Assembly (NCBI RefSeq): GCF_008326425.1 | Contig: NZ_AP018929.1 | Span: forward strand, 758,875 to 822,874 | Length of the DNA stretch: 64,000 bases | Reading direction: 5' to 3' | Origin: Sulfuracidifex tepidarius | GTDB taxonomy: Archaea; Thermoproteota; Thermoprotei_A; Sulfolobales; Sulfolobaceae | In this document: positions 1 through 64,000 of the stretch, in pieces | How the letters are laid out: each line of letters starts with the position of its first letter | How positions within the stretch are numbered: the stretch's first letter is position 1 | The notes under the pieces: generated by a model | Seen by the model: only the letters and a program-made list of their open reading frames with translations | Database searches by the model: none | What the model was told of the DNA's origin: nothing | Position numbers and translations under genes: made by a program

Positions 1-779
1 CTAAAGAAGAACCTTACTAGTGGATATCCGTCGTAGGAAAGGACGGACTCCATGAAAGGAGGCCCACACATAGGCTCGTTCCTCAACACCTTAAATGTGA
101 TGTCGTAGTCCCACCTCCTGATCGCTCCTTCCTTCCACTCGAAAAGGGAGACGTTACTACCCCTCTTTGAGGCTACCTTCCCTATTTCCGTGCCATACAT
201 GGTCACAGAAGTCCCCTTGAGCATGGACGTTCCTATCACTCCGCCGTAACATGAGAAGGGGTAGCTCGCGTTTAACATCCCCCCGCTCTCAATACCCATT
301 CCGTGTAATTTGCCTGCACTAGCGAAGTCTATCACCTTAACGTCAAAGGAATCATTTCTCACGTTCATTACTCTTCCCAGTTTAGAGGTAACTTTCGTCT
401 TAACCTCTGAGATCCTCAATGAAACTCCCTCTAGATGAGCGTGAGGAAAGTCTCCTCCAGTGTATGGGGACGAAATGAAGCTCCCTATCTCGTCCCCTTC
501 CTTGAAGCCCTGACCCGGAGAAAGGAAGGGATCGACGTGTAACATCTTTATCTTTCTCCCCTCTACCTCGATGAAGGATATCACGTCGTAATCATGTTGA
601 GCGTGCCTATTCGGTCTCCCTATCTTCACCTTCTCGCTCCCAAGAAAGATCCCTGAGAAAGGTGCTCTGAACACTTCCATGTCCACGGAAGACACGTCCA
701 CAGCTCTCCCGTGAACGTGGGACGAGAAACCGCTAGAAAAAAGGCTTAGAGGAGTACACTTCTTCAGCTTCAGTATCAA
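1..779 (-). CDS. M23-like (LytM/Gly-Gly peptidase fold) protein, partial at window edge
   Basis: An open frame of at least 259 codons reads leftward from a TTG at 779 and runs off the window. That TTG overlaps the TGA of the upstream radical-SAM gene (TTGA), so translational coupling is likely. The N-terminal half reads like the beta-rich M23 or biotinyl/lipoyl-attachment fold, with a stretch GGDFPHAHLEG that looks like the His-x-His motif of M23 proteins. The rest is not recognised. Its position as last visible gene of a lipoate-assembly operon suggests a role there, but that is inference. It could also be a structural domain without peptidase activity. Confidence 0.6.
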   Translation of the reverse strand, partial: MILKLKKCTPLSLFSSGFSSHVHGRAVDVSSVDMEVFRAPFSGIFLGSEKVKIGRPNRHAQHDYDVISFIEVEGRKIKMLHVDPFLSPGQGFKEGDEIGSFISSPYTGGDFPHAHLEGVSLRISEVKTKVTSKLGRVMNVRNDSFDVKVIDFASAGKLHGMGIESGGMLNASYPFSCYGGVIGTSMLKGTSVTMYGTEIGKVASKRGSNVSLFEWKEGAIRRWDYDITFKVLRNEPMCGPPFMESVLSYDGYPLVRFFF

Positions 780-1822
780 GATACTAAACTCACCACAGAA
801 GGTAGCTTAGTGGCTTTCAGAGCTCTGACGGTCTGCTGTAGTGACGGGTACCAAGGTATGTTCTTCATCACTCCTCCAGGCCTCTCGTTGGAGTAAGGTC
901 TGTTACACCCCGGACATCCGCTTGTCATGAACGCTGGGGACAAGTCTTCCGCCTTCAGGTCAGAGGGTAGCATTAAGTCCTTTAGCTTACCTTCCTCGTC
1001 AAAGACGAATGCGTCTTCGCCTACCACGTTGTTCTCTATCAACCATCTGGAAAGTTGCATCCTCCTGTACACCGACACTGGGACTGGCTTGACTTTCTCC
1101 ATGGGAGTCATCTCCTCCGGGTAAAAGGCGAACAGACTTATCTTGGCACCCCTACCGTGAGCGTAAAGCATCAAGTCTACAGCTTCCTTCTCAGTCTCAC
1201 CCAACCCTATGATCAGGTGTATCCCAGCGTTCATCTTCCCGAACACGTCTACTGCCTCATCTATTGCCTTGATGTACCTGTCCCAGGAGTGCATACTCCT
1301 TACTGGCTTCCCCCTAACGTTATCGAAGACCTCTCTGCTCGCTCCGTCTATAGCTACGTCTATCATGTTGGCCCCTGCCTTCCTCATGTCCTCCATGTGC
1401 CTCCTGTAGGTGTAAGTTGCAGTCACAAGTTCGGATATCTGAACTTCCACTCCGGCTTCTCTGATCCTCCTTGTTATCTCTATTGCGTCTGGCGAAGCTC
1501 TGGGATGTGCTAACTGTCCCACACATATTCTCTGGATCCCGTAGGTTGGATCCCCTTGTCTCTCCCTTATCCTCCTGATGACGTCGTCCAGTGGACGTAA
1601 AGGCCACTCTACCCTGATCAGTGTCTTACAATCTGGCCCTTCAGCCACTTCCCTAGCTTGTCCACAGTATTGGCAGTTAGCCTTGCACCCGTCAGGATAG
1701 TACTGAAGCAGGTTTATTGTAGTGTTCAGGGCATTTCTCAAGAAAACCCCTGGCGAGTAACCCAGGACCATGTCTGCCCCGAAACTCAACCTAACCCAAT
1801 CCGGACTGCTCATCTGTATCAT
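776..1822 (-). CDS. Radical SAM protein, lipoyl synthase LipS1/LipS2 type
   Basis: A radical SAM core is clear from the CxxxCxxC cluster motif CKANCQYC about 50 residues in. Near the C-terminus are a further CPGC pair and an RPGG segment. Lipoyl synthases insert two sulfurs into octanoyl groups and need a second iron-sulfur cluster, which the extra cysteines could bind. In archaea and sHdr bacteria this is done by the LipS1/LipS2 pair, not LipA. A second radical SAM gene and a lipoate ligase lie directly upstream in the same operon, which supports the call; which of the two is LipS1 is not decided. I chose the ATG at 1822; GTG at 1828 (GTGA overlap) or a start at 1864 are alternatives. Confidence 0.75.
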   Translation of the reverse strand: MIQMSSPDWVRLSFGADMVLGYSPGVFLRNALNTTINLLQYYPDGCKANCQYCGQAREVAEGPDCKTLIRVEWPLRPLDDVIRRIRERQGDPTYGIQRICVGQLAHPRASPDAIEITRRIREAGVEVQISELVTATYTYRRHMEDMRKAGANMIDVAIDGASREVFDNVRGKPVRSMHSWDRYIKAIDEAVDVFGKMNAGIHLIIGLGETEKEAVDLMLYAHGRGAKISLFAFYPEEMTPMEKVKPVPVSVYRRMQLSRWLIENNVVGEDAFVFDEEGKLKDLMLPSDLKAEDLSPAFMTSGCPGCNRPYSNERPGGVMKNIPWYPSLQQTVRALKATKLPSVVSLVS

Positions 1823-1824
1823 GT

Positions 1825-2718
1825 TCACACCCTTAATATGTCCTGAACAACGTTGCCGCAGCAAGCGCTGCTCAGATGAATTTCCCTCCTCCCGCGGGCG
1901 TACTCTATTGTCTCTTCCTCGGGGAAAGCTATGCCGTCTATCCCGTAATCGACGGCGAACTTCTCCACCCTAAGGTAGGAGGAGCCACGAGGCCTGGCAC
2001 ACCCTAACATCACGGGCACGTCGAACTCATCCCTGGCCTTCCTGATCACTGCCTCCATTTCTTGGGGTGAAGGTTGCCTGAAGTCCTGCATCTTTGTCCC
2101 TACGAGAGGCATCAAGCCCACAACTATCACAGCGTCAGGGCTGACCTCCTTCAGGAGATCGAGAGCGTGCAGGTCTCCCTCAACGCCTCTCTTGCTGAGT
2201 CCCACGATAACGTGGGGCGTCACCTTCATCCCCGCACCCTTTAAGTACTTGAAGGAGTTCAGATAGTCCTCCACAGTGAAGGGCTGACCTAGGACATCCC
2301 TGATTGTCTCGTCGTCTCCCACCATGTCCAGGAGGGCTATCCTCACCCCTGCGTCCTTGAACTTCTTGGCTATCTCGTCGCTCTTCACTACTCCGGTGTG
2401 AGCTATGATTGTCATCTTGTTTGAGTACTTCCTGGTCAGCTCCGAGTACTTCCACACGGGGACGTCTCCCCTACCGGTGGAACCGCCTGACAGGATCACA
2501 CCCTCATCCCCCCTCATTACGGCTTCCATGAATTCCCTCTCAAATGAGGACTGGGTGGAGCCGTCAGCCATGCCCTCCAGTACCCTCTTCCCGCAGTGCT
2601 TGCAGTTGAACGCACAAGACGTGCCGGTGACGGATATGGGCTTCCATCCCTTGGAGGAGTCCATGTAATCGTTCTCATACCTCTTCAACATGGGAGAGTA
2701 AAGGAACAGGGTTCTCAT
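1825..2718 (-). CDS. Radical SAM protein, lipoyl synthase LipS1/LipS2 type (partner)
   Basis: This 297-residue protein has the radical SAM motif CAFNCKHC about 35 residues in, followed by a GGSTGRG segment typical of the SAM-binding region. The C-terminus contains a CARPRGSSYLR stretch and a CC pair that could ligate an auxiliary cluster. Its start overlaps the stop of the lipoate-protein ligase gene by ATGA, and it is followed by the second radical SAM gene. Two such enzymes together replace LipA in the LipS1/LipS2 pathway; each adds one sulfur to protein-bound octanoate. Assignment rests on family and context; a biotin-synthase-like enzyme is the main alternative. Confidence 0.75.
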   Translation of the reverse strand: MRTLFLYSPMLKRYENDYMDSSKGWKPISVTGTSCAFNCKHCGKRVLEGMADGSTQSSFEREFMEAVMRGDEGVILSGGSTGRGDVPVWKYSELTRKYSNKMTIIAHTGVVKSDEIAKKFKDAGVRIALLDMVGDDETIRDVLGQPFTVEDYLNSFKYLKGAGMKVTPHVIVGLSKRGVEGDLHALDLLKEVSPDAVIVVGLMPLVGTKMQDFRQPSPQEMEAVIRKARDEFDVPVMLGCARPRGSSYLRVEKFAVDYGIDGIAFPEEETIEYARGRREIHLSSACCGNVVQDILRV

Positions 2719-3749
2719 GAGCTCACCTCCAATATCAGGTTGCTTAAGTCCTCAGGCGACAAGCCTATCATCTTCACTCCCTTTCCCCATTCCTTGACTT
2801 CCTCCTGCACGGTCTCAACCCTGCTCCACTTCAGTCTGGCTTCAAGGTCATATATAGACCTCCTAGGCTCAACGAAGAAGTCCCCAGTAATGAGAACAGA
2901 CTCTATCATCCCCTTACCTGCCATCTTAACCTGGACTTTCACGAGGCCTCCGGGGAGCTTTCTCTCCAGATACCTCACGTTGTCGCCTTCAATAGACTTC
3001 CTGGTGTTGAATATCCAGTCTTGGGAAGAGTACTTCAGGTTGAGCTTATCTATCTCCTCCGCCTCAGCTTGGGTGTAACCGGAGTCTACTAGCTTTACTC
3101 CTAGCACTTCCTCAAACGACTTCCTAGCCTTCTTCACCACCTCTCCCATCTCCACGTTGTACCCTACTTCCCTGTCTATCCAAGTTAATCTGTCCCTGAA
3201 GTCCTTGTAGAGCTTGTCCTTCATCTTCTCCGATGAAAGCTTCAGGACCGACACCATGTCGTCCATGTTGAAGTCCACCAGGATAGTCCCCGTCACTCCT
3301 ATGTATTTACCCTCCGAGAACGCCCCTATCCCCGATATCTTCCTCCCGTTGACCTCTACGTCGTTCTTCGGCCTAAAGGAAGCTTTAATGCCCATGTCTC
3401 TCAAGGTCGAGATTACAGCGTCCGCACTTTTCCTCAACGCGTTCTCTGGAGTCTCACCCAACAGCGAGGAGTGGGAATAAACTTCCCATCCGAGCTGCCA
3501 AGGACCCATCACTATGGTTCCTCCACCGGTAGGCCTTCTGCCTATCTGCCAATTCCTCTTCTTTACTTCGTCCACGTTGACTTCCTGTTCTACAGCTTGG
3601 TGGTATCCCAATAGCACTGCAGGCGGGTCGAAGACGACCATTCTCAGGACTGATCGCTCTCCGTGGGAAACTGAGTCTAGAAGAGCCTCTTCCCCTGCCA
3701 GTATGTGGGACTGATCGTTTCTCTCGAAAATGAATCTGAACTCCTCCAT
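2715..3749 (-). CDS. Lipoate-protein ligase (sLpl(AB)/LplA type)
   Basis: The protein (344 aa) has the BPL/LPL fold with the lipoate-binding motif GRRPTGGGTIV near residue 72 and a KISGIG motif near residue 137 that carries the conserved lysine. About 100 extra residues at the C-terminus match an LplB-like accessory domain fused to the catalytic domain, as in the sLpl(AB) ligases of sulfur oxidisers. It would attach lipoate or octanoate to the carrier encoded at 7669-8103. It is the first gene of a leftward operon with the two radical SAM genes. Upstream DNA is AT-rich and shared with the divergent gene at 3855. Confidence 0.85.
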   Translation of the reverse strand: MEEFRFIFERNDQSHILAGEEALLDSVSHGERSVLRMVVFDPPAVLLGYHQAVEQEVNVDEVKKRNWQIGRRPTGGGTIVMGPWQLGWEVYSHSSLLGETPENALRKSADAVISTLRDMGIKASFRPKNDVEVNGRKISGIGAFSEGKYIGVTGTILVDFNMDDMVSVLKLSSEKMKDKLYKDFRDRLTWIDREVGYNVEMGEVVKKARKSFEEVLGVKLVDSGYTQAEAEEIDKLNLKYSSQDWIFNTRKSIEGDNVRYLERKLPGGLVKVQVKMAGKGMIESVLITGDFFVEPRRSIYDLEARLKWSRVETVQEEVKEWGKGVKMIGLSPEDLSNLILEVSS

Positions 3750-3854
3750 CAGGTAAAAGATGTTAATTTAACATAAAAATATTTCTTATAAAATATACTT
3801 GAAATGTAGAGTACATAAGACACTAATTTAAGTTTAGACGTCGGAGTAAAGAGC

Positions 3855-4286
3855 ATGGAGACCAAGGAAATACTTCTCAAGTTCAAGAACATAGCAGTAG
3901 TGGGTTTCTCGAAGGATCCCACGAAACCGTCTCACAAGGTCCCCATGTTCCTGAGGGATCACGGATACCACGTTATACCCGTGAATCCCACTGTAGATGA
4001 CATCAACGGAATGAAGTCTTACAAAAGCTTAGACGAGGTTCCAGACAAGGTAGAGGTAGTAGAAGTATTTAGACCTTCAAAGGAAGCCAAGGCAGTGGTG
4101 GAGCAAGCAGTGAGGAGAGCTAAGGAGAAGGGTGACGTCAAGGTGGTATGGCTCCAAGAGGGCATAGTCAACGATGACGCGAAAAAGATGGCTGAGGAGA
4201 ACGGTTTGATCTTCGTGCAGGACAAATGTATGTATAAAGAGTACAGTAAGTATATTGAAGGAAATCAAGATTCTAAAACTTTATAA
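3855..4286 (+). CDS. CoA-binding domain protein
   Basis: This is a 143-residue single-domain Rossmann-fold protein of the CoA_binding_2 family. The opening AVVGFSKDPTKPSHKVP is the family's nucleotide-binding loop, followed by GYHVIPVNP and later VWLQEGI and a conserved cysteine in QDKCMYKEY. Family members bind CoA or a related ligand; the cellular role is unknown. It is transcribed away from the lipoate operon, from a spacer of 105 bp with TATA-like sequence. Confidence 0.85.
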   Translation: METKEILLKFKNIAVVGFSKDPTKPSHKVPMFLRDHGYHVIPVNPTVDDINGMKSYKSLDEVPDKVEVVEVFRPSKEAKAVVEQAVRRAKEKGDVKVVWLQEGIVNDDAKKMAEENGLIFVQDKCMYKEYSKYIEGNQDSKTL

Positions 4287-4324
4287 CGATTAAAGTTTTA
4301 ATACTATAAATTCAAAGTTAAAGT

Positions 4325-4675
4325 GTGAACTCTCAAATAGAAATCCTGGATACAGCAAGGGAGTCGATAAAGTGTTGTTACAAGATAAGCGACACTGACT
4401 TCGATTGCTTGGTCTTATTAGCTAAATTAGGTAGACCCACTTCATCCGAGGAAATGGCTTCGGTAATGAACCTTAGCAAGACTACAGTGGAGAACTCCTT
4501 GAAGAAACTCCTTGACTTGGATTTAATAGCACGACAGAAATCCAATGACGAAAGCAGGAGGATAGGAAGACCGAAGTTCATCTACACTGTGAGCGATGAA
4601 CTCTTGAACAAAATAAAGGAGGACTTGAACAGATGTGCTGAGACCATAAAGAACTCTATATCAGCATCCTCCTAA
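4325..4675 (+). CDS. Winged-helix transcriptional regulator (TrmB/MarR-like), paralog 1
   Basis: A 116-residue protein with a winged helix: helix-turn-helix around residues 40-70 (MNLSKTTVENSLKKLLDL) and a wing with RRIGRPKFIYTV. The GRPxFxYxV wing and the C-terminal helix recur in the products of 5498-5872 and 8591-8965, so the three are paralogs. It starts at GTG behind AT-rich promoter sequence. Its 3' end overlaps the convergent TusA gene by 15 bp. A regulator of the surrounding sulfur/lipoate genes is a reasonable guess only. Confidence 0.75.
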   Translation: MNSQIEILDTARESIKCCYKISDTDFDCLVLLAKLGRPTSSEEMASVMNLSKTTVENSLKKLLDLDLIARQKSNDESRRIGRPKFIYTVSDELLNKIKEDLNRCAETIKNSISASS

Positions 4676-4924
4676 CTTTATGTCCTTCTGACTCCCGTCC
4701 TCAACAGAACCGTTTTTCTTAATCGCGATTACGAAAATTCCGTTCTCGTTCTTGTCCTCAAGTATCTCGCATTTGATCAGTTTTGCAGCGTCGAGTATCA
4801 TGGATCTACACCTAGCGTCTTTGAACATGACTCTTAACTCAAGGTTTTTTTCAGTCATGAGCTTAGTTGCCACCTTCATGAAAGGACCAGGGCATTCCAA
4901 GCTCGTTAAGTCCATCTCCTCCAT
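4661..4924 (-). CDS. tusA: TusA-like sulfur carrier protein
   Basis: The protein begins MEEMDLTSLECPGPFMK; the CPGP motif with the persulfide-forming cysteine at about residue 11 defines TusA/SirA proteins, which carry sulfane sulfur between proteins. Length (87 aa) fits the family. The start at 4924 is preceded about 25 nt upstream by a T-rich TATA-like box (TTTTTAACC), which suits a leaderless mRNA; an open frame further upstream is hydrophobic and unlikely to be translated. In sulfur-oxidising Sulfolobales TusA feeds the sHdr complex; the lipoate genes nearby agree with that. Confidence 0.85.
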   Translation of the reverse strand: MEEMDLTSLECPGPFMKVATKLMTEKNLELRVMFKDARCRSMILDAAKLIKCEILEDKNENGIFVIAIKKNGSVEDGSQKDIKLGGC

Positions 4925-5258
4925 GGGAAACAATAAGCACAAGAAGGTTAAAAACCCTCTTTTCTTTTTATCTTTGTCTTTTAACAATGATCTACATCTT
5001 TGGCTTTATTTCAAGGAAACTAAGTTTCTCTAGATCAAACCGGACTTATGAAGGAATGTTATCTAGAGCCTGAAAACCTGCTTAATTTATCGGGACGATT
5101 TTAGTACGACCGCATACCTTGCTACATCTTCCAATGGCTGGGCTCTGAGCCTAGCAGGCCTCGAAGTCAGTATATCCTTGTTGTTATAAGCTCAAAGAAA
5201 ACACAAAGAAAACAGAGTTTATTTTAATTGGCGATCCCATTACAAGACGTGAGAAATC
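4925..5258. other. Non-coding interval of 334 bp
   Basis: It lies between the divergent tusA promoter and the YHS mini-gene. I see the tusA TATA-like element at its left end and an A-rich stretch before 5259. The middle (about 5040-5170) has near-average GC content, no convincing frame and no tRNA or C/D box pattern. Confidence 0.6.
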
Positions 5259-5423
5259 ATGAAAGTCGTATGTCCTGTTTGCAATAGGCTGTTTGAGGCT
5301 GAATGTACTCCTTATAAGGAAATCGTAAATGAGGTGATGTACTATTTCGATACTGAGATGTGCCTTCTCGGCTTCAGGAAGGAACCGGAGAGGTTTATCA
5401 CTAAATGTAAAAACGCGGAATAA
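5259..5423 (+). CDS. YHS-domain zinc mini-protein (54 aa)
   Basis: Translation from the ATG at 5259 gives a 54-residue protein that is almost entirely one YHS domain. It has a CPVC pair at residues 5-8, YYFDTEMC ending in the third cysteine, then GFRKEPERF and a last cysteine. YHS/TRASH domains bind metal, usually zinc or copper, and are often fused to regulators or metal ATPases; here it stands alone. It is convergent with the winged-helix gene at 5498. Function is not known; metal or persulfide sensing with a neighbouring regulator is speculation. Confidence 0.75.
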   Translation: MKVVCPVCNRLFEAECTPYKEIVNEVMYYFDTEMCLLGFRKEPERFITKCKNAE

Positions 5424-5497
5424 GGTAGATAGAGAAAAATACACTGCACGAAGAGAGTAGACATAAAAAGAGATATAGAAATAAAATTAAAAAGATG

Positions 5498-5872
5498 TTA
5501 CTTTATTAACTCCTTGTTGAAAGACGATGAAAACAGATCGGCACAATACTGGAAGTCTTTTGAGATCTTATTGACTAACCTTTCATAGGAAACCGCAGTG
5601 TAGATGAACCTCGGTCTTCCTCCCTTGCTGTTGGGGTCTTTCTCTCTGTCCACAAAGCCAAGGGATGCCAGTTTGTTCACGGATCTGTTTATCGACGCTT
5701 TGCTCAAGTGTAACATCGCAGAAAGGTCGTCCTCGGTCCTGCCGGTTCCTTTCATTAATACTCTGAGCACCTGAAAGTCCGTATCCGAGATGTCGTAACA
5801 GAAGCTCAGAGCGTCGATTAGGCTTGCCTCTTTTCCCGACGGCAAACGTATTTTTACATTCTCTATTTCCAT
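5498..5872 (-). CDS. Winged-helix transcriptional regulator, paralog 2
   Basis: This 124-residue protein has the helix-turn-helix [20 protein letters not shown] near residues 55-75 and the wing GGRPRFIYT shared with the proteins at 4325 and 8591. [17 protein letters not shown] segment closely matches CYKISDTDFDCLVLL of paralog 1. A TATA-like TTTATATATTT lies about 25 nt before the start, and an inverted repeat TTACCTT/AAGGTAA overlaps its upstream side, which suggests autoregulation. Confidence 0.8.
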
Positions 5873-5905
5873 ATGATATAAAAGCTAATAACAAATATAT
5901 AAATC

Positions 5906-5931
5906 TTACCTTATTAAAGAAAAAAAGGTAA
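5906..5931. promoter_or_regulatory. Inverted repeat TTACCTT-N12-AAGGTAA at the regulator's promoter
   Basis: Perfect 7-bp arms separated by 12 A-rich bases lie just upstream of the TATA-like box of the leftward regulator gene. The placement fits an operator or B-recognition element. It also lies just after the stop of the upstream leftward gene (5941), so a terminator hairpin is an alternative. Confidence 0.45.
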
Positions 5932-5940
5932 TTCACGATA

Positions 5941-6294
5941 TTACATCCAAAGCCCCCTGTTCATATCGTGCAACTTAGTTGCGAGGGCTATCTGGAAATA
6001 CCTGAATACCTCTATGACGAACTTAACAGCCTCCTCATCGCTCATGGGGTTTATTTTGTTTAAAAGGTCATTCACAAACCTAGTTAGGTCGTTCATTGTA
6101 GTCCTCTCCATTTGGTATTGGCTTAGGTTCAGAATTTCCCTTATCTCGTCCTTTGTGTGGGCTTGTTTCACTTTCTTATACATGGATGAAACACATCCCT
6201 CTCCTCCCTTACCGAAAAGTGCGTCCTCTGGATTCCTCAACCATCTCGCATAAGTTGAAGCTATCTTCTTAGCCTCATTTTCAACTGAAGCCAT
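5941..6294 (-). CDS. Hypothetical helical protein
   Basis: The 117-residue product is predicted to be nearly all helix, rich in charged residues, with no membrane segment and a single cysteine. I do not recognise a family. The segment GGEGCVSSMYKKVKQAH and the C-terminal FVIEVFRYFQIALATK look like packed amphipathic helices. It diverges from queC with a spacer of 30 bp, so the two share promoter DNA. It may be expressed with the regulator downstream. Confidence 0.6.
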   Translation of the reverse strand: MASVENEAKKIASTYARWLRNPEDALFGKGGEGCVSSMYKKVKQAHTKDEIREILNLSQYQMERTTMNDLTRFVNDLLNKINPMSDEEAVKFVIEVFRYFQIALATKLHDMNRGLWM

Positions 6295-6324
6295 ATATAA
6301 GAATGGTAGCTTCAGAATTAAAAT

Positions 6325-6927
6325 ATGAAGAGTTTACTTCTGCTTTCTGGGGGAATGGACTCTTCCTCCGCCGCTTTCATGCTCAGGAAGAGGAACGAAG
6401 TTGATGCAATGTTCTTCAATTACGGGCAGAAGTCGTTCAGACAGCAAAGGAAGGCTGTAAGGAAGGTAACCGAGACGCTTGGAATGAACATGATAGAAGT
6501 AGACGTCAGTGGACTGGGAGACGTGTTTTCAAGGGGAGAGTGGATGAAACCTCATGAACCGATAAAGCATAGAAACGTTATTCTTCTTTCCACTGCCATC
6601 ACTTACGCTTCAGAGAAGGGATATGATGAGGTTGTGCTGGCAACTGTAAATGAGGACTGCGAGTACGAGCCCAACAAACCGTATATTTTGAGGGAATTCA
6701 GGTCCTTAGGTGAGGTCATGAAGGTTAACGTATCTACTCCTTTCGTTAAGTTGAGTAAGTCCATGGTGCTCAGGATAGGGGTGAACAATGGAATGGATCC
6801 ATCCATCACTTATTCGTGTATGTTAGGTCACGAGAAACACTGCGGTAAATGCTCCCAATGTGAGCACAGAAGACTGGCCTTCATTGGGGCTGGAATTAAG
6901 GACCCCACCCAGTACATGAGCATGTAG
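6325..6927 (+). CDS. QueC-like 7-cyano-7-deazaguanine synthase family protein
   Basis: The N-terminus has the PP-loop LLLSGGMDSSSAAF, and the C-terminus has a zinc site CGKCSQCEHRRLAF, the order found in QueC. QueC makes preQ0 from 7-carboxy-7-deazaguanine with ATP and ammonia; in archaea preQ0 is the precursor of archaeosine in tRNA. Length (200 aa) is slightly short of the family norm, and no other queuosine/archaeosine gene is adjacent, so a related PP-loop enzyme is possible. It starts at an ATG about 25 nt after AT-rich sequence. Confidence 0.8.
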   Translation: MKSLLLLSGGMDSSSAAFMLRKRNEVDAMFFNYGQKSFRQQRKAVRKVTETLGMNMIEVDVSGLGDVFSRGEWMKPHEPIKHRNVILLSTAITYASEKGYDEVVLATVNEDCEYEPNKPYILREFRSLGEVMKVNVSTPFVKLSKSMVLRIGVNNGMDPSITYSCMLGHEKHCGKCSQCEHRRLAFIGAGIKDPTQYMSM

Positions 6928-7125
6928 AATACTTACACTCATGATAGACGAGGAGAAAAACAAGAGTAGTATAAAAAGAAGGGATTACTTCCTTCTTTAC
7001 CTTCCTTCATCATCCTTCCTTTATCTCTGTTATTTCTTTTTATTGGATAATTTTATGTATATTCGAGAAAATATGATCGAATCCGATTACTTCTCCTATA
7101 CCTTGCCTCAGGCCTTTGGATAATG

Positions 7126-7614
7126 TCAGATTACTCTGAGGACCTTCAATGCCCTTTCCATGTCGTTCAGTTCATCTATCACGAACGTCGGAGAATACCT
7201 ATCACATCGCTCCCCTCTGTTTACACATAAGACCCTTACCCTGGAATCATAAAACCTGCTTGAAAGCAAGTCCAGTGGCGAGGAACCTAAAGACACCACG
7301 TCTAGCGGATCCCATCCGCTGACTTCAAACAATCTCTTGTAAGGCTCGATTGACGGTTTTGTTTTACCGCTGTTTGAGATCACGAATGAAGGACGCAATC
7401 TTGCTATCTCCACTAGTTTCCCTGTATCTTCCTCAGAGAAAGGAGATAGTATTGCCATGTCTCTTTCATATTTCCTCAGCACACCGTAGTCTGGATGTAA
7501 CTCAGCACTAGGAGGGGAGGGAATTTCCCTGGAGCCGTTCTTGTATATCTCATACAACTTCTCATCTAACTTTATCCTGTAAATCACTCCGTCCAACCAG
7601 ACAGCTAATTTCAA
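7126..7614 (-). CDS. HAD-like protein with degenerate motif I
   Basis: The fold is suggested by VWLDGVIY at the N-terminus, FVISNSGKTKPS in the middle and DVVSLGSSPLDL later, which align with HAD motifs I, II/III and IV. The usual DxD of motif I reads WLD, so the nucleophile is missing or shifted and phosphatase activity is doubtful. The protein is 162 aa. It diverges from the lipoyl-carrier gene at 7669 and shares its AT-rich spacer. Role unknown. Confidence 0.6.
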   Translation of the reverse strand: MKLAVWLDGVIYRIKLDEKLYEIYKNGSREIPSPPSAELHPDYGVLRKYERDMAILSPFSEEDTGKLVEIARLRPSFVISNSGKTKPSIEPYKRLFEVSGWDPLDVVSLGSSPLDLLSSRFYDSRVRVLCVNRGERCDRYSPTFVIDELNDMERALKVLRVI

Positions 7615-7668
7615 GGTTACTTAATTTTAAAAATTAAAATTTATAAACTTTGAGAGCGAAAGTCGTCT

Positions 7669-8103
7669 GTGAAGGTAGGTAATTTCTCGTTCCCGGACGA
7701 TCTACTTTACGACACAGAGAAACACGTGTGGATCAAGGTAGAAGGAAACGTGGTAACCGTTGGGATAACCGACATTGGGCAGTACATAGCGGGGAAAATA
7801 TTTCAGGTAACCGTGAAGGAAGTCAACGAAAAGGTGAACCCGAGGTCAAACTTGTTCACCCTCGAGAGCGCAAAGTGGATAGGAAAGTTCAGGCTACCTC
7901 TGGACGGTGAGGTCATAGACACGAACAAAGAGGTAGTAGACGACCCGTCAAAGATAAACAAGGATCCTTACTCAGCGTGGATAGTGAAAGTCAAGGTATC
8001 GAACCCTGAACAAGTCAAATCCAAATTTAAGGACATAAAGGCTTCATTACCCGACTTTGAGAGGGAGGCATCTAGACTTGTCAGAGAAGCAAGTAGTGCT
8101 TAA
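7669..8103 (+). CDS. Lipoyl carrier protein, GcvH/LbpA-like
   Basis: The product (144 aa) is a GcvH-type lipoyl domain; the lipoylated lysine should be K69 in LFTLESAKWIGKF. GcvH serves glycine cleavage, while the related LbpA serves the sHdr sulfur-oxidation complex. Lipoate ligase, LipS pair and TusA lie nearby and no glycine-cleavage P or T gene is visible, so LbpA is favoured, as inference. A TATA box (TTTATAAAC) about 26 nt before the GTG start indicates a leaderless mRNA. The following small gene overlaps its end. Confidence 0.8.
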   Translation: MKVGNFSFPDDLLYDTEKHVWIKVEGNVVTVGITDIGQYIAGKIFQVTVKEVNEKVNPRSNLFTLESAKWIGKFRLPLDGEVIDTNKEVVDDPSKINKDPYSAWIVKVKVSNPEQVKSKFKDIKASLPDFEREASRLVREASSA

Positions 8104-8401
8104 CGCAATAGAGGGATACAAGTTTGACGTGATGCTTGCGGGGATCATGGACGACTCTCTCCTAATTGTGTCAAAGAAAGAGACACCTCACTTCTATGAA
8201 GAAAATGGCAAAAAATACACGATAATTCACTATTACCCAGACGATTACATCAACCTCCTCTTACAAGGCAAGGAAGAAGAGGTGTTCAGACCTTTTCACG
8301 TTTACTATTTCGTTAAGGTCTACATGAGGAAGGTCCTCGACGTTTTAGCCTCAGTGGAAGTAGCCAGGATGGCGGACGAATACGGCAAAAATCAGCCGTA
8401 A
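8078..8401 (+). CDS. Hypothetical protein following the lipoyl carrier gene
   Basis: About 107 residues from a TTG at 8078, overlapping the end of the carrier gene by 26 bp; a GTG at 8096 or a TTG at 8057 are other possible starts. The sequence is alpha/beta in character (EGYKFDVMLAGIMDDSLLIV and a FHVYYFVKVYMRKVLDVL helix), with no cysteine or membrane segment. No family is recognised. Overlap with the lipoyl carrier gene implies co-expression and perhaps interaction with it. Its 3' end overlaps the convergent zinc mini-gene by 10 bp. Confidence 0.65.
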   Translation: MSEKQVVLNAIEGYKFDVMLAGIMDDSLLIVSKKETPHFYEENGKKYTIIHYYPDDYINLLLQGKEEEVFRPFHVYYFVKVYMRKVLDVLASVEVARMADEYGKNQP

Positions 8402-8568
8402 TGTGCCCTCGTCTTCCTGAGCCAATCGCGGAAGCACTTCCTGGAACAGAAGAGATTCACCCTCCCATTTATCATGATTATCACTTCAGCGTAATCAACT
8501 TGAATGCCACAATTAGAACATTCACCAAAAGAAGGAATTGAAAATATTTGCCTTGAACGTTTTGACAC
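8392..8568 (-). CDS. TRASH/YHS-like zinc mini-protein (58 aa)
   Basis: Translation from GTG at 8568 gives 58 residues with the pattern CSNC at residues 17-20 and NLFCSRKCFRDWL near residues 38-50, the four-cysteine spacing of TRASH-type metal-binding domains. A stop codon lies just upstream in frame, so GTG is the earliest start. It follows the winged-helix regulator gene (stop at 8591) by 22 bp on the same strand, so the two are probably one operon. That pairing of a regulator with a metal-binding mini-protein suggests a metal or sulfur sensor, as inference. Confidence 0.7.
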   Translation of the reverse strand: MSKRSRQIFSIPSFGECSNCGIQVDYAEVIIMINGRVNLFCSRKCFRDWLRKTRAHYG

Positions 8569-8590
8569 TTGAAAAGATTAGCTTTCGAGG

Positions 8591-8965
8591 TTAAATAGCT
8601 ACCGTCATTGTCTTCTGTATAGAGTTCTTCAGCGTGGTCAACAGTTTCTCCAGGTCTACGTCGAGTCTATTGTAAAGCCTCTCTCTGTCTACCCAATACA
8701 TGAAGTTAGGTCTACCTTTCCTCTTGTCCTCGGACTGCACTTTCTCCCTCTCTACAAGTCCCTTGTCTATCAAACTGTTCAGGGACTTGCTTATAGACGC
8801 TTTCGTCACGTTCAGTTTAGAAGCTATATCGTCAGTTGTCATTTTGCCTTCAGTCATCAACATGTGAAGGAGTTCCACGTCGCTCTTGGATAGTCCGTAC
8901 ATGAAGGCTATGAACTCGTGTATATCTACTTCTCTTCCGTCTGGGAACTTTATCTTTTCAGCCAT
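8591..8965 (-). CDS. Winged-helix transcriptional regulator, paralog 3
   Basis: This 124-residue protein has helix-turn-helix LNVTKASISKSLNSLIDKG near residues 52-70 and wing RKGRPNFMYWV, closely matching the paralogs at 4325 and 5498. The start region has a TATA-like TTTATTAAAG about 25 nt upstream. It is followed by the zinc mini-gene. Upstream, a 200-bp AT-rich spacer with repeated GTTAATGA boxes separates it from another HTH gene. Confidence 0.8.
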   Translation of the reverse strand: MAEKIKFPDGREVDIHEFIAFMYGLSKSDVELLHMLMTEGKMTTDDIASKLNVTKASISKSLNSLIDKGLVEREKVQSEDKRKGRPNFMYWVDRERLYNRLDVDLEKLLTTLKNSIQKTMTVAI

Positions 8966-9079
8966 TCCTTTTCACTAATACTTTAATAAACTTCCTAGCT
9001 TAAATAAAGGATATATACTAAGTTATACTAATGTACACAAATGTATTTCATAAAGGCTTACTTAACCTATATTAACTGT

Positions 9080-9106
9080 GTTAATGACCTTTAACAGGGT
9101 TAATGA
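9080..9106. promoter_or_regulatory. Direct repeat GTTAATGA, two copies 19 bp apart
   Basis: Copies start at 9080 and 9099, with further TTAAC/TTAAT half-sites at 9062-9075 and 9090-9096. They lie in the spacer between two divergent regulator genes. Spacing of nearly two helical turns suits a regulator binding site, but no binding is shown. Confidence 0.4.
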
Positions 9107-9172
9107 GATTATTATATAAAAAATAGAGATAAATATAATAAAGTCACTAAAGAAATGAGGTTGTAGAAAACT

Positions 9173-9502
9173 TTGAGGAACTTTACTCTCAAATGTGAGG
9201 AATCATACTATAAGATAGTCCCTCCTCTAAGGGTAGCCCTTGTTGACAAGCTAGTAGAGAAGGGTATGTCTGTGACTAAAGCTTCTAGGGTAGCTGGGAT
9301 ATCTGTAGTTACATATGAGAAAAATAAAAAGAAATTCGAGAAGGAGGTAGCTCTACTTAAGGGAAATGAGGAGATGAACGAGATGCTTGAGATCACTTCA
9401 GCTAAATACATGAACAAGGTAGATGAGGGGCCTTTCTGCGTAATGTGTAGCGTAGCCAGACTCGTTTTGAAACTGGACAAGTGCGAAAAAGTTAATAGAT
9501 GA
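9173..9502 (+). CDS. HTH transcriptional regulator with C-terminal CxxC
   Basis: The 109-residue product has a helix-turn-helix at about residues 22-45 (EKGMSVTKASRVAGISVVTYEK), an XRE-like arrangement, and a CVMC pair near residue 84 that could bind a metal or act as a redox switch. The start is TTG; no better start lies upstream. The MFS transporter begins 19 bp after its stop, so the two are probably co-transcribed and the regulator may control transport. Confidence 0.7.
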   Translation: MRNFTLKCEESYYKIVPPLRVALVDKLVEKGMSVTKASRVAGISVVTYEKNKKKFEKEVALLKGNEEMNEMLEITSAKYMNKVDEGPFCVMCSVARLVLKLDKCEKVNR

Positions 9503-9521
9503 ATTCGCAGCTTAACATGAA

Positions 9522-10643
9522 TTGAAGAGAGTAGCGATACTCTTTATATGTTCTGCGTCCTTCTTCATGTCCTACTTTTCCAGGCTAGTGTGGAGCATAG
9601 TATCAAGCTTCTCTACCCTGAAGCCGACTGAGGTAGAGGACGGAATCATCTTTTCCCTGTTCTTCGTGGGATATGTGATCATACAGATACCATCAGGAAC
9701 GGTCGTAGACAAGATAGGGTCTAGGAAAGTTCTAGTTGGTGCTCTTTTAGGTCTGGGATTGTCGGCTTTCGGCTCGGCTATGTCACCGTCAATATCTTGG
9801 GAATACGTAAATAGCGTGGTTATGGGTCTATCGGCTGGATGGATCTACCCAACTACAATAAAGTTGTTGGCGACAAACTTCGCTGGCAAATCCTTGCACC
9901 AATCAATAGCGCTGTACAGCTTAGCATGGCCCCTATCGATAGTAGCCTCAGGTTTCGTGATACCTCCTCTAGCTACACTGGACTGGGAGTTACCTTATTT
10001 CCTGCTGGGGGCAATGTCTTTAGCTCTGTCTTTCCTTTCAAGCAAGCTCGTCGGAGATGACGCTGGACACCATGATGGAAAGGGAATCTCCGTTGTGAGA
10101 GATAAGAGAGTCATCTCCATTTCAATAGGCGGTTTCATGTTCTTCTTCTCGTACTGGAGTTTGACCCTCTTCCTCTACAAGTTCCTCCTAGCTTCAGGGT
10201 ACTCTCCGATAATAGCTGGGGTGGTTTACTCTTTCACCGCGATAGCCGGAATACCGTCCACCGTTTTATCAGGTAGAATCCTCGACTTGATAGGGACAAG
10301 GAAATCGTTACTGTTGTTCATAGGCGTTTACGGTATCCTTATCCTCTCCATAGACGCGGTATACAGGTTCCTCATCCCCCTCTCCCTGGTATTCATCTCC
10401 ATGGGCTTCGTGAGGTTCATCATCACTCCATCGCACTCAAGTGCCTTAGCGTTTCTGGGTGGAAAGAACAGCGGAAGTGTATCCGGTTTCGCCAACTTCT
10501 TCTGGCAGTTCAGCGGGATTGTGAGTTCCGTAGTTTCACCGCTAATAGTGGAGGCAATGAGCTACACATCCTTATGGTTATTGATAGGGACAATAACATT
10601 GTCTTCTCTGTTTTTCTATTCTATGGTAAGAATCAATGACTGA
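9522..10643 (+). CDS. MFS transporter
   Basis: The protein (373 aa) has twelve predicted hydrophobic segments and the MFS loop motif GTVVDKIGSRKVLV between segments 2 and 3, with a weaker copy GRILDLIGTRKSLL in the second half. This marks a plasma-membrane secondary transporter. The substrate cannot be told. It starts at TTG 19 bp after the HTH gene. Confidence 0.8.
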   Translation: MKRVAILFICSASFFMSYFSRLVWSIVSSFSTLKPTEVEDGIIFSLFFVGYVIIQIPSGTVVDKIGSRKVLVGALLGLGLSAFGSAMSPSISWEYVNSVVMGLSAGWIYPTTIKLLATNFAGKSLHQSIALYSLAWPLSIVASGFVIPPLATLDWELPYFLLGAMSLALSFLSSKLVGDDAGHHDGKGISVVRDKRVISISIGGFMFFFSYWSLTLFLYKFLLASGYSPIIAGVVYSFTAIAGIPSTVLSGRILDLIGTRKSLLLFIGVYGILILSIDAVYRFLIPLSLVFISMGFVRFIITPSHSSALAFLGGKNSGSVSGFANFFWQFSGIVSSVVSPLIVEAMSYTSLWLLIGTITLSSLFFYSMVRIND

Positions 10644-10812
10644 AAAGGAAAAATTTCGAATTGAAGGACACCTAGACTCTAGAGGGAAGTGCCTTGTTCT
10701 ATCAAGCCATAGAGAAGAAAATGTACACATTTGTGCGAAAACATGCTCATTTGTCATCTTTTAACTTAAAATGAATAAGAGATTGTATTATAAAAATAAT
10801 GTAGACAAATTT

Positions 10813-11262
10813 CTATTGCTTCCCCTGGGCTTGTTCGCCATCTCTCTGTTTCGTTTCTTGAGTTTGAGCTTGTTGCTGAGTCTGCTCGCTCTTCGCTTCC
10901 TCTTTTCCTCCCTCTTTCTTTTCCTCCTTCTTACCCTCTTCCTTCTTCTCCTTCTTTGGCTTCACAATCCTCTGTTCCCTTATTTCAAAGGTGTACTTTA
11001 CGCCCGACTGAGAAGAACATTCCTTGCTCCAGACGTTGTCTTTCTTCTCAAAAGATGAGCACTGTATGCCTTCCCTCTCAGCGTAAGTGTTCACGAATTC
11101 CCTTGCGTTAGCCAGTTTCCTGAAAGGATGTTCTTCTGCATCGACCAGCTTCCTCTTAGTTCCTCCTTCTGACTTCTCGTGCTTAACAAGCTTAAATTTC
11201 ACTGGGTTATCTCCTTTATCATCTCTGACAGTTAACTTGACGAAATACTTGACAACTTTCAT
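10813..11262 (-). CDS. Hypothetical protein with low-complexity K/E/Q tail
   Basis: The first 100 residues are compact and basic (KYFVKLTVRDDKGDNPVKF opens a beta-rich segment, with two cysteines). The last 50 are Lys/Glu repeats turning into Gln/Thr-rich sequence, probably disordered. Composition suggests a nucleic-acid or chromatin-associated protein, but no family is recognised. A K/E-rich tail could be inflated by slippage in the purine-rich DNA. It diverges from the membrane protein gene at 11316. Confidence 0.6.
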   Translation of the reverse strand: MKVVKYFVKLTVRDDKGDNPVKFKLVKHEKSEGGTKRKLVDAEEHPFRKLANAREFVNTYAEREGIQCSSFEKKDNVWSKECSSQSGVKYTFEIREQRIVKPKKEKKEEGKKEEKKEGGKEEAKSEQTQQQAQTQETKQRDGEQAQGKQ

Positions 11263-11315
11263 GAAAGAGCACTAAGCTGATTAAAAATAAAAGTTTGACT
11301 AGAGAAAAGTATGTC

Positions 11316-11603
11316 ATGATCACCACAAGTGAGATAGTGAGCGTAGCAGTCACTTTCATATTGGGGTTGCTCATAGGATTTTTGGTAAAGAAACTTTTCG
11401 CCGTTGGAATAATACTCATTGCGATAGTAGTCCTTCTAATGGCGATAGGGTATCTTTCGCCGGTCACAGTAGAACATTTCCTTGAGACCGCTGGAACACA
11501 AGTCCCTAAAGCTATATCGGAGGCTAAATCGTTCTCAGGATATATACCGTACGACTCAATAGTGTTCATAATAGGTTTCATAATAGGTTTAGTGAAGGGA
11601 TAA
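11316..11603 (+). CDS. Small membrane protein, FUN14-like
   Basis: The 95-residue product has two or three hydrophobic segments with glycine spacing (ILGLLIGFLVKKLFAVG, then IILIAIVVLLMAIGYL, and a C-terminal IIGFIIGL). The GF-x2-KK pattern resembles FUN14-family proteins, whose archaeal role is unknown. A TATA-like ATTAAAAATAAA about 30 nt before the ATG at 11316 favours that start over a TTG at 11295. Confidence 0.55.
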   Translation: MITTSEIVSVAVTFILGLLIGFLVKKLFAVGIILIAIVVLLMAIGYLSPVTVEHFLETAGTQVPKAISEAKSFSGYIPYDSIVFIIGFIIGLVKG

Positions 11604-11778
11604 AAGAATTAAGTATGTATGTATGTCAACTTATGTCAACGTTTGAATAGCTTCTTTCTTTCCTTTTTTAATAATAGTAAAAAGATCTCATTTTTTACTC
11701 AGATGGATTTAATCAGATCGTCATGAGTTATTTTCCCTTCTATAATCGCTTTTAAGCCAGCAACGACAAAGAGAACTC

Positions 11779-14259
11779 GTGAACACGAAGAAAATAGGAG
11801 ATTTAAACTTCGTACAACTACCTGAGGAAACGAGGGACTTACCTTACAGTCTGAGAGTTCTAGCAGAAAACTCGCTCAGGAATGGATTTGACGACTCCGC
11901 TGAAAAGATATTGAATAGAAAAGTAGGGGAGGAGATAAGGTTTTTACCAACTAGGATAGTGATGCAGGATTACACTGGAGTTCCTTTGTTGGTAGACTTA
12001 GCGGAAATGAGAAGTGAGGCAGAGAGGAGAGGAAGCGATCCTCTCCTTGTAAACCCTAAGGTCAGATCTGACTTGGTTATAGACCACTCGGTACAAGTAG
12101 ACTACTACGGTACTTCCTATGCACTAGAGATGAACATGAAGAAGGAATTTGAGAGGAACATGGAAAGGTATGGTTTCTTGAAGTGGGCACAGTCCTCCTT
12201 CACCAACCTGAGAGTAGTTCCTCCAGGGAACGGGATAATACATCAGGTAAATCTGGAGTTCTTATCCTCTGTTATAGACGTCAAGGACGGGATGGCTTTT
12301 CCAGAGGTAGTAATAGGGACAGACTCTCACACCACGATGATAGGGGGAATAGGAGTCCTTGGATGGGGTGTAGGTGGGTTAGAGGCTGAAGGAGTAATGT
12401 TGGGGGAACCTTACTATATGAACGTACCGGAGGTAGTAGGAGTTAAGATAGAGGGTAGCACTAGGGAAGGAGTCACCCCTACAGATGTGGTACTATTCCT
12501 GACAGAACTCCTCAGGGGGAAAGGGGTTGTAGGGAAGTTCGTGGAGTTCTTCGGGGACCTCTCATCACTTCCCGTGCCTGATAGGGCTACTATCTCAAAC
12601 ATGGCTCCAGAATACGGTGCTACTGTTGGGTATTTCCCGATAGACGGAAACACGCTGTCTTACCTCAGAGGAACTGCGAGGAATGCGGAGGTAGTGGAGA
12701 AAGTTTCAAAGGAAATGGGGATATTTTACTCCAACGAGCCGAGGTACGACAGGGTAATCGAGGTTGACCTTGGGGAAATTGAACCCGCTATAGCTGGGCC
12801 GAGGAACCCAGAGGAGAGAATCCCGTTGAAGAAAGTGAAGGAAAGCGTGAGCGGGTTATTAGGAGGAGCCAAGGGGAAGACAATAGACGACGGATCAGTA
12901 GTAATAGCTGCGATCACGAGTTGTACAAACACGTCTAATCCTTCAGTCATGATAGGTGCGGGGATCTTAGCCAAGAAAGCCGTTTCCTACGGCATGAGGC
13001 CTAAGCCTTACGTTAAGACCAGCATGGCGCCGGGTTCGCCAGTAGTTGTAAGTTATCTCTCCGACTCAGGTCTGTTACCTTATCTTGAGTCAATAGGTTT
13101 TCACGTGGTCGGTTTCGGATGTACTACGTGTATAGGAAACGCCGGGCCTTTACCTAAGGAGGTTGAGAACGACGTAAAGAACGGAGTTAGTGCATTCGCA
13201 GTGCTCAGCGGGAATAGAAACTTCGAAGGGAGAATAAATCCATACCTTAAGGGAGCGTTCCTTGCGTCTCCTGAACTAGTTGTAGCTTACTCCTTAGCTG
13301 GCAGGATGACTGTTGACCTAACAAGCGAGCCGATAGGGGTAGATCCCAACGGGAAGCCCGTATACCTGAAAGACATCTGGCCTTCCAATGCAGAAATTGC
13401 AGAGGTCTACAAGCTAGCCATGAGGCCAGAGATTTACGAGATGAGGAAAGAGGCAATATTCCACGGGGACGAAAACTGGGAGAAATTACACGTGAAAGGA
13501 GGGACAAGTTACAGTTGGGAGGCTTCGTCTTACATAGTAGAGCCACCTTGGTTCTCTGTGAGGCGCGATGTAAGGGATATCAAGAAGGGTAGAATCCTCT
13601 TACTTCTAGGAGACAAGGTTACCACGGATCACATATCTCCCGCAGGACCGATCCTGCCTGACTCTCCCGCAGGAAGGCTGCTGTCTTCTATGGGAGTTAC
13701 AGAGCTTAACACTTACGGTGCGAGAAGGGGGAACCATGAAATCATGATGAGGGGAGGTTTCTCTAACCCTAAGTTGAGGAACTTCCTGGTGGACAGACAA
13801 GGAGGTTTCACCAAGCACTTCCCCGATGGAGAAGAGATGAGCGTTTACGACGCCGCAATGAGGTACATGAAGGAAGGAGTTGACACTGTCGTCGTTGCAG
13901 GTAAACAGTACGGAACCGGAAGCTCAAGGGATTGGGCTGCAAAGGTGACGTACCTCCTAGGCGTTAAGGCAGTCTTGGCGGAGAGTTTCGAGAGAATACA
14001 CAGGAGCAACCTTGTCTTTATGGGAGTAGTTCCCATAGAGATACCTAACTGGAAGGACCTAGGTATAAGCGGTAAGGAAGAGGTAACCGTATCCGGCTTA
14101 AACCACATCAAGCCAAGGTCAGAAGTGGAAGTTACTTTCTCAGGAGAGAAGGAGATAACAGTGAAAGGCAAGGTCAGAGTTGACAATGAAGCTGAGCTCA
14201 ACTATCTGAAGGAAGGAGGTATACTGTACTACGTGTTCGACAAGATGATTAAAAAGTGA
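11779..14259 (+). CDS. acn: Aconitate hydratase (AcnA/IRP type)
   Basis: Aconitase interconverts citrate and isocitrate in the TCA cycle using a [4Fe-4S] cluster. Cluster ligands are C382 (TSCTNTSNP) and C448/C451 (GFGCTTCIG). The swivel domain has the active-site serine region YGTGSSRDWAAK. The length of 826 aa is slightly shorter than bacterial AcnA, as in other archaea. It starts at GTG after AT-rich sequence and stands alone, not in an operon. Confidence 0.95.
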   Translation: MNTKKIGDLNFVQLPEETRDLPYSLRVLAENSLRNGFDDSAEKILNRKVGEEIRFLPTRIVMQDYTGVPLLVDLAEMRSEAERRGSDPLLVNPKVRSDLVIDHSVQVDYYGTSYALEMNMKKEFERNMERYGFLKWAQSSFTNLRVVPPGNGIIHQVNLEFLSSVIDVKDGMAFPEVVIGTDSHTTMIGGIGVLGWGVGGLEAEGVMLGEPYYMNVPEVVGVKIEGSTREGVTPTDVVLFLTELLRGKGVVGKFVEFFGDLSSLPVPDRATISNMAPEYGATVGYFPIDGNTLSYLRGTARNAEVVEKVSKEMGIFYSNEPRYDRVIEVDLGEIEPAIAGPRNPEERIPLKKVKESVSGLLGGAKGKTIDDGSVVIAAITSCTNTSNPSVMIGAGILAKKAVSYGMRPKPYVKTSMAPGSPVVVSYLSDSGLLPYLESIGFHVVGFGCTTCIGNAGPLPKEVENDVKNGVSAFAVLSGNRNFEGRINPYLKGAFLASPELVVAYSLAGRMTVDLTSEPIGVDPNGKPVYLKDIWPSNAEIAEVYKLAMRPEIYEMRKEAIFHGDENWEKLHVKGGTSYSWEASSYIVEPPWFSVRRDVRDIKKGRILLLLGDKVTTDHISPAGPILPDSPAGRLLSSMGVTELNTYGARRGNHEIMMRGGFSNPKLRNFLVDRQGGFTKHFPDGEEMSVYDAAMRYMKEGVDTVVVAGKQYGTGSSRDWAAKVTYLLGVKAVLAESFERIHRSNLVFMGVVPIEIPNWKDLGISGKEEVTVSGLNHIKPRSEVEVTFSGEKEITVKGKVRVDNEAELNYLKEGGILYYVFDKMIKK

Positions 14260-14322
14260 TTTTTTTAACGTCGTTATAAATTACAACTTTCCATTTCTCA
14301 AAGCAGAGTAACAAGGGGAAAT

Positions 14323-14904
14323 TTGAAAAAAATTTATATGAACGAAAGGGTAATATATAATCTTGACATGAAGCTCCAAGGTTACAATATAACTTCTATT
14401 ATGACCCCAGAGACTTACTTCGTGGTCTCGCAGCCGGATCTAGTGGAAGGCCGTGAACTTCCATCATTCGTCAGCATGGACTGCAACATGAATGAGATAA
14501 GGAGGATTACTTTCAGCGAGAGAAAGAAATCCTTTTATCCGTTCTATAAGTACTCCGTGGAAGTACACGGAATAGGGAGGATGGAGTCAATGAAGGGACT
14601 TGAGAGGATAGAAGTGAAGGTTAACAAGAGGTCCATAGAGATGACAGGTGAGAAAAGAAGAGATAACGCAAAGGTCATTTTCTCAATTCTCGACGTCCCT
14701 ACCTTGACTTGGAGTGAGAACGATATAACCTCCTTCTTGAGGGAACAGTTCGGGGTCAGGCTGAAGAGAAAAGGTGAGAGAACATACCTTATAGAGAATT
14801 TGAATTACGTTAACGATAAGGTAAATGTGAAAGTAATAGATGTAGATTCTTGGCCTTTACCCCTCTCTCAGCTTTCTAGTAACCTCGCTGGAAACCTCCT
14901 TTGA
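14323..14904 (+). CDS. Hypothetical protein, convergent with VWA gene
   Basis: 193 residues, soluble, alternating beta and helix, no recognised family. The middle has FSERKKSFYPFYKYSVEVHGIG and the end PLPLSQLSSNLAGNLL. Its last 48 bases lie antisense to the end of the VWA gene (14857), a true coding overlap at the 3' ends. Linkage to the Arn-like cluster may be chance. The start is TTG at 14323; an ATG at 14338 or 14368 is possible. Confidence 0.6.
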   Translation: MKKIYMNERVIYNLDMKLQGYNITSIMTPETYFVVSQPDLVEGRELPSFVSMDCNMNEIRRITFSERKKSFYPFYKYSVEVHGIGRMESMKGLERIEVKVNKRSIEMTGEKRRDNAKVIFSILDVPTLTWSENDITSFLREQFGVRLKRKGERTYLIENLNYVNDKVNVKVIDVDSWPLPLSQLSSNLAGNLL

Positions 14905-16002
14905 GAGCCTTCTAGTCTGTTCTGTGGAACCTAGCCTCTTAGTTGTCTCCAACTCGTTAGATAGCCTCCTCGTTGTCTCTATGAATTCTATCCTCCTGGT
15001 CTGCTGGGCGACTTGGTTAAGCTGCGTAAGCGTTCTGGTTGCCTCAACTAACTCCTCTCCTTGTACTTCCTTCGCATATCTATTGAGAAGTTCGTAATAG
15101 CGATACTCCGATATGAGATCGTTGTTTACCCCTGAAATGAAGGTTTGCTGATTAGTAGCTGGAGAAACGTTAACTGGGGTTAGGAGCGCTTCGTGCTTCC
15201 CGCTAACTGGATCTTCGTACTGGACTTTCACAGTGAGGAAGGTACCGCTGTAGTTAGCAGGCATCTCAGTCTCACCTAGAATTTTAACTACGTTTTCTAC
15301 AGCGTTTACCTTCACTGGTAATGAGGAATAGTTCAATAGCTTGGTTCCGCTCCCTTCAGTTACTATGTCAACGCTTACGTTCTTTGCGGCTATCTCAGTC
15401 ACAGCCTTCTTAGGTAGTTTCTCCGCTATCTCGTTAGGCTCACTTATATGATAGAATAGACCATTCGTCTTGTCAGCAAGGGTCTTCAGAAGAACTTCAT
15501 TGTAATCGTCACCGATGCCGAAAGCGACTATCTGAAGATCCCTCATGAATTGAATTGAAGAGAACACATCCACGTTTGTCTGATCTGTGGGGTTGCCGTC
15601 TGTCAGAAGGAGGACGTAGGTAGGCATCTCATGTGCCTTGGCTATCTTGTTTGCGTTCAATAAAGCAGTGTAAAGCGCTGTCTGACCTGAAGCTGTAATG
15701 GAAGAAAGGTCTTCCGCAGACTGAGGATCTACTGCTTCCTTTATAACCTTCACGGTATCAGAGAACGTAATGAAAGTTACCTTGTTTCCCTCCGGTATCC
15801 TCGAGAGGAGAGCTGACGCTCCTTGTTTGGCGACGTCTATCTTATAGCCAGTCATGGATCCGCTGGTGTCCAGGAGAACTATGTAGTGAAATCCCTTTGC
15901 GGTTCCCAATCTTTCAGGTACTAACATTACCTTGAACATATACCTCAATGGGGACGAAAAAGAGAACTTGTGACTTGTTTCTATCCTCATGGAAAGAGTC
16001 AT
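14857..16002 (-). CDS. VWA-domain protein with Thr-Arg repeat tail (ArnB-like paralog)
   Basis: The N-terminal von Willebrand A domain has the MIDAS motif DTSGSM near residue 46. The C-terminal tail is helical with recurring Thr-Arg motifs (QTRRI, TTRRL, TTKRL, QTRRL, VTRKL). In Sulfolobus acidocaldarius, the VWA protein ArnB and the FHA protein ArnA interact and repress archaellum genes, controlled by phosphorylation. The gene overlaps the PP2A gene by ATGA, and that gene abuts the FHA gene. The repeated threonines are likely phosphorylation/FHA-docking sites, as inference. Confidence 0.8.
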   Translation of the reverse strand: MTLSMRIETSHKFSFSSPLRYMFKVMLVPERLGTAKGFHYIVLLDTSGSMTGYKIDVAKQGASALLSRIPEGNKVTFITFSDTVKVIKEAVDPQSAEDLSSITASGQTALYTALLNANKIAKAHEMPTYVLLLTDGNPTDQTNVDVFSSIQFMRDLQIVAFGIGDDYNEVLLKTLADKTNGLFYHISEPNEIAEKLPKKAVTEIAAKNVSVDIVTEGSGTKLLNYSSLPVKVNAVENVVKILGETEMPANYSGTFLTVKVQYEDPVSGKHEALLTPVNVSPATNQQTFISGVNNDLISEYRYYELLNRYAKEVQGEELVEATRTLTQLNQVAQQTRRIEFIETTRRLSNELETTKRLGSTEQTRRLSKEVSSEVTRKLREG

Positions 16003-16958
16003 GACATCTCACCTAAAATTTTCAATACGTGGAATCTCTTGTTCTCATCCATTATTAACACACCTGCCGATAGGTGATGATACCTGCTTGAAAAAACAGT
16101 TATTACTTTGCCATCCATTTCTACTGAGAAAGCATCCTTAACCTCATGAGCCCTTATTATCCCTTTTAAGCTATTGGAATTGAGGAAGTCCTCCACAGCC
16201 TTTTTGCCAAAATAGAACGTACCCTCCCCTCTCACGTTAGGTATGAAATCGTCTATGCACTCCCTCGGATCATTCCAAAGCAACTGCATGGCGACCGGGT
16301 TTGATGGTTCCACGTCTCCTCTGGGGAGTTCATTTATCTGACTCAAATTCTTCATTTGTGGAGCTATAGACTCGCTGCTTTCGTCCTTTGCTATCCCGCC
16401 GTGTACGCAGAAATATCCGTTCACTGACGCCGCGTAAGGCATGTATGAAAACAATCTCTGGAACTCCTCATAAGGGAAGTCCTTGGCTTTCTCGGAGAGT
16501 TCGTTGAAGAAACCGTAGTGGTAGTTAGTCAAAGGACTTTCATGGTTACCCCTGAGCACTACCATTTTCCCCTTTGACTCGTGATCCTCCAGCATTTCCC
16601 TCAAAATCAGCACTAAGTTCTCTAAGCTCATCTCTCCCCTGTCAACGTAATCACCGAGGAAGACTATTTTCCCCACGCTGTCGTCATGAAGGAAGTTGAG
16701 AAGAGTGTAGAGAGCCACGTCGAAGGCTCCGTGGGTATCTCCTACAAAGACTACCTTCTTGTCCGTCTCAATACTTCCTAGATAATTAGTCTGAGACTCG
16801 AAAATGGACGTGGACTCCTCCAAGAGTTTATGAAGTAAATCCTGATTTGAAATTATCTCTCTAACTGCATCTAAAGCTTTCTGTGATTCCTCTTCATGTT
16901 CCTTCAGGAAGGTTGATGTCTTGACTTCTTCTACCTCGGGCGTCAGGACTTCCTCCAT
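15999..16958 (-). CDS. PP2A-type Ser/Thr protein phosphatase
   Basis: The PPP-family metal-binding motifs appear in order: GDTHG, GDYVDRG and RGNHE, then a CVHGG segment and a late histidine in RAHEV. These enzymes dephosphorylate Ser/Thr with two metal ions. The protein (319 aa) has about 65 extra N-terminal helical residues before the catalytic core. It sits between the FHA gene and a VWA gene with start/stop overlaps, so phospho-threonines on the VWA tails are the likely substrates. In S. acidocaldarius PP2A affects archaellum expression. Confidence 0.9.
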   Translation of the reverse strand: MEEVLTPEVEEVKTSTFLKEHEEESQKALDAVREIISNQDLLHKLLEESTSIFESQTNYLGSIETDKKVVFVGDTHGAFDVALYTLLNFLHDDSVGKIVFLGDYVDRGEMSLENLVLILREMLEDHESKGKMVVLRGNHESPLTNYHYGFFNELSEKAKDFPYEEFQRLFSYMPYAASVNGYFCVHGGIAKDESSESIAPQMKNLSQINELPRGDVEPSNPVAMQLLWNDPRECIDDFIPNVRGEGTFYFGKKAVEDFLNSNSLKGIIRAHEVKDAFSVEMDGKVITVFSSRYHHLSAGVLIMDENKRFHVLKILGEMS

Positions 16959-17647
16959 TAATCCTTCACTACTTTTACCACTGTGTTGTTAGCAAGCTTC
17001 AGAACTGAGTTTGGCTGTATCTCAACTTTCCCCTTAACTGGTTGGAACATCTTTCCGTCGTATATGTATGTTCCGTTAGTACTGTTGAGGTCCTCTATCT
17101 CGAGCTTGCCGTTCTCGTAATAGATAATTGCATGTTTCCTGGATACTTCTGGATCTGGAATTACTATGACGTTCTCTGGACTCCTACCAAGAGATATTGA
17201 AGGGAAAACGTCAAATTCCAAGGGTATCTTGGTCTTGTTGAACTGAGGGTTCGGAGTGTTTATGAACTGAATGTAGTACTTTTGAGCTTCCTGTCCTGCC
17301 GGTGATGGCTCCTGAGGTGCTGAAACTTGCGCTGGCTCCGGCGAAGCTTCCAGTTGTGCAGGTTGTGTTGGAACTGTAGCAGGTTCGTTCTTCACTTCCT
17401 CAGCTTGCATTGAAGCTTCTGGTTGCCCTTGAGGTGCAACGCTTCCTGCTTGTGACGTCACCTGTACTGACGTGCTTCCGTCTTGCGATACTACTTGTTG
17501 CGCCTCTGCAGGTTGGGCAGTAGGTTCAGGGGTCGGCATTGACGTTGACTGTGTAGTCAAGGATTCAGGTTTCTTAGCTCCACACTTTGTACAAAAATTA
17601 GCGTCATCAAGGTTTTCGTTTCCACAAAATGGACATTTCCATGTCAT
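16958..17647 (-). CDS. arnA: Zinc-ribbon FHA-domain protein (ArnA-like)
   Basis: From the ATG at 17647 (229 aa): a zinc ribbon CPFC...CTKC in the first 25 residues, a linker of about 100 residues rich in Pro, Gln, Thr and Ala, then a C-terminal FHA domain with GRSPEN, SRKHAII and NSTNGTYIY. FHA domains bind phosphothreonine. This order matches ArnA, the archaellum repressor of S. acidocaldarius. A reading frame extends to a TTG at 17710, but the TATA box (TTTTTAAGT, about 30 nt before 17647) supports the ATG. Archaellum genes are not in the window. Confidence 0.85.
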   Translation of the reverse strand: MTWKCPFCGNENLDDANFCTKCGAKKPESLTTQSTSMPTPEPTAQPAEAQQVVSQDGSTSVQVTSQAGSVAPQGQPEASMQAEEVKNEPATVPTQPAQLEASPEPAQVSAPQEPSPAGQEAQKYYIQFINTPNPQFNKTKIPLEFDVFPSISLGRSPENVIVIPDPEVSRKHAIIYYENGKLEIEDLNSTNGTYIYDGKMFQPVKGKVEIQPNSVLKLANNTVVKVVKD

Positions 17648-17709
17648 GTTTGTATAATAGCTTGTAAAATACTTAAAAATTTCTGTCCATAGTATACTCC
17701 TAGATAACA
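17648..17709. promoter_or_regulatory. Divergent promoter between arnA-like and arnB-like genes
   Basis: Only 62 bp separate the two starts. A nearly symmetric AT block around 17669-17681 (ACTTAAAAATTT) reads as a TATA-like element on both strands, about 30 nt from each start codon. A single region may thus serve both genes and keep FHA and VWA partners balanced. Leaderless transcription is inferred from spacing. Confidence 0.55.
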
Positions 17710-18789
17710 ATGGTAGTTTCTGTTAAGCTAACCCAGTCATACTCGATAGCTTACACCAATAAGCCGACCGAGTCAGGAGTTGTAATTTATATAATACCCG
17801 AATCAGTGACGACTTTGACCAATACCCACTTTGTGATAGCTATCGACAACAGCCCCTCGATGAAGGAGGACAACAAGCTAGACATCTCTATGCAGGCTGC
17901 ACAGAACCTCTTGGCTAGTCTACCGCCTGGAAACCTGGTTACCATAATTTACTTTGCCAACCATCCCCACGTAGTTTACCAAGGGCCTACAGGCCAGCCT
18001 GTTACAATCGAGAGAAAATTTGAGGGTACAACCAGGCTTCATGAAGCACTCAGAGAAATAATCAAGATAACCTCGCAGAACAACACCGCAACTAAGGTAA
18101 TTTTGCTGACAGATGGACAGCCGGTAGACAAGACAAATGTAAAGGATTATCAAGCTCTTCAGTTCCCCCCTTATGTTCAGTTCATATGCCTCGGTGTAGG
18201 TAGGGACTACAACGAAGTTATCCTTAAGACGATAGCGGACAAAACTGGAGGTCTTTTCTTCCACGTGGAGGATCCGAACTCTCTACCAGTTCTCTTTGAA
18301 AGCCAGAGAACTACGAACACAGCTGCATATAATGTGGAAGTGGAGACACCAAGGGACTTCACCCCGTTAAATTACAATTCACCTATAAGGCTCCCGGTGG
18401 TGGAAAACATGGTAGCTATTTACGGTACTTTACTTGTGCCTCCAGGGGATACTCCGTATACGGCAAAGTTCGTGGTAAGGTATGTAGAGCCTGCTGACGG
18501 ACAGCAGAAGGAAATCACAAAGTTCTTAACTTTCAATAGAGGAAACGCTGAACAAGTCATGGGATCAGTAAATGGAAGGGTTCAAGCTGAGATAAGGTAC
18601 TATAGGCTCCTCAGGGAATACGAACAGTCCCTAATGACAGGGAAGGCTGAGAGCACCCGTATAATTCAATCGTTACAGGAAGCCGCGGAGCAGACCAGGA
18701 GAGAGGACTTGATAGAATCTACTAGAAAGTTGAGTGGAGATTCCAAGGTAGACTTATCCGAGGTAACTAGGAAAATGAGGTCTCAGTGA
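17710..18789 (+). CDS. arnB: VWA-domain protein (ArnB-like)
   Basis: The 359-residue protein has a VWA domain with MIDAS motif DNSPSMK near residue 45 and TDGQPVDKTN further on. A beta-rich middle domain and a C-terminal helical tail follow, with Thr-Arg motifs STRII, QTRRED, STRKL and VTRKM. Domain order and divergent pairing with the FHA protein match ArnB, which binds phospho-dependent ArnA and down-regulates archaellum genes. It is a paralog of the protein at 14857-16002, from which it may be distinguished by its shorter tail. Confidence 0.8.
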   Translation: MVVSVKLTQSYSIAYTNKPTESGVVIYIIPESVTTLTNTHFVIAIDNSPSMKEDNKLDISMQAAQNLLASLPPGNLVTIIYFANHPHVVYQGPTGQPVTIERKFEGTTRLHEALREIIKITSQNNTATKVILLTDGQPVDKTNVKDYQALQFPPYVQFICLGVGRDYNEVILKTIADKTGGLFFHVEDPNSLPVLFESQRTTNTAAYNVEVETPRDFTPLNYNSPIRLPVVENMVAIYGTLLVPPGDTPYTAKFVVRYVEPADGQQKEITKFLTFNRGNAEQVMGSVNGRVQAEIRYYRLLREYEQSLMTGKAESTRIIQSLQEAAEQTRREDLIESTRKLSGDSKVDLSEVTRKMRSQ

Positions 18790-18993
18790 AGTGGATCATC
18801 TTACTCCCTTTTTCTTATAAAATGAAAAAGGAGAAAGGATTAATTCATGTTTTTATAATCTTTTTTTGCAAAAAACTCTTTTCCTTATTTTTACCCTTCT
18901 CTGCTGTATGATTTACCCAACACCCGATCATCAGAGCTCACACAGGACTGTCTTTATTAAGTAAGCGTTTAATTTAGGATTAAAAGCAGATCA

Positions 18994-19992
18994 GTGAGCT
19001 TAAGATCTGAAGATCGAAGTGTCCTAAACGCCTCTGTCGTCTTATGCTTTTATTACCTGCTACGATCATCCAATCCTGACTTGAGCTTAGCCGAATACAT
19101 GGCGGATTACTTGAAATCTGAGGGAATAGACTCCCTAGGGATTAAGGGTATCAAGAGATACAGTAAATCATTGCTTCACGACATCCTAGTTCACTGTTTA
19201 GTAAACGGATTTTCCATTAAGAGGGGAGAGTTCGTCGGCTCTCACCCTGTCCAAGAAATGGGGATAAGCCTTTATTATCTTTCCTCTTCAGGTGAACCTT
19301 TGCATTACGCCTTAGAGAAGGATAGTACGTGTAGCATTGATATCAAGCTACCCGAGTTCCCTAAGTTTTTAATTGACATGAACTTGTGGGGCTACTTGAC
19401 TGAAGAGGAGAGGACAGACCTTGTTAGACAATTAGGTCTATCGATCTCCGTCATCAGGAGATACTACTGGGACGGAAACCTGAGGGTAGTCAATCCCCCT
19501 CAAGAATTGTTTCAATTATTGAGTCACATGTTCAAGGGATTCTCGTTCGTACTTGAAACCGAGGAGGGAATCCACGAAGGGATAGTCCTTGACCCTTATG
19601 GTGAATATGAGATTGATGAGACAACTATAAGGGAAGCTCAGACTTTCATCATAGGGGGAATAGTAGATAAAGGGAAGAGGTTTGACCGGGCTACGGAATT
19701 CCTCACAAGGGTCTCTGGATACTCTCACCTCAAGAGGTACAAGATAGCCCTCAGATCCTCCGTTATAGGCGTACCAGATAGGATAAACAAGATTCTCGAG
19801 ATCCTACTCTTAGTGCGTTCTAGTTACTCTCTAGAGAAAGCTATCCTTGAAACGCAGAACAACTCTGATAAGATATCCAGAGCTAGGTTCGAGATCAATA
19901 AGGGAAGGGACATAGGCTGGCTAGGAATAAATCAGAAAATGCTTGAAAAATTGAGCAACAGTGACAAGAAATCCAATAAAAAGGAAGGTTAA
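18994..19992 (+). CDS. trm10: tRNA m1G9/m1A9 methyltransferase, Trm10 family
   Basis: The SPOUT-fold Trm10 core is recognisable from VLDPYGEYEI, the hallmark FIIGGIVDKG and IGVPDRINKILEILLLV. Trm10 methylates N1 of purine 9 in tRNA; the Sulfolobus enzyme makes m1A9. The N-terminal 100 residues are a variable RNA-binding part. The start is GTG, after a spacer of 200 bp with T-rich runs that may end arnB transcription. A standalone gene. Confidence 0.8.
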   Translation: MSLRSEDRSVLNASVVLCFYYLLRSSNPDLSLAEYMADYLKSEGIDSLGIKGIKRYSKSLLHDILVHCLVNGFSIKRGEFVGSHPVQEMGISLYYLSSSGEPLHYALEKDSTCSIDIKLPEFPKFLIDMNLWGYLTEEERTDLVRQLGLSISVIRRYYWDGNLRVVNPPQELFQLLSHMFKGFSFVLETEEGIHEGIVLDPYGEYEIDETTIREAQTFIIGGIVDKGKRFDRATEFLTRVSGYSHLKRYKIALRSSVIGVPDRINKILEILLLVRSSYSLEKAILETQNNSDKISRARFEINKGRDIGWLGINQKMLEKLSNSDKKSNKKEG

Positions 19993-20215
19993 TTTTCTTA
20001 TCTTATCGTCTCTAGAATTTTTAGTTCTTTTCTTACGCTACTAATCTCCTTACGCTAAGAGTTCCTACACTGAACCTCGTTCAACTTTTGTAACGAAGCA
20101 GGTCTAGGATAAGCAAGACCTAACACAGCAAGTTCATGGCTGTTCTATTCTTGGCGTTTCTCTTTTCTCAGTTCAAATAAGCAAATTTTATTTTAGGTCA
20201 AATCAATAGTCGTTC

Positions 20216-20572
20216 ATGACTAAAGTAGCTCTACCTGTGACCGGAGACGAGGTTACCGGACCAGGAGAAGGAGAGAAGGTGAAGATTTTTGACGTTGAAA
20301 ACGACCTTATCAAGTTAGTAGAGGAGTATCCTAATCCTGCCCTTCATGCAGTAGCAGCTAGGGGAGCTCACATGTTGAAGTCGGCCTTAGACAAGGGAGC
20401 TCAGGTCTTCTTGGTCACTGAAATGGGGCCCCCAGGAGTCAGGTTACTCCAGGGAAAGGCCAAGGCTTTCCTAGTCGAAGAAGGTACTAAAGTAGACGAC
20501 GCAATTAGGCTCTTTAAGGAAGGAAAATTACAGGAGATAGTTGAGCCCACTCATACCGAAAGACACGGTTAA
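20216..20572 (+). CDS. Dinitrogenase iron-molybdenum cofactor (NifX/NafY) family protein
   Basis: A single small alpha/beta domain of 118 residues: VALPVTGDEVTGPGEGEKV opens the fold and LDKGAQVFLVTEMGPPGV carries the conserved glycine loop of the NifX/NafY/DUF family. Archaeal members outside nitrogen fixers have unknown roles, perhaps binding metal clusters. No nif genes are nearby. The HerA-like ATPase starts 48 bp downstream on the same strand. Confidence 0.7.
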   Translation: MTKVALPVTGDEVTGPGEGEKVKIFDVENDLIKLVEEYPNPALHAVAARGAHMLKSALDKGAQVFLVTEMGPPGVRLLQGKAKAFLVEEGTKVDDAIRLFKEGKLQEIVEPTHTERHG

Positions 20573-20620
20573 AATATCAAGGCAACTCCCTTTTAACTCA
20601 AACCTTTCAAACTTACACCC

Positions 20621-21370
20621 ATGAACATGGGGACATTCTCGCTGAGTAAGGCTGACGTAGCCAGGAAGTGTGTAGCGATCCTTGGAATAAGAGGGTCTGG
20701 AAAGTCCAACACTTCGAAGGTAATGATAGAGGAAGCGATAAAGGAAGGTTTACCGGTCACCGTGATTGACCCTGACGCTGAATACGTGGATTTGGTCAAT
20801 TCCATGGGCGGAGATATTGTAACAGGGAGTGACGATGCATCGCTTAGATCGGAAGTTCATCACAGGAAAGCTATCAGCTCTGTGATAGACATGAGCGAGT
20901 GGAACCAAGAGTCCTTCTCTTTCCTTTACAAGTACTTAACAAACATATGGGAAATGTCTAAGGATCGCAGGACGGATAGAATGATCGTTGTAGAGGAAGC
21001 CCATGAGTTCATACCCCAAGGGAAAGTATCAGGGATATCTGAAATTATAACTAGGCTAGCCCTCAGAGGAAGGAAAAGAGGCATAGGCATAATCCTCATA
21101 AGCCAGAGGTCTGCAAAGGTAAACAAGGACGTTCTGACTCAGAGCGAGATATATATGCTCCACAAAGTAGTACACCCAGCAGACTTGAAGGTCTATAAGG
21201 AAATCCTCCCTTGGAAACCAAAGGAAGTAGATTCAGTAGTCCCCTCGCTGGAAGTAGGTGAGGCTTTGTTCTACAAGGAAGGAAAGACGGAGAAGGTCAA
21301 AATTAGGCAAAGCACATATAACACGCTTCAGTTCAGCCAGTTCAGAGAAGACGCTACAAACATGATCTGA
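20621..21370 (+). CDS. HerA/DUF87-type ATPase (short)
   Basis: Walker A ILGIRGSGKSN near residue 25 and Walker B RMIVVEEAHEF near residue 124 are followed by LALRGRKRGIGIILISQRS, the sensor and arginine-rich region of HerA/TraG-like ATPases. At 249 aa it lacks the N-terminal HAS-barrel of the DNA-repair HerA (about 500 aa) and no NurA is adjacent, so it is a stand-alone helicase/translocase-like ATPase of unknown role. Two close ATGs (20621 and 20627) are possible starts. Confidence 0.8.
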   Translation: MNMGTFSLSKADVARKCVAILGIRGSGKSNTSKVMIEEAIKEGLPVTVIDPDAEYVDLVNSMGGDIVTGSDDASLRSEVHHRKAISSVIDMSEWNQESFSFLYKYLTNIWEMSKDRRTDRMIVVEEAHEFIPQGKVSGISEIITRLALRGRKRGIGIILISQRSAKVNKDVLTQSEIYMLHKVVHPADLKVYKEILPWKPKEVDSVVPSLEVGEALFYKEGKTEKVKIRQSTYNTLQFSQFREDATNMI

Positions 21371-21509
21371 TCACTGAAATTATTGTTGTGTCGTCCTTCC
21401 TTTCCTGAAGGCTGGACTGAGACAAATTTCAAACTTCTCTCTTTAAACTTTAGATTGTGTATATAGACTATTTAGAGAATGTTTATAAACATGGATACTT
21501 AAACTATGT

Positions 21510-22235
21510 TTGATGTTGAAGGCAGTCTTCGTAGACCTTGGAGAAACCTTGGTTGGCTTCAGACCGAGAACTTACGAAATCGTTGCTTCCGTGCTGAAAG
21601 ATTACGGCTATAACATAAGCCCAGTGAAAGTTTATAGGGCTATGATGAGGAGCATGGGAAAGTTCAACTATCCTGACAATGAAGGTAGTAATCCCTTTGA
21701 TTTGAGTGATTTCTCTTACGAGCTTGGAATAGTATCTAGAGAGGTAATCAAGGAGATAAGCGAGAAAGCCAAGTACGGCGACAGCCATTTCCTTTATGAC
21801 GACGCTATCCCTTTCCTGGAGGGAGTTAAGTCCCTCGGTCTCAAGACGATCCTCGTATCGAACGCCACACCGAGAGCCAGAACTATAGTGATGGAATACG
21901 GATTGGACAGATACCTCGACTACATGATATTCTCATGTGACGTCGGACTCATAAAGCCGAACCCAAGGATATTTTCTCTAGCTATACAAAAGGGAGGTTT
22001 CCCCTCAGTCCACATTGGAGATATCTACGAAATGGACGTTTTAGGAGCTAGGAGGGCTTTCGTAAAGCCCATCCTGCTTGACAGGTTTGGACTTTACGCA
22101 GAGTTGAAAGAAAGTAAGGTGAGTAACCTCACGGAGGCTCTGAGGGAAATAGAGAGGGAGAATTCGGACTTGGACAAGGCGATACCTACTACTACAACAG
22201 CAAGGACTACTTCCCTTCAAAATACCAACACTTGA
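21510..22235 (+). CDS. HAD-superfamily hydrolase
   Basis: Class I HAD with cap: motif I FVDLGETLVGF (the second Asp of DxD reads as G-E, so DLGET), motif II LVSNAT, motif III lysine in GLIKPNPRIF and motif IV HIGDIYEMDVLGA. It is probably a phosphatase or dehalogenase-like enzyme of unknown substrate (241 aa). Its last 29 bases overlap the end of the convergent ABC ATPase-like gene. The final 15 residues are Thr-rich. Confidence 0.8.
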   Translation: MMLKAVFVDLGETLVGFRPRTYEIVASVLKDYGYNISPVKVYRAMMRSMGKFNYPDNEGSNPFDLSDFSYELGIVSREVIKEISEKAKYGDSHFLYDDAIPFLEGVKSLGLKTILVSNATPRARTIVMEYGLDRYLDYMIFSCDVGLIKPNPRIFSLAIQKGGFPSVHIGDIYEMDVLGARRAFVKPILLDRFGLYAELKESKVSNLTEALREIERENSDLDKAIPTTTTARTTSLQNTNT

Positions 22236-23010
22236 CCCTATTCTCACCTACTCTGAACGTCTTGGGCTTCTCGAGGATGCATTTCCTCCTTAACTTTCTA
22301 TCGGTTTTTGAAAGCTCACAAGAGTCATGAAATGCACAACCGACTTCGGAGAAAACGACTGGACACCTAACTCGGGCTCTTTCCCCTCTTCTTCCTGTAT
22401 CCATTACAGAGTCCATTAGAACCTTGCTGTAAGGGTGATAAAACTCCTTATTTCCATCGCTTTCCTCCATTACTTCGCCATTAGCTCCAACGAACACCTT
22501 GTCGCAGAACCCCACGTATTTGAAGGAAGACATGAAAACCAGTGAATCCCTTCCTATCTTCCTCAGGATTTTATGTATCTGCTTCATTACGAAGATCTTG
22601 AGCGGATCGTCTACCTTTGATAAAAGGTCTCCCACAATGGCTAGCTTCACGTCTCCCAGGAAGAGTGTCGAGACATACACTATTGCTAATTCAGACGTTT
22701 CAATTTCGGTGAGCTTTCTCGACGGATCCACTCCAGATATCAGGATTGACTTATTAACTTGATCTGAGGTCCCGCCGACTCTCGTAGCTATCCTCTTGAG
22801 GAACTCCTCTACTGTAGTAGGGGGCCTCTCTCTGGTATTTGATGGTATGTACCTTATTGTAGCTCTAGGGATCTCATTTCCGTACTGATCTGTGACCTTG
22901 ACTTCAGATTGGACTATTCTCTCGTTTCCCTCTCCAAAGAAACAAGAGATACCGTCTAACTTGAGTTGACCGTAGTAGATCATGTGTCTCACCAAGGGTA
23001 GAGGTGACAT
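22207..23010 (-). CDS. Degenerate oligopeptide-type ABC ATPase (OppF-like)
   Basis: The order of blocks and the C-terminal cysteine cluster (CAFHDSC...C...C) match OppD/OppF ATPases, which end in a similar cysteine motif. The catalytic motifs are lost: the P-loop position reads FFGEGNERIVQ without GK[S/T], the signature LSGGQ reads LTEIE, and the Walker B Glu is absent (LAIVGDLLSK). ATP hydrolysis is unlikely. It overlaps the next ATPase-like gene (22989) and is last in a four-gene transporter operon. Confidence 0.7.
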   Translation of the reverse strand: MSPLPLVRHMIYYGQLKLDGISCFFGEGNERIVQSEVKVTDQYGNEIPRATIRYIPSNTRERPPTTVEEFLKRIATRVGGTSDQVNKSILISGVDPSRKLTEIETSELAIVYVSTLFLGDVKLAIVGDLLSKVDDPLKIFVMKQIHKILRKIGRDSLVFMSSFKYVGFCDKVFVGANGEVMEESDGNKEFYHPYSKVLMDSVMDTGRRGERARVRCPVVFSEVGCAFHDSCELSKTDRKLRRKCILEKPKTFRVGENRVKCWYFEGK

Positions 23011-23852
23011 CTGACGAAGGAGCGACCTACATTGGCTCCTTTAGGTATCTCCTCCTTACATCTGAAGGACGAGAAAGGGCAGGATGAACTGAACTTACAT
23101 CCCCTCCCCGGTAAAGAAGGTCTCAAGTAACCTCCTAAGTAGGCTTGAGTGTAAGGATGTAGAGGAAAGGACAGGACTTCCTCTCCCTCTTCGATTATTT
23201 CTCCCTTGTAAAGTACGACTGTGTAGTCCGCTAGTCTGGAGATCACAGCCGGGTCGTTGTCTAACACGACGAAGGAGGAATCTGTCACGGACTCCATGTC
23301 CAGAAGGGAATTCAGGATAACATTCACTTGCACATCGTTCAGTCCACATCCAATGTCCTCTACGAATATAACCTCAGGGTTCAGGAAGCTCGCTAGGGCT
23401 ATCTCTACCTTCTTAGCTTCCATAGGGTTAAGCTGAAAAGTGTATTTGTCTAAGACTGATGTCTCTAAACCCAGCAACTTAACGTACTCCAAGGCTAGTT
23501 CCTCAGCGTAGTGCTCGTCCCCTAGACCATGAGACATAACTATCTCCACAAAGTGTGATTTTATATCATATAATTCACTGAAGAGCGTGTATGGATCTGA
23601 TGGGATTTCGCTCAACTTTATCCACAAGTAATCCTTGAACTCCTCAGAGGTAACCGACAGCACATCTTCACCGTTAATGTAGAAATGTCCTGTAGAGTTG
23701 ACCAGCCTCATGGAAGCCTTAACCAAGTACTCCTTGTTGCTGTTTCCTTCTCCCAGAATCCCAACGTTACCGTCTATCTGCCTCAGGGAGAAGCACTCCA
23801 ACTTATCCTTCACAGTTAAACAGTCGTATTCAATCATTTCTCTGAGCACCAC
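22989..23852 (-). CDS. Degenerate oligopeptide-type ABC ATPase (OppD-like)
   Basis: OppD-like layout with the C-terminal CKFSSSCPF...C...C motif and HPYTQAYLGG, which is typical of peptide-transporter ATPases. The P-loop reads GILGEGNSNKEY, lacking the invariant GK[S/T]; the signature reads QLNPMEAK; Walker B keeps VIFVEDIG. A partner in the same operon is also degenerate, so neither site looks competent. The pair may be structural or regulatory, or may be energised by another ATPase. Overlap with its neighbours on both sides supports co-translation. Confidence 0.7.
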   Translation of the reverse strand: MVLREMIEYDCLTVKDKLECFSLRQIDGNVGILGEGNSNKEYLVKASMRLVNSTGHFYINGEDVLSVTSEEFKDYLWIKLSEIPSDPYTLFSELYDIKSHFVEIVMSHGLGDEHYAEELALEYVKLLGLETSVLDKYTFQLNPMEAKKVEIALASFLNPEVIFVEDIGCGLNDVQVNVILNSLLDMESVTDSSFVVLDNDPAVISRLADYTVVLYKGEIIEEGEEVLSFPLHPYTQAYLGGYLRPSLPGRGCKFSSSCPFSSFRCKEEIPKGANVGRSFVRCHLYPW

Positions 23853-24603
23853 TAACCATCAAGTAGAGTCCTATAAGGAATATAGCCCTGAAAATAGAAG
23901 GTATAAGGAATATCCACCAAGCATAAAGTATACCGTTCAACCTGCCCGTCACCAGTATCGTGGTAAGGGTAGGGAAGTTTGGATCTCCGACCCCTAGGAC
24001 TCCCATCAAAGTGTAAACGCTTGCCCCGTCAACCATTCCGTTCAAGAAGCTGATCAAAGTAGTCTTCCTTATTTTCGTCAGGGATAGCTTGAACTTTTCC
24101 ATGAACGTTTCATAGAATTGAGGAAATGAGTACGTCGAAGGAGTGACCAACTCTCCTATTTGTCTCGCCAAGTTCCCCCAGCCTGTAAAAGAAATTATTA
24201 AAATGGAAAATATTATCGGTGTAGCTAGCACGTAACCGCGAGGATGGCCGAAGAAGAGGGCTAAGGAAAGTACAAGCGGACCGCGAGGGATTATAGTTAT
24301 TGCGTCTGGTATCCTAGCTAACATATGCCTCATCTTACCCTTCATGAGACCTACTAACATTCCGTAAGGCAAACCAACAACTATCTCAATGAAACCTACC
24401 GCTATAGCAACTATCAGGGTGTTCAGGAGGGCTAAAGCGTTCTCGTTTATCATGTTGTCCCCGTTTATGTAAGTACCTAAAGGGTAGCTTAATGAAGGGG
24501 ATGAGAGCGGAGATCCAGAGGGTAAGCTCACCACTGAGAAAAAGAAGGACAACACAAGCGAGACCGAAGTAATGATTGCACCCGCCTTGAATGTCAAGTT
24601 CAT
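23830..24603 (-). CDS. Peptide-type ABC transporter permease (DppC-like)
   Basis: About six hydrophobic segments with the conserved cytoplasmic loop of binding-protein-dependent permeases (segment following GNLARQIGEL). It is a plasma-membrane transporter subunit of 257 aa, the DppC position in gene order. Its 5' end overlaps the DppB-like gene by ATGA and its 3' end overlaps the first ATPase-like gene. No substrate-binding protein gene is adjacent. Confidence 0.75.
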   Translation of the reverse strand: MNLTFKAGAIITSVSLVLSFFFSVVSLPSGSPLSSPSLSYPLGTYINGDNMINENALALLNTLIVAIAVGFIEIVVGLPYGMLVGLMKGKMRHMLARIPDAITIIPRGPLVLSLALFFGHPRGYVLATPIIFSILIISFTGWGNLARQIGELVTPSTYSFPQFYETFMEKFKLSLTKIRKTTLISFLNGMVDGASVYTLMGVLGVGDPNFPTLTTILVTGRLNGILYAWWIFLIPSIFRAIFLIGLYLMVSGAQRND

Positions 24604-25844
24604 CTTCTCACCCTCACCCTAGGGTCAAACAAACCGTAAACCAGATCAGAGATCAGGTTAGATACTGCTATTATTACAGTATAGAGTAGAAAAATACCCT
24701 CCAAGACAAGGTAGTCCCCGTGAACTACTGCTTCCCAGCTCAGGAACCCTATTCCGGGTACTGCGAAGGTCACTTCGGTGAAGAAGTCTGAGAGAAGGAA
24801 CTCTGAGAAGATAGATGAAATGGAGTTGAGGAGGACGACCCCTATCCTCCCGAAAACGTGACGGTAAAGCAAGACCTCAGATGAGAGCCCCTTTATTTCG
24901 TATTTGACGTTCTCGGTAGACCTGAACTTTGAGACTACGTCATACATTCTGTTAGCAGTTATCCCTATGGTTGGGATAACTAGAGACGTTACCGGAAGCA
25001 CAAGATACATGAACAAGGGAGACCCTACACCTCCGCTGGGAAACAGAGGTATACCGTAGTGAAACGCGTATATCAATGATAACCCTATGACCCAGGAGGC
25101 CAAGGAGCTTCCCACGTATTTCCATTCCCTGAATAATGTGGACGGTGTAGATAAGTTCCTCATCGCTATTGCGCTACCAGCGAAAACAGAGAAAGGCATT
25201 GAAATTCCGAGCAAAAGGGAAGTATATCCTAAAGACGTTAAGAGGAGGGAATCGACGCTCACCAGATAGTGCGTGCTTATTCCCCCGTTGAATGTGAAGA
25301 TCCTGAAGAGCGAATGAAACACATTGTTCCCGTGCAGGACTTCTAAAATCAGTATGACAACCACTGTGATTGTTATCACGAGGACTAGGTTAGTCAACCT
25401 CTTCATCACGTAAACGCTCAATGAACCGCTGGGACTTCTGCTCTCAGCTAACTTCCCTATAGCCTTGTACTGAACTAAGTAGAGAAGAGTCTTCAGTCCC
25501 AAAAGGGTTCCGAAGAAGACTGCGAACATGGCGTAAACTGAAAGGTAAGCGTAAGGCTGAACGTACCCCTCAATAGAGTAAACATAGAAAGACGTCGAAT
25601 TCAGCTTTACCGGACCTATCTGAGAAACGTTCTCCTTTTCCCCGTTTACGAAAAGTACTGGATGTGGAAGACCATGTGTCAGTACAGACCAATATCTGTA
25701 CTGCCAATCTGAAGGGGGAAACGCACAGCTGCCGTATCCGTAGTTTACATCCTTATAAGGTTCGGAAATAATTGAAACATAGGAAAAAAGAATTCCAGAA
25801 AAGAGGAAGGCCAAGCTTATGGCCGCTAGAATGTAAGGGTTCAT
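24600..25844 (-). CDS. Peptide-type ABC transporter permease (DppB-like)
   Basis: The 414-residue protein has an N-terminal membrane segment, an extracytoplasmic domain of about 70 residues with a cysteine, and then a permease domain ending in the DppB-like [17 protein letters not shown] and the C-terminal DLVYGLFDPRVR. It is the first gene of the leftward operon. The long extracellular insert is unusual for DppB and may replace part of the missing substrate-binding protein, which is speculation. Confidence 0.75.
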   Translation of the reverse strand: MNPYILAAISLAFLFSGILFSYVSIISEPYKDVNYGYGSCAFPPSDWQYRYWSVLTHGLPHPVLFVNGEKENVSQIGPVKLNSTSFYVYSIEGYVQPYAYLSVYAMFAVFFGTLLGLKTLLYLVQYKAIGKLAESRSPSGSLSVYVMKRLTNLVLVITITVVVILILEVLHGNNVFHSLFRIFTFNGGISTHYLVSVDSLLLTSLGYTSLLLGISMPFSVFAGSAIAMRNLSTPSTLFREWKYVGSSLASWVIGLSLIYAFHYGIPLFPSGGVGSPLFMYLVLPVTSLVIPTIGITANRMYDVVSKFRSTENVKYEIKGLSSEVLLYRHVFGRIGVVLLNSISSIFSEFLLSDFFTEVTFAVPGIGFLSWEAVVHGDYLVLEGIFLLYTVIIAVSNLISDLVYGLFDPRVRVRR

Positions 25845-26186
25845 TTGCTTTGAGAGAAATTAAACGGGTAAAGTATAAGTTTATCCATGCATGAATCATC
25901 CTCTCTTTTAAAAAATAGAAATAAAAGCTCCTGAGATGGCGCCAACACAAGCTTTCTTTATCTCAACATGTTTTGAACCTGAAACGCGTCGAGAAGAAAC
26001 TCGTTGAACAGAGGCTTTGTTAACTACTCTAGTCCAGCCTAGGTTAGTAACTTGTTGAAGACCAGTACTCTATGGTTCAACTGGTTCCCCTAAACTGAAA
26101 TCGGGATAAAACTGGGAAAAACGGTTCCTAAAACTAGCCTTATTCTTCGTGACAAGAGATAAGAAAGAATATATCGAGAAGCATGG
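25845..26186. other. Non-coding interval of 342 bp
   Basis: It separates the transporter operon's start from the cyclo-ligase-like gene. The left part is AT-rich and should hold the operon promoter. From 25940 to 26140 the base composition is near average, but no frame, tRNA or C/D box pattern is convincing. Confidence 0.55.
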
Positions 26187-26930
26187 ATGATGCAAGCGGA
26201 AAAGGAGGAAAAGCAGAAAATAAGGGAAAGGATCTGGAGGATTTTGGAAGAGAACAAGTTAGCTTCGTTTCCCAGACCGGTCTACGGCAGGATACCAAAC
26301 TTTAAGGGGTCTTCTAAGGCTGCAGAGAGGCTCTCGTCACTGGACATCTTCAAGAAGTCTTCGCTAATCAAGGTGAATCCGGATTCCCCTCAAAGCAAAG
26401 TTAGAGAGTTAGTCCTTAGCGCTAAGAAGAAGCTCCTAGTTCCTACTCCGAGGCTTAAGGGCGAATTTTACCTTCTGGACGGAAAGGAAACCGATTCCAG
26501 GAACTTCACCATAAAGGCAATAGCTTCTCACGGCGAGAGAGTTAGGATAGAGAACATAGACAAAGTGGACTTGATAGTAGTGGGGTCAGTAGCTGTTACG
26601 CTAAACGGTGATAGAGTAGGAAAGGGCGAAGGATACAGCGAGCTGGAGTACGCTATCCTCAGGGAGCTCGAGAAGGTAAACGAGAGGACCCCTGTAGTGA
26701 CAACAGTTCATGAAGTCCAGATAGTTGACATGATACCCAGAGAGCCCTTCGATCTCGCTTTAGACGTTATAGTCACACCTGAGAGAACTATCACTGTCCC
26801 TAATGCCAGGAAGCCTGAAGGCCTGCTCCTGGATTACCTAGAAATGGAGAAAGTCGATGAGACCCCATTCCTTAAGGAATATTTAAAGCGTTACCATCCT
26901 AATTACTTCCATGGCAAGGTTTCAAGTTGA
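26187..26930 (+). CDS. 5-formyltetrahydrofolate cyclo-ligase (MTHFS) family protein
   Basis: The family fold is indicated by a basic N-terminal helix with [12 protein letters not shown], the [21 protein letters not shown] loop and the closing [16 protein letters not shown]. Family members bind folate-like substrates and ATP; the archaeal branch is often of unclear function. At 247 aa it is longer than bacterial MTHFS. The end overlaps the SRPBCC gene by 20 bp. Confidence 0.8.
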
Positions 26931-27312
26931 TTATGAACTGAAGTGTGACAGGAACGAGGTTTTGAACAAGTTAAAGGACATCAGATCAATTCCCACGTAC
27001 TGGAAAGGAACCAGGGAACTACAAGTGATCTCTGATGATGGAAAAGTTGCGTACGCTAAGGTCAGGTTCGCTTTCCCCGCTTCGGGTAAGGTGAGAATAA
27101 CTAGGCTGGATGACGGGATCAGGATGGACTACCTTGAAGGACCGTTCACAGGATATCAGGAGACCTTGGTAGGGACAGAGAAGATAGTTTCGACCTGGGA
27201 TGTTAAATTCAACTGGATGTTCAAAATGATGGAGAAAAAGAACGTGGAGCACTTCAAGGAAGGAACTAAACACGCCCTGATGAGATTGCAGGGTATCGAA
27301 GTTCAGCCATGA
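26911..27312 (+). CDS. SRPBCC/START-like ligand-binding protein
   Basis: A 133-residue protein with the beta-rich cradle pattern of the SRPBCC superfamily: an opening [20 protein letters not shown], then IPTYWKGTRELQVI, and a long C-terminal helix (EHFKEGTKHALMRLQG). These proteins bind hydrophobic ligands. Translational overlap with the cyclo-ligase-like gene points to co-expression. Confidence 0.75.
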   Translation: MARFQVDYELKCDRNEVLNKLKDIRSIPTYWKGTRELQVISDDGKVAYAKVRFAFPASGKVRITRLDDGIRMDYLEGPFTGYQETLVGTEKIVSTWDVKFNWMFKMMEKKNVEHFKEGTKHALMRLQGIEVQP

Positions 27313-27431
27313 CCTATCAGCAGGGTGAGAACTGCAAGTTTTAAAATCTCGTCCTTCTCTAGACCGACCTCTTGAAGGTTTTCGATTGCCTCGGCTATAT
27401 CATCCTCTAACTCAACGGAAATTTCTTTCAC
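27303..27431 (-). CDS. Small protein (42 aa), ribbon-helix-helix-like
   Basis: From a GTG at 27431, the product opens with KEISVELEDDIAEAIENLQ, a strand followed by a helix in the manner of RHH proteins, then EVGLEKDEILKLAVLTLLIG as second helix. It is convergent with and overlaps the SRPBCC gene by 10 bp. A T-rich block lies upstream. It could be an antitoxin-like or regulatory protein. Short length keeps confidence modest. Confidence 0.5.
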   Translation of the reverse strand: MKEISVELEDDIAEAIENLQEVGLEKDEILKLAVLTLLIGHG

Positions 27432-27515
27432 ATTTTCCCTTTTTTAACGGAGGCTAAAAAGCTCATCCTAAACGCTTTGGCACCTTATCCTGTGGAAAGC
27501 TCCAGTAATGACAGA

Positions 27516-27950
27516 TCACTTGGTCACCTTGGATTCGACCTTCCTCTCATACTCTCTTATAATCCTGTAGGAGAGCGAATTCAGTTCTCCGTTGTTCTTG
27601 ACGAAAGGTATCACCATGTCCTCTTCATGTATGTAAAATACGTACTCCAGATCTCTTCCGCCCAAGTTTCTCACTATATATTCAAGGTTTTTCTCGTCGT
27701 CGTATGAAGAGAAATTATTGATAAGGTCGTCAAGCTGAGGTATGAAGGACTTCATTACCTTTTGACAACTCTCAACTTCCTCCCCATCCATTATATCTCT
27801 CCCTCCTATCGTTACGCACGATTTCTCGTTAAAGGAGATCCTTTTTCCTTCCTCGTGAATCTCTATCAGTACCCTGTTACCCTTCTCGTCAAGGTACTCC
27901 TTGAAGAAGATCTTCCCAGAGGGCTCTATCCCAGTTATGAGGATTTTCAA
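27516..27950 (-). CDS. Hypothetical protein
   Basis: 144 residues, acidic, no membrane segment, two cysteines. The opening MKILITGIEPSGKIFFKEYL and a beta-rich first half (VLIEIHEEGKRISF) give way to a helical second half. No family recognised. It follows the HTH-like gene at 27955 by 4 bp on the same strand, so the two form an operon. Confidence 0.65.
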   Translation of the reverse strand: MKILITGIEPSGKIFFKEYLDEKGNRVLIEIHEEGKRISFNEKSCVTIGGRDIMDGEEVESCQKVMKSFIPQLDDLINNFSSYDDEKNLEYIVRNLGGRDLEYVFYIHEEDMVIPFVKNNGELNSLSYRIIREYERKVESKVTK

Positions 27951-27954
27951 CTCT

Positions 27955-28299
27955 TCATCCCTCTAGGAGCAGGTGAATGTGGTACCTTATGCAATCCATG
28001 AAACGATCGTGATGGTCTCCGCTCTTTACTGCTATGTAGTCCAACACGGCTTCGTTCTTCAATAGAGCCTCTGCATATGCCTTGGTGAAATCGCTTCCTT
28101 CTATGAGGGGAGTTATATCCGTGAATAAATTGACTTTTCTCCTACCTTTGACTTTCTCCTCAATGAATGGGTCGGTCTCCCTTATTAGCTTAGATATCAC
28201 CTTCTCTACGTCGTCTCTGCTCATTCCTAACTCTTTAGCTATAGCCTTCACGGGACGGTTCTTACATCGCCTTATAGAGACTTCCCTTATTTTGTCCAT
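27955..28299 (-). CDS. Hypothetical HTH-like protein
   Basis: 114 residues. The N-terminal part RPVKAIAKELGMSRDDVEKVISKLIRE reads as a helix-turn-helix near residues 16-42. The C-terminal part ends in a His-rich segment (GDHHDRFMDCIRYHIHLLL) that might bind a metal. It is upstream of the hypothetical gene at 27516 and 83 bp from the dehydratase gene. Whether it regulates that gene is unknown. Confidence 0.65.
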   Translation of the reverse strand: MDKIREVSIRRCKNRPVKAIAKELGMSRDDVEKVISKLIRETDPFIEEKVKGRRKVNLFTDITPLIEGSDFTKAYAEALLKNEAVLDYIAVKSGDHHDRFMDCIRYHIHLLLEG

Positions 28300-28382
28300 A
28301 AATAGAGTTAACCAAGAGGAAAATTAAGCTCTTGATAAAATCTTCAATATATATGAAAAAGTTAAAAAAGAGGGAATTGAAA

Positions 28383-29888
28383 TCAGGACTTAGCTACCTT
28401 CTCGGTGTCGCTCTCTCTCCACGGTTCTGGTTTCTTGACGAACTTTACATCACTCTTTATTCCGGCTAGTCTCTTGGCCACTTCCTCGGCGTAGTTGAAG
28501 TCGTAAAGTCTGCTAAACATTATCCTCTGTGCTGCAGGGCTTCCTGCACCGTGGACTGACTCTATCATGAATGCCACTCCGAGGCTAGTGTTCTCAAGGA
28601 GCCTAGTCATCCTCAATCTGTCCTCTGCTGAGTAGTCCATCATGCCTTGCATGTACTTTTCGATGTATCCCCTTAGCTTGGGGTTCTTGAGGTCCCACTC
28701 ACTCGGGGCAGTACCTAACATGCCTCCAGCTATGTCGGTTGTTATCTTTGTTATCTCGGACGGGAACCTCGTCACAAGGTGCTTCGTGACGTTAGCGTGC
28801 ATGGGGTTGACCCACCAAGCGTCTCCGACCTTCACTGCGTTCAAGCTCGCAGCTATCCCAGCAGCGTACATGGTCTCGGTCAGGAAAACTGCCTCAGTAA
28901 GCTTGTCCTGAATGTGAGATGCCTTCTCAACTCCGTTCTGCCTTGCCAAGTTAGATGCCGATCCTATTATAACGTCGGCCAGTCCTGCCTTACATCCTCC
29001 GTATCCCTGTCTGTGATAAGCCGAGAATATCTCAACCAAAGTACCGCTGAACTCCCAGTCCCCCAGCATGAAGACTCTGTCCATCGGAACGAAGACGTTG
29101 TCGAATATCACTAAACCCTCGTGGTTGTAGAAGTAAGGAAGGCCGTCTATGTCTCCTCCTTCAAAACGTCTAGCGTCGTTCAGTTGTCTTCCCACGACTA
29201 TTTTAACTCCCTCAGTATCGAGGGGGATTGCGAAAGCTACAGCGTAGTCCTTGTCCTCCTTCGTCATTGCCCTAGTAGGAAGCACTATTATTTCCTCGCT
29301 GGCAGCTACTCCTGTTATGTTAGCTTTAGCCCCGGAAACATATATCCCGTCCTTAGTGACTTGGTTTACCTTAACGTAAACGTCTGGATGTGGCTGTTCG
29401 TGGGGCTTCAAAGTCCTCACGCCCTTAGCGTCAGTCATTGCTCCTGCTAAAGCTATGTCCTCCTTCTGCACATGAGTTAAGTATTCAACGAACCTCTGAT
29501 GATAGTCCTTCCTTCCCTTCTCAGCCATGATAGATGTTGTTATGTAAAGTGTGTTTAACGCGTCAAATCCTACACATCTCTGGAAACAAGCCCCTACCTT
29601 ATGGCTTATTTTCCTGAGCAACTTCACCTTAGCAGCTAAGTCCTCTGGAGATCTATGTATGTGAGTGAACCTGTTGACTTCCTCGTTTAGAAATTGGCTC
29701 CACGCTCTCCCTAGGTCCTTGGAGTCCTCGTCCCAAGCTGCGTCATAAGTAGCCTTAAACGCCATCACTGAGGGCTTCAAGAATGGGTTCTTAGTTACGT
29801 CGTCTACTTCCTTCCCCATTACGAAAATTTCAGCTTTGCTCCTGTGTGATATAGCCTCCAGATATTGTTCTCCTGTTCTTAAAACCAT
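28383..29888 (-). CDS. abfD: 4-hydroxybutyryl-CoA dehydratase
   Basis: The enzyme dehydrates 4-hydroxybutyryl-CoA to crotonyl-CoA, the key step of the second half of the 3-hydroxypropionate/4-hydroxybutyrate CO2-fixation cycle. It uses FAD and a [4Fe-4S] cluster. Ligands are visible: C101 and C105 (ACFQRCVG), H292 and C299 ([10 protein letters not shown]); the last two fall at exactly the numbers of the clostridial enzyme. With all four kept, this is a catalytically competent copy; Metallosphaera also has a second type. The 501-aa length is usual. It stands alone with a promoter near 29900-29930. Confidence 0.95.
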
Positions 29889-30005
29889 ACCAAGTTAATC
29901 TCGGATTTAAAGTTTTTAAGCTTTAGTATAATTTGGCATAATATTTGGAATAATTTCTTTCCAGCTCTGAGTTTCTAGCACGTTTTTTAACACCGAAGAG
30001 AAGAT

Positions 30006-31328
30006 ATGGACATGAACATTTCCATTAACTCACAGACTCCACCAGTGAGGTTCACCCTTACCTACAAGGACTTAATAGAGAAATACGGGAATTTGGAGGT
30101 CCCGGTGGGTCTTTCCTTTCTAAGTAGAGAAGACTATCACGTTTCAGTAGGAGGAGTATCTAAGATGATGATAAATCTCCTGGAGAGGAGCTGCTTCAAC
30201 AAGAAGAGATGGGTCTCTCTAGGTCCGGGGTACCCACCAGAGGTTATAATGAACGGGGTTGAGCTCAGTTTCGTCAACATGGACCCTAAACCGTTATCGC
30301 TTTACACTAAGTTCAAGGAAGGCATATACAATGAGAGCCACGACGTCTCCAAGTACCAAATAGAAGGTGCTGAGTACATAGCTTACGTGGAGTACAACTG
30401 GAAGTCAGCTCAAAAGCTCTTGGAGCACTACAACGATACAGACGTCTTCTTCATCAACGATTTCCAACAGTTGGTCGTGGGAGGAATAATAGGCCCATCG
30501 GCGCCTGCTGTTCTATGGTACCACATACCTTTCGTGCCTGAAAACTTGTCGCATAGACTGAGGGAGTTCCTGATAAGGTCGTTTGAGGGTTTCGACACGG
30601 TGATAATGAGCACGAAGAGGGACATTGAAGGGCTTGTGAGGACAGGAGCTAAGGTAAAAGCAAAACAGATATACCCTTTCATAGACCCTAGGAATTACTC
30701 CAGACAAAGCAGGGATACAGAGGAGAGAGTCAGGGAGAAGTTCGGGCTCACTCACGACGATAAGGTAGTCCTTGTAGTGGCTAGGATGGATCCGATGAAG
30801 AGCCAGGATCTGGCGATTCAGGCGATATCCAAAGTCGAAGGAGCCAAACTGGTACTAGCGGGGAACGGGAGCTTCACGAGCAAGACGTTGGGAAACAACA
30901 AGGCTGGAATATGGGCTAAAAAGTTGAAGGCCATGGCAGATGAACTTAAGGTAAGTGACAGGGTTATATTCACAGGTTACGTTGACGACGATGAACTGAA
31001 CGCGTTATATCAAATAGCCGATGTGATCCTTCTTCCTTCTAAACTTGAGGGATTCGGACTAGTAGTGGTGGAAGGATGGGTTTTCGAGAAACCCGTGGTG
31101 GTAAGCAAAGGTGCAGGGGCGAGCGAACTTGTAATAGACGGAGGAAACGGTTACACTTTCCCATCGGGTAACGTAGATGAGATGGCTGAGAAGATTAAGA
31201 GCGCTTTGAAGAACGACAAGTTAGGTTCTCTCGGAAAGGAGACCGCAAAGAAGTGTTACATAGATAACGTGATCCCTGAGCTGACTGAGGTCTTTCAAGA
31301 AGCCATAGACGAATATAAGAAAACCTGA
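30006..31328 (+). CDS. GT-B glycosyltransferase (GT4), trehalose-type candidate
   Basis: The C-terminal half has the GT4 donor-binding pattern [17 protein letters not shown] and [17 protein letters not shown] (the E-x7-E region). The N-terminal half has SVGGVSKMM and DFQQLVVGG acceptor-side motifs as in trehalose-forming synthases. S. acidocaldarius has an unusual GT4-like trehalose-6-phosphate synthase, and a GH15 enzyme, which in archaea may be a trehalase, follows 51 bp downstream. Function in trehalose synthesis is inference; another sugar nucleotide transferase is possible. The length is 440 aa. Confidence 0.7.
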
Positions 31329-31379
31329 GAAGAGATAGACTTTTTTAAAGAACTGTGTATAAAAGTACTACTGTAGTTC

Positions 31380-33155
31380 ATGAACGAGGAAACCGTAAAG
31401 TCCCATAAGAAGTATTATGCCTTCCTCTCTAACGGGTTCACAACTGCGTTAGAGTATGAAGGAAGCATAGTCTGGTTCCCTACTCCTAGGATGGACTCTC
31501 CTTCAGTTTTCTCACATATAATAGACGACGAGAAGGGAGGATATTTCTCAGTCAAGCCAGAAGAAGAGTTCTCGCACTCACAACGTTATTTAGAGAGGAG
31601 CTTAGTTCTGGAGAATTCCTTCTCCACAAAGAAAGGTAAGCTGAAGGTGTTGGACTTCCTCCCTCTGTCCTTGACCGGGATAATCAGAATTTTCGAATCC
31701 GACATACCCTTCGACGTTGATATAAGACCAGTGTTCAACTACGGCTTAATAAACCCAGGGATAGACGTGGTTGAGGGAGGGATAGTATTCAAGAACCCGC
31801 AGTCTAACGAAGGTATAGAGCTCCTGATACAAGGAAATTACGAGATCGAGGACGGTTACAAGGTATCCCTGAAGCCAGGTAAAGGCTATCTATATCTCCT
31901 CCACTCTAAGGACTTAAGGTACGGACTGTTCAGCAGGAAAGGTTTCGTTTACTCCCGCCCTTACGATGCTCTAAACAAGGCTTTGTCGTACTGGAGAGGG
32001 CAGATCTCTCACGCGAAAAAGGTGTCAGCACTCCAGGAGCTATATGAAGTTTCCCTGCTCATAATACTGGGGCTGACCTATTTGCCGTCTGGAGGACTCA
32101 TTGCCTCACCCACCACTTCCCTTCCGGAAATAGTGGGTAGCGACAGAAACTGGGACTATCGCTACGTGTGGATAAGGGATGCATCGTATGGAGCCGAGGC
32201 ACTCATAAAGGCAGGTCTCTTCACTAAGGCTAGAGGAGTCCTTAGGTTCATGAGCTCTATCGTAGATCCCTCGTCTAAGAGCTTCGACCATCCGCTTTAC
32301 ACTGTAGACGGAACCATGCCCCCAGCTGAGGAGGAATTGAACTGGTTGAAGGGACATAAGCTATCCAAACCGGTGAGGATAGGTAACGCAGCTTACCTGC
32401 AAGTGCAGACCGACGTAGAAGGCGCATTCATGGACTCACTCTATCAATACATGCTCGCAACTGGTCAAGTCGAATACGTGGAGGACATGTGGTGGATAGT
32501 AGAGGCGATTTCGGAGTGGGTCATGAAGAGCTGGCAGGGTAAGAGTACTGACATATGGGAACAGAGAGGCGTCTTGGAACACTTCGTCCACAGCAAAGTG
32601 ATGAACTGGGTAGCCTTGGACAGAGCGTGGAGAATAGCGGAGAAGCTCAGATACGACAGGAAGGAATGGAGGATCGAGGCTGAGAAGATAAGGGAGGACG
32701 TCCTCAACAACGGCATATCGTCAGGCCATTTAGCAAGATATTACGGGAGCGAGGAAGTTGATGCTTCTCTTCTCACCCTCCCCATTTACGGATTCATTGA
32801 TGCTAACGACGAACTCTTCAGACGAACCCTAAAGAAGATAATTGATGACTTAATGATAGGAAGAGACCTTTTGCTCAGGTACAAGACTGACTTCATGGGA
32901 CAAGTGTCCCATCCTTTCACGTTGACCTCCACGTGGCTCGCCAGGGTTTACATTAGGATGGGATTAATAGACGATGCGGAGAGAGTGCTGAACAGCTTAG
33001 CTTCTTGTTCCACAGATCTTTACCTCATAGCAGAACATCTAGACGCTTCGTTGTGCGAACCGCGCGGGAACTTCCCACAACTCTTTCCTCACGCGGGGGT
33101 TGTCAGCTCTTTAATAGAATTGAATGAAATGAAGTCTACGATGGGAAAACACTAG
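31380..33155 (+). CDS. GH15 glucoamylase/trehalase family glycoside hydrolase
   Basis: This 591-residue protein has an N-terminal beta-sandwich and the (alpha/alpha)6 barrel of GH15. Key segments are PTTSLPEIVGSDRNWDYRYVWIRDASY, given here as positions about 242-268, and the catalytic region WEQRGVLEHFVHSKVMNW near residue 397. GH15 members are glucoamylases, but several archaeal ones hydrolyse trehalose. A TATA-like TGTATAAAAG about 25 nt before the ATG gives it its own promoter, beyond possible read-through from the GT4 gene. Confidence 0.85.
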   Translation: MNEETVKSHKKYYAFLSNGFTTALEYEGSIVWFPTPRMDSPSVFSHIIDDEKGGYFSVKPEEEFSHSQRYLERSLVLENSFSTKKGKLKVLDFLPLSLTGIIRIFESDIPFDVDIRPVFNYGLINPGIDVVEGGIVFKNPQSNEGIELLIQGNYEIEDGYKVSLKPGKGYLYLLHSKDLRYGLFSRKGFVYSRPYDALNKALSYWRGQISHAKKVSALQELYEVSLLIILGLTYLPSGGLIASPTTSLPEIVGSDRNWDYRYVWIRDASYGAEALIKAGLFTKARGVLRFMSSIVDPSSKSFDHPLYTVDGTMPPAEEELNWLKGHKLSKPVRIGNAAYLQVQTDVEGAFMDSLYQYMLATGQVEYVEDMWWIVEAISEWVMKSWQGKSTDIWEQRGVLEHFVHSKVMNWVALDRAWRIAEKLRYDRKEWRIEAEKIREDVLNNGISSGHLARYYGSEEVDASLLTLPIYGFIDANDELFRRTLKKIIDDLMIGRDLLLRYKTDFMGQVSHPFTLTSTWLARVYIRMGLIDDAERVLNSLASCSTDLYLIAEHLDASLCEPRGNFPQLFPHAGVVSSLIELNEMKSTMGKH

Positions 33156-33277
33156 CTATATACATTTTTCTAGCTTATGTCTTTACGGATACGCGTTTCT
33201 ATCCTTCGACCTTCACCAAGTTATTTCAAGAAAAGAAATTCAAAGCACTTGATGTTAACTAACAATTAAAACATGGT

Positions 33278-33835
33278 TTGTCTATTAGTGTTGTGAACAG
33301 AGTAAGGCAGTTAACGGATGAAGCCATAGAGGAGATAGAAAAATACAATTCTTGTCAATCGGCTTATTACATCCTAAAGACATTGTCCGAGGGTGCTGAG
33401 ACCCTATGCAAGGAAAAGGAAGTTAAATATGACTACACTGTTGACAACTTGATCATCATGTCTTTATATACCTACGAGGACGTAACTAAGGCAAGACTGT
33501 TTGTGACCTCTTTCATCATTTACGATTTATTAGCTAAAAAATATACAATACAGAACCCTTTATTCTACTTTAGATGGAACAAAAGATACTTCGTGTACAG
33601 CCCTAGAATTGAGTCTCATCTGTCCTATCTATCACGGGAAGGCTTCGTCAAGAACAGAAAGAAATATTCCCTCACAGAGTACGGAAAGAAAGAGGGAGAA
33701 ACTTCATTAGCTACATTGAACAAAGAAACTTTGTCCAAGATACAGGAATCGGTGTCCACGCTGAAAAGGATAGAGACCATGAAGCAGACGAAGGTCTTCC
33801 TGAAGAAGTACCTCATGGGTTATAGGGAAGAATAA
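33278..33835 (+). CDS. Hypothetical winged-helix-like protein
   Basis: 185 residues, mostly helical. The segment IESHLSYLSREGFVKNRKKYSLTEYGKKEGE is the recognition helix plus wing of a PadR/MarR-like domain near residues 112-142, seen here at the C-terminal side of the domain. A helical N-terminal region precedes it. TTG at 33278 or GTG at 33293 could be the start. No partner is obvious. Confidence 0.6.
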   Translation: MSISVVNRVRQLTDEAIEEIEKYNSCQSAYYILKTLSEGAETLCKEKEVKYDYTVDNLIIMSLYTYEDVTKARLFVTSFIIYDLLAKKYTIQNPLFYFRWNKRYFVYSPRIESHLSYLSREGFVKNRKKYSLTEYGKKEGETSLATLNKETLSKIQESVSTLKRIETMKQTKVFLKKYLMGYREE

Positions 33836-34001
33836 GACAGGGAAAAATGGTTAGAGAAAAAATAAATAATTAATTAATGATCTTTTACTTGTGTTATGCA
33901 ATCACGAATTTCTGCCGAGTGTCCATGAGATGAAACTTCTTTTCATGAGAAAAGCTTGTCTTTTACCTAATATTTAAAACCGGTTGGGAGAATAAGATGA
34001 A

Positions 34002-34349
34002 ATGGAAAGTTATCTTGATGTTGTATCCTATCTAAATGAGGGAAAAGTGGAAGAAGCCGGTAAAAAACTCATAGAAATAGGAAAGGAGAACGAAGACGAA
34101 GATGTAAGAAACGTGATAGCTGAGATAGAAAGGGAAATAATGGAGCTTAGACATGAAAGGGATGACTTTCCCTCCTATTCCCCTTATTCGGATCAGATCG
34201 TGAAGGCAACTAGGGCATTAGAGAAATGCAGAGAGGAAAGAATGAAGTACTTGATCTTGCACGGCCTCTATCTCATTACTAAAGGTAATTCTCTGATTTT
34301 AGGCATGATAAGGCTAAGCGGTCAAGTAAAGCCGAGAACTTATCTATAG
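34002..34349 (+). CDS. Hypothetical helical protein
   Basis: 115 residues, acidic and almost entirely helical (EEAGKKLIEIGKENEDEDV, then IERIMELRHERDDF-like heptads), ending in a hydrophobic helix ILHGLYLITKGNSLILGMI. The first half resembles a TPR-like helix pair. No family recognised. AT-rich sequence with TAATATTTAAAA lies about 30 nt before the start. Confidence 0.6.
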   Translation: MESYLDVVSYLNEGKVEEAGKKLIEIGKENEDEDVRNVIAEIEREIMELRHERDDFPSYSPYSDQIVKATRALEKCREERMKYLILHGLYLITKGNSLILGMIRLSGQVKPRTYL

Positions 34350-34626
34350 AGACGCGAGTTCCTTTAGTTTCTCCTTTTCTTCACTACTGAAGACTTCTGA
34401 AAAATCTTTACTAAATGGAGGTCCTAAGATATTTCATCTATGTTCTAATCCTCTAGACGACATCCAAGTAATTTGATTCAAAACCTCTTGATTTTGCACA
34501 ATAATAGATCAATGAAGAAGATCTTTACATATATCACTTTATAAGGAACGCATATTCCCACACTTTGGTTGCTTTCCTTTAATAGTAGAAAAAGAATTTT
34601 TTACCTAAAAATATTTAACTCATTTC

Positions 34627-35082
34627 ATGGACGATACAGAAGTAAGGACACATACAGCCCTACATGTAGTCAAGGGAGCGGTTAGGAAAGTTTTAGGTGC
34701 TAAATGGACTGCGTCTACTTGGGTATCGAAGGGTCACGGAAGGCTCACAGTTCAACTTGATAGGAAGCCCGGGGAAAGTGATATGAAGGAAATCTTCAGG
34801 CTAGCTAATGAGAAGATAGTTCAGAACGTACCAGTGAGGGTGGAGACGTTGCCAAGGGAAGAGGCGGAGAGGAAATACGGGGATGAAATATACGACCTAT
34901 TCCCAGTCCCTGAAGAGGTTAAGGAATTGAAGATAGTAATCATAGATGGATGGAACCTTAACGCATGTAACAAGCCACATACTTCAACGACTGGAGGAAT
35001 AGGAGAAATAGAGATGGACGACTGGAGGTTCAGGAAAATGAAGAATTTACTTGAGATCTCCTTTAACTTGAAGGACTTGTGA
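34627..35082 (+). CDS. Alanyl-tRNA editing protein, AlaX-like
   Basis: The editing-domain zinc motifs are present: HTALH near residue 8 (HxxxH) and CNKPHT near residue 117 (CxxxH). Stand-alone AlaX proteins hydrolyse Ser-tRNA(Ala) or Gly-tRNA(Ala). The 151-aa length and absence of a glycine-rich C-terminal domain suit the small AlaX-S type. A TATA-like TAAAAATATTTAA lies just upstream of the ATG. Confidence 0.85.
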
Positions 35083-35130
35083 TCAGCCCTTGTAAGCTAA
35101 GTCATCGATCTTCGACGGCTCCGTCATCAC
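35083..35130 (-). ncRNA. Candidate C/D box sRNA
   Basis: On the minus strand a perfect box C (GTGATGA, 35130-35124) and box D (CTGA, 35086-35083) enclose 37 nt that contain a near-consensus box C' (CGATGA, 35107-35102). Total core 48 nt, in the usual range for archaeal 2'-O-methylation guides. Box D' is poor, and the second guide is slightly long (15 nt). It lies immediately after the AlaX stop, in a gap with no gene. Confidence 0.45.
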
Positions 35131-35358
35131 GTTAAAGTCTAACATTTGGGAAATGGTTATCTAGTAGGTATCTATCTCTTCTTAACCTCCCCCTTTTATT
35201 TCCTTCTAGCTTTCAGGAAGCGGAAATGCGGGAAGCATAGAAGACCCACTTCGTATGGTAACCTCAAGAAGGAAGCTAATTCTCTTAATAGTTATAAGGT
35301 CTAATGAAAGCCAGAAAGGATGGGAAAACATGATAGAAACAAAAATAATGAACTTTTT

Positions 35359-36426
35359 CTAGGTTACACAAAGAGGTATCTCCATTTCGTCTTTAGAGAT
35401 CCCCCCGTGATTCCCTTTGTAGTCCATTGAGTCGTCGATCCAATAGTTGAGAGTCGTCCTCCCTTTAGGCACGACGGCGTAGTCGGGAACCCGGTTTCCT
35501 CCTGCATACTTGGAGAGCGTTTCCTTACCGAAGATATATGTCTCGTACTTCTTGAATGTCTCAGAGACGTCATGTCTTGAGATAATCATGAGGTTTCTAC
35601 TGTCTCCGAAAGGGGGAACCTCAATGTTATCCAAGATCTCCTGGTCTCTGGAGATATCTACGTTCTTTTCCACATCTATTTGACCGTGATCTGAAGTCAG
35701 GACTACCGTGAAGCCATTTGACTTGCCTATCTCCATCGCCTTCTTCGCTATCTTGGATACCTCCCTCACTGTCTCAGCCGTTTCAGGGGAACTAGGCCCG
35801 TAGTGATGAGAAACCGTGTCTACGTAAGGTAAATAGAAGAACGCGAACCGCTTTTCTGGAAGAGACTGCCTCAGGACAGACAGCGAATCATAGGGTGTGA
35901 AGTAGTTCCTTACGTGTGCCCCAACCAGGGTTGAAAACAACCTCTTCGATGACCCTGACAGAGGGGTAATAAACACGCTCTCCTCCCCTCTCAGGTACGA
36001 AGGCGGCATACTTATCTCGGGGGTCTCCCCGTTCCTGATGGCAGACAACAGATCCACTACCTTCCCTCTCCTCTTGTCGTATACTTTCCATCCAAGTATT
36101 CCGTGTTCTCCGGGAGACTTAGCAGTGAGGAGGGTAGTCATGACTGTGACTGTTATCGTGGGGAACACACTCCTTATTTTCTGGCACTCCTGGAGTCCGG
36201 TCTCGTGGAAGACATTCCACCCTAGCCCGTCGGTAAGTATGAGGAGAATCTTGTCGCCGTTCACTATCTTCGTTTCACCTCCGTGGAGTGAGTTCTTTAT
36301 GTCCCTAGCTACGTCCACTAGAGACGTGCTGTTGAGAGATCTTTCAAATTCATCTATCTCTTCATCTTTTATTTTCTCTTTATTTAAATTATTATTATTG
36401 TCCTGATATTGACTCATTTCTTTCAC
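35359..36426 (-). CDS. Alkaline phosphatase-superfamily phosphodiesterase/nucleotide pyrophosphatase
   Basis: The type-I phosphodiesterase pattern is visible: LILTDGLGWNVF (metal-binding Asp), then a Thr-rich nucleophile region TITVTVMTTLLTAKSPGEHGILG, positions about 90-113, YVDTVSHHYGPSSPE, and the metal site VLTSDHGQIDVEKN; a final NHGG histidine lies at the C-terminus. It hydrolyses phosphodiesters or phosphate esters; the substrate is unknown. It overlaps the end of the MFS gene by 32 bp, so uptake and hydrolysis may be linked. No signal peptide is seen. Confidence 0.85.
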   Translation of the reverse strand: MKEMSQYQDNNNNLNKEKIKDEEIDEFERSLNSTSLVDVARDIKNSLHGGETKIVNGDKILLILTDGLGWNVFHETGLQECQKIRSVFPTITVTVMTTLLTAKSPGEHGILGWKVYDKRRGKVVDLLSAIRNGETPEISMPPSYLRGEESVFITPLSGSSKRLFSTLVGAHVRNYFTPYDSLSVLRQSLPEKRFAFFYLPYVDTVSHHYGPSSPETAETVREVSKIAKKAMEIGKSNGFTVVLTSDHGQIDVEKNVDISRDQEILDNIEVPPFGDSRNLMIISRHDVSETFKKYETYIFGKETLSKYAGGNRVPDYAVVPKGRTTLNYWIDDSMDYKGNHGGISKDEMEIPLCVT

Positions 36427-37741
36427 CTTCTTTAGAGATCACCTCTAGGCTCTCCCTTGCAGGCTCCTTCAAGGTGAGTGTGATAACTGAGGCTATCAAG
36501 CTCATGATTGCTGTGAATAACATAGTTATAGGAATACCCAGAGTGAAGAGATCCGCGTAAAGGAAAGCTGAAAGGATCGCTCCGGTCCTGCCTGCTAGCA
36601 CGGTGAACATCTGAGATAATCCCCTGATCTTGGTGGGAAACAACTCGACACCCCAGAATCCTACGACGGTCCCAGGACCAACTTGACTGAAGAAGTTCTC
36701 CATACCCAACAGTCCCATAGCAACTGCTACCATGGTAAGGTCTATTGACTTGAAACCGTTGCTGAAGAGTATCCCCAACGTCAGGGCTGAGACTCCCATA
36801 ACTGCGAAACCCAAGCTCTGATTTATCCTCCTTCCCGTCCTGTCTACTAGAGACATCGCGAGCAAAGCTCCTGGAATTGTGAAGAGCGAATACATAAGTG
36901 CAGAGAACTCCGGTGGTGTGAAGCCTAACTTCTCTCCTATTTCCGTGGGGGAGAAGAACCCGAGACCGTAAGCTACCATGTCGAAGAGGAACCATGTCAA
37001 CGAGGAAAGGATTATCATCTTCATCGACCTCTTCAGATGAACTACTGCAGACACCTCGTCCTTAGCCGCTACATCTACTCCGTAGAACTTCTTCATAGCT
37101 TGTTTGTCTGACTTAAGGAAAGCCAGGAACCTGGGGGTCTCTGGAAGGTTTCTCCTAGCTAACACGACAGATAGAGCAGGAACTGCTCCTAAACCCATGA
37201 CTACCCTCCACAGCAGGTCTGGAGGGATGTATGAACTCAGGATCACTGAAACTATCGCGAGAGATAGAGCACCTAGGTCCCAACTTAACCCACCGCTGAA
37301 AGTTAAAAGCTTCCCCCTGTCCCCTCTATTAGCATACTCTGCCACAATCAGGGGGGACAGGACGTAATCAGCCCCCACACCTATTCCAAGGATGAACCTC
37401 GATAATATGAGCGTGGGGATGTTAGGGGATATGGCTTCCATGATCGCACCAAGACCCATCAAGAAGACATCTACTCCGTAGAACCTCTTCCTTCCCTTGT
37501 TAACTATGGGACCGAAGATCAAGGCCCCGACGAAGTTCCCCACAATAACACTTGACAGTATCAGTGACGATGCAGCGGAAAGAGCACTTATATGAAAGGT
37601 TTCGGCTATGGCAAACAGCAGGATTGAGGCACTTGAAAGATCCCAGCCGTCGGTGAATTGACCCATTCCTCCTACTACTGCGGTTTTCCAGTGAAACCGG
37701 TTCAACTTCTTCCCATCAAGGGGATCTAGAGGAGACCTCAT
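36395..37741 (-). CDS. MFS transporter (sugar-porter/phosphate-symporter-like)
   Basis: Twelve hydrophobic segments with signature loops GPIVNKGRKRFYGVD and LVDRTGRRINQ and the sugar-porter-type RFILGIGVGADYVLS. The substrate is not determinable; sugar, organic acid and phosphate porters share these motifs. The product of the overlapping downstream gene releases phosphate or alcohols, which hints at phosphate or nucleoside uptake. An AT-rich promoter region is shared with the divergent acyl-CoA synthetase gene. Confidence 0.8.
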   Translation of the reverse strand: MRSPLDPLDGKKLNRFHWKTAVVGGMGQFTDGWDLSSASILLFAIAETFHISALSAASSLILSSVIVGNFVGALIFGPIVNKGRKRFYGVDVFLMGLGAIMEAISPNIPTLILSRFILGIGVGADYVLSPLIVAEYANRGDRGKLLTFSGGLSWDLGALSLAIVSVILSSYIPPDLLWRVVMGLGAVPALSVVLARRNLPETPRFLAFLKSDKQAMKKFYGVDVAAKDEVSAVVHLKRSMKMIILSSLTWFLFDMVAYGLGFFSPTEIGEKLGFTPPEFSALMYSLFTIPGALLAMSLVDRTGRRINQSLGFAVMGVSALTLGILFSNGFKSIDLTMVAVAMGLLGMENFFSQVGPGTVVGFWGVELFPTKIRGLSQMFTVLAGRTGAILSAFLYADLFTLGIPITMLFTAIMSLIASVITLTLKEPARESLEVISKEGERNESISGQ

Positions 37742-37935
37742 TAGGTTGAGATCTTTGTAGATATAATAAAGCTTGATGTATAGAAAACATATATACTAAT
37801 AAAGAGATGTGTGATATATATAGAATAAATAGGGGAAAGGAGAGTTTCCTCATGCAATCTTTGCAGAGAAGTGTTTCTGTACTAAAGGGGTCTCTCCAGA
37901 GGTTTATTTTCGTAGAAACTTAGAGAGAACATGAC

Positions 37936-39726
37936 ATGAAAGAAATCTCGTTGGAAGACTACTCCGCTATGTGGAGGAAAAGCTTGGAAAACCCAGATGA
38001 GTTCTGGTTGCCGATATCAAGGGAGCTCAACTGGTCCGTGCCACCATCAAGGGCTTTGTCTTACGTCTCTCCCTCGTCCTATGCGTGGCTCCCTGGAGGT
38101 AAGATCAACATAGCACACAACTGTTTAAAGTGGTCCCCTGAGAGGGCTGCAATAACGTGGTACGGTGAGGAAGGCGAGCCTAGAAAGATAACATACGGCA
38201 AGTTAAGGGAGATGACCCTCAGAATGGTACAAGCACTGAAGGAACTGAAGCCGGGCGATAGAGTCATGATTTACATGCCCATGATACCCGAGGCCGCAGC
38301 CACGATGCTTGCCTCCTCCTGGTTGGGCTTGGTTCACTCGGTGGTTTTCTCAGGTTTCGGGGCTGGTGCCCTTAAATCTAGGATAGAGGACGCTAAGCCT
38401 TCAGTTCTCGTCACTTCGCCTTATACGATAAGGAGAGGGAAAAAGATACCGCTAGAGACAGTTGCAAGAGAGGCCACTAAGGACTCCGAAGTCAAGGTAA
38501 TCACGGTGGATAGGGATAACATCCCGTTTGAAGTAGCAAAGTCAGAACCTCACGACACGCGTTCGGAAGACCCTCTTTTCATACTCTACACTTCAGGAAC
38601 TACAGGCAAACCTAAGGGAGTGGTGCACTCGGCCGGGTCTTACACAGTGTGGGCTTACGCCCACGTGAAGTGGCTCTTCGATTTAAGTCAAGGGCCTTTC
38701 CTCTCCACCTCCGACATAGGTTGGATTAACGGTCACTCTTACAGCCTATACGGAACACTCCTTAACGGAGGAAACGTGGTGTGGTACGAAGGTGCCCCTG
38801 ACTACCCCAGTTACGAAAGACTCTGGGAAATCATGGAGGAGGAGAAAGTGAAGTATTTGTGGACTGCGCCCACGCTGGTCAGGCTTCTCATGAAGAACGG
38901 AGAGATCAGGGGTAGGTACGACATTTCCTTAAAGATAGCGGTGACTGCGGGAGAGCTGTTAGGAAGCGACGCGTACGACTGGCTGGTGAGGAACACGAAG
39001 GCTGAGAAGGTCTTTGAAGTATGGGGGCAGACTGAGAACAGCGGTTACATAGCATCACCAGGGGGAGAAGGTCTGGGATTGCTTCCGATTAAGAAGGGTT
39101 CGGTGGGTTTACCTTTACCTTCCATAGATATAGAGATAGTGAATGAAGAGGGGAAGAAGCTGCCCCCTGGAGAACCAGGTTACGTGATAGTGAAGAGCCC
39201 TTCACCCGCGTTCATGACGACCCTTTGGGGGGACAGGGAGAGATATCTGGGCTATTACTCTAAGTTCGGATATTACAACACTGGCGACTTCGGGTACATG
39301 GACGAAGAAGGTTACTTATATATCTTGGGCAGATCTGACGATGTAATAAAGGTCGCAGGCCATAGGATAGGCGTGGCTGAGGTTGAAGAGAGTTGTCACA
39401 TAGATGAGGTAGCAGAGGTAGCTGCTGTAGACGTACCAGATGAGGTGAAGGGAAGCAGAATAGTCGTCTTCGCAGTACCTAAGGAGGGGGTTGACCCTAA
39501 GGTAATAAAGGATAAATTGAGAGACAAGCTAAGAGAAACAATGGGACCAATAGCGGACGTCAAAGACGTCGTAGTGGTGAACAAGCTACCTCACACACGT
39601 ACCGGGAAGGTCCTCAGGAGGTTGCTAAGAAATGTTTACACTGGAAAACCTATAGGTGACGTGAGCACTCTGGAGGACGAGGAGACAGTTAAGGAGATCA
39701 TGAGGGCTATAGGTGAGAGCAAATGA
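37936..39726 (+). CDS. Acetyl-CoA-synthetase-like acyl-CoA ligase (Trp-to-Gly pocket)
   Basis: An adenylate-forming enzyme of the Acs group (596 aa): P-loop YTSGTTGKPKG at residues 218-228, the motif VWGQTE at 362-367, GDFGYMDEEGY, and the catalytic lysine in HTRTGKVLRR near the C-terminus. Acs has WWQTE; here the pocket Trp is G364. In Metallosphaera ligases the equivalent Trp-to-Gly change opens the pocket to longer acids such as 4-hydroxybutyrate, so this enzyme may activate a C4 or longer acid. It overlaps the CoA-transferase A gene by ATGA. Confidence 0.85.
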   Translation: MKEISLEDYSAMWRKSLENPDEFWLPISRELNWSVPPSRALSYVSPSSYAWLPGGKINIAHNCLKWSPERAAITWYGEEGEPRKITYGKLREMTLRMVQALKELKPGDRVMIYMPMIPEAAATMLASSWLGLVHSVVFSGFGAGALKSRIEDAKPSVLVTSPYTIRRGKKIPLETVAREATKDSEVKVITVDRDNIPFEVAKSEPHDTRSEDPLFILYTSGTTGKPKGVVHSAGSYTVWAYAHVKWLFDLSQGPFLSTSDIGWINGHSYSLYGTLLNGGNVVWYEGAPDYPSYERLWEIMEEEKVKYLWTAPTLVRLLMKNGEIRGRYDISLKIAVTAGELLGSDAYDWLVRNTKAEKVFEVWGQTENSGYIASPGGEGLGLLPIKKGSVGLPLPSIDIEIVNEEGKKLPPGEPGYVIVKSPSPAFMTTLWGDRERYLGYYSKFGYYNTGDFGYMDEEGYLYILGRSDDVIKVAGHRIGVAEVEESCHIDEVAEVAAVDVPDEVKGSRIVVFAVPKEGVDPKVIKDKLRDKLRETMGPIADVKDVVVVNKLPHTRTGKVLRRLLRNVYTGKPIGDVSTLEDEETVKEIMRAIGESK

Positions 39727-40469
39727 TAGTCGACATGGAAGATGCCGTATCCAAGGTGAAGGAGAACGACTTGATCACGATAAGCGGGATGTCATTTCAC
39801 AGGAACCCTATGGCCTTCATCTACTCCCTCGTGAAGAGGAACGTTAAGATATCCTTCGTTGATAGAGAGCCCGGTTTCGGGTTGGAGGTACTGCTTAAGA
39901 ACCACATATTGAAGAGCGTAAGGGCGCCGATGGCTACCTTGGAGTGGCTCGGGATACCCCCTTACTTCAGGAAGGCGGTGGAGAAAGGTGAAGTAGACTA
40001 TTTAGAGGACACGTGCGGGGCTTTCATAGCAGGAATAAGGGCAGGGTCTCACGGTATTCCCTTCATGCCCGTGAAAGGTGTGCTCGGTTCAGATCTAGTT
40101 AAGTTACATGAGGAAAGGGGCTCTTGGAGGAGGTTCGTCGATCCATTCACTAACCAAGAGGTTCTCCTGGTTAAGGCGATAGAGCCTGACGTTGCAATCA
40201 TCCACGTCCATAGAGCTGACGAAGACGGAAACGCGGAGATTCTAGGTCCTTTATACGAGGACGTTTACAAGGCCAAAGCGTCCAAGACCGTGATAGTCAC
40301 TGCAGAGGAGATAGTCCCAAGATCGTACTTCTACGGCAAAAGACCAACGATAAACGGTGAGTTCGTGAGTTACGTAGTCCGTGCACCCCGTGGAGCAGAG
40401 CCAACTAGCATGTTCGCGCTTTATGACGTAGACTGGAACAGGGTAATAGAAGAACTTCAACCCATCTAG
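39723..40469 (+). CDS. CoA transferase family I, subunit A
   Basis: The 248-residue protein matches the alpha subunit of glutaconate-CoA-transferase-like enzymes (GctA/IpdA): LITISGMSFHRNPMAF, then GIRAGSHGIPFMP and PDVAIIHVHRADEDGNAEI. It swaps CoA between acyl groups or acts in ring-cleavage pathways as in IpdAB. Start overlaps the ligase stop (ATGA), so the two are co-translated. The beta-like subunit at 41452 is on the other strand, an unusual split. Confidence 0.8.
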   Translation: MIVDMEDAVSKVKENDLITISGMSFHRNPMAFIYSLVKRNVKISFVDREPGFGLEVLLKNHILKSVRAPMATLEWLGIPPYFRKAVEKGEVDYLEDTCGAFIAGIRAGSHGIPFMPVKGVLGSDLVKLHEERGSWRRFVDPFTNQEVLLVKAIEPDVAIIHVHRADEDGNAEILGPLYEDVYKAKASKTVIVTAEEIVPRSYFYGKRPTINGEFVSYVVRAPRGAEPTSMFALYDVDWNRVIEELQPI

Positions 40470-40945
40470 ACAAGCAACATTTTTATCTTGACGGGGTAAA
40501 GGAGGCGGAAGACCCATGTGGGGGGACGTGGCCTTTATAGTGAAAGTTGAATATAAAGAAACCGTATATATTTGAATGATAATCAACGACAGAGTAAGTG
40601 TCCTGAGACTCTCCTAAGTGAGGGTCTCATGTACGCCCTGCTCCAAACAATGCCGTGGGACATCAACAGCATTTAAGATCAGGATCTAGACGACCCTAGT
40701 CTTTCCAGTAAGTTACGAACCAGGGATCAGAGGTGTTTAGGTTAAATATTTCCTGGAAATACTACCGTAGTGTGGAGTTTTGCCCTCTTCCAGTCGTTGG
40801 TAAGGTAGGGCTATGATTCCACGCCCGTGAGGTTTGATAGTTCACATCCTCTGACACCCAGATCTGGAAACTTTAGAACCTTTTTAAGGGGTTTATATAG
40901 TTATTGATAGAATAAAGTTTAAAAACCCAATTTAACAAATCTTTT
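40470..40945. other. Non-coding interval of 476 bp with hairpin
   Basis: No gene is convincing. A hairpin with nine base pairs (one G-T) and a 6-nt loop lies at 40605-40628. The stretch 40795-40865, with the words CCACGCCCGTGAGG and TTCACATCCTC, looks like a decayed insertion-sequence end or coding relic, which I cannot name. A TATA-like GTTTAAAAACC at 40917-40927 serves the next small gene. Confidence 0.5.
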
Positions 40946-41173
40946 ATGAACGAGAACTCTGTTACATTGTCATCAAGCGGCACTGACATATTCATGATTA
41001 TAGTCTCCAAGGAATATTTCATAGATGGTGAAGTAGAGCCATCGATTTGCATGAAAGACCACTTAGTTTTCATCAACCGCTTTCCTTTTGCAATAAGGAC
41101 AACTAAAGGAGTGATAGAATCCATACAAGTGAAATGCAGAGAGCTCAAGCAGCTTCTAATGTCCCTCTTCTAA
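40946..41173 (+). CDS. Small hypothetical protein (75 aa)
   Basis: A TATA-like GTTTAAAAACC about 25 nt before the ATG supports a leaderless gene. The product alternates strands and helix, with IFMIIVSKEYFIDGEVEPSI and a C-terminal CRELKQLLMSLF. Two cysteines. No family recognised. It lies between the two CoA-transferase subunits and may be part of an island of older integration debris. Confidence 0.5.
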   Translation: MNENSVTLSSSGTDIFMIIVSKEYFIDGEVEPSICMKDHLVFINRFPFAIRTTKGVIESIQVKCRELKQLLMSLF

Positions 41174-41451
41174 CATTGTCTGAAAACCTACTCCCTCTCC
41201 AGCTAGACATAATAGAAATTAAGGTTCAAAACCAACTGTAAATCAGAACAATTTATATCTGGATTAAGAAATTTTTGAATTTACAAGTTTATCTATCTTA
41301 AAAAGAATAACTAGCTCATTAAAAATAGATTTTATTCGTAAACATGGTGCACACAGTGGCTACATTTTTCTGCTCTTTTCGTTCAATTTAGAGGTAGAAC
41401 GCTTAGCTCTGTACCACTTTCATGCAAAAGACCAATAACTCTGTTACCCTT

Positions 41452-42192
41452 TCACGTCTGAAGCCTAAGCGAATATGGATCTAACTGAGATATGAAGTTC
41501 TCCTCGTCTTCGCTCAATGAAATAACCTTGGGCTGATCACTTCTCAATGGAAACGAGGTGTTGTTCTTGATCTCGTCTATTGAAGTGAAATCATAAACCG
41601 AGGTAATTTCCCATTCATCCTCTCCTCTCAAGAAGCGAATGACGCCGAGGTCTGTAACCACGAAAACGTCGTTGTTGGAATATCTGGCGGTTCCAGTAAT
41701 GAAGTCTACTTTCTCTACTAAAGACCTCTTGCTGTGTTTTAAGTTCCACAGTATAACTTTCTTCACCAATGGCATAACATAAGCCGTGGCTGCTCCTCCA
41801 GTCAGCCTAACCTTAGGTTGTCTGTAGTCTCCTATTACAGATAAGTTAACGTTAGTGTCCTTGTCTATCTGAACTGGCCCTAAGAATATCACGTCGAGAA
41901 GGCCCTTCTGTATCATATCAAATGAATCAGCTGTTATCATGACGGGAGAGGATTTAACCATGAACGGGTCTCCAGTTGACGCCGTAACTGACTCTAGACT
42001 AGGATTATCGGCTTCAGCTACGCCTAAGATCTTCAGGTTTTTGTGATAAAAGTCTCTAGCCATGAGTGATCCTAACAAGGCTGGTAGAGAATTAAGCCCT
42101 ACGTAAACTCTATTCCCGTCGTGAAGGAGGGAGGAAATTGCCTTTATAGCGTAGTCAACTCTGGGTTTGTTTTGCATTATCATGTCTATCAC
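41452..42192 (-). CDS. CoA transferase family I, subunit B
   Basis: The protein (246 aa) has the beta-subunit pattern of GctB/IpdB: VYVGLNSLPALLGSLMAR, the DVIFLGPVQIDKDTNVNLSV stretch, VRLTGGAATAYV, then VDFITGTARY. It should pair with subunit A at 39723. In most genomes A and B adjoin on one strand; here they are 980 bp apart and convergent. That fits a rearrangement near the tRNA-Ala integration site. The start region has AT-rich promoter sequence near 42200-42290. Confidence 0.75.
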   Translation of the reverse strand: MIDMIMQNKPRVDYAIKAISSLLHDGNRVYVGLNSLPALLGSLMARDFYHKNLKILGVAEADNPSLESVTASTGDPFMVKSSPVMITADSFDMIQKGLLDVIFLGPVQIDKDTNVNLSVIGDYRQPKVRLTGGAATAYVMPLVKKVILWNLKHSKRSLVEKVDFITGTARYSNNDVFVVTDLGVIRFLRGEDEWEITSVYDFTSIDEIKNNTSFPLRSDQPKVISLSEDEENFISQLDPYSLRLQT

Positions 42193-42368
42193 TTCTATCT
42201 TTAAAATAGAATGTAGTCAAAAGGGAAGATGTTTCTAAATTTTTAGTATAAAATAGAATTTCATGATTATTAAACTTATTTATACCCAATTTATTATAAA
42301 TATCATGGCTTTTAAAGCAACATCACAGTAATTACCATATATATAGTACAACACTCGCTCTAGGCAAC

Positions 42369-42510
42369 ATCATAATAAGGGGAGTTAAATGGGGGTATTA
42401 TGTTTACTTAATAGAGAATGACTCTAGTGGTAAGAGGAGGGACCATTACGTAGGTCCTTTAAACCAAGTGGTGAAAAATTACTTGGGGGTCGTAGGGGGT
42501 ACCCCTCAAA

Positions 42511-42511
<1 letters not shown>
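42369..42511 (+). pseudogene. int(N) relic of an earlier integrated element
   Basis: Reading from 42369 gives GVKWGYYVYLIENDSSGK then RRDHYVGPLNQVVKNYL, about half identical to residues 18-50 of the int(N) at 47794 ([28 protein letters not shown]). It enters the attachment core in a frame shifted by one base and stops at TGA inside the core, and no start codon of the right length is present upstream. It is therefore the N-terminal relic of a different SSV-type integrase that once abutted this tRNA gene. Confidence 0.75.
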
Positions 42512-43437
<926 letters not shown>

Positions 43438-43595
43438 ACCCGTCCCAAGTACCTTACACGCGACAAGTCTGAACTCTGATAGTCTATAGTGGATATAGCA
43501 CGCTTCAGGAAGTCTAAGGCGTCTACTTGGGGTTCCGTGGACTGTATAGCTAGTCCCATAACCTATATTACCGCGTGTTGTCCCTATATAACTAA

Positions 43596-43946
43596 ATGTC
43601 GCACGAAAACACACACTCACAAATAGATGAGTATGTGAAGAGTAACGAAGACCTTCAGAAAGCTATAGAGTTACTGAAGAGGGACAGGAAAGTAACGCGT
43701 GTTTCCCTTCAGTTCGAGTTCAACCTCACGACTTGGAAGGCGAGGAAGTTATACGAGGAGCTGAGGTTCCTATGCGAGAAAGGGCTAGCGTTCCACATAG
43801 ACGAGACTAAGGAACTAATCTGTCAGGCTTACCACGGTCGCGTGGAGCTGATCACGTTACATAGGGGGATGGAACACTTGGACTTCGACGAGGACTTAGT
43901 GAAGGACGAAGAGGAATTAGACGAAGAGGAAGAAGAGGAAGAATAG
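43596..43946 (+). CDS. Element protein with HTH-like core and acidic tail
   Basis: 116 residues. The middle VSLQFEFNLTTWKARKLYEELRF looks like a winged-helix or HTH region (residues 37-60), followed by FLCEKG and CQAYHGR. The last 20 residues are nearly all Asp/Glu. A TATATAA lies only 8 nt before this ATG, so the true start may be GTG at 43635 or the promoter may be elsewhere. Similar small HTH proteins occur in Sulfolobus plasmids and viruses; the role may be copy control. Directly followed by a small gene at 43947. Confidence 0.65.
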   Translation: MSHENTHSQIDEYVKSNEDLQKAIELLKRDRKVTRVSLQFEFNLTTWKARKLYEELRFLCEKGLAFHIDETKELICQAYHGRVELITLHRGMEHLDFDEDLVKDEEELDEEEEEEE

Positions 43947-44081
43947 GTGAAAGAGTTCTTAGACAGAGCTTATGTGGTGTGTGTCCAGCCTGAAGTTAGG
44001 AACCCAAAGAAAAAAGACACTGACCTAACCCCCGTTATCCCGCGTGAAATCACGTGCTTTTTACCTTCCTATTCCGTGTAA
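43947..44081 (+). CDS. Small element protein (44 aa)
   Basis: A GTG directly follows the TAG of the preceding gene, and the frame runs 44 codons to TAA at 44079. The product reads VKEFLDRAYVVCVQPEVRN with a basic middle and ends FLPSYSV. Codon use looks coding and the stop precedes a strong palindrome. No family recognised; translation is unproven. Confidence 0.4.
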   Translation: MKEFLDRAYVVCVQPEVRNPKKKDTDLTPVIPREITCFLPSYSV

Positions 44082-44086
44082 AAGTC

Positions 44087-44107
44087 GTTTTGTTTTCAAA
44101 ACAAAAC
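44087..44107. terminator. Palindrome GTTTTGTTTT-C-AAAACAAAAC
   Basis: A perfect 10-bp inverted repeat with one central base lies between two convergent genes (ending at 44081 and 44124). A bidirectional terminator is the simplest reading; as a hairpin the loop would need to open a few pairs, and a protein-binding palindrome is the alternative. Confidence 0.45.
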
Positions 44108-44123
44108 AAGCTCTAATAACGTG

Positions 44124-44309
44124 TTATTCCGTGTTATTCTTCATGGCGTTTTGTTTTTGCTTAGTGTAATCTAATATCAACATTCTAATGTATGCGCTCA
44201 GACTTAGACCCTTCTCTTCGGCTTCCTTCTCTAGGTTATCCGCTATATCCTTAGGTAGATACACTACAATACGAGAAGTATCTTTTCCTACTACCATGTG
44301 ATAAAACAT
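44124..44309 (-). CDS. RHH (CopG-like) transcriptional regulator
   Basis: The 61-residue protein has the ribbon-helix-helix pattern: strand SRIVVYLPKDI, helix ADNLEKEAEEKG and helix LSLSAYIRMLILDYTKQ. CopG proteins control plasmid copy number by repressing rep. A TATA box (ATATAAAC) lies about 24 nt before ATG 44309; a second ATG at 44297 is possible. It diverges from two small genes; their shared promoter carries repeats that may be its operator. Confidence 0.85.
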   Translation of the reverse strand: MFYHMVVGKDTSRIVVYLPKDIADNLEKEAEEKGLSLSAYIRMLILDYTKQKQNAMKNNTE

Positions 44310-44367
44310 TACACAGTATCATAAAAGTTTATATAGTGTGCTACTGTAGTTACACTTAGTGTATATA
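44310..44367. promoter_or_regulatory. Divergent promoter/operator of the RHH regulator
   Basis: The 58-bp spacer has overlapping TATA-like words for both directions (TTTATATAGT and its complement) and interleaved CTACTGTAG-like and GTGTA half-sites: ACAGTATC, GTGTGCTAC, CTGTAGTTACAC, GTGTATA. Short spacing and dyad symmetry suit autorepression by the RHH protein. Confidence 0.5.
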
Positions 44368-44658
44368 ATGGCACAAGTCCAATTCAAGGAAAATTCGGTT
44401 AAGGTAAACGGGTCTATTTTTCACCTTACGCCTTCAGCCTTTGAAACGGTGAAGGCGTGGTATGAGGCAAATAAGGACGAACCTGAGGAAGCCGTAGTTG
44501 AAGAACTAGAGTACTTAACTGAGGCGTTCAGTATGATAAAGCCTGATAACAAGGATAAGGCACAACGTTACCTCAAGGTATTGGAAGACGCCTATGTTAT
44601 GACCGACTACAAGGTCAAGGAGTTGTTCGACAGGGTTTACGAGGTGAAACAAACGTGA
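44368..44658 (+). CDS. Small element protein, hypothetical
   Basis: From the ATG at 44368 (96 aa; a GTG at 44359 is in frame). The product starts with beta-type residues (VQFKENSVKVNGSIFHL), then several acidic helices. No cysteine or membrane segment. The stop overlaps the next start (GTGA), so the two small genes are coupled. No family recognised. Confidence 0.65.
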   Translation: MAQVQFKENSVKVNGSIFHLTPSAFETVKAWYEANKDEPEEAVVEELEYLTEAFSMIKPDNKDKAQRYLKVLEDAYVMTDYKVKELFDRVYEVKQT

Positions 44659-44894
44659 AAGTAACTATACCTTATTACGAGATAGAGGAAAACGCGTGGT
44701 GTGAGAAGGAAGGACGCGAATACTACCCTTACTCCACGGACATGGAGTATGAGGTAGACGTTAAGGAATGCGAGTTCGACCGTAAGGACTTGGAAGAGAT
44801 CGTAGACAGACACCTAGGCACGGTCATAGAGTTGCTATTGAAGGGCCACAGAGAAGAGGTAGAAACTATTTTAAGAGAAGTGATTCACCAGTGA
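44655..44894 (+). CDS. Small acidic element protein, hypothetical
   Basis: 79 residues from a GTG that overlaps the previous stop. Sequence opens KVTIPYYEIEENAWCEKEG and contains YEVDVKECEFDRKDLEEI, which suggests strands followed by one helix. Strongly acidic. It ends in front of the TATC-rich tract. No family recognised. Confidence 0.65.
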   Translation: MKVTIPYYEIEENAWCEKEGREYYPYSTDMEYEVDVKECEFDRKDLEEIVDRHLGTVIELLLKGHREEVETILREVIHQ

Positions 44895-44950
44895 TTCACT
44901 TTTTACTCATACATGATTCACAGATGAGTAATGTTTACCGTACGGATTTT

Positions 44951-45023
<73 letters not shown>

Positions 45024-45102
45024 CATGATATTACGTATTGCTTCCCTTACTCACATAAGACTTAAAAGTGTTCAACACAAATAGGAAGGAGTGGTGATCA
45101 AA

Positions 45103-45252
45103 ATGTCTAATAAGACAATGGCTTACGTGAGGCTGAAGGAACAAGATAAGGAACTCATAATAAAGATAGCAGAGTATTACGGCGTTTCCTATTCCGACGC
45201 GGTGAAAATAGCGGTGAAACACCTATCGAAAGAACTAGGTATCTCTTCATAA
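45103..45252 (+). CDS. Mini ribbon-helix-helix-like protein (49 aa)
   Basis: Translation from ATG 45103 gives MSNKTMAYVRLKEQDKELI then a helix pair ending in SYSDAVKIAVKHLSKELG, a strand-helix-helix shape like RHH proteins. A strong Shine-Dalgarno match GGTGATC lies 6 nt before the ATG, which is unusual among the leaderless genes here and supports translation behind another element. It precedes the replication gene by 56 bp and may regulate it. Confidence 0.65.
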   Translation: MSNKTMAYVRLKEQDKELIIKIAEYYGVSYSDAVKIAVKHLSKELGISS

Positions 45253-45308
45253 GTTAATCCGTTTTTTCTCTTCGTCATGAAATCAGGAAAAAGAGGCGTA
45301 CCTAAACT

Positions 45309-47234
45309 ATGTCAATATTAGAATCCGGGTCTAAAAACTTTCCTCAGGGTTGCGTAGAGGTAAAGGTTATAGACCCTGATCTTTCTTTCACGGTCTGTAT
45401 CGAAAGTACAGGACTTAGACTAGCACATAACGGCAAAGAAGTCCTTATGTCATACCACGACTTTGAGAACCCCGCGTTCTTAAGGCTAACCCTTTATGAA
45501 GAATTCGGTTATGATCCTAAAGACCCCATAAACGGTAAGATAGCGTTCTTCTTACAGAATAGCAAGGACCTAAACCAACTCATAAGGGACTCTCAAAAGA
45601 AGGAACAATATGAAGTATGTATAGAGTTCGTAAACGACATTTGCAACGACACCTATATCTTAGCTAACGAAAACGGCGTATTCCTAGAGAAGAAGGTCTT
45701 CAATAAGTTCAACAGGGACTACGAAAAAGTGATTAAGGAAATTTCCTCTATAAAAGTAAAGAAGATAGAGAACGTGAAATTCAACGGTATATTTAACGTG
45801 GACTTCGATAGTAAGTTCGTGAAGATTACTACTGATGAACGGATAATAACGGGTGAGGTAGATGAGGTAGCAACGCTAACCAAGACTAAGTATGGATTGG
45901 AACAACCCGAGAAGTTCAAGTTCTTGTTGAACTCTAACTATGAAACAGTTGAGGGCTATTACGCGGTAGGTCCTTGGTTTGACGGCGAGAGACTTAGCAT
46001 TGCGACGGAGTCTTTGTACAACCCACCTTGGAAGAAGATGGACAAGTACAGGTTACCTCAGGAAGTCCCAGCAGATAAGAAAGTAGAAGTCCTCAACAGG
46101 ATAATAGGTACTGTAAACTCCTTCAAGGATAAAGGGCTAGTTACATGGATTCTATCCTTTGGGCTTGTGAGCAATTTCGCACACTACCTAAGACAGAAGA
46201 CGGGTTATTTCCCTCACGCTATAACTGTAGGAAGACAGAAGACGGGTAAGACAACGCTAACCATACTCAACCAATACTTATATTGGGGGTCAAATAGCTT
46301 ACCCCCAATAAAACCCAAGAGTGAAGCGCAGTTAAGGTATTCGCTATCACAGTCTACCTTAGTAACTCCTATAGAGGAATGGACTGAACTATCTAGCGAG
46401 AGCGACCCCGTAAGGGAAATGCTCAACCTCCTTCACAGTTCAGCTCAACGTTTCGTTTTGAAGAAAATAACTACGTCTAACCCTGATATAAACGGGACGT
46501 TTCTGTCACTGTCCTCAGTCTTGGCAGATACTAACTTCACCCAAGAGGTTGATATTGCGAGTGTTGATAAGATTCTCTTCATTAAACTAGATCGTGATGA
46601 GGGTATAGACCTAAAAGAGGCGACACAGAACAACGCGTTGCTCAAGAACGAGTTGAAGGGAGACTATCACATACATGAAGTTTTGCACGCCATAGGCCTT
46701 GAACTAATGAACATGGTATCAGAGAAGCTAAAGGGGTTTGATTTCAATAAGGAAAGGTCTAACTTATTGGACGCCTTGATATCCTTAGGGTACAATACAT
46801 GGGTCGAGGTGTTCAGGAAGTACGGCGTGAAGATGACCCCTTCAATAGAGTGCGGTTTTAACGAGTTTCCTCTACCTACGTTATCCCTAGTAGAGAGCAT
46901 TACCGAAGAGGACTTGGACCTCTTGTTTGAGGAGTTCGTAAATACCAAGGTGAGAGAGTTGAATCAAGTACCTACTTCTGATAATGACATTTTGAAGTAC
47001 GGCTTCTTCTATAATCAAAACGTTGATAATCAAAACGTTGTAACCTTCACTTATAGTTTCCTCTCAGAGTTCAGGGTTTGGCTAACCAAGGTAAAAGGTG
47101 TAAAGGAAAGGCCTATATCTAGACTCATTTCGGACATAAACGCTAAGAAATCTACAATACGATTACATGGTGAGTTAAAGAACGTGTATAAGAAGAACAC
47201 AATTTCGCCCATATTAGAGCCTTATGAAAGTTAG
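45309..47234 (+). CDS. Replication protein with P-loop (SF3/DUF927-like helicase)
   Basis: The 641-residue protein has Walker A TVGRQKTGKTT near residue 310, a Walker B-like LVTPIEEW near residue 354 and a motif-C-like FLSLSSVLADTN near residue 402, the order of SF3-type helicases. The first 270 residues carry no prim-pol or Rep motif that I can recognise, and have an unusually high share of hydrophobic strands. Among small Sulfolobus plasmids, pRN-type proteins fuse primase and helicase; here the primase part is missing or novel, as reported for pSSVi RepA. It is followed by the repeat array. Confidence 0.75.
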   Translation: MSILESGSKNFPQGCVEVKVIDPDLSFTVCIESTGLRLAHNGKEVLMSYHDFENPAFLRLTLYEEFGYDPKDPINGKIAFFLQNSKDLNQLIRDSQKKEQYEVCIEFVNDICNDTYILANENGVFLEKKVFNKFNRDYEKVIKEISSIKVKKIENVKFNGIFNVDFDSKFVKITTDERIITGEVDEVATLTKTKYGLEQPEKFKFLLNSNYETVEGYYAVGPWFDGERLSIATESLYNPPWKKMDKYRLPQEVPADKKVEVLNRIIGTVNSFKDKGLVTWILSFGLVSNFAHYLRQKTGYFPHAITVGRQKTGKTTLTILNQYLYWGSNSLPPIKPKSEAQLRYSLSQSTLVTPIEEWTELSSESDPVREMLNLLHSSAQRFVLKKITTSNPDINGTFLSLSSVLADTNFTQEVDIASVDKILFIKLDRDEGIDLKEATQNNALLKNELKGDYHIHEVLHAIGLELMNMVSEKLKGFDFNKERSNLLDALISLGYNTWVEVFRKYGVKMTPSIECGFNEFPLPTLSLVESITEEDLDLLFEEFVNTKVRELNQVPTSDNDILKYGFFYNQNVDNQNVVTFTYSFLSEFRVWLTKVKGVKERPISRLISDINAKKSTIRLHGELKNVYKKNTISPILEPYES

Positions 47235-47243
47235 AATATTTTT

Positions 47244-47533
47244 GTAGTATAATCAAACTTTTCGAAATTGTACTACACCTTACTACACATTCAATTGACT
47301 TTGAGATTCTTGTAGATTAAAAATTGAATTGAAATTGTAGTAAGGGTAGTAAGTGTAGTAAGGGCTATACAATATAGTACATTATAGTATGAAAAGCATA
47401 TACTCTTGTGTAAAAGATTTTGCCTTACTACACCTTACTACACTTACTACATTATTCAATTATATGAAGGATTACCATAATCATATCTATTAATTGAAAT
47501 TGTAGTAAGGTGTAGTACAATTTCCCTTACTAC
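47244..47533. repeat. Iteron-like array of 12 GTAGTA/TACTAC units
   Basis: Cores start at 47244, 47271, 47281, 47337, 47346, 47355, 47426, 47436, 47445, 47502, 47512 and 47528. They occur as runs of two or three with a 9- or 10-bp period and in both orientations (unit GTAGTAAGG or its complement). ATTGAAATTGTAGTAAGG occurs at the edge of two of the clusters. The AT-rich setting right behind the replication gene fits a plasmid origin or Rep-binding region. Confidence 0.8.
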
Positions 47534-47793
47534 ACGTTACTTGTACTGCTTTATAGTGAAATTCTCTACCCGTGTACTTTTATTTGAGCGTCCCCTTCGC
47601 CACAGGGAAAGCCGTTTCCTTTTAGGGCGAATTGAAAGATAGTCGTGATAGACTTTGTTTACTGAACGTGGTACTAACTCAGTTTGTCTAAACGCTGAGG
47701 AATCCTTGCCACAGCATTTCAATACAACACGTTTTTATGGCAATAGCCCCGTGCTTTAAAGCTTATATGACGTGAAAGGGGCATAGTCTAGGT

Positions 47794-48063
<270 letters not shown>

Positions 48064-48230
48064 AGGAGGGAACCATTCCTTTAGCTTTGATTTACCGCAC
48101 GCTTTTGATCTTCTTACTTTACTAATGTTCCCTTCCTCTATCAAGTAATTTTATCTCTTTTAGCTATAGTATAAATACTTATCTATTGTTAGGTCTTGCT
48201 CTTCTCTTTCAACTCGTATTCAACTTCGAC

Positions 48231-49949
48231 TCAATGGTACTTGAACCATTCGCTTTTCCTTATCAACCTATCTACCATGTTGAGCGGTTTTCCTCTCCTG
48301 GCGTGTTCGTGGCTGTCACCGGGGTACCTTACAAGCCTAGCATCCACACCGTTCATCTTCAATGCTATGAAGAACTGTTCAGCTTGCTCTATAGGACACC
48401 TCATGTCTTCTTCCCCGTGGATTAACATTAGGGGGGTCTTAACTTTCTTCACGTGATAGATAGGCGACATCTCCAACAGCTTACCTATAGATTCTCTTTC
48501 CCAAGGGTCTGATATTCCGGATTCTATAGCGTTAAACCAGAAACCTATATCGCTAGTACCGCACATGCTAACCAAGTTTGAAATGCTCCTCTCAGCTATC
48601 CCGCTTGAAAAGAAGTCTGTCTTGGTCAAAGCCATGTTCGTGAAATAACCTCCATATGAACCTCCGGTCAGGTGGAACTTTCCCTTAAGTCCAAGGCTAG
48701 ATACGAAACTCATCAATTCGCTGAAATCTATGTCACACCATTTTCCCACTACAGCACGAGCGAAGTCCTCCCCGTACCCCTGGCTTCCGGAGGGATTAGT
48801 GTAAATCACGTTGAACCCCTCCTGGAACAGATAGTTAAATTCTATGTAGTACATGTAACCATAGGCTGTATGAGGGCCTCCGTGGACGAAAACTACGTTA
48901 GGAGCTTTCTCATCTCTCTTCATTACCCACCCTTCAATTCCTTTAGTGAAAGAGTCAGGAATTACCCCTTCCACGCTCTCGTTAGGATCGTAACCTCCCA
49001 TGAGGGACGGTTTCCTCGGGTCGGAGTAGACGTACTCCACTCCGTCCTTCACATCGAAGTCCAACACAACTCCCTTAACGTCAGTGACCTTCTCACCGTC
49101 TTCGACTGAGTACACGTTTACCGTAGGGCCGTCCTGTCCTAGGGAATAAACCTTTCCCCCGTCTACTACCAACTTGTCTCCATATTTAACGAAAAGGTCG
49201 TTGACCACCGAGTTTCCGCAGTACTTCCCGCAAGTTAAAACTCTCCCATCCTCAAATATCACGTCCTTTCTAGCCCACGGAGACAGACCCTTTCTGTGCC
49301 CTAGGTATGCGAAACCGCTCTTAGTGAGGGCTACAGCTGTGACAGCTCCCTCTCCCTTAGTTAGTTTCGTGAAAGATGAGGACCCCACATCTACCTCAAA
49401 TACGTCCTGGAATGAAACATCGTCGTTGGACATCGTAGCTGAGGCCACCACCCTTCTCCCGTCTGTGTCGAAGTCGTTCACGTCATAGTTACCACCCATT
49501 ATCGTCCTAGTCTCCTTCCCGTCAAAGTAGTAAAGGGAAGTCCTAGATCTCAAAAGGCCCCTACTGTCGAACTTATACTTGAGTGAGGAGGCCTCGAAGG
49601 GAGTACTGTTTCCCTTTCTCTCCTCTCCCAAAAAGAGGAATCCCTTACCGTAAGGAAGATACTTCTTTATTTTGTCGAAAGAGAAAACAGGCTCTGGCTC
49701 TCCTAAGGTAGACCTCATCAGGGTATCCTTGTCTCCACCCTTAACGTAATGAAGAACTCCGTCCTTCACTAGGGGCTGTGACTCTTTACCTCCCCACGTC
49801 ACTCTTTTCACGTCCTTCCCCTTAAAGTAGATGGAGGACGAGTAGCTATTGGAGGTGAAGTCGATCCAATTCAGCTGAAAGAAAGTCCCATCCTCGCTCT
49901 TAACCGGGTTTGAGATAAGTTTTATTGAGTAGAATACCTTTGGATCCAT
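48231..49949 (-). CDS. S9-family serine peptidase (acylaminoacyl-peptidase-like)
   Basis: The 572-aa product has an N-terminal beta-propeller-like region with repeats and a C-terminal alpha/beta-hydrolase domain. The nucleophile serine is in GGSYGGYF near residue 444, the aspartate in HGEEDMRCP and the histidine in GDSHEHAR near the C-terminus. Such enzymes cleave short or acylated peptides in the cytoplasm. The propeller is shorter than in bacterial prolyl oligopeptidase. The gene ends about 190 bp from the tRNA-Ala gene, just beyond the integration site. Confidence 0.85.
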   Translation of the reverse strand: MDPKVFYSIKLISNPVKSEDGTFFQLNWIDFTSNSYSSSIYFKGKDVKRVTWGGKESQPLVKDGVLHYVKGGDKDTLMRSTLGEPEPVFSFDKIKKYLPYGKGFLFLGEERKGNSTPFEASSLKYKFDSRGLLRSRTSLYYFDGKETRTIMGGNYDVNDFDTDGRRVVASATMSNDDVSFQDVFEVDVGSSSFTKLTKGEGAVTAVALTKSGFAYLGHRKGLSPWARKDVIFEDGRVLTCGKYCGNSVVNDLFVKYGDKLVVDGGKVYSLGQDGPTVNVYSVEDGEKVTDVKGVVLDFDVKDGVEYVYSDPRKPSLMGGYDPNESVEGVIPDSFTKGIEGWVMKRDEKAPNVVFVHGGPHTAYGYMYYIEFNYLFQEGFNVIYTNPSGSQGYGEDFARAVVGKWCDIDFSELMSFVSSLGLKGKFHLTGGSYGGYFTNMALTKTDFFSSGIAERSISNLVSMCGTSDIGFWFNAIESGISDPWERESIGKLLEMSPIYHVKKVKTPLMLIHGEEDMRCPIEQAEQFFIALKMNGVDARLVRYPGDSHEHARRGKPLNMVDRLIRKSEWFKYH

Positions 49950-49984
49950 GTCTTTAGGTTGTGAGCTAGAAAGTTAAAGTTGAT

Positions 49985-50046
49985 AGCCCTATGATGACCG
50001 ATGGGCGGATGGAAAGGTGATATGAACCACTGCAGCACTGAGGGCT
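49985..50046 (+). ncRNA. C/D box sRNA candidate
   Basis: Boxes are in canonical order on the plus strand: C ATGATGA (49991-49997), a 12-nt guide (49998-50009), D' TGGA (degenerate, 50010-50013), 4-nt spacer, C' TGATATGA (50018-50025), a second 12-nt guide (50026-50037), D CTGA (50038-50041). Flanks AGCCC (49985-49989) and GGGCT (50042-50046) pair as the terminal stem. Both guides being 12 nt and the stem closing the kink-turn make it stronger than a chance match. The sRNA would guide 2'-O-methylation of RNA; targets are not identified. Confidence 0.6.
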
Positions 50047-50359
50047 CTTCAACTTAAAAGAGGGGCGATTCACATCTCTTTGCGAATTCAGTGTATTTAT
50101 CGAATAGAGTGAATTTAATTAAACGCTCCTGTATTGACTGTGGGTAAGGATTCATGCTTTGCAATCTCCTTTATTTGATTTATTTTTGTCATAATTACAA
50201 TTCGCATTGGAAACCTGAATCTCCCCAAATAGCGGTGTTATATAATATGCTAGAATTGCTGTGAAAATAATAGATTAAAAAATATCCATCCATAGAAAAA
50301 TTAGAATGAGTTTAAAAATACTCCACAGCTTATGGAGGGAAAAAGTAGGTATATTATTA

Positions 50360-51973
50360 TTACCCAGACCCTTTCTCTGTCTTGTCCTCGGCTTCACTCT
50401 CTTCTTGTTTCGCTTCCTGTTTCACTCCCTCCTTCCTCGAGGAAGGTATCGTGGCTAAGAGCTCTGAGTACGCTACTTCTCCGTGTATCTCGTAGTCTCC
50501 CACCGCCATAGTATCTGTGGTGACCCTCAGAGGTATGAACAGACCTATCAGCTTGAGCAGACCGTAAGTTATGGCGAAGTCGTACACGAAGACCACTCCT
50601 GCAGCGAACGCTTGTATGCCCAGTTGATAGAAGTCACCGTATAGAGCTCCCTTCAGACCTGGGTCTATGTAAGTTGTTACGTTAGGATCAGCGAACACTC
50701 CAGTCAGCAGACCTCCCAATATCCCCGCAATTCCATGAGTAGAGAAGACTCCCAGCGTGTCGTCAGCCTTCAGCTTGGGCTCAAACTTGTACAAGGATAT
50801 CCACGGGACCGTTCCAGAGGCTATACCTATCAGGATTGCCTCCCAGCCGTTTATGTAACCTGCAGCGGGAGTGATTGCGACCAGTCCGGTAACTGCACCG
50901 CTCACTGCACCCACGAGGGTTGGCTTCTTGAAGAACGCCATGTCCATTCCTATCCAAGCTATCGCGCTCGCGGCTGTCGCTATGTTAGTATTGAGGACTG
51001 CTATAGCTGCGTCTATCGTAGCTCCTCCTGGGTCACCCCCGTTGAAACCGTCCCAGCCTAACCAAACCAGCCCTGCTCCCGCTAGGACTAAGGGAAGACT
51101 GTGAGCCTCTAACTTTCTCTCCGAAGCGAGCCTGGGTCCTACAGCGAAAGCTGCAGCTAAAGCACCGACACCCGCGTCTACGTGTATAACGTAACCTCCG
51201 CTGAAGTCAACTGCACCTAGTTGGTTCAACCATCCTCCTGCAAAGAGCCAGTATGCGACTGGGCTGTACACTAGCAAGGACCAGAACGGAACGAATATCA
51301 TCCATGCCTTGAAGTTCATCCTCTCTAGAACTCCTCCTGCTAAGAGGACTGGGGTAATTGCAGCGAAAACGAACTGGAAGAATATGTATGTCGCAGTAGG
51401 AATGTCTAAATTAGACGCGGAAGGACCGTACGTTGTTTGGGAAGCCTCGTATAGCCCTCCCCATGCTGGGGTCGGGGTACCCAGTATTCCATAGGAACCT
51501 ATTTTGAGTCCTGCAGGCCCGAATCCGAAGTTGTATCCAGCTATCATCCATATTATTAGAACTGCGGCGAAGGCATAGAACACCATCATGGCGGAGTTCA
51601 CAGCGTACTTCTTCTTGGACATCCCAGCGTAAAGAAGAGCTACACCGGGGACGCTTTGAAGACCAACTAACGTTGCAGCGGTGAGCATCCAGGAGTTGGA
51701 ACCTAAGCTAAGCCAAGAGGGTACCGCAGCGGAAGGGTAATCAGCAGTAGAGTTCTTAAGCGCCGCTATGCTCTGATTCAGGGACTGTATAGACGCAGTG
51801 ACATTAGAGGTTGCACCGTGAGATATTAGTGACATCATCAATATTCCGAATATCCCTAAAGAGAGCACCAAAATACCTTTACCAAAGAGGAACCTCGTCC
51901 GAGTTTCTCCTTCTTTTTCATCCATCTTTTTCTCGGAAGAGAAGATATCCAAATACTTCTTAAGCATTATCAC
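50360..51973 (-). CDS. amt: Ammonium transporter (Amt/Mep/Rh)
   Basis: Eleven hydrophobic segments and the twin-His pore (the histidines in [14 protein letters not shown] and [12 protein letters not shown]) identify Amt. It is 537 aa because of an N-terminal extension of about 70 residues (cytoplasmic start, one extra membrane segment and a Thr/Ser-rich loop) and an acidic Lys/Glu tail. Amt moves ammonium across the cell membrane. No GlnK gene is adjacent, although most amt genes pair with one. Confidence 0.92.
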
Positions 51974-52207
51974 GATTTTTCACTAAAAGTTTCTTCTTAT
52001 TTAGGGATTTTTTTAAATAGTTTTTAGAATCTACGTTAAGAGTTAAGGAGACTATTTTAAAATTTTTTAGATTATATGCATTGAAATGTAAAGTTTGCTT
52101 AAACATTACTTTTATATTCTTTAATACAGATAATATTAAAGGTATATGCAGTAAAAAGAGAATCTTCAGGAAAATCTTAAAAACGAGATAGTTACAAGAG
52201 TTGTTAT

Positions 52208-52293
52208 GGGCCCGTAGCTTAGCATGGTGGAGCGCCCGGCTGATATCCATGTCAGTCACCGGGAGGTCGGGGGTCCAAATCCCCCCGGGCCCA
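52208..52293 (+). tRNA. tRNA-Ile (GAU) with 12-nt intron
   Basis: Acceptor stem GGGCCCG/CGGGCCC, D stem GCTT/GAGC, anticodon stem CCCGG/CCGGG, T stem GGGGG/CCCCC and discriminator A give an 86-nt gene. Removing 12 nt (52246-52257) after position 37 leaves the loop CTGATAA with anticodon GAT at 52242-52244. The bases TGAT of the exon can pair with GTCA of the intron, a minimal bulge-helix-bulge for the archaeal endonuclease. The exact cut site may shift by one base. CCA is not encoded. Confidence 0.9.
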
Positions 52294-52337
52294 TTTTTGG
52301 ATTAAGCTTATTAAAAACACGTCGTTATTGTGCTTGT

Positions 52338-54623
52338 ATGCAGTCGACAAAGAGAGTAACTAGGTTCGAGTGGCTCACAAAGCTCATCGACGTTCCAGTT
52401 CTGATGGGGATAGCACTTGTCTCCATCCTAATAAGGGGAATAAGCGCAAATTGGCCTCTAGCAATAAACGGCTTTGACTCTTGGTACCTATTCTACAACG
52501 CGTTATTGATAGCTCACGCTGGAGGGAACTGGTACGCAGTTCCTCCAGACGTTCACGCTTGGTTCCCGTGGGGCTATTTCGTGGAGCTGGGAGACACTAT
52601 AGGTTTGCCTTTCATAATTTCACTGATCTCATTACCTTTCATGGGAGCGTTCGGGGCTAATGCAGTTTACACTGTGACCATATTCAGCGACATCGCATTA
52701 GCGGGGATAGGAGTAGTCGCAGCATTTCTTGCAATAGAATCTATTACTGAGAGCAGGTTAGCTGGTTATGCTTCTGCCATAGTAGTAGCTGTATCTCCTG
52801 CACTGACTTACAAGAACGTACTTGGTGGGTTACCGAAGGACTCTTGGGGAGCGGTCTTGATATTGTTTACCATTTACCTTTTCAACCAAGCAATAAAGAA
52901 GGAGAAAGCCCTCTACGGTATACCCGCAGGTGTCCTCCTATTCCTTGCAGAAATAGTGTGGGGAGGTAACACATACATCGACCTCAGCCTGATAATAGCA
53001 GCTTTCCTCGTTATATTGCTGAATAGAAACAGCGAGCTAGTAGCTAAGACATACGGACTCATGGCAATAACCACGGGATTCCTCACGTCTTTCGCTCCCA
53101 ACGAAATAGGTTTCCTATCAGGTTTCGCACACGGTCTTTCGATGATCTTCATTGGGATCGTGTTATATGCAGACCTCTACCTCAAGAATCACCTGCCTAA
53201 GGAGCTCACTGATTCGAAGAACATTTTGATATCTGCCGCTGTAATTTTCGTCTTCGTCATTGGAATATCCTCGATAGTTCTCCTTAAACCTTCATTATCG
53301 ACTACGATAATTCCTTCAAGGTACTACGCAATAATCAATCCGTTCTTCCAGATAACTGTCCCTATAGACAAGACAGTAGCAGAGTACATACCTCAGTCCA
53401 TAACTAGCATGATAGAGGACTTCGGGATATCTCTCTTCCTTTCCATAGTAGGAATATACTATGCGATAAAGAAGGGTAACTTGAGCGGGATTTGGCTACT
53501 AGTCCTGGGCGTTGCTGCGATATTCGGAACTTCAGAGCAGCCTTACCTCTTTAACTACACTGCCTACCTCGTAGCTGCACTAGCAGGAATAGGAATATAT
53601 TACATAGTCTCTTCCCTGCGTCAATCCTCTAGGCTTGCTCCCATCCTAGTTCTGTCGCTATTCGCTATATCGTTAGTCGCTGATGCAGGCATGGCTGCAA
53701 TCGGTAGCAACGCACCACAAGCTATAGACAACTCAGCCACAGGTTTCCTCACCACTAACTACGCGTGGGTTAACGCAATAGACTGGCTGAGAGATTGTAC
53801 TCCTCCTCATACTTTCATAATGAGCTGGTGGGACTATGGGTATTGGTTGGAAACGCTGACGAATAAGACAGTAATAGACGAGAACAACACACTGAACGGG
53901 ACACAGATAAAACTCATGGCAAAGATGTTCTTAAACAACGAAAGCTATGCAGCGTACGTGTTAGAACACTACTACCACGTCTATCCGTATGGGAATCCAA
54001 ACTACACGATCCCGGCCTTCATAGTAACTTACGACGCAGTAACGGAACAGACGTCTGCTAACGGACAGATAACATGGTACCTTGGATATCCTTCAGGTTT
54101 CGGTCCGTTCTTCGGCTACACCACAAGTTTAGGAGACATAGCAAAGGCAATGGGTGCAATGACCATAATCGCTGGGTATAACGAATCCGCTTACACTAAC
54201 ACAACCGAATTGATAAGCTTGATAAACTCTACTGAAGCAACTTACGGTTCATCAGATCCTACGTTAGCGAGCAATTTGATAAGCCAGATAGAGAACGCCC
54301 AGCCTTTCGCGTGGACTCCTAAGGCATACAATTCGCTGATAGTCCAGATGTTCATAGAGGGCACTGAAAGCCTAGGTGGGGAGACTATAGCTCCGTTCAC
54401 AACTACAGTTACACCGACCAGCAATGGCTTTTCAGTGAGCGGGCAGCCATTACCACCTGTCCATCTCAACTACTTCCAGCCTGCTTACATATCTCTCTAT
54501 CCAGTTGGTAGCGGAGGCGTTGCAAACGACGGAGGAACGTACACAGTTTACATCATGGTGTTAGTGTATCAGTTCGTACAGCCTGGCTATGTCATCCCAG
54601 AACACGTGAGTGAGAACATTTAA
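52338..54623 (+). CDS. aglB: Oligosaccharyltransferase AglB/Stt3
   Basis: The membrane enzyme transfers lipid-linked glycans to Asn in N-glycosylation of S-layer and other exported proteins. About twelve N-terminal membrane segments precede the catalytic motif SWWDYGYW at residues 496-503, followed by a soluble C-terminal domain. The true start is the ATG at 52338 (761 aa); a frame open to 52224 lies inside the tRNA gene. A TATA-like CTTATTAAAAAC about 25 nt before 52338 suits a leaderless mRNA. Confidence 0.95.
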
Positions 54624-54828
54624 ATGCAAGAAAATTTTATTAAAGTTAATATTTTTAATATTTATATATTTCTTAGATTAAATTTAACTTTAAGTGGACT
54701 ATTTTAAAAATTAAATAATATATTTATACACTATATAGCACAAGATATATTTTTAAAAAAATATACTATTTATCGAAGAGAATAGGAAATCATGGGTATA
54801 GAGATATGTTTGTCTCTTTTTCAACTTC

Positions 54829-54999
54829 TCAGCAATCAAGCTTCCTTCCGAGTTTGCTTTCCAGCCTATACTTTACATACTTATCTACTGGCGAAAAACG
54901 TGGTGGATGAGGGACAAAGGTCGAACCCCCACATTTAGGACATATCTCTTTCATCGTGTATATTTCATCTACAGGACACTTCCTCAGCTTCCATTTCAC
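54829..54999 (-). CDS. nop10: H/ACA ribonucleoprotein subunit Nop10
   Basis: From GTG 54999 (overlapping the aIF2-alpha stop as GTGA) 56 residues follow: [20 protein letters not shown], a CPKCGG zinc ribbon and [18 protein letters not shown], all diagnostic of archaeal Nop10. Nop10 joins Cbf5 and Gar1 in the pseudouridine-guide complex. It is the last gene seen of the leftward replication/translation operon. Confidence 0.95.
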
Positions 55000-55787
55000 T
55001 TCTTTACTACCTCTATTTCTACTTCTCCTCTAGAATCCAGAAGACTTTCAAGGATTTCCTGCAGAAGCTTAGATGTTTCCTTAGGTTCCGTGCCTATGAC
55101 CTCGAGCCTATACCTAGGTGCGCCTATAGTGTATAGCTTAACTGTGAAACCGTGCTTGTCCTTCAGTACTGTATTTATGGCATCCGCTAACACTTGTCTC
55201 ATTTTCTCAACTCCTTCACCAGACATAGTCCTTATACTTAGAATCTCACTTTCCTTTACTCTCCTGTCCTCCACATGCTTAGAGGCTTCCTCCAGTAAAG
55301 GTTTTACCCATTCCTCCGAGACGCCGGCCTTTAACAAGAGATCCGGGCCCTCCTTCGTAGCTTTCTCTATGACTCCCATCGGGTCACCGTATTGAGATTC
55401 CAGCTTCCACTCCACTTCTTCCCACGCTGCTTTTTCGTCCTTACCCACCTTGCTCGCCACCATCTCGAGTATCTTGTCGAGCTTCTGAAGTTTCTTCCAT
55501 TCCATGTTCTTTTTCCTTCTTTCATCATCAGTGACCTTCTTGAGAGATACGTCAACTGACCCTTTCTTCCTATCGAGCCTTATTACTTTCACTACTACCT
55601 TTCTTCCTTCTTTGACTATATCACGGACGTTCTTTACCCATTTGGTACTTATTTCGCTCCACGGTAGAAACGCGTTTACGCCGGGGTACTCGTCCAAAGA
55701 AATATAGCTACCGTAATCAAAAACATTTTTCACTGTTCCGATCAAAATTTCTCCTTCAGAGGGGAAGGTCGATTTGCGATGTATCAT
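54996..55787 (-). CDS. eif2a: Translation initiation factor aIF2 alpha subunit
   Basis: The N-terminal S1 domain ([20 protein letters not shown] and [18 protein letters not shown]), a helical middle domain and a C-terminal alpha-beta domain ending EVEIEVVKK are typical of aIF2-alpha, which binds initiator tRNA with aIF2-gamma. Length 263 aa. The gene lies between S27e and Nop10 as in many archaea. The start at 55787 is 1 bp from the S27e stop, so the two genes are closely coupled. Confidence 0.95.
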
Positions 55788-55788
55788 T

Positions 55789-55989
55789 CTACCCTAGTAC
55801 CTTTAGAATGTCCCCATTTATTTTTGCTTTTCCTCCCCTCGGGAAGACTAGCTGAGCTCCGCACGACAAGCATCTCACTGGGAAGGTTGAATTAGAGAAG
55901 ACTGTCTGTTCGTACCCGCATTGACTGCACTTGACTCTGATGTACTTGCTGTTGGGTTCTGGTATGAGTATTCTGAACTTGTTCATCAC
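55789..55989 (-). CDS. rps27e: 30S ribosomal protein S27e
   Basis: 66 residues with the zinc ribbon CSQCG...CLSCG. The sequence [19 protein letters not shown] is diagnostic for S27e, a small-subunit protein. Its start overlaps the L44e stop by 4 bp (ATGA). It belongs to the conserved L44e-S27e-aIF2alpha-Nop10 order. Confidence 0.97.
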
Positions 55990-56273
55990 TTGGCCACCTC
56001 TGTGAGCTCCACCTTCTTAAGGCGCATTCCTGATTTCTGTATAACGTAACCGCACTTGGAGCACTTCAGAACCAAGGAAGCTTTCTTCGTGGTCTTTGCG
56101 AACCTCTTCTGTTCGGGCTTTCTTGTGCTTCCATAACCTTCATTCTTCCTATCATATCTCCTTTGGCCCTCGGCTAGCGACCTCCTCTTTCCGTTTTTAT
56201 ATAGAGATACAGAGTGAGGAGTGTGAGTCTTGCATTTGGGACAATAAACGTTAAGACTCTTAGGAACCTTCAT
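55986..56273 (-). CDS. rpl44e: 50S ribosomal protein L44e
   Basis: 95 residues; N-terminal zinc pair [10 protein letters not shown] and C-terminal pair CSKCGY, with the basic [15 protein letters not shown] between. L44e binds 23S rRNA near the E site of the large subunit. Its start overlaps the Gins15-like gene by 14 bp. Confidence 0.97.
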
Positions 56274-56730
56274 TACTACCGTTGTTAAATAAGGAGCAGG
56301 GAGTTATATAATTTGTGATGGAAAGAAGGACTGCGTCGTTGAAGCCTAGGAATACCAAGTCTCCTGGAACTAGCCTTTTACCGTGAAAGATCATCTCCTG
56401 TTTCACCGAACAGAGAACCTTGCCGTTCTTGGTCACATACTCAGAGGACACAAAGGAGACGTAAACTTCTTCCATCTTCCTGATGGCCTCAAGCAATTCC
56501 TTGTCGAAGCCACGAGGGCTTTCTCCTTCCAGGAGCTTTGAGACCCTCAGTTCAAAGATAGATCTAGCAATCTCCTTCATTACATTTAACTGTTCCCTGT
56601 TGAGGGGATCTGAGACCGGGTAAAGTATCTTCTTTACTCTGAGCTCGTCCTTGGTCACTTCGCTCATTGATACGTCTAGGAGATCTGGGTGTTCCATTTC
56701 CTTCCTGAGAATTTCATCCAACATGAGCAA
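56260..56730 (-). CDS. gins15: GINS complex subunit Gins15
   Basis: 156 residues with the helical A domain and a short beta-rich B domain (KEMIFHGK-like region near [20 protein letters not shown]). In Sulfolobus, Gins15 is encoded next to PriS, as here, and Gins23 next to MCM. The GINS tetramer binds MCM and primase in the replisome. Recognition by sequence is weak, so the call leans on neighbours. Overlaps PriS by 17 bp and L44e by 14 bp. Confidence 0.8.
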
Positions 56731-57694
56731 GAATCTCCCCGAGCCCTTTTAAGTGAAGAAGAACTCCCAACGAGGTCGGTATTACCGTGATCTTTCCTTT
56801 CTCGACAGAGACCTCAACGTCGAATAACTTGGTGTTTATGGTCAGGAATGGAAGGAATGAGACTGCACCCTTGAAGGGAGAAAGTTCGCTGACTCTGGGC
56901 GTGAATGAACGCGGATCAGCTTTCTTCACCAACAGACCTGATTTCCCGTGTAGCGAGTTAGGAATCCTGATGAGCCTCTTCACGTCAATCGTGACCTGCC
57001 TATCGAGGACGACTCCCCTCTCTCCGCGGGCCTTCCTTCCTACCCATCCCGGATCCTCCGGAGATCCCTTATAATCAGGTACGTCGTCCCCGCTTACATA
57101 GTCAACTATTTCCTTCCTTTCATCGGATCCTAACAAGGCACATTCCCCCACGCAGTCCACCTGAACGTGGAAACCCCTGTTCCCAGAGAAATAAACTTTA
57201 GGTTCCATGCCGAAGTCGTGTTTCAAGATGTCCTCCAGCACGTAAGCGTGTTTGGCTCCCTCTCTGATACACTCCTCCCCCATTTCTTGATAGATCGAGG
57301 TATCCGTACCGTCTTTTTCACAACTCTGTGAATTAGTTAAAGAACCGCAGACAGGACAGAACTTAACCTCGTGGACTTCACAGAGGTGGTCCGCATCTAT
57401 GTCGAAAAGTAAATCAGCTCCCATCCAGCCCTTCTTCTCGACATCCTTGGCGTCGGGAAGTTGATACTTCGCAGACGAGTAGAAGAGGTGTGCGGGGACT
57501 TTAGTCTTAAGGAAGTTGAGCAACTCCCCCTCAGAGTGAAAGGACAGATGCCTGATGTAACCTTCAGCGGACAAAGGTTGGACTGCGAATTCCCTTAATT
57601 CCATGTCGAAGGGGAGCTCAAGGTTACCTGGGTTTGAGTAGTACTCCTTGAAAAGGCCTTCAACTACCTTGTTATTCTGCCCTTGGTGCGACAT
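56714..57694 (-). CDS. priS: DNA primase small subunit PriS
   Basis: The catalytic motif LLFDIDADH (about residue 102) holds two of the metal-binding aspartates; a zinc-binding CPVCG...C follows, and NRGFHVQVD marks the third motif. PriS makes RNA and DNA primers as a dimer with PriL. I chose ATG 57694 (326 aa), within the end of the PCNA gene; an upstream frame to 57727 exists. The PCNA-PriS-Gins15 order is conserved in Sulfolobales. Confidence 0.95.
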   Translation of the reverse strand: MSHQGQNNKVVEGLFKEYYSNPGNLELPFDMELREFAVQPLSAEGYIRHLSFHSEGELLNFLKTKVPAHLFYSSAKYQLPDAKDVEKKGWMGADLLFDIDADHLCEVHEVKFCPVCGSLTNSQSCEKDGTDTSIYQEMGEECIREGAKHAYVLEDILKHDFGMEPKVYFSGNRGFHVQVDCVGECALLGSDERKEIVDYVSGDDVPDYKGSPEDPGWVGRKARGERGVVLDRQVTIDVKRLIRIPNSLHGKSGLLVKKADPRSFTPRVSELSPFKGAVSFLPFLTINTKLFDVEVSVEKGKITVIPTSLGVLLHLKGLGEILAHVG

Positions 57695-58409
57695 AGAAGT
57701 CCCCGTATGCACCGTTAGGCATTTCATAATGAAGCCTCACAGGGATCTGAGTCCCGAAGCTGACCTCCACAGTGTCTGCGGCCTTCCTCAGTGATGTGGT
57801 CCCCATTACGTAGTCCATGCTGTAACTCGACCTAGCGTCAACTCCGTCAGCCTCTATGAGAGACCCGCTTTCAGTTGAAAGCTCTGCCTTAGCGTCAGAC
57901 ATGTCACCTTCTACCTGCATTATGAACTTTCCGGAACTCGACTCAAGAATGAGGACACTGCCTATCTCCGAAAGCACGTCTAATGAGCTAACTAAGTTTG
58001 AAGTCATCATCTTCGCCCTGAAGGAGAACTGAAACCCCATTGATGGTTCCCTTCCTTCCTCTAACGAAAGTAAGGGAAGGGAGAACCTCCTCTCGACGTT
58101 ACCTTTATAGTTGATTATTATAGTGTTTTGATTCGTCTCCAGTTCGAGAAGGTCATCCTTTCCGCCCCTTTTCAACACGTCAGAGAGATCTCCTAGCTTG
58201 ACTCCTATCAGCTCCTTCTCCTCACTCACAGAGTACTCCTCGAAATATCCCGCAGGTAAATTGATGGATAGAAATGCTACCTTTGCAGTGTCGACTCCAA
58301 AGATTTTAAGCCCATCTTGTGTGGCAACCATGTTTACTTCAGGGATGAAGTTCTCCACTGCTGCAATGATATCAGAAAATGCTAATGCATCAGCTACTTT
58401 AGCTTTCAT
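57672..58409 (-). CDS. pcn: DNA polymerase sliding clamp PCNA
   Basis: The 245-aa protein (from ATG 58409) has the two-domain clamp fold: opening MKAKVADALAFSDIIAAVEN, the interdomain loop LSLEEGREPS and the end VRLHYEMPNGAYGDFYVAP. Sulfolobales have three PCNA paralogs forming a heterotrimer; which this is cannot be told for certain. A T-rich TATA box about 25 nt upstream indicates a leaderless start and a promoter inside the spacer after the GPN gene. A longer open frame upstream to 58514 is not translated, by this argument. Confidence 0.95.
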   Translation of the reverse strand: MKAKVADALAFSDIIAAVENFIPEVNMVATQDGLKIFGVDTAKVAFLSINLPAGYFEEYSVSEEKELIGVKLGDLSDVLKRGGKDDLLELETNQNTIIINYKGNVERRFSLPLLSLEEGREPSMGFQFSFRAKMMTSNLVSSLDVLSEIGSVLILESSSGKFIMQVEGDMSDAKAELSTESGSLIEADGVDARSSYSMDYVMGTTSLRKAADTVEVSFGTQIPVRLHYEMPNGAYGDFYVAPRAE

Positions 58410-58443
58410 GGTGATATGTAAAATGATGGAATTAAAAAAATCT

Positions 58444-59208
58444 TCACAACGTAGGGTTTCCCTCCTCGGTAAGGAAGTCCTCTCCTCCTGCGAAGATACG
58501 TTGGATCTCTGCATAAAAATTATCTATTCCCAAGTTAGAAGTAGAGGAGACTGGTGTAGGCGGTGCCGACAGACTCTCCACCAAGGACTTTACCAGCTCA
58601 TATGAGTATTCGTCTATAGTACCTAGGCTATCAACCAGTTCCTCCCCGTTACTCCAGGTCAATATCTCCTGAAGCTCTTTCTCCGTTAGAAGGTCTACCT
58701 TGCTCAGCAAGTTAACCGTAGGCATGTCCATCCTGAATTTGACTGAACTCGAGAGTAACAGCATGGAAACGTAGCTCCTAGCTTCCTTTGCTATGAAAGA
58801 ATCTATTAGGAAAGCCATGGCCTTCTTGTTGTCTCCTGCTATGAGTGAGGACAACATCCTACCGGTCTCACGGTAAGCGAAGAGCTCTATTTGACCAGGG
58901 GTGTCCACTAACACGTAATTTGACTCTATCTGGTCCACATCTTCCTTGATTTCCGACGCCTTGGTGAGTATTAGGTCGGAAGCGGCTATGAGAGATGAGT
59001 TTGGTCCTAGCCCAAACTTCTCCATCACTTCATACGCATCAACGTAATCCCTCACGTCTAATGAAGGCGTGTAAGGAAGGCTTTCAACAGCCGGATCCAA
59101 GTTAATTATAGCGGAGTCCATCTGCATATCGTTGAGGTAGTCATTGAAGGTCTTCACAAGGGTGGTCTTACCTGACCCAGCTGTCCCCACGAAGAAGACA
59201 AAATACAT
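58444..59208 (-). CDS. GPN-loop GTPase
   Basis: The P-loop GTAGSGKTT opens the protein, and GPN (FGLGPNSSL) near residue 73 is the hallmark insertion of the family. The G4-like motif is LLSKVDLL. Archaeal GPN GTPases form dimers; eukaryotic kin help assemble RNA polymerase II. Length 254 aa. It precedes the PCNA gene with a 34-bp gap. Confidence 0.92.
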   Translation of the reverse strand: MYFVFFVGTAGSGKTTLVKTFNDYLNDMQMDSAIINLDPAVESLPYTPSLDVRDYVDAYEVMEKFGLGPNSSLIAASDLILTKASEIKEDVDQIESNYVLVDTPGQIELFAYRETGRMLSSLIAGDNKKAMAFLIDSFIAKEARSYVSMLLLSSSVKFRMDMPTVNLLSKVDLLTEKELQEILTWSNGEELVDSLGTIDEYSYELVKSLVESLSAPPTPVSSTSNLGIDNFYAEIQRIFAGGEDFLTEEGNPTL

Positions 59209-59260
59209 GGAATGAGTTAAGGGGTTTTAATCTTAAAAGCTTCCCTTGAGAGAAGTCCAT

Positions 59261-60133
59261 ATGATTATAGTAGGAGGGCCGGCATCCAACGGCATAGATG
59301 ATGGAATAGCTAAGTCGCTTTCCTTACCATTAGTCAAGGTCCAGAGCAAGATATTTCCGGACGGGGAGTCATACGTTAGAATCCCGGAGACAGTTAAAGA
59401 CAACGAGGTGGTAGTTGTACAGTCAACCTTCCCTGAACAGGACAAAAGGCTCATGGAGCTCTTCTTCATAAGTGAGACGCTGAGGGACATGGGAGCTACG
59501 AAGGTACACGCAGTAGTTCCTTATCTAGCTTACTCTAGACAGGATAGGAGGTTCATGGAAGGGGAGGCTATAAGCGTGAAGACAGTGTTAAGGATGATAT
59601 CGCAAGCCGGAGCAGACACCTTGTTAACTGTTGAACCTCATCATGAAGAGGAGATGAAGTACTTCTCAGGCCAAGTGAAGACGGTTAGCCCTTACGAGGA
59701 GATAGCAATAGAAATAAGGAAGCACGTTAGTGAGCCTTACGTTTTAGCCCCTGATAGGAGCGCACTTGGTAGGGCTGAGAGAATAGCCAAAATCGTGGAA
59801 GGGAATTTCTCCTTTATAGAAAAAATGAGGGACAAGGAAACGGGAAAGACAACGATAAAGGAAGCCCCTAACGTCAACCTCAAGGGAAAGGACGTGATAC
59901 TCATAGACGACGTCATAAGCACTGGAGGTACAATGGTTCAGGCAGCAGAGTACGCTTACGAAAGGGGGGCCAACAGCGTGATTGCCTCCGCATGTCACGT
60001 GCTTCTTGTGGGAGACGCCAAATCTAAGATGAAGAGAGCTGGGATCAAAAAGATATTCGGAACTAACACTGTAAAGAACGACGAAGAAGTAATAACTGTA
60101 GACATATCTAAGACAATTGCGTTAAGCTTATGA
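59261..60133 (+). CDS. prs: Ribose-phosphate pyrophosphokinase
   Basis: Catalyses ribose-5-phosphate plus ATP to PRPP for nucleotide and His/Trp synthesis. Recognised from SRQDRRFMEGE (ATP-binding region) and the PRPP loop DVILIDDVISTGGTM near the C-terminus. I chose ATG 59261 (290 aa) because a TATA-like TCTTAAAAG lies about 24 nt upstream; a TTG at 59246 is in frame. Its end overlaps the next gene's ATG, and three genes run on with ATGA overlaps. Confidence 0.95.
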   Translation: MIIVGGPASNGIDDGIAKSLSLPLVKVQSKIFPDGESYVRIPETVKDNEVVVVQSTFPEQDKRLMELFFISETLRDMGATKVHAVVPYLAYSRQDRRFMEGEAISVKTVLRMISQAGADTLLTVEPHHEEEMKYFSGQVKTVSPYEEIAIEIRKHVSEPYVLAPDRSALGRAERIAKIVEGNFSFIEKMRDKETGKTTIKEAPNVNLKGKDVILIDDVISTGGTMVQAAEYAYERGANSVIASACHVLLVGDAKSKMKRAGIKKIFGTNTVKNDEEVITVDISKTIALSL

Positions 60134-61053
60134 AGTACGCCGTGCTCAACTGGAGAGACCCTTTCCTATCCTTAGCTGAACTCAGAGCTTTAACTGACAC
60201 CAAGTACGACCAAATTCACATGATGTCAGGCGTAGCAATAGGAGAATGGAGTCAGGATACGCTTTCATCAAGATCTGCATTAATTAAGAGAAATGGGGAC
60301 TTGATCATGGTGACTAACGACCCTAAAGAGGTGAACGAGACGCTCAAAGGGGGATGCTTTTCCATAGACATAGACGTAGCCCTCGGGGAAATGAGGGAAG
60401 AGTTCACTCCCATTTACAACGAGGCAATAAAGGGGATTAAGCTCTCGAGGACGTGTGAAAAGCTGGACATGATGTTCAGCGACGGCAACATGATACTAGG
60501 TAAGAGGAAGGACTCAATAGACAACCGAACTTTAGATGCCCACAACAAGAAACCTTTCACTCAGTCTGGGACAATGACGGCTAGGACGTCAAGGCTCCTG
60601 GTTAACCTCTCAGCCCCTAGGAGGACTTTCCTGGACCCTTTCTGCGGACTCGGTTCCCTCCTTATCGAAGCTTCGTGGCTGGGGTATAGATGCTACGGAC
60701 TCGACTTCGACCTCTACATGACGTGGAAGAGCAAGGAGAACTTGAAAAGTTTTTCCTTAGAGTGTCAACTCGTCCAAGGTTCGGCTTCCTCACTTCCTTT
60801 CAGACAAGTTGACGGTATAGCTACCGATCCTCCTTACGGGAGGTCGACCAAGTTCACGGGAGAGCTGAAGTCCCTATATGAGGAATTCTTTTATTCTACG
60901 GCTGAAATTCTGAAGGGAAAGCTGGTGTTTTCAACTGACGCTAAAATGGACTTCGACGACGACTTGAAGTCAGCAGGATTTTCCATAGATGAAATACATT
61001 TCATGTACATGCATAAGTCTTTGTCAAGGAAAATTTACGTGGTGAGGAGATGA
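60130..61053 (+). CDS. tRNA (guanine10-N2) methyltransferase, Trm-G10/TrmG10 type
   Basis: The N-terminal half is a diverged THUMP-type RNA-binding part and the C-terminal half a Rossmann methyltransferase with DPFCGLGSLLIEA (SAM loop) and the catalytic ATDPPYG. The archaeal enzyme makes m2G or m2,2G at position 10 of tRNA. The 307-aa length is slightly short, which fits Sulfolobales. Starts inside prs with ATGA overlap. Confidence 0.85.
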   Translation: MKYAVLNWRDPFLSLAELRALTDTKYDQIHMMSGVAIGEWSQDTLSSRSALIKRNGDLIMVTNDPKEVNETLKGGCFSIDIDVALGEMREEFTPIYNEAIKGIKLSRTCEKLDMMFSDGNMILGKRKDSIDNRTLDAHNKKPFTQSGTMTARTSRLLVNLSAPRRTFLDPFCGLGSLLIEASWLGYRCYGLDFDLYMTWKSKENLKSFSLECQLVQGSASSLPFRQVDGIATDPPYGRSTKFTGELKSLYEEFFYSTAEILKGKLVFSTDAKMDFDDDLKSAGFSIDEIHFMYMHKSLSRKIYVVRR

Positions 61054-61922
61054 TAAAGGTATATTTCTTGGGGACAGGAGGAGGAGCCCCAAGCAAGGAA
61101 AGGAACCTCCCTGCCTTCCTGGTGAAAAGGGAAGGATTCTCAGCTCTATTGGACTGTGGTGAAGGGACTCAGTACACGTTCATGAAGTACGGCTTCAGTT
61201 CCGTGTCTCTAGACCTTGTGGGGATAACCCACATGCACGGAGACCACGTCTTAGGTCTGGTCGGGTTAATAGAAAGTATGGGGATGTTGAATAGGGAAAA
61301 GCCTCTCTACATCTTGGGACCTTCCCACCTGAGGGATTTCCTTTACTCTGCGTTTGAGTCCACACACTTCAGACCTAGGTTCGAGCTTAGATTCCTGGAC
61401 GAGTTCGAAAATAAAGACCTTACGATAAAGAAATTTAAGACATGTCACACCGTGCCCTCCCAAGGTTACGTCATCCAGGAGAAAGACAGGGTAAACCTGG
61501 ACATGGAAAAGCTCAGTGAAATGGGGATCAAAGACTGGACACTGTTGAGAAAGCTAAAGGAGGGAAATGACGTCACAGTGAACGGAACGTTGATAAGACA
61601 CGAGGATTTCCTGATAACCAGGAAAGGAAGTAAGATAGTCTACACGGGTGACACTAGGCCTTGTCAGTCTACTGTAGAAGCCTCAAGGGACGCTGACCTA
61701 CTGATCCATGAATCGACGTTCTTGGACGAACCCTCGGCTTTGACGTACGGCCACTCCAACGTGAGCGAGGCCGCTTCAATAGCGACAGATAGCAATGTGA
61801 AACTCTTGGCTTTAACTCACATAAGTGCTAGGTATATCGACACAAGGTCATTACTAGACACTGCTAAGAGGAGCTTCCCTAGAGTTGTCTTACCTGACGA
61901 TTTATCATTCATCAACGTCTGA
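61050..61922 (+). CDS. rnz: Ribonuclease Z (tRNA 3' endonuclease)
   Basis: The metallo-beta-lactamase motif THMHGDHVLGL near residue 60, VYTGDTRPCQ near residue 198 and the final ALTHIS carry the zinc ligands. The enzyme trims the 3' trailer of pre-tRNAs before CCA addition. Length 290 aa. ATGA overlap with the methyltransferase gene. The tRNA genes in this window lack encoded CCA, so the enzyme and the nearby CCA-adding enzyme act in sequence. Confidence 0.95.
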   Translation: MIKVYFLGTGGGAPSKERNLPAFLVKREGFSALLDCGEGTQYTFMKYGFSSVSLDLVGITHMHGDHVLGLVGLIESMGMLNREKPLYILGPSHLRDFLYSAFESTHFRPRFELRFLDEFENKDLTIKKFKTCHTVPSQGYVIQEKDRVNLDMEKLSEMGIKDWTLLRKLKEGNDVTVNGTLIRHEDFLITRKGSKIVYTGDTRPCQSTVEASRDADLLIHESTFLDEPSALTYGHSNVSEAASIATDSNVKLLALTHISARYIDTRSLLDTAKRSFPRVVLPDDLSFINV

Positions 61923-62061
61923 AACGAACAGAGTCTAAGGACGCCTAAGTGTAGTCTAAAAAGCCTCACTCCGCCCGTTGAAGGGACTAGCTCGTCGTTA
62001 GATTACGCTACGAGAAAGGTCTGATCTTAAACTAAAACCCGAACCTAAAAGATTCACGTGG

Positions 62062-62490
62062 TCAAGGCATTGGGTTTTCCCATAAAGGTCTTCCGTGACT
62101 TGTTTTGGGAGCCAACCAATCGATCACGTCCTTAGCCTTGTCGCTCTTTATGAAGAACTTTATCGGTCCCAGAGGAGATTCCTCTTCACTGTCGACGAAA
62201 GTCAGTACCCTCGCTGCAGCAGCTTGCTTATGAATCATGAAAGTTATGGTGTTTCCTTCCAACCCTCGAAGTAGGTACTTCCTTGAGGCGTCGAGGATCT
62301 TCTCTTCCCTTAGAGCCCTGTGAACTTTCATGAGGCTTTTGAGCGATGAAGACTCGAAAGTCAGCACAAGTGAGAGGTCTAAAGAGTCTTCCTTTACTTT
62401 CTCATAGATCAAGAAATTCGACACAGCATTGATAACTCTCTCCTTCAACTCTGAAGGCTTTACCTCGGCTACTACGGTTACCTTATCCAA
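62062..62490 (-). CDS. UPF0201 family protein
   Basis: 142 residues: opening [20 protein letters not shown], then ARKYLLRG-like [18 protein letters not shown], and ESPLGPIKF near residue 111. The family is archaea-wide with a ferredoxin-like fold that resembles RNA-binding proteins; function unknown. It overlaps the UPF0200 gene by 8 bp, a pairing conserved in archaea by my recollection. Confidence 0.85.
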
Positions 62491-63004
62491 ACTTCAGCAC
62501 CCTCTTAATGAAATCTTCGCATTCCCTCTTAAATTCAGCAATGGAAGAGGAGTTAGTAATTATGTAATCTGACATTGCTATCACTCCACCAAGACCGAAA
62601 TCGAGTTCCTCCTTGTCCCTGAGCTTCACCAAGGAAATATCCTTTGAATCGTCGGGTCTCATCCTATTCATTATCCTCTCATACCTGATAGACGGAGGAG
62701 AGTGGACTGAAACAAGAAAGATCTCATTTCCCTGGAGTAAGTTCCTGAACTCCTCAACTTCGTCGAGACTCCTCACACCGTCAAACACGACCAAAGGGGA
62801 AGGTGATCCCATGGACTCAACGCTGAGCCTAGCTACTACCCCGTTTCCGTAAATGGTCCTGAGCCTCTTAGCGTAATCCATTAACCTCTCTCCAGGCTTT
62901 CCGTCTTCACTGAACCTCTTCTTAACTACGTCACTCATGACTATTACCTTAGCTCCCTTATCTTTCAGCAGGTTAGAAAAGAGGCTCTTCCCAGAGCCGG
63001 GCAT
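62483..63004 (-). CDS. UPF0200 P-loop NTPase (dephospho-CoA-kinase-like)
   Basis: The P-loop [11 protein letters not shown] is right at the N-terminus of the first ATG (63004). Upstream codons continue in frame as IKVLLIAG, the first strand that such NTPases normally have, but no ATG, GTG or TTG precedes them; an ATT at 63028 is the only reasonable initiator. Later motifs are VVFDGVRS and a lid-like RMRPDD. Archaeal UPF0200 proteins resemble nucleotide or dephospho-CoA kinases. The start therefore remains open. Confidence 0.85.
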
Positions 63005-63068
63005 TCCAGCTATTAAAAGGACTTTAATCTTAGACCACGCATATCTACAGTAAAGTGGGTTATAAACT

Positions 63069-63617
63069 ATGAGACTATTTATTGCAGTCGATATTCCAAT
63101 TAATCAGAAAATTATAGACTTGATAGAACAAATAAATCAAAGTGGAGCCGACGTGAAGAGCGTCGAGCTTGAGAACCTCCACTTGACTCTTCTCTTTATA
63201 GGAGAAAAGAGAGAGAATGAATTAGAGGGAATAGAACAGTCCATGAACAAGGTAAGGTTCAACGAGATTAACGCTTTGGCACAGGGAATAGGGTTCTTTC
63301 CTAACGAGGAGAGACCTAGAGTGATGTGGATAGGAATAAGGGATCAAGGAGAGTTCAGGAAAGTGAGAGAACAGTTGGTTAAGGAACTGAGGATGAGGAA
63401 AATTTACTTTGAAGATAGAAACGAGTTCTCGCCCCACTTGACCTTGTGCAGAATAAGGTCAGGAAGAGGAGTCGACAAGCTGAGGGAAATAGGAAAATCT
63501 AAAAAGGATGAAGTCTTCGAGGACTTCAAGGTAAAAGAAGTGAAGCTTTTCAAGAGTACGCTCACGCCCAAGGGACCCATCTATGAGCAACTATACTCTA
63601 TCAGATCTGAAGGATGA
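63069..63617 (+). CDS. thpR: RNA 2',3'-cyclic phosphodiesterase (ThpR/LigT)
   Basis: The two HxTx motifs of the 2H phosphoesterases are present: HLTLLFIGE near residue 40 and HLTLCRI near residue 124. It opens 2',3'-cyclic phosphates of RNA ends. Length 182 aa. It overlaps the CCA-adding enzyme gene by 35 bp, a known archaeal linkage, and both act on tRNA ends. Confidence 0.92.
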
Positions 63618-64000
63618 AGTCCTCAGGAGGATAAAACCGAGCAAGGAAGACGAAGCGAAGATCAAGTCTCACCTTTCCCCTATTCTGGAGAGAATCAAGG
63701 ACATGGAATTCCAGATACAAGGTTCATTCGCTAAGGGTACGTGGCTACGTGGCTCCAGCGATGTAGACGTCTTCATTTTCTTCGATAAGGACATGAAGGG
63801 CAGAATGGAGGAGATCGTGAAAGGTCTGGAATCCAGGATGAGAGGTTACGACACCGAGATGGCTTATGCAGAGCACCCGTACCTGATAGTGAGAGACGGG
63901 TTCATTGAGGTAGACCTAGTCCCTGCTATCAAGGTAGAGAAAGGAAGTTCAATAGTCACTGCCGTTGACAGAACTCCTTTTCACACCCGCTTTGTGAACT
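63583..64000 (+). CDS. cca: CCA-adding enzyme (class I tRNA nucleotidyltransferase), partial
   Basis: From ATG 63583 the first 139 codons are seen before the window ends. The archaeal class I signature QGSFAKGTWLRGSSDVDVF near residue 52 holds the two catalytic aspartates, and EVDLVPA near residue 112 is the third. The enzyme adds CCA to tRNA 3' ends. ATG lies within thpR, so coupled translation is likely. Confidence 0.95.
   Translation, partial: MSNYTLSDLKDEVLRRIKPSKEDEAKIKSHLSPILERIKDMEFQIQGSFAKGTWLRGSSDVDVFIFFDKDMKGRMEEIVKGLESRMRGYDTEMAYAEHPYLIVRDGFIEVDLVPAIKVEKGSSIVTAVDRTPFHTRFVN

Follow-up and report, generated by a model that had tools for sequence, protein, structure and literature searches.

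The window, a 64,000-nucleotide stretch of the Sulfuracidifex tepidarius genome, carries an oppB-oppC-oppD-oppF-type unit of four closely packed genes, all on the minus strand, as are the features within them described below. The OppB-like permease (24600..25844) has 414 aa and matches the Pfam family BPD_transp_1 at 5.2e-10. The OppC-like permease (23830..24603, 257 aa) is too diverged to match any Pfam family, and the same was found for all 17 members of its own family. The OppD-like pseudo-ATPase (22989..23852) has 287 aa as listed from a GTG start; its orthologs start near the sixth residue of the listed reading frame (MIEYDC). The OppF-like pseudo-ATPase (22207..23010) has 267 aa and may truly begin at its second methionine, near position 22983. 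The OppD-like and OppF-like reading frames are both open. To judge from profile matches, the two ATPase subunits are weakly recognisable as Opp/Dpp relatives. The OppD-like protein matches DppD and NikD models at 1e-22 to 1e-24, far under the curated cut-offs, and the OppF-like protein matches Opp/Dpp-type models through its second half only. Neither window protein matches the Pfam ABC_tran family; 14 of the 17 OppD-like orthologs do.

The initial annotation had claimed that both ATPase subunits lack their catalytic motifs, and this is borne out by an alignment in which the two subunits and their orthologs were set against 37 intact Opp-type NBDs, taken from the Sulfolobaceae and from further families of that order. 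All 37 intact sequences carry the Walker A GK[S/T], the Q-loop glutamine, the SGG of the signature, the DE of Walker B and the H-loop histidine; the Walker A row is true by construction since the intact set was chosen by its GK[S/T] P-loop, which does not apply to the other rows. The signature Gly-Gly, the catalytic glutamate, the H-loop histidine and the Q-loop glutamine, each present in 37/37 intact sequences, occur in 0/17 OppD-like and 0/17 OppF-like proteins, and the Walker A Ser/Thr is found in 0/17 and 1/17 of the two families. The contrast lies far beyond chance. A complete Walker or signature pair is offered by neither dead subunit. In the OppF-like protein, the aligned degenerate Walker A reads GEGNERIV (22912..22935) and the degenerate Walker B reads VKLAIVGD (22627..22650), with the aspartate changed to glycine and the catalytic glutamate to aspartate.

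In the OppD-like protein, the degenerate Walker A aligns at 23730..23753 and reads GEGNSNKE. The earlier description of the P-loops as GEGN without GK[S/T] is correct in effect for this subunit, because the lysine is retained and a glutamate stands in place of the Mg-binding Ser/Thr. The GEGN itself is limited to the window's own genus, the OppD-like proteins of other genera having GQRDSGKE or similar. The former ATP pocket of the OppD-like protein is conserved in a new form, consisting of K40 (17/17), E41 in place of Ser/Thr (16/17), D166 and N199. D166 replaces the catalytic glutamate in the former Walker B (VIFVED, 23355..23372; 17/17) and N199 replaces the histidine of the former H-loop (DND, 23253..23261; 16/17); E41, D166 and N199 are seen in none of the 37 intact homologs. 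At the former signature (LNPMEAKK, 23409..23432), K147 and K148 are each kept in 16/17 orthologs and are not found in the intact homologs. The pocket of the OppF-like protein shows no conservation. Two further cysteines of the OppD-like protein, C11 and C20 (23793-23822), lie in the first beta hairpin formed by the first two strands and are kept in 16/17 family members against 0/37 intact homologs; they could form a disulfide or an extra metal site.

Since the Walker A lysine is retained in 17/17 OppD-like proteins, the subunit may bind a nucleotide without turning it over. The residues K40, E41, D166 and N199, conserved in 16-17 of 17 orthologs, could even constitute an unconventional nucleotide or ligand site, making the complex nucleotide-gated or an unusual enzyme. 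This is quite improbable, however, as the partner subunit provides no signature motif, its own pocket is not conserved, and a glutamate at the Mg-binding position should disfavour Mg-nucleotide.

In whole-genome searches, 17 of the 31 Sulfolobaceae genomes proved to carry the four-gene unit, and these belong to five genera: the window's own genus (three genomes), g3 (four), g4 (two), g9 (two) and g10 (six). The four genes are adjacent in all 17. Named carriers are Metallosphaera javensis, M. yellowstonensis and Candidatus Aramenus sulfurataquae, and the metagenome-assembled genome Sulfolobus sp. UBA167 carries a unit near the window's version. The remaining Sulfolobaceae genera among the 31 genomes, g5 included, did not yield the unit, and neither a search of the class nor a sampled search of the phylum returned orthologous units beyond the 17. 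In the phylum sample, a gap separates the orthologs (E <=1e-85) from all other matches (E >=2e-53). The three best non-ortholog matches (about 180 bits) have an intact Walker A and signature, and intermediates with half-lost motifs were absent from the 398 sampled phylum genomes. In one Metallosphaera-group genome of g10 (G029, locus L037, 10253-11050), the oppF-like gene is inverted with respect to the rest of the unit and has kept its full frame.

The dead D proteins and the dead F proteins each form a single clade, with supports of 0.90 and 0.996, respectively. The degenerate state therefore looks old, with the caution that long branches in the D/F tree leave deeper placement uncertain. The copy of M. 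yellowstonensis (L046, G019, 6308-9900) is far more diverged along the whole unit and its ATPases are also dead. Within both the D and the F clade it is sister to all others, and it possibly represents a second, older lineage.

Close relatives with intact motifs would have indicated recent decay; when they were sought, the orthologs proved degenerate throughout. Purifying selection on each of the four genes is strong, with dN/dS values of 0.03-0.06 in moderately diverged pairs (the window against G001, and two Metallosphaera genomes), the exact values being rough because dS is 1.4-1.9 and thus near saturation. In two close pairs (g4 and g3), where changes are few, dN/dS is 0.07-0.28. Relative to the congener G002, the D, C and B proteins are 75%, 79% and 81% identical and F is the lowest at 54%; neighbouring genes range from roughly 55 to 95%, a range into which D, C and B fall. 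Recent decay and sequencing artefact are ruled out by the 17 orthologous units and the dN/dS values. A pseudogene cluster in the course of being lost would account for the disappearance of every catalytic motif from both ATPases, but it is hardly credible given full frames in 17 species, dN/dS of 0.03-0.06 and four genes that stay together across genera. The suggestion made from the window that selection maintains a role other than that of an ATPase is supported by the low dN/dS, by a degeneracy common to 17 species and by the fixation of the OppD-like pocket in its new form.

The C-terminal cysteine motif of OppD and OppF had been reported as retained, and the four cysteines are indeed present in 34/34 of the dead subunits (17/17 OppD-like, 17/17 OppF-like) as well as in 37/37 intact sequences. 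In the OppD-like protein, C252, C258, C265 and C282 (C-x5-C-x6-C-x16-C, 23007..23102) have the spacing of E. coli DppF, as checked on the E. coli sequences. In the OppF-like protein, C225, C231, C244 and C261 (C-x5-C-x12-C-x16-C, 22228..22341) differ in the spacing to the third cysteine, which is x10-x12 across the family compared to x6. In E. coli, Cys284/290/297/315 of DppD and Cys293/299/306/323 of DppF bind [4Fe-4S] clusters (PMC12136057), and these positions were confirmed on the E. coli sequences. The Fe-S domains are required for assembly of the Dpp complex, which falls apart when the cluster cysteines are mutated or the clusters oxidised (PMC12136057). The spacing and invariance of the cysteines support the earlier idea of a metal-cluster protein insofar as the dead subunits would likewise be expected to bind clusters, the metal itself being a prediction by analogy. 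The OppF-like family has 12 invariant columns, every one of them within residues 182-262, around the cysteine domain, so the selective weight on this subunit rests on its Fe-S-type end.

AlphaFold2 models calculated from the family alignments are of good confidence, with pLDDT values of 87.7 (OppD-like) and 83.8 (OppF-like), and with Foldseek both subunits are predicted to adopt the ABC ATPase fold. The best match of the OppD-like model is DppD of Thermoanaerobacter tengcongensis (PDB: 4fwi, E 1.1e-22). The OppF-like model is best matched by E. coli OppF (8z21_D, 2e-12), DppF and DppD 4fwi, placing E. coli DppCDF and OppF among the best solved structural matches of the dead subunits. The protein in 4fwi, an ATPase with an Fe-S domain, is the best or near-best match to both subunits in structure and in sequence; it belongs to an intact catalytic family, whereas the window proteins lack the signature, the catalytic glutamate and the H-loop residues.

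The permeases were initially described as intact, which does not hold: erosion has affected the cytoplasmic coupling (EAA) loops of both, and OppB has been remodelled. In the OppC-like protein (loop at 24049..24171), the EAA-loop glycine present in 18/19 intact homologs is found in 0/17 of the dead family. In the OppB-like protein (24843..24953), the DYIRTAR part is lost or replaced and KGL is kept; the OppC result is the stronger of the two since intact archaeal OppB homologs also vary in this loop. OppB also begins with a family-specific extension of about 147 aa (25404..25844), in which two predicted membrane segments surround an ectodomain, and which has no Pfam match. The membrane segments and outer loops of both permeases are strongly conserved. 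With a topology that is approximate, being derived from hydropathy and an alignment with E. coli, the outward loops of OppC between TM1-TM2 and TM5-TM6 hold 23 invariants in 57 positions compared to 5 in 70 for the inward loops. The TM1-TM2 loop (PPS..YPLGTYING.NMIN, 24430..24525) is invariant at 12/32 positions and the TM5-TM6 loop (GVGDPNFPTLTT, 23920..23994) at 11/25. The OppD-like E103, present in 17/17 orthologs, aligns to E124 of DppF, which contacts the permease DppC (PMC12136057). From this conservation, docking of the OppD-like subunit to the permease is probably kept.

The flanking genes of the unit vary between genera, and among the neighbourhoods of the 17 genomes there is no consistently linked partner gene. 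The idea that a partner ATPase or a binding protein is linked to the unit was considered and rejected, given this variation and recurrent neighbours that point to no function. A DEAD/DEAH-type helicase recurs in Metallosphaera and Aramenus. Upstream of the window unit, at 26187-27312, lie a 5-formyltetrahydrofolate cyclo-ligase family gene and a gene for an SRPBCC-like protein, the latter recurring near the unit in nine genomes. At 20216-21370, a dinitrogenase-cofactor-type protein (PF02579) adjoins a HerA-type (DUF87) ATPase in an order conserved in the two congeners. At 16958-18789, an FHA/zinc-ribbon protein adjoins a VWA protein that carries the ArnB C-terminal domain (PF18677), a pair that looks like the archaellum regulators ArnA and ArnB.

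The conservation of the membrane and outward parts would also fit a passive conduit, in which the permease pair lets a small solute through, as a facilitator or a gated channel, and the pseudo-ATPases form a fixed cytoplasmic gate. This explanation is the main rival, and the loss of the ATP engine together with the coupling loops speaks for it. It is nonetheless unlikely, as alternating-access permeases are normally not open pores and neither a substrate nor the gene context, which changes by genus, indicates a solute.

A search of the genome for the SBP_bac_5 family identified no dedicated binding protein of this family near the unit, in agreement with what had been noted from the window. Both SBP_bac_5 proteins that could be placed in the genome adjoin two intact oppDF operons at 690-706 kb, the SBP_bac_5 matches themselves lying at 697-706 kb, and the unit is at 781-785 kb. 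In some ABC importers, different systems draw on a common ATPase, which would favour the earlier proposal of an ATPase encoded elsewhere, one that would here drive the permeases while the pseudo-ATPases do another job. Such an arrangement is very unlikely: both coupling loops are eroded, the dead NBDs are retained with an invariant putative docking glutamate (E103, aligned to the permease-contacting E124 of DppF; PMC12136057), and no binding protein was found near the unit. The intact oppDF operons of the same genomes suggest another arrangement, in which the dead subunits combine with the cell's intact Opp systems and tune or inhibit them. That Fe-S domains mediate assembly in relatives (PMC12136057) would be in keeping with such a regulatory complex. 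The permeases, however, are kept, and they and the dead subunits are inherited as one unit; the coupling loops are unlike those of the intact systems, so that this possibility is also a minor one, about as improbable as an unconventional nucleotide site.

The window unit resembles the Opp/Dpp importers (E. coli DppBCDF and OppBCDF) in its B-C-D-F gene set and order, in the ABC fold of its ATPase subunits and in a C-terminal four-cysteine domain of equal or similar spacing. It differs from them in the loss of catalytic motifs from both ATPases, the eroded coupling loops, the two-segment N-terminal addition to OppB and the lack of a linked binding protein. The highest-scoring intact relative of its permeases among those compared is an archaeal oppDFBC operon (L071; 87 and 78 bits) in a genome of the same order but a different family; its ATPases retain the GK[S/T], LSGG, DEP and H motifs in full where those of the window are dead. 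Heterodimeric ABC transporters with one degenerate site share the change of the catalytic glutamate to aspartate and an altered signature, and their other site stays active and drives transport (reviewed in PMC7756269). The window unit differs in having lost both sites and in being an importer-type system. No description of a conserved Opp system with both sites dead was found in the open-access literature, an absence that is weak evidence.

From these comparisons we infer that the four genes would encode a heterotetrameric membrane complex that descended from an Opp/Dpp-type peptide importer and is no longer run by ATP. A normal ATP cycle is not expected because the Walker A Ser/Thr, signature, catalytic glutamate, H-loop and Q-loop are all replaced, and because erosion has struck the coupling loops through which the permeases would receive the stroke. 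The pseudo-ATPases, keeping the ABC fold and the Fe-S-type domains, would act as a clamp for assembly, much as Fe-S cluster domains hold the E. coli Dpp complex together (PMC12136057). The conserved elements are the outward permease face, the ectodomain newly gained by OppB, the domains of the Fe-S type and the re-specified OppD-like pocket. The complex may thus be an outward-facing receptor or anchor that is either static or responsive to a ligand, and its cytoplasmic Fe-S pseudo-ATPases may also offer a platform for redox or ligand sensing. Since the motifs are lost in both subunits and yet the unit and its cysteine sites are preserved in 17 species, the job is probably one that needs no ATP.

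The non-ATPase state of the complex is very probable from its sequences. The best explanation overall, an ATP-independent complex held by Fe-S domains and facing outward as a receptor, an anchor or a static conduit, has about an even chance of being right. A receptor or anchor role specifically is plausible and falls somewhat short of that. More tentative again is an ABC system fully without ATP turnover, in which the re-specified pocket of the Fe-S pseudo-ATPases would be a sensing or locking site and the complex an outward-facing receptor or a redox-responsive gate.

The ATPase is what defines an ABC system. An importer-type lineage that has lost catalysis in both ATPases and mechanical coupling in both permeases, and is still under strong selection, would mean that the scaffold is useful by itself. 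With the Fe-S-type domains kept while the ATPase is gone, the unit is a natural separation-of-function case. The authors of the E. coli Dpp study left open whether the Fe-S domains have a further role beyond assembly (PMC12136057), and the dead unit makes it testable whether these domains serve assembly only or have such a further role.
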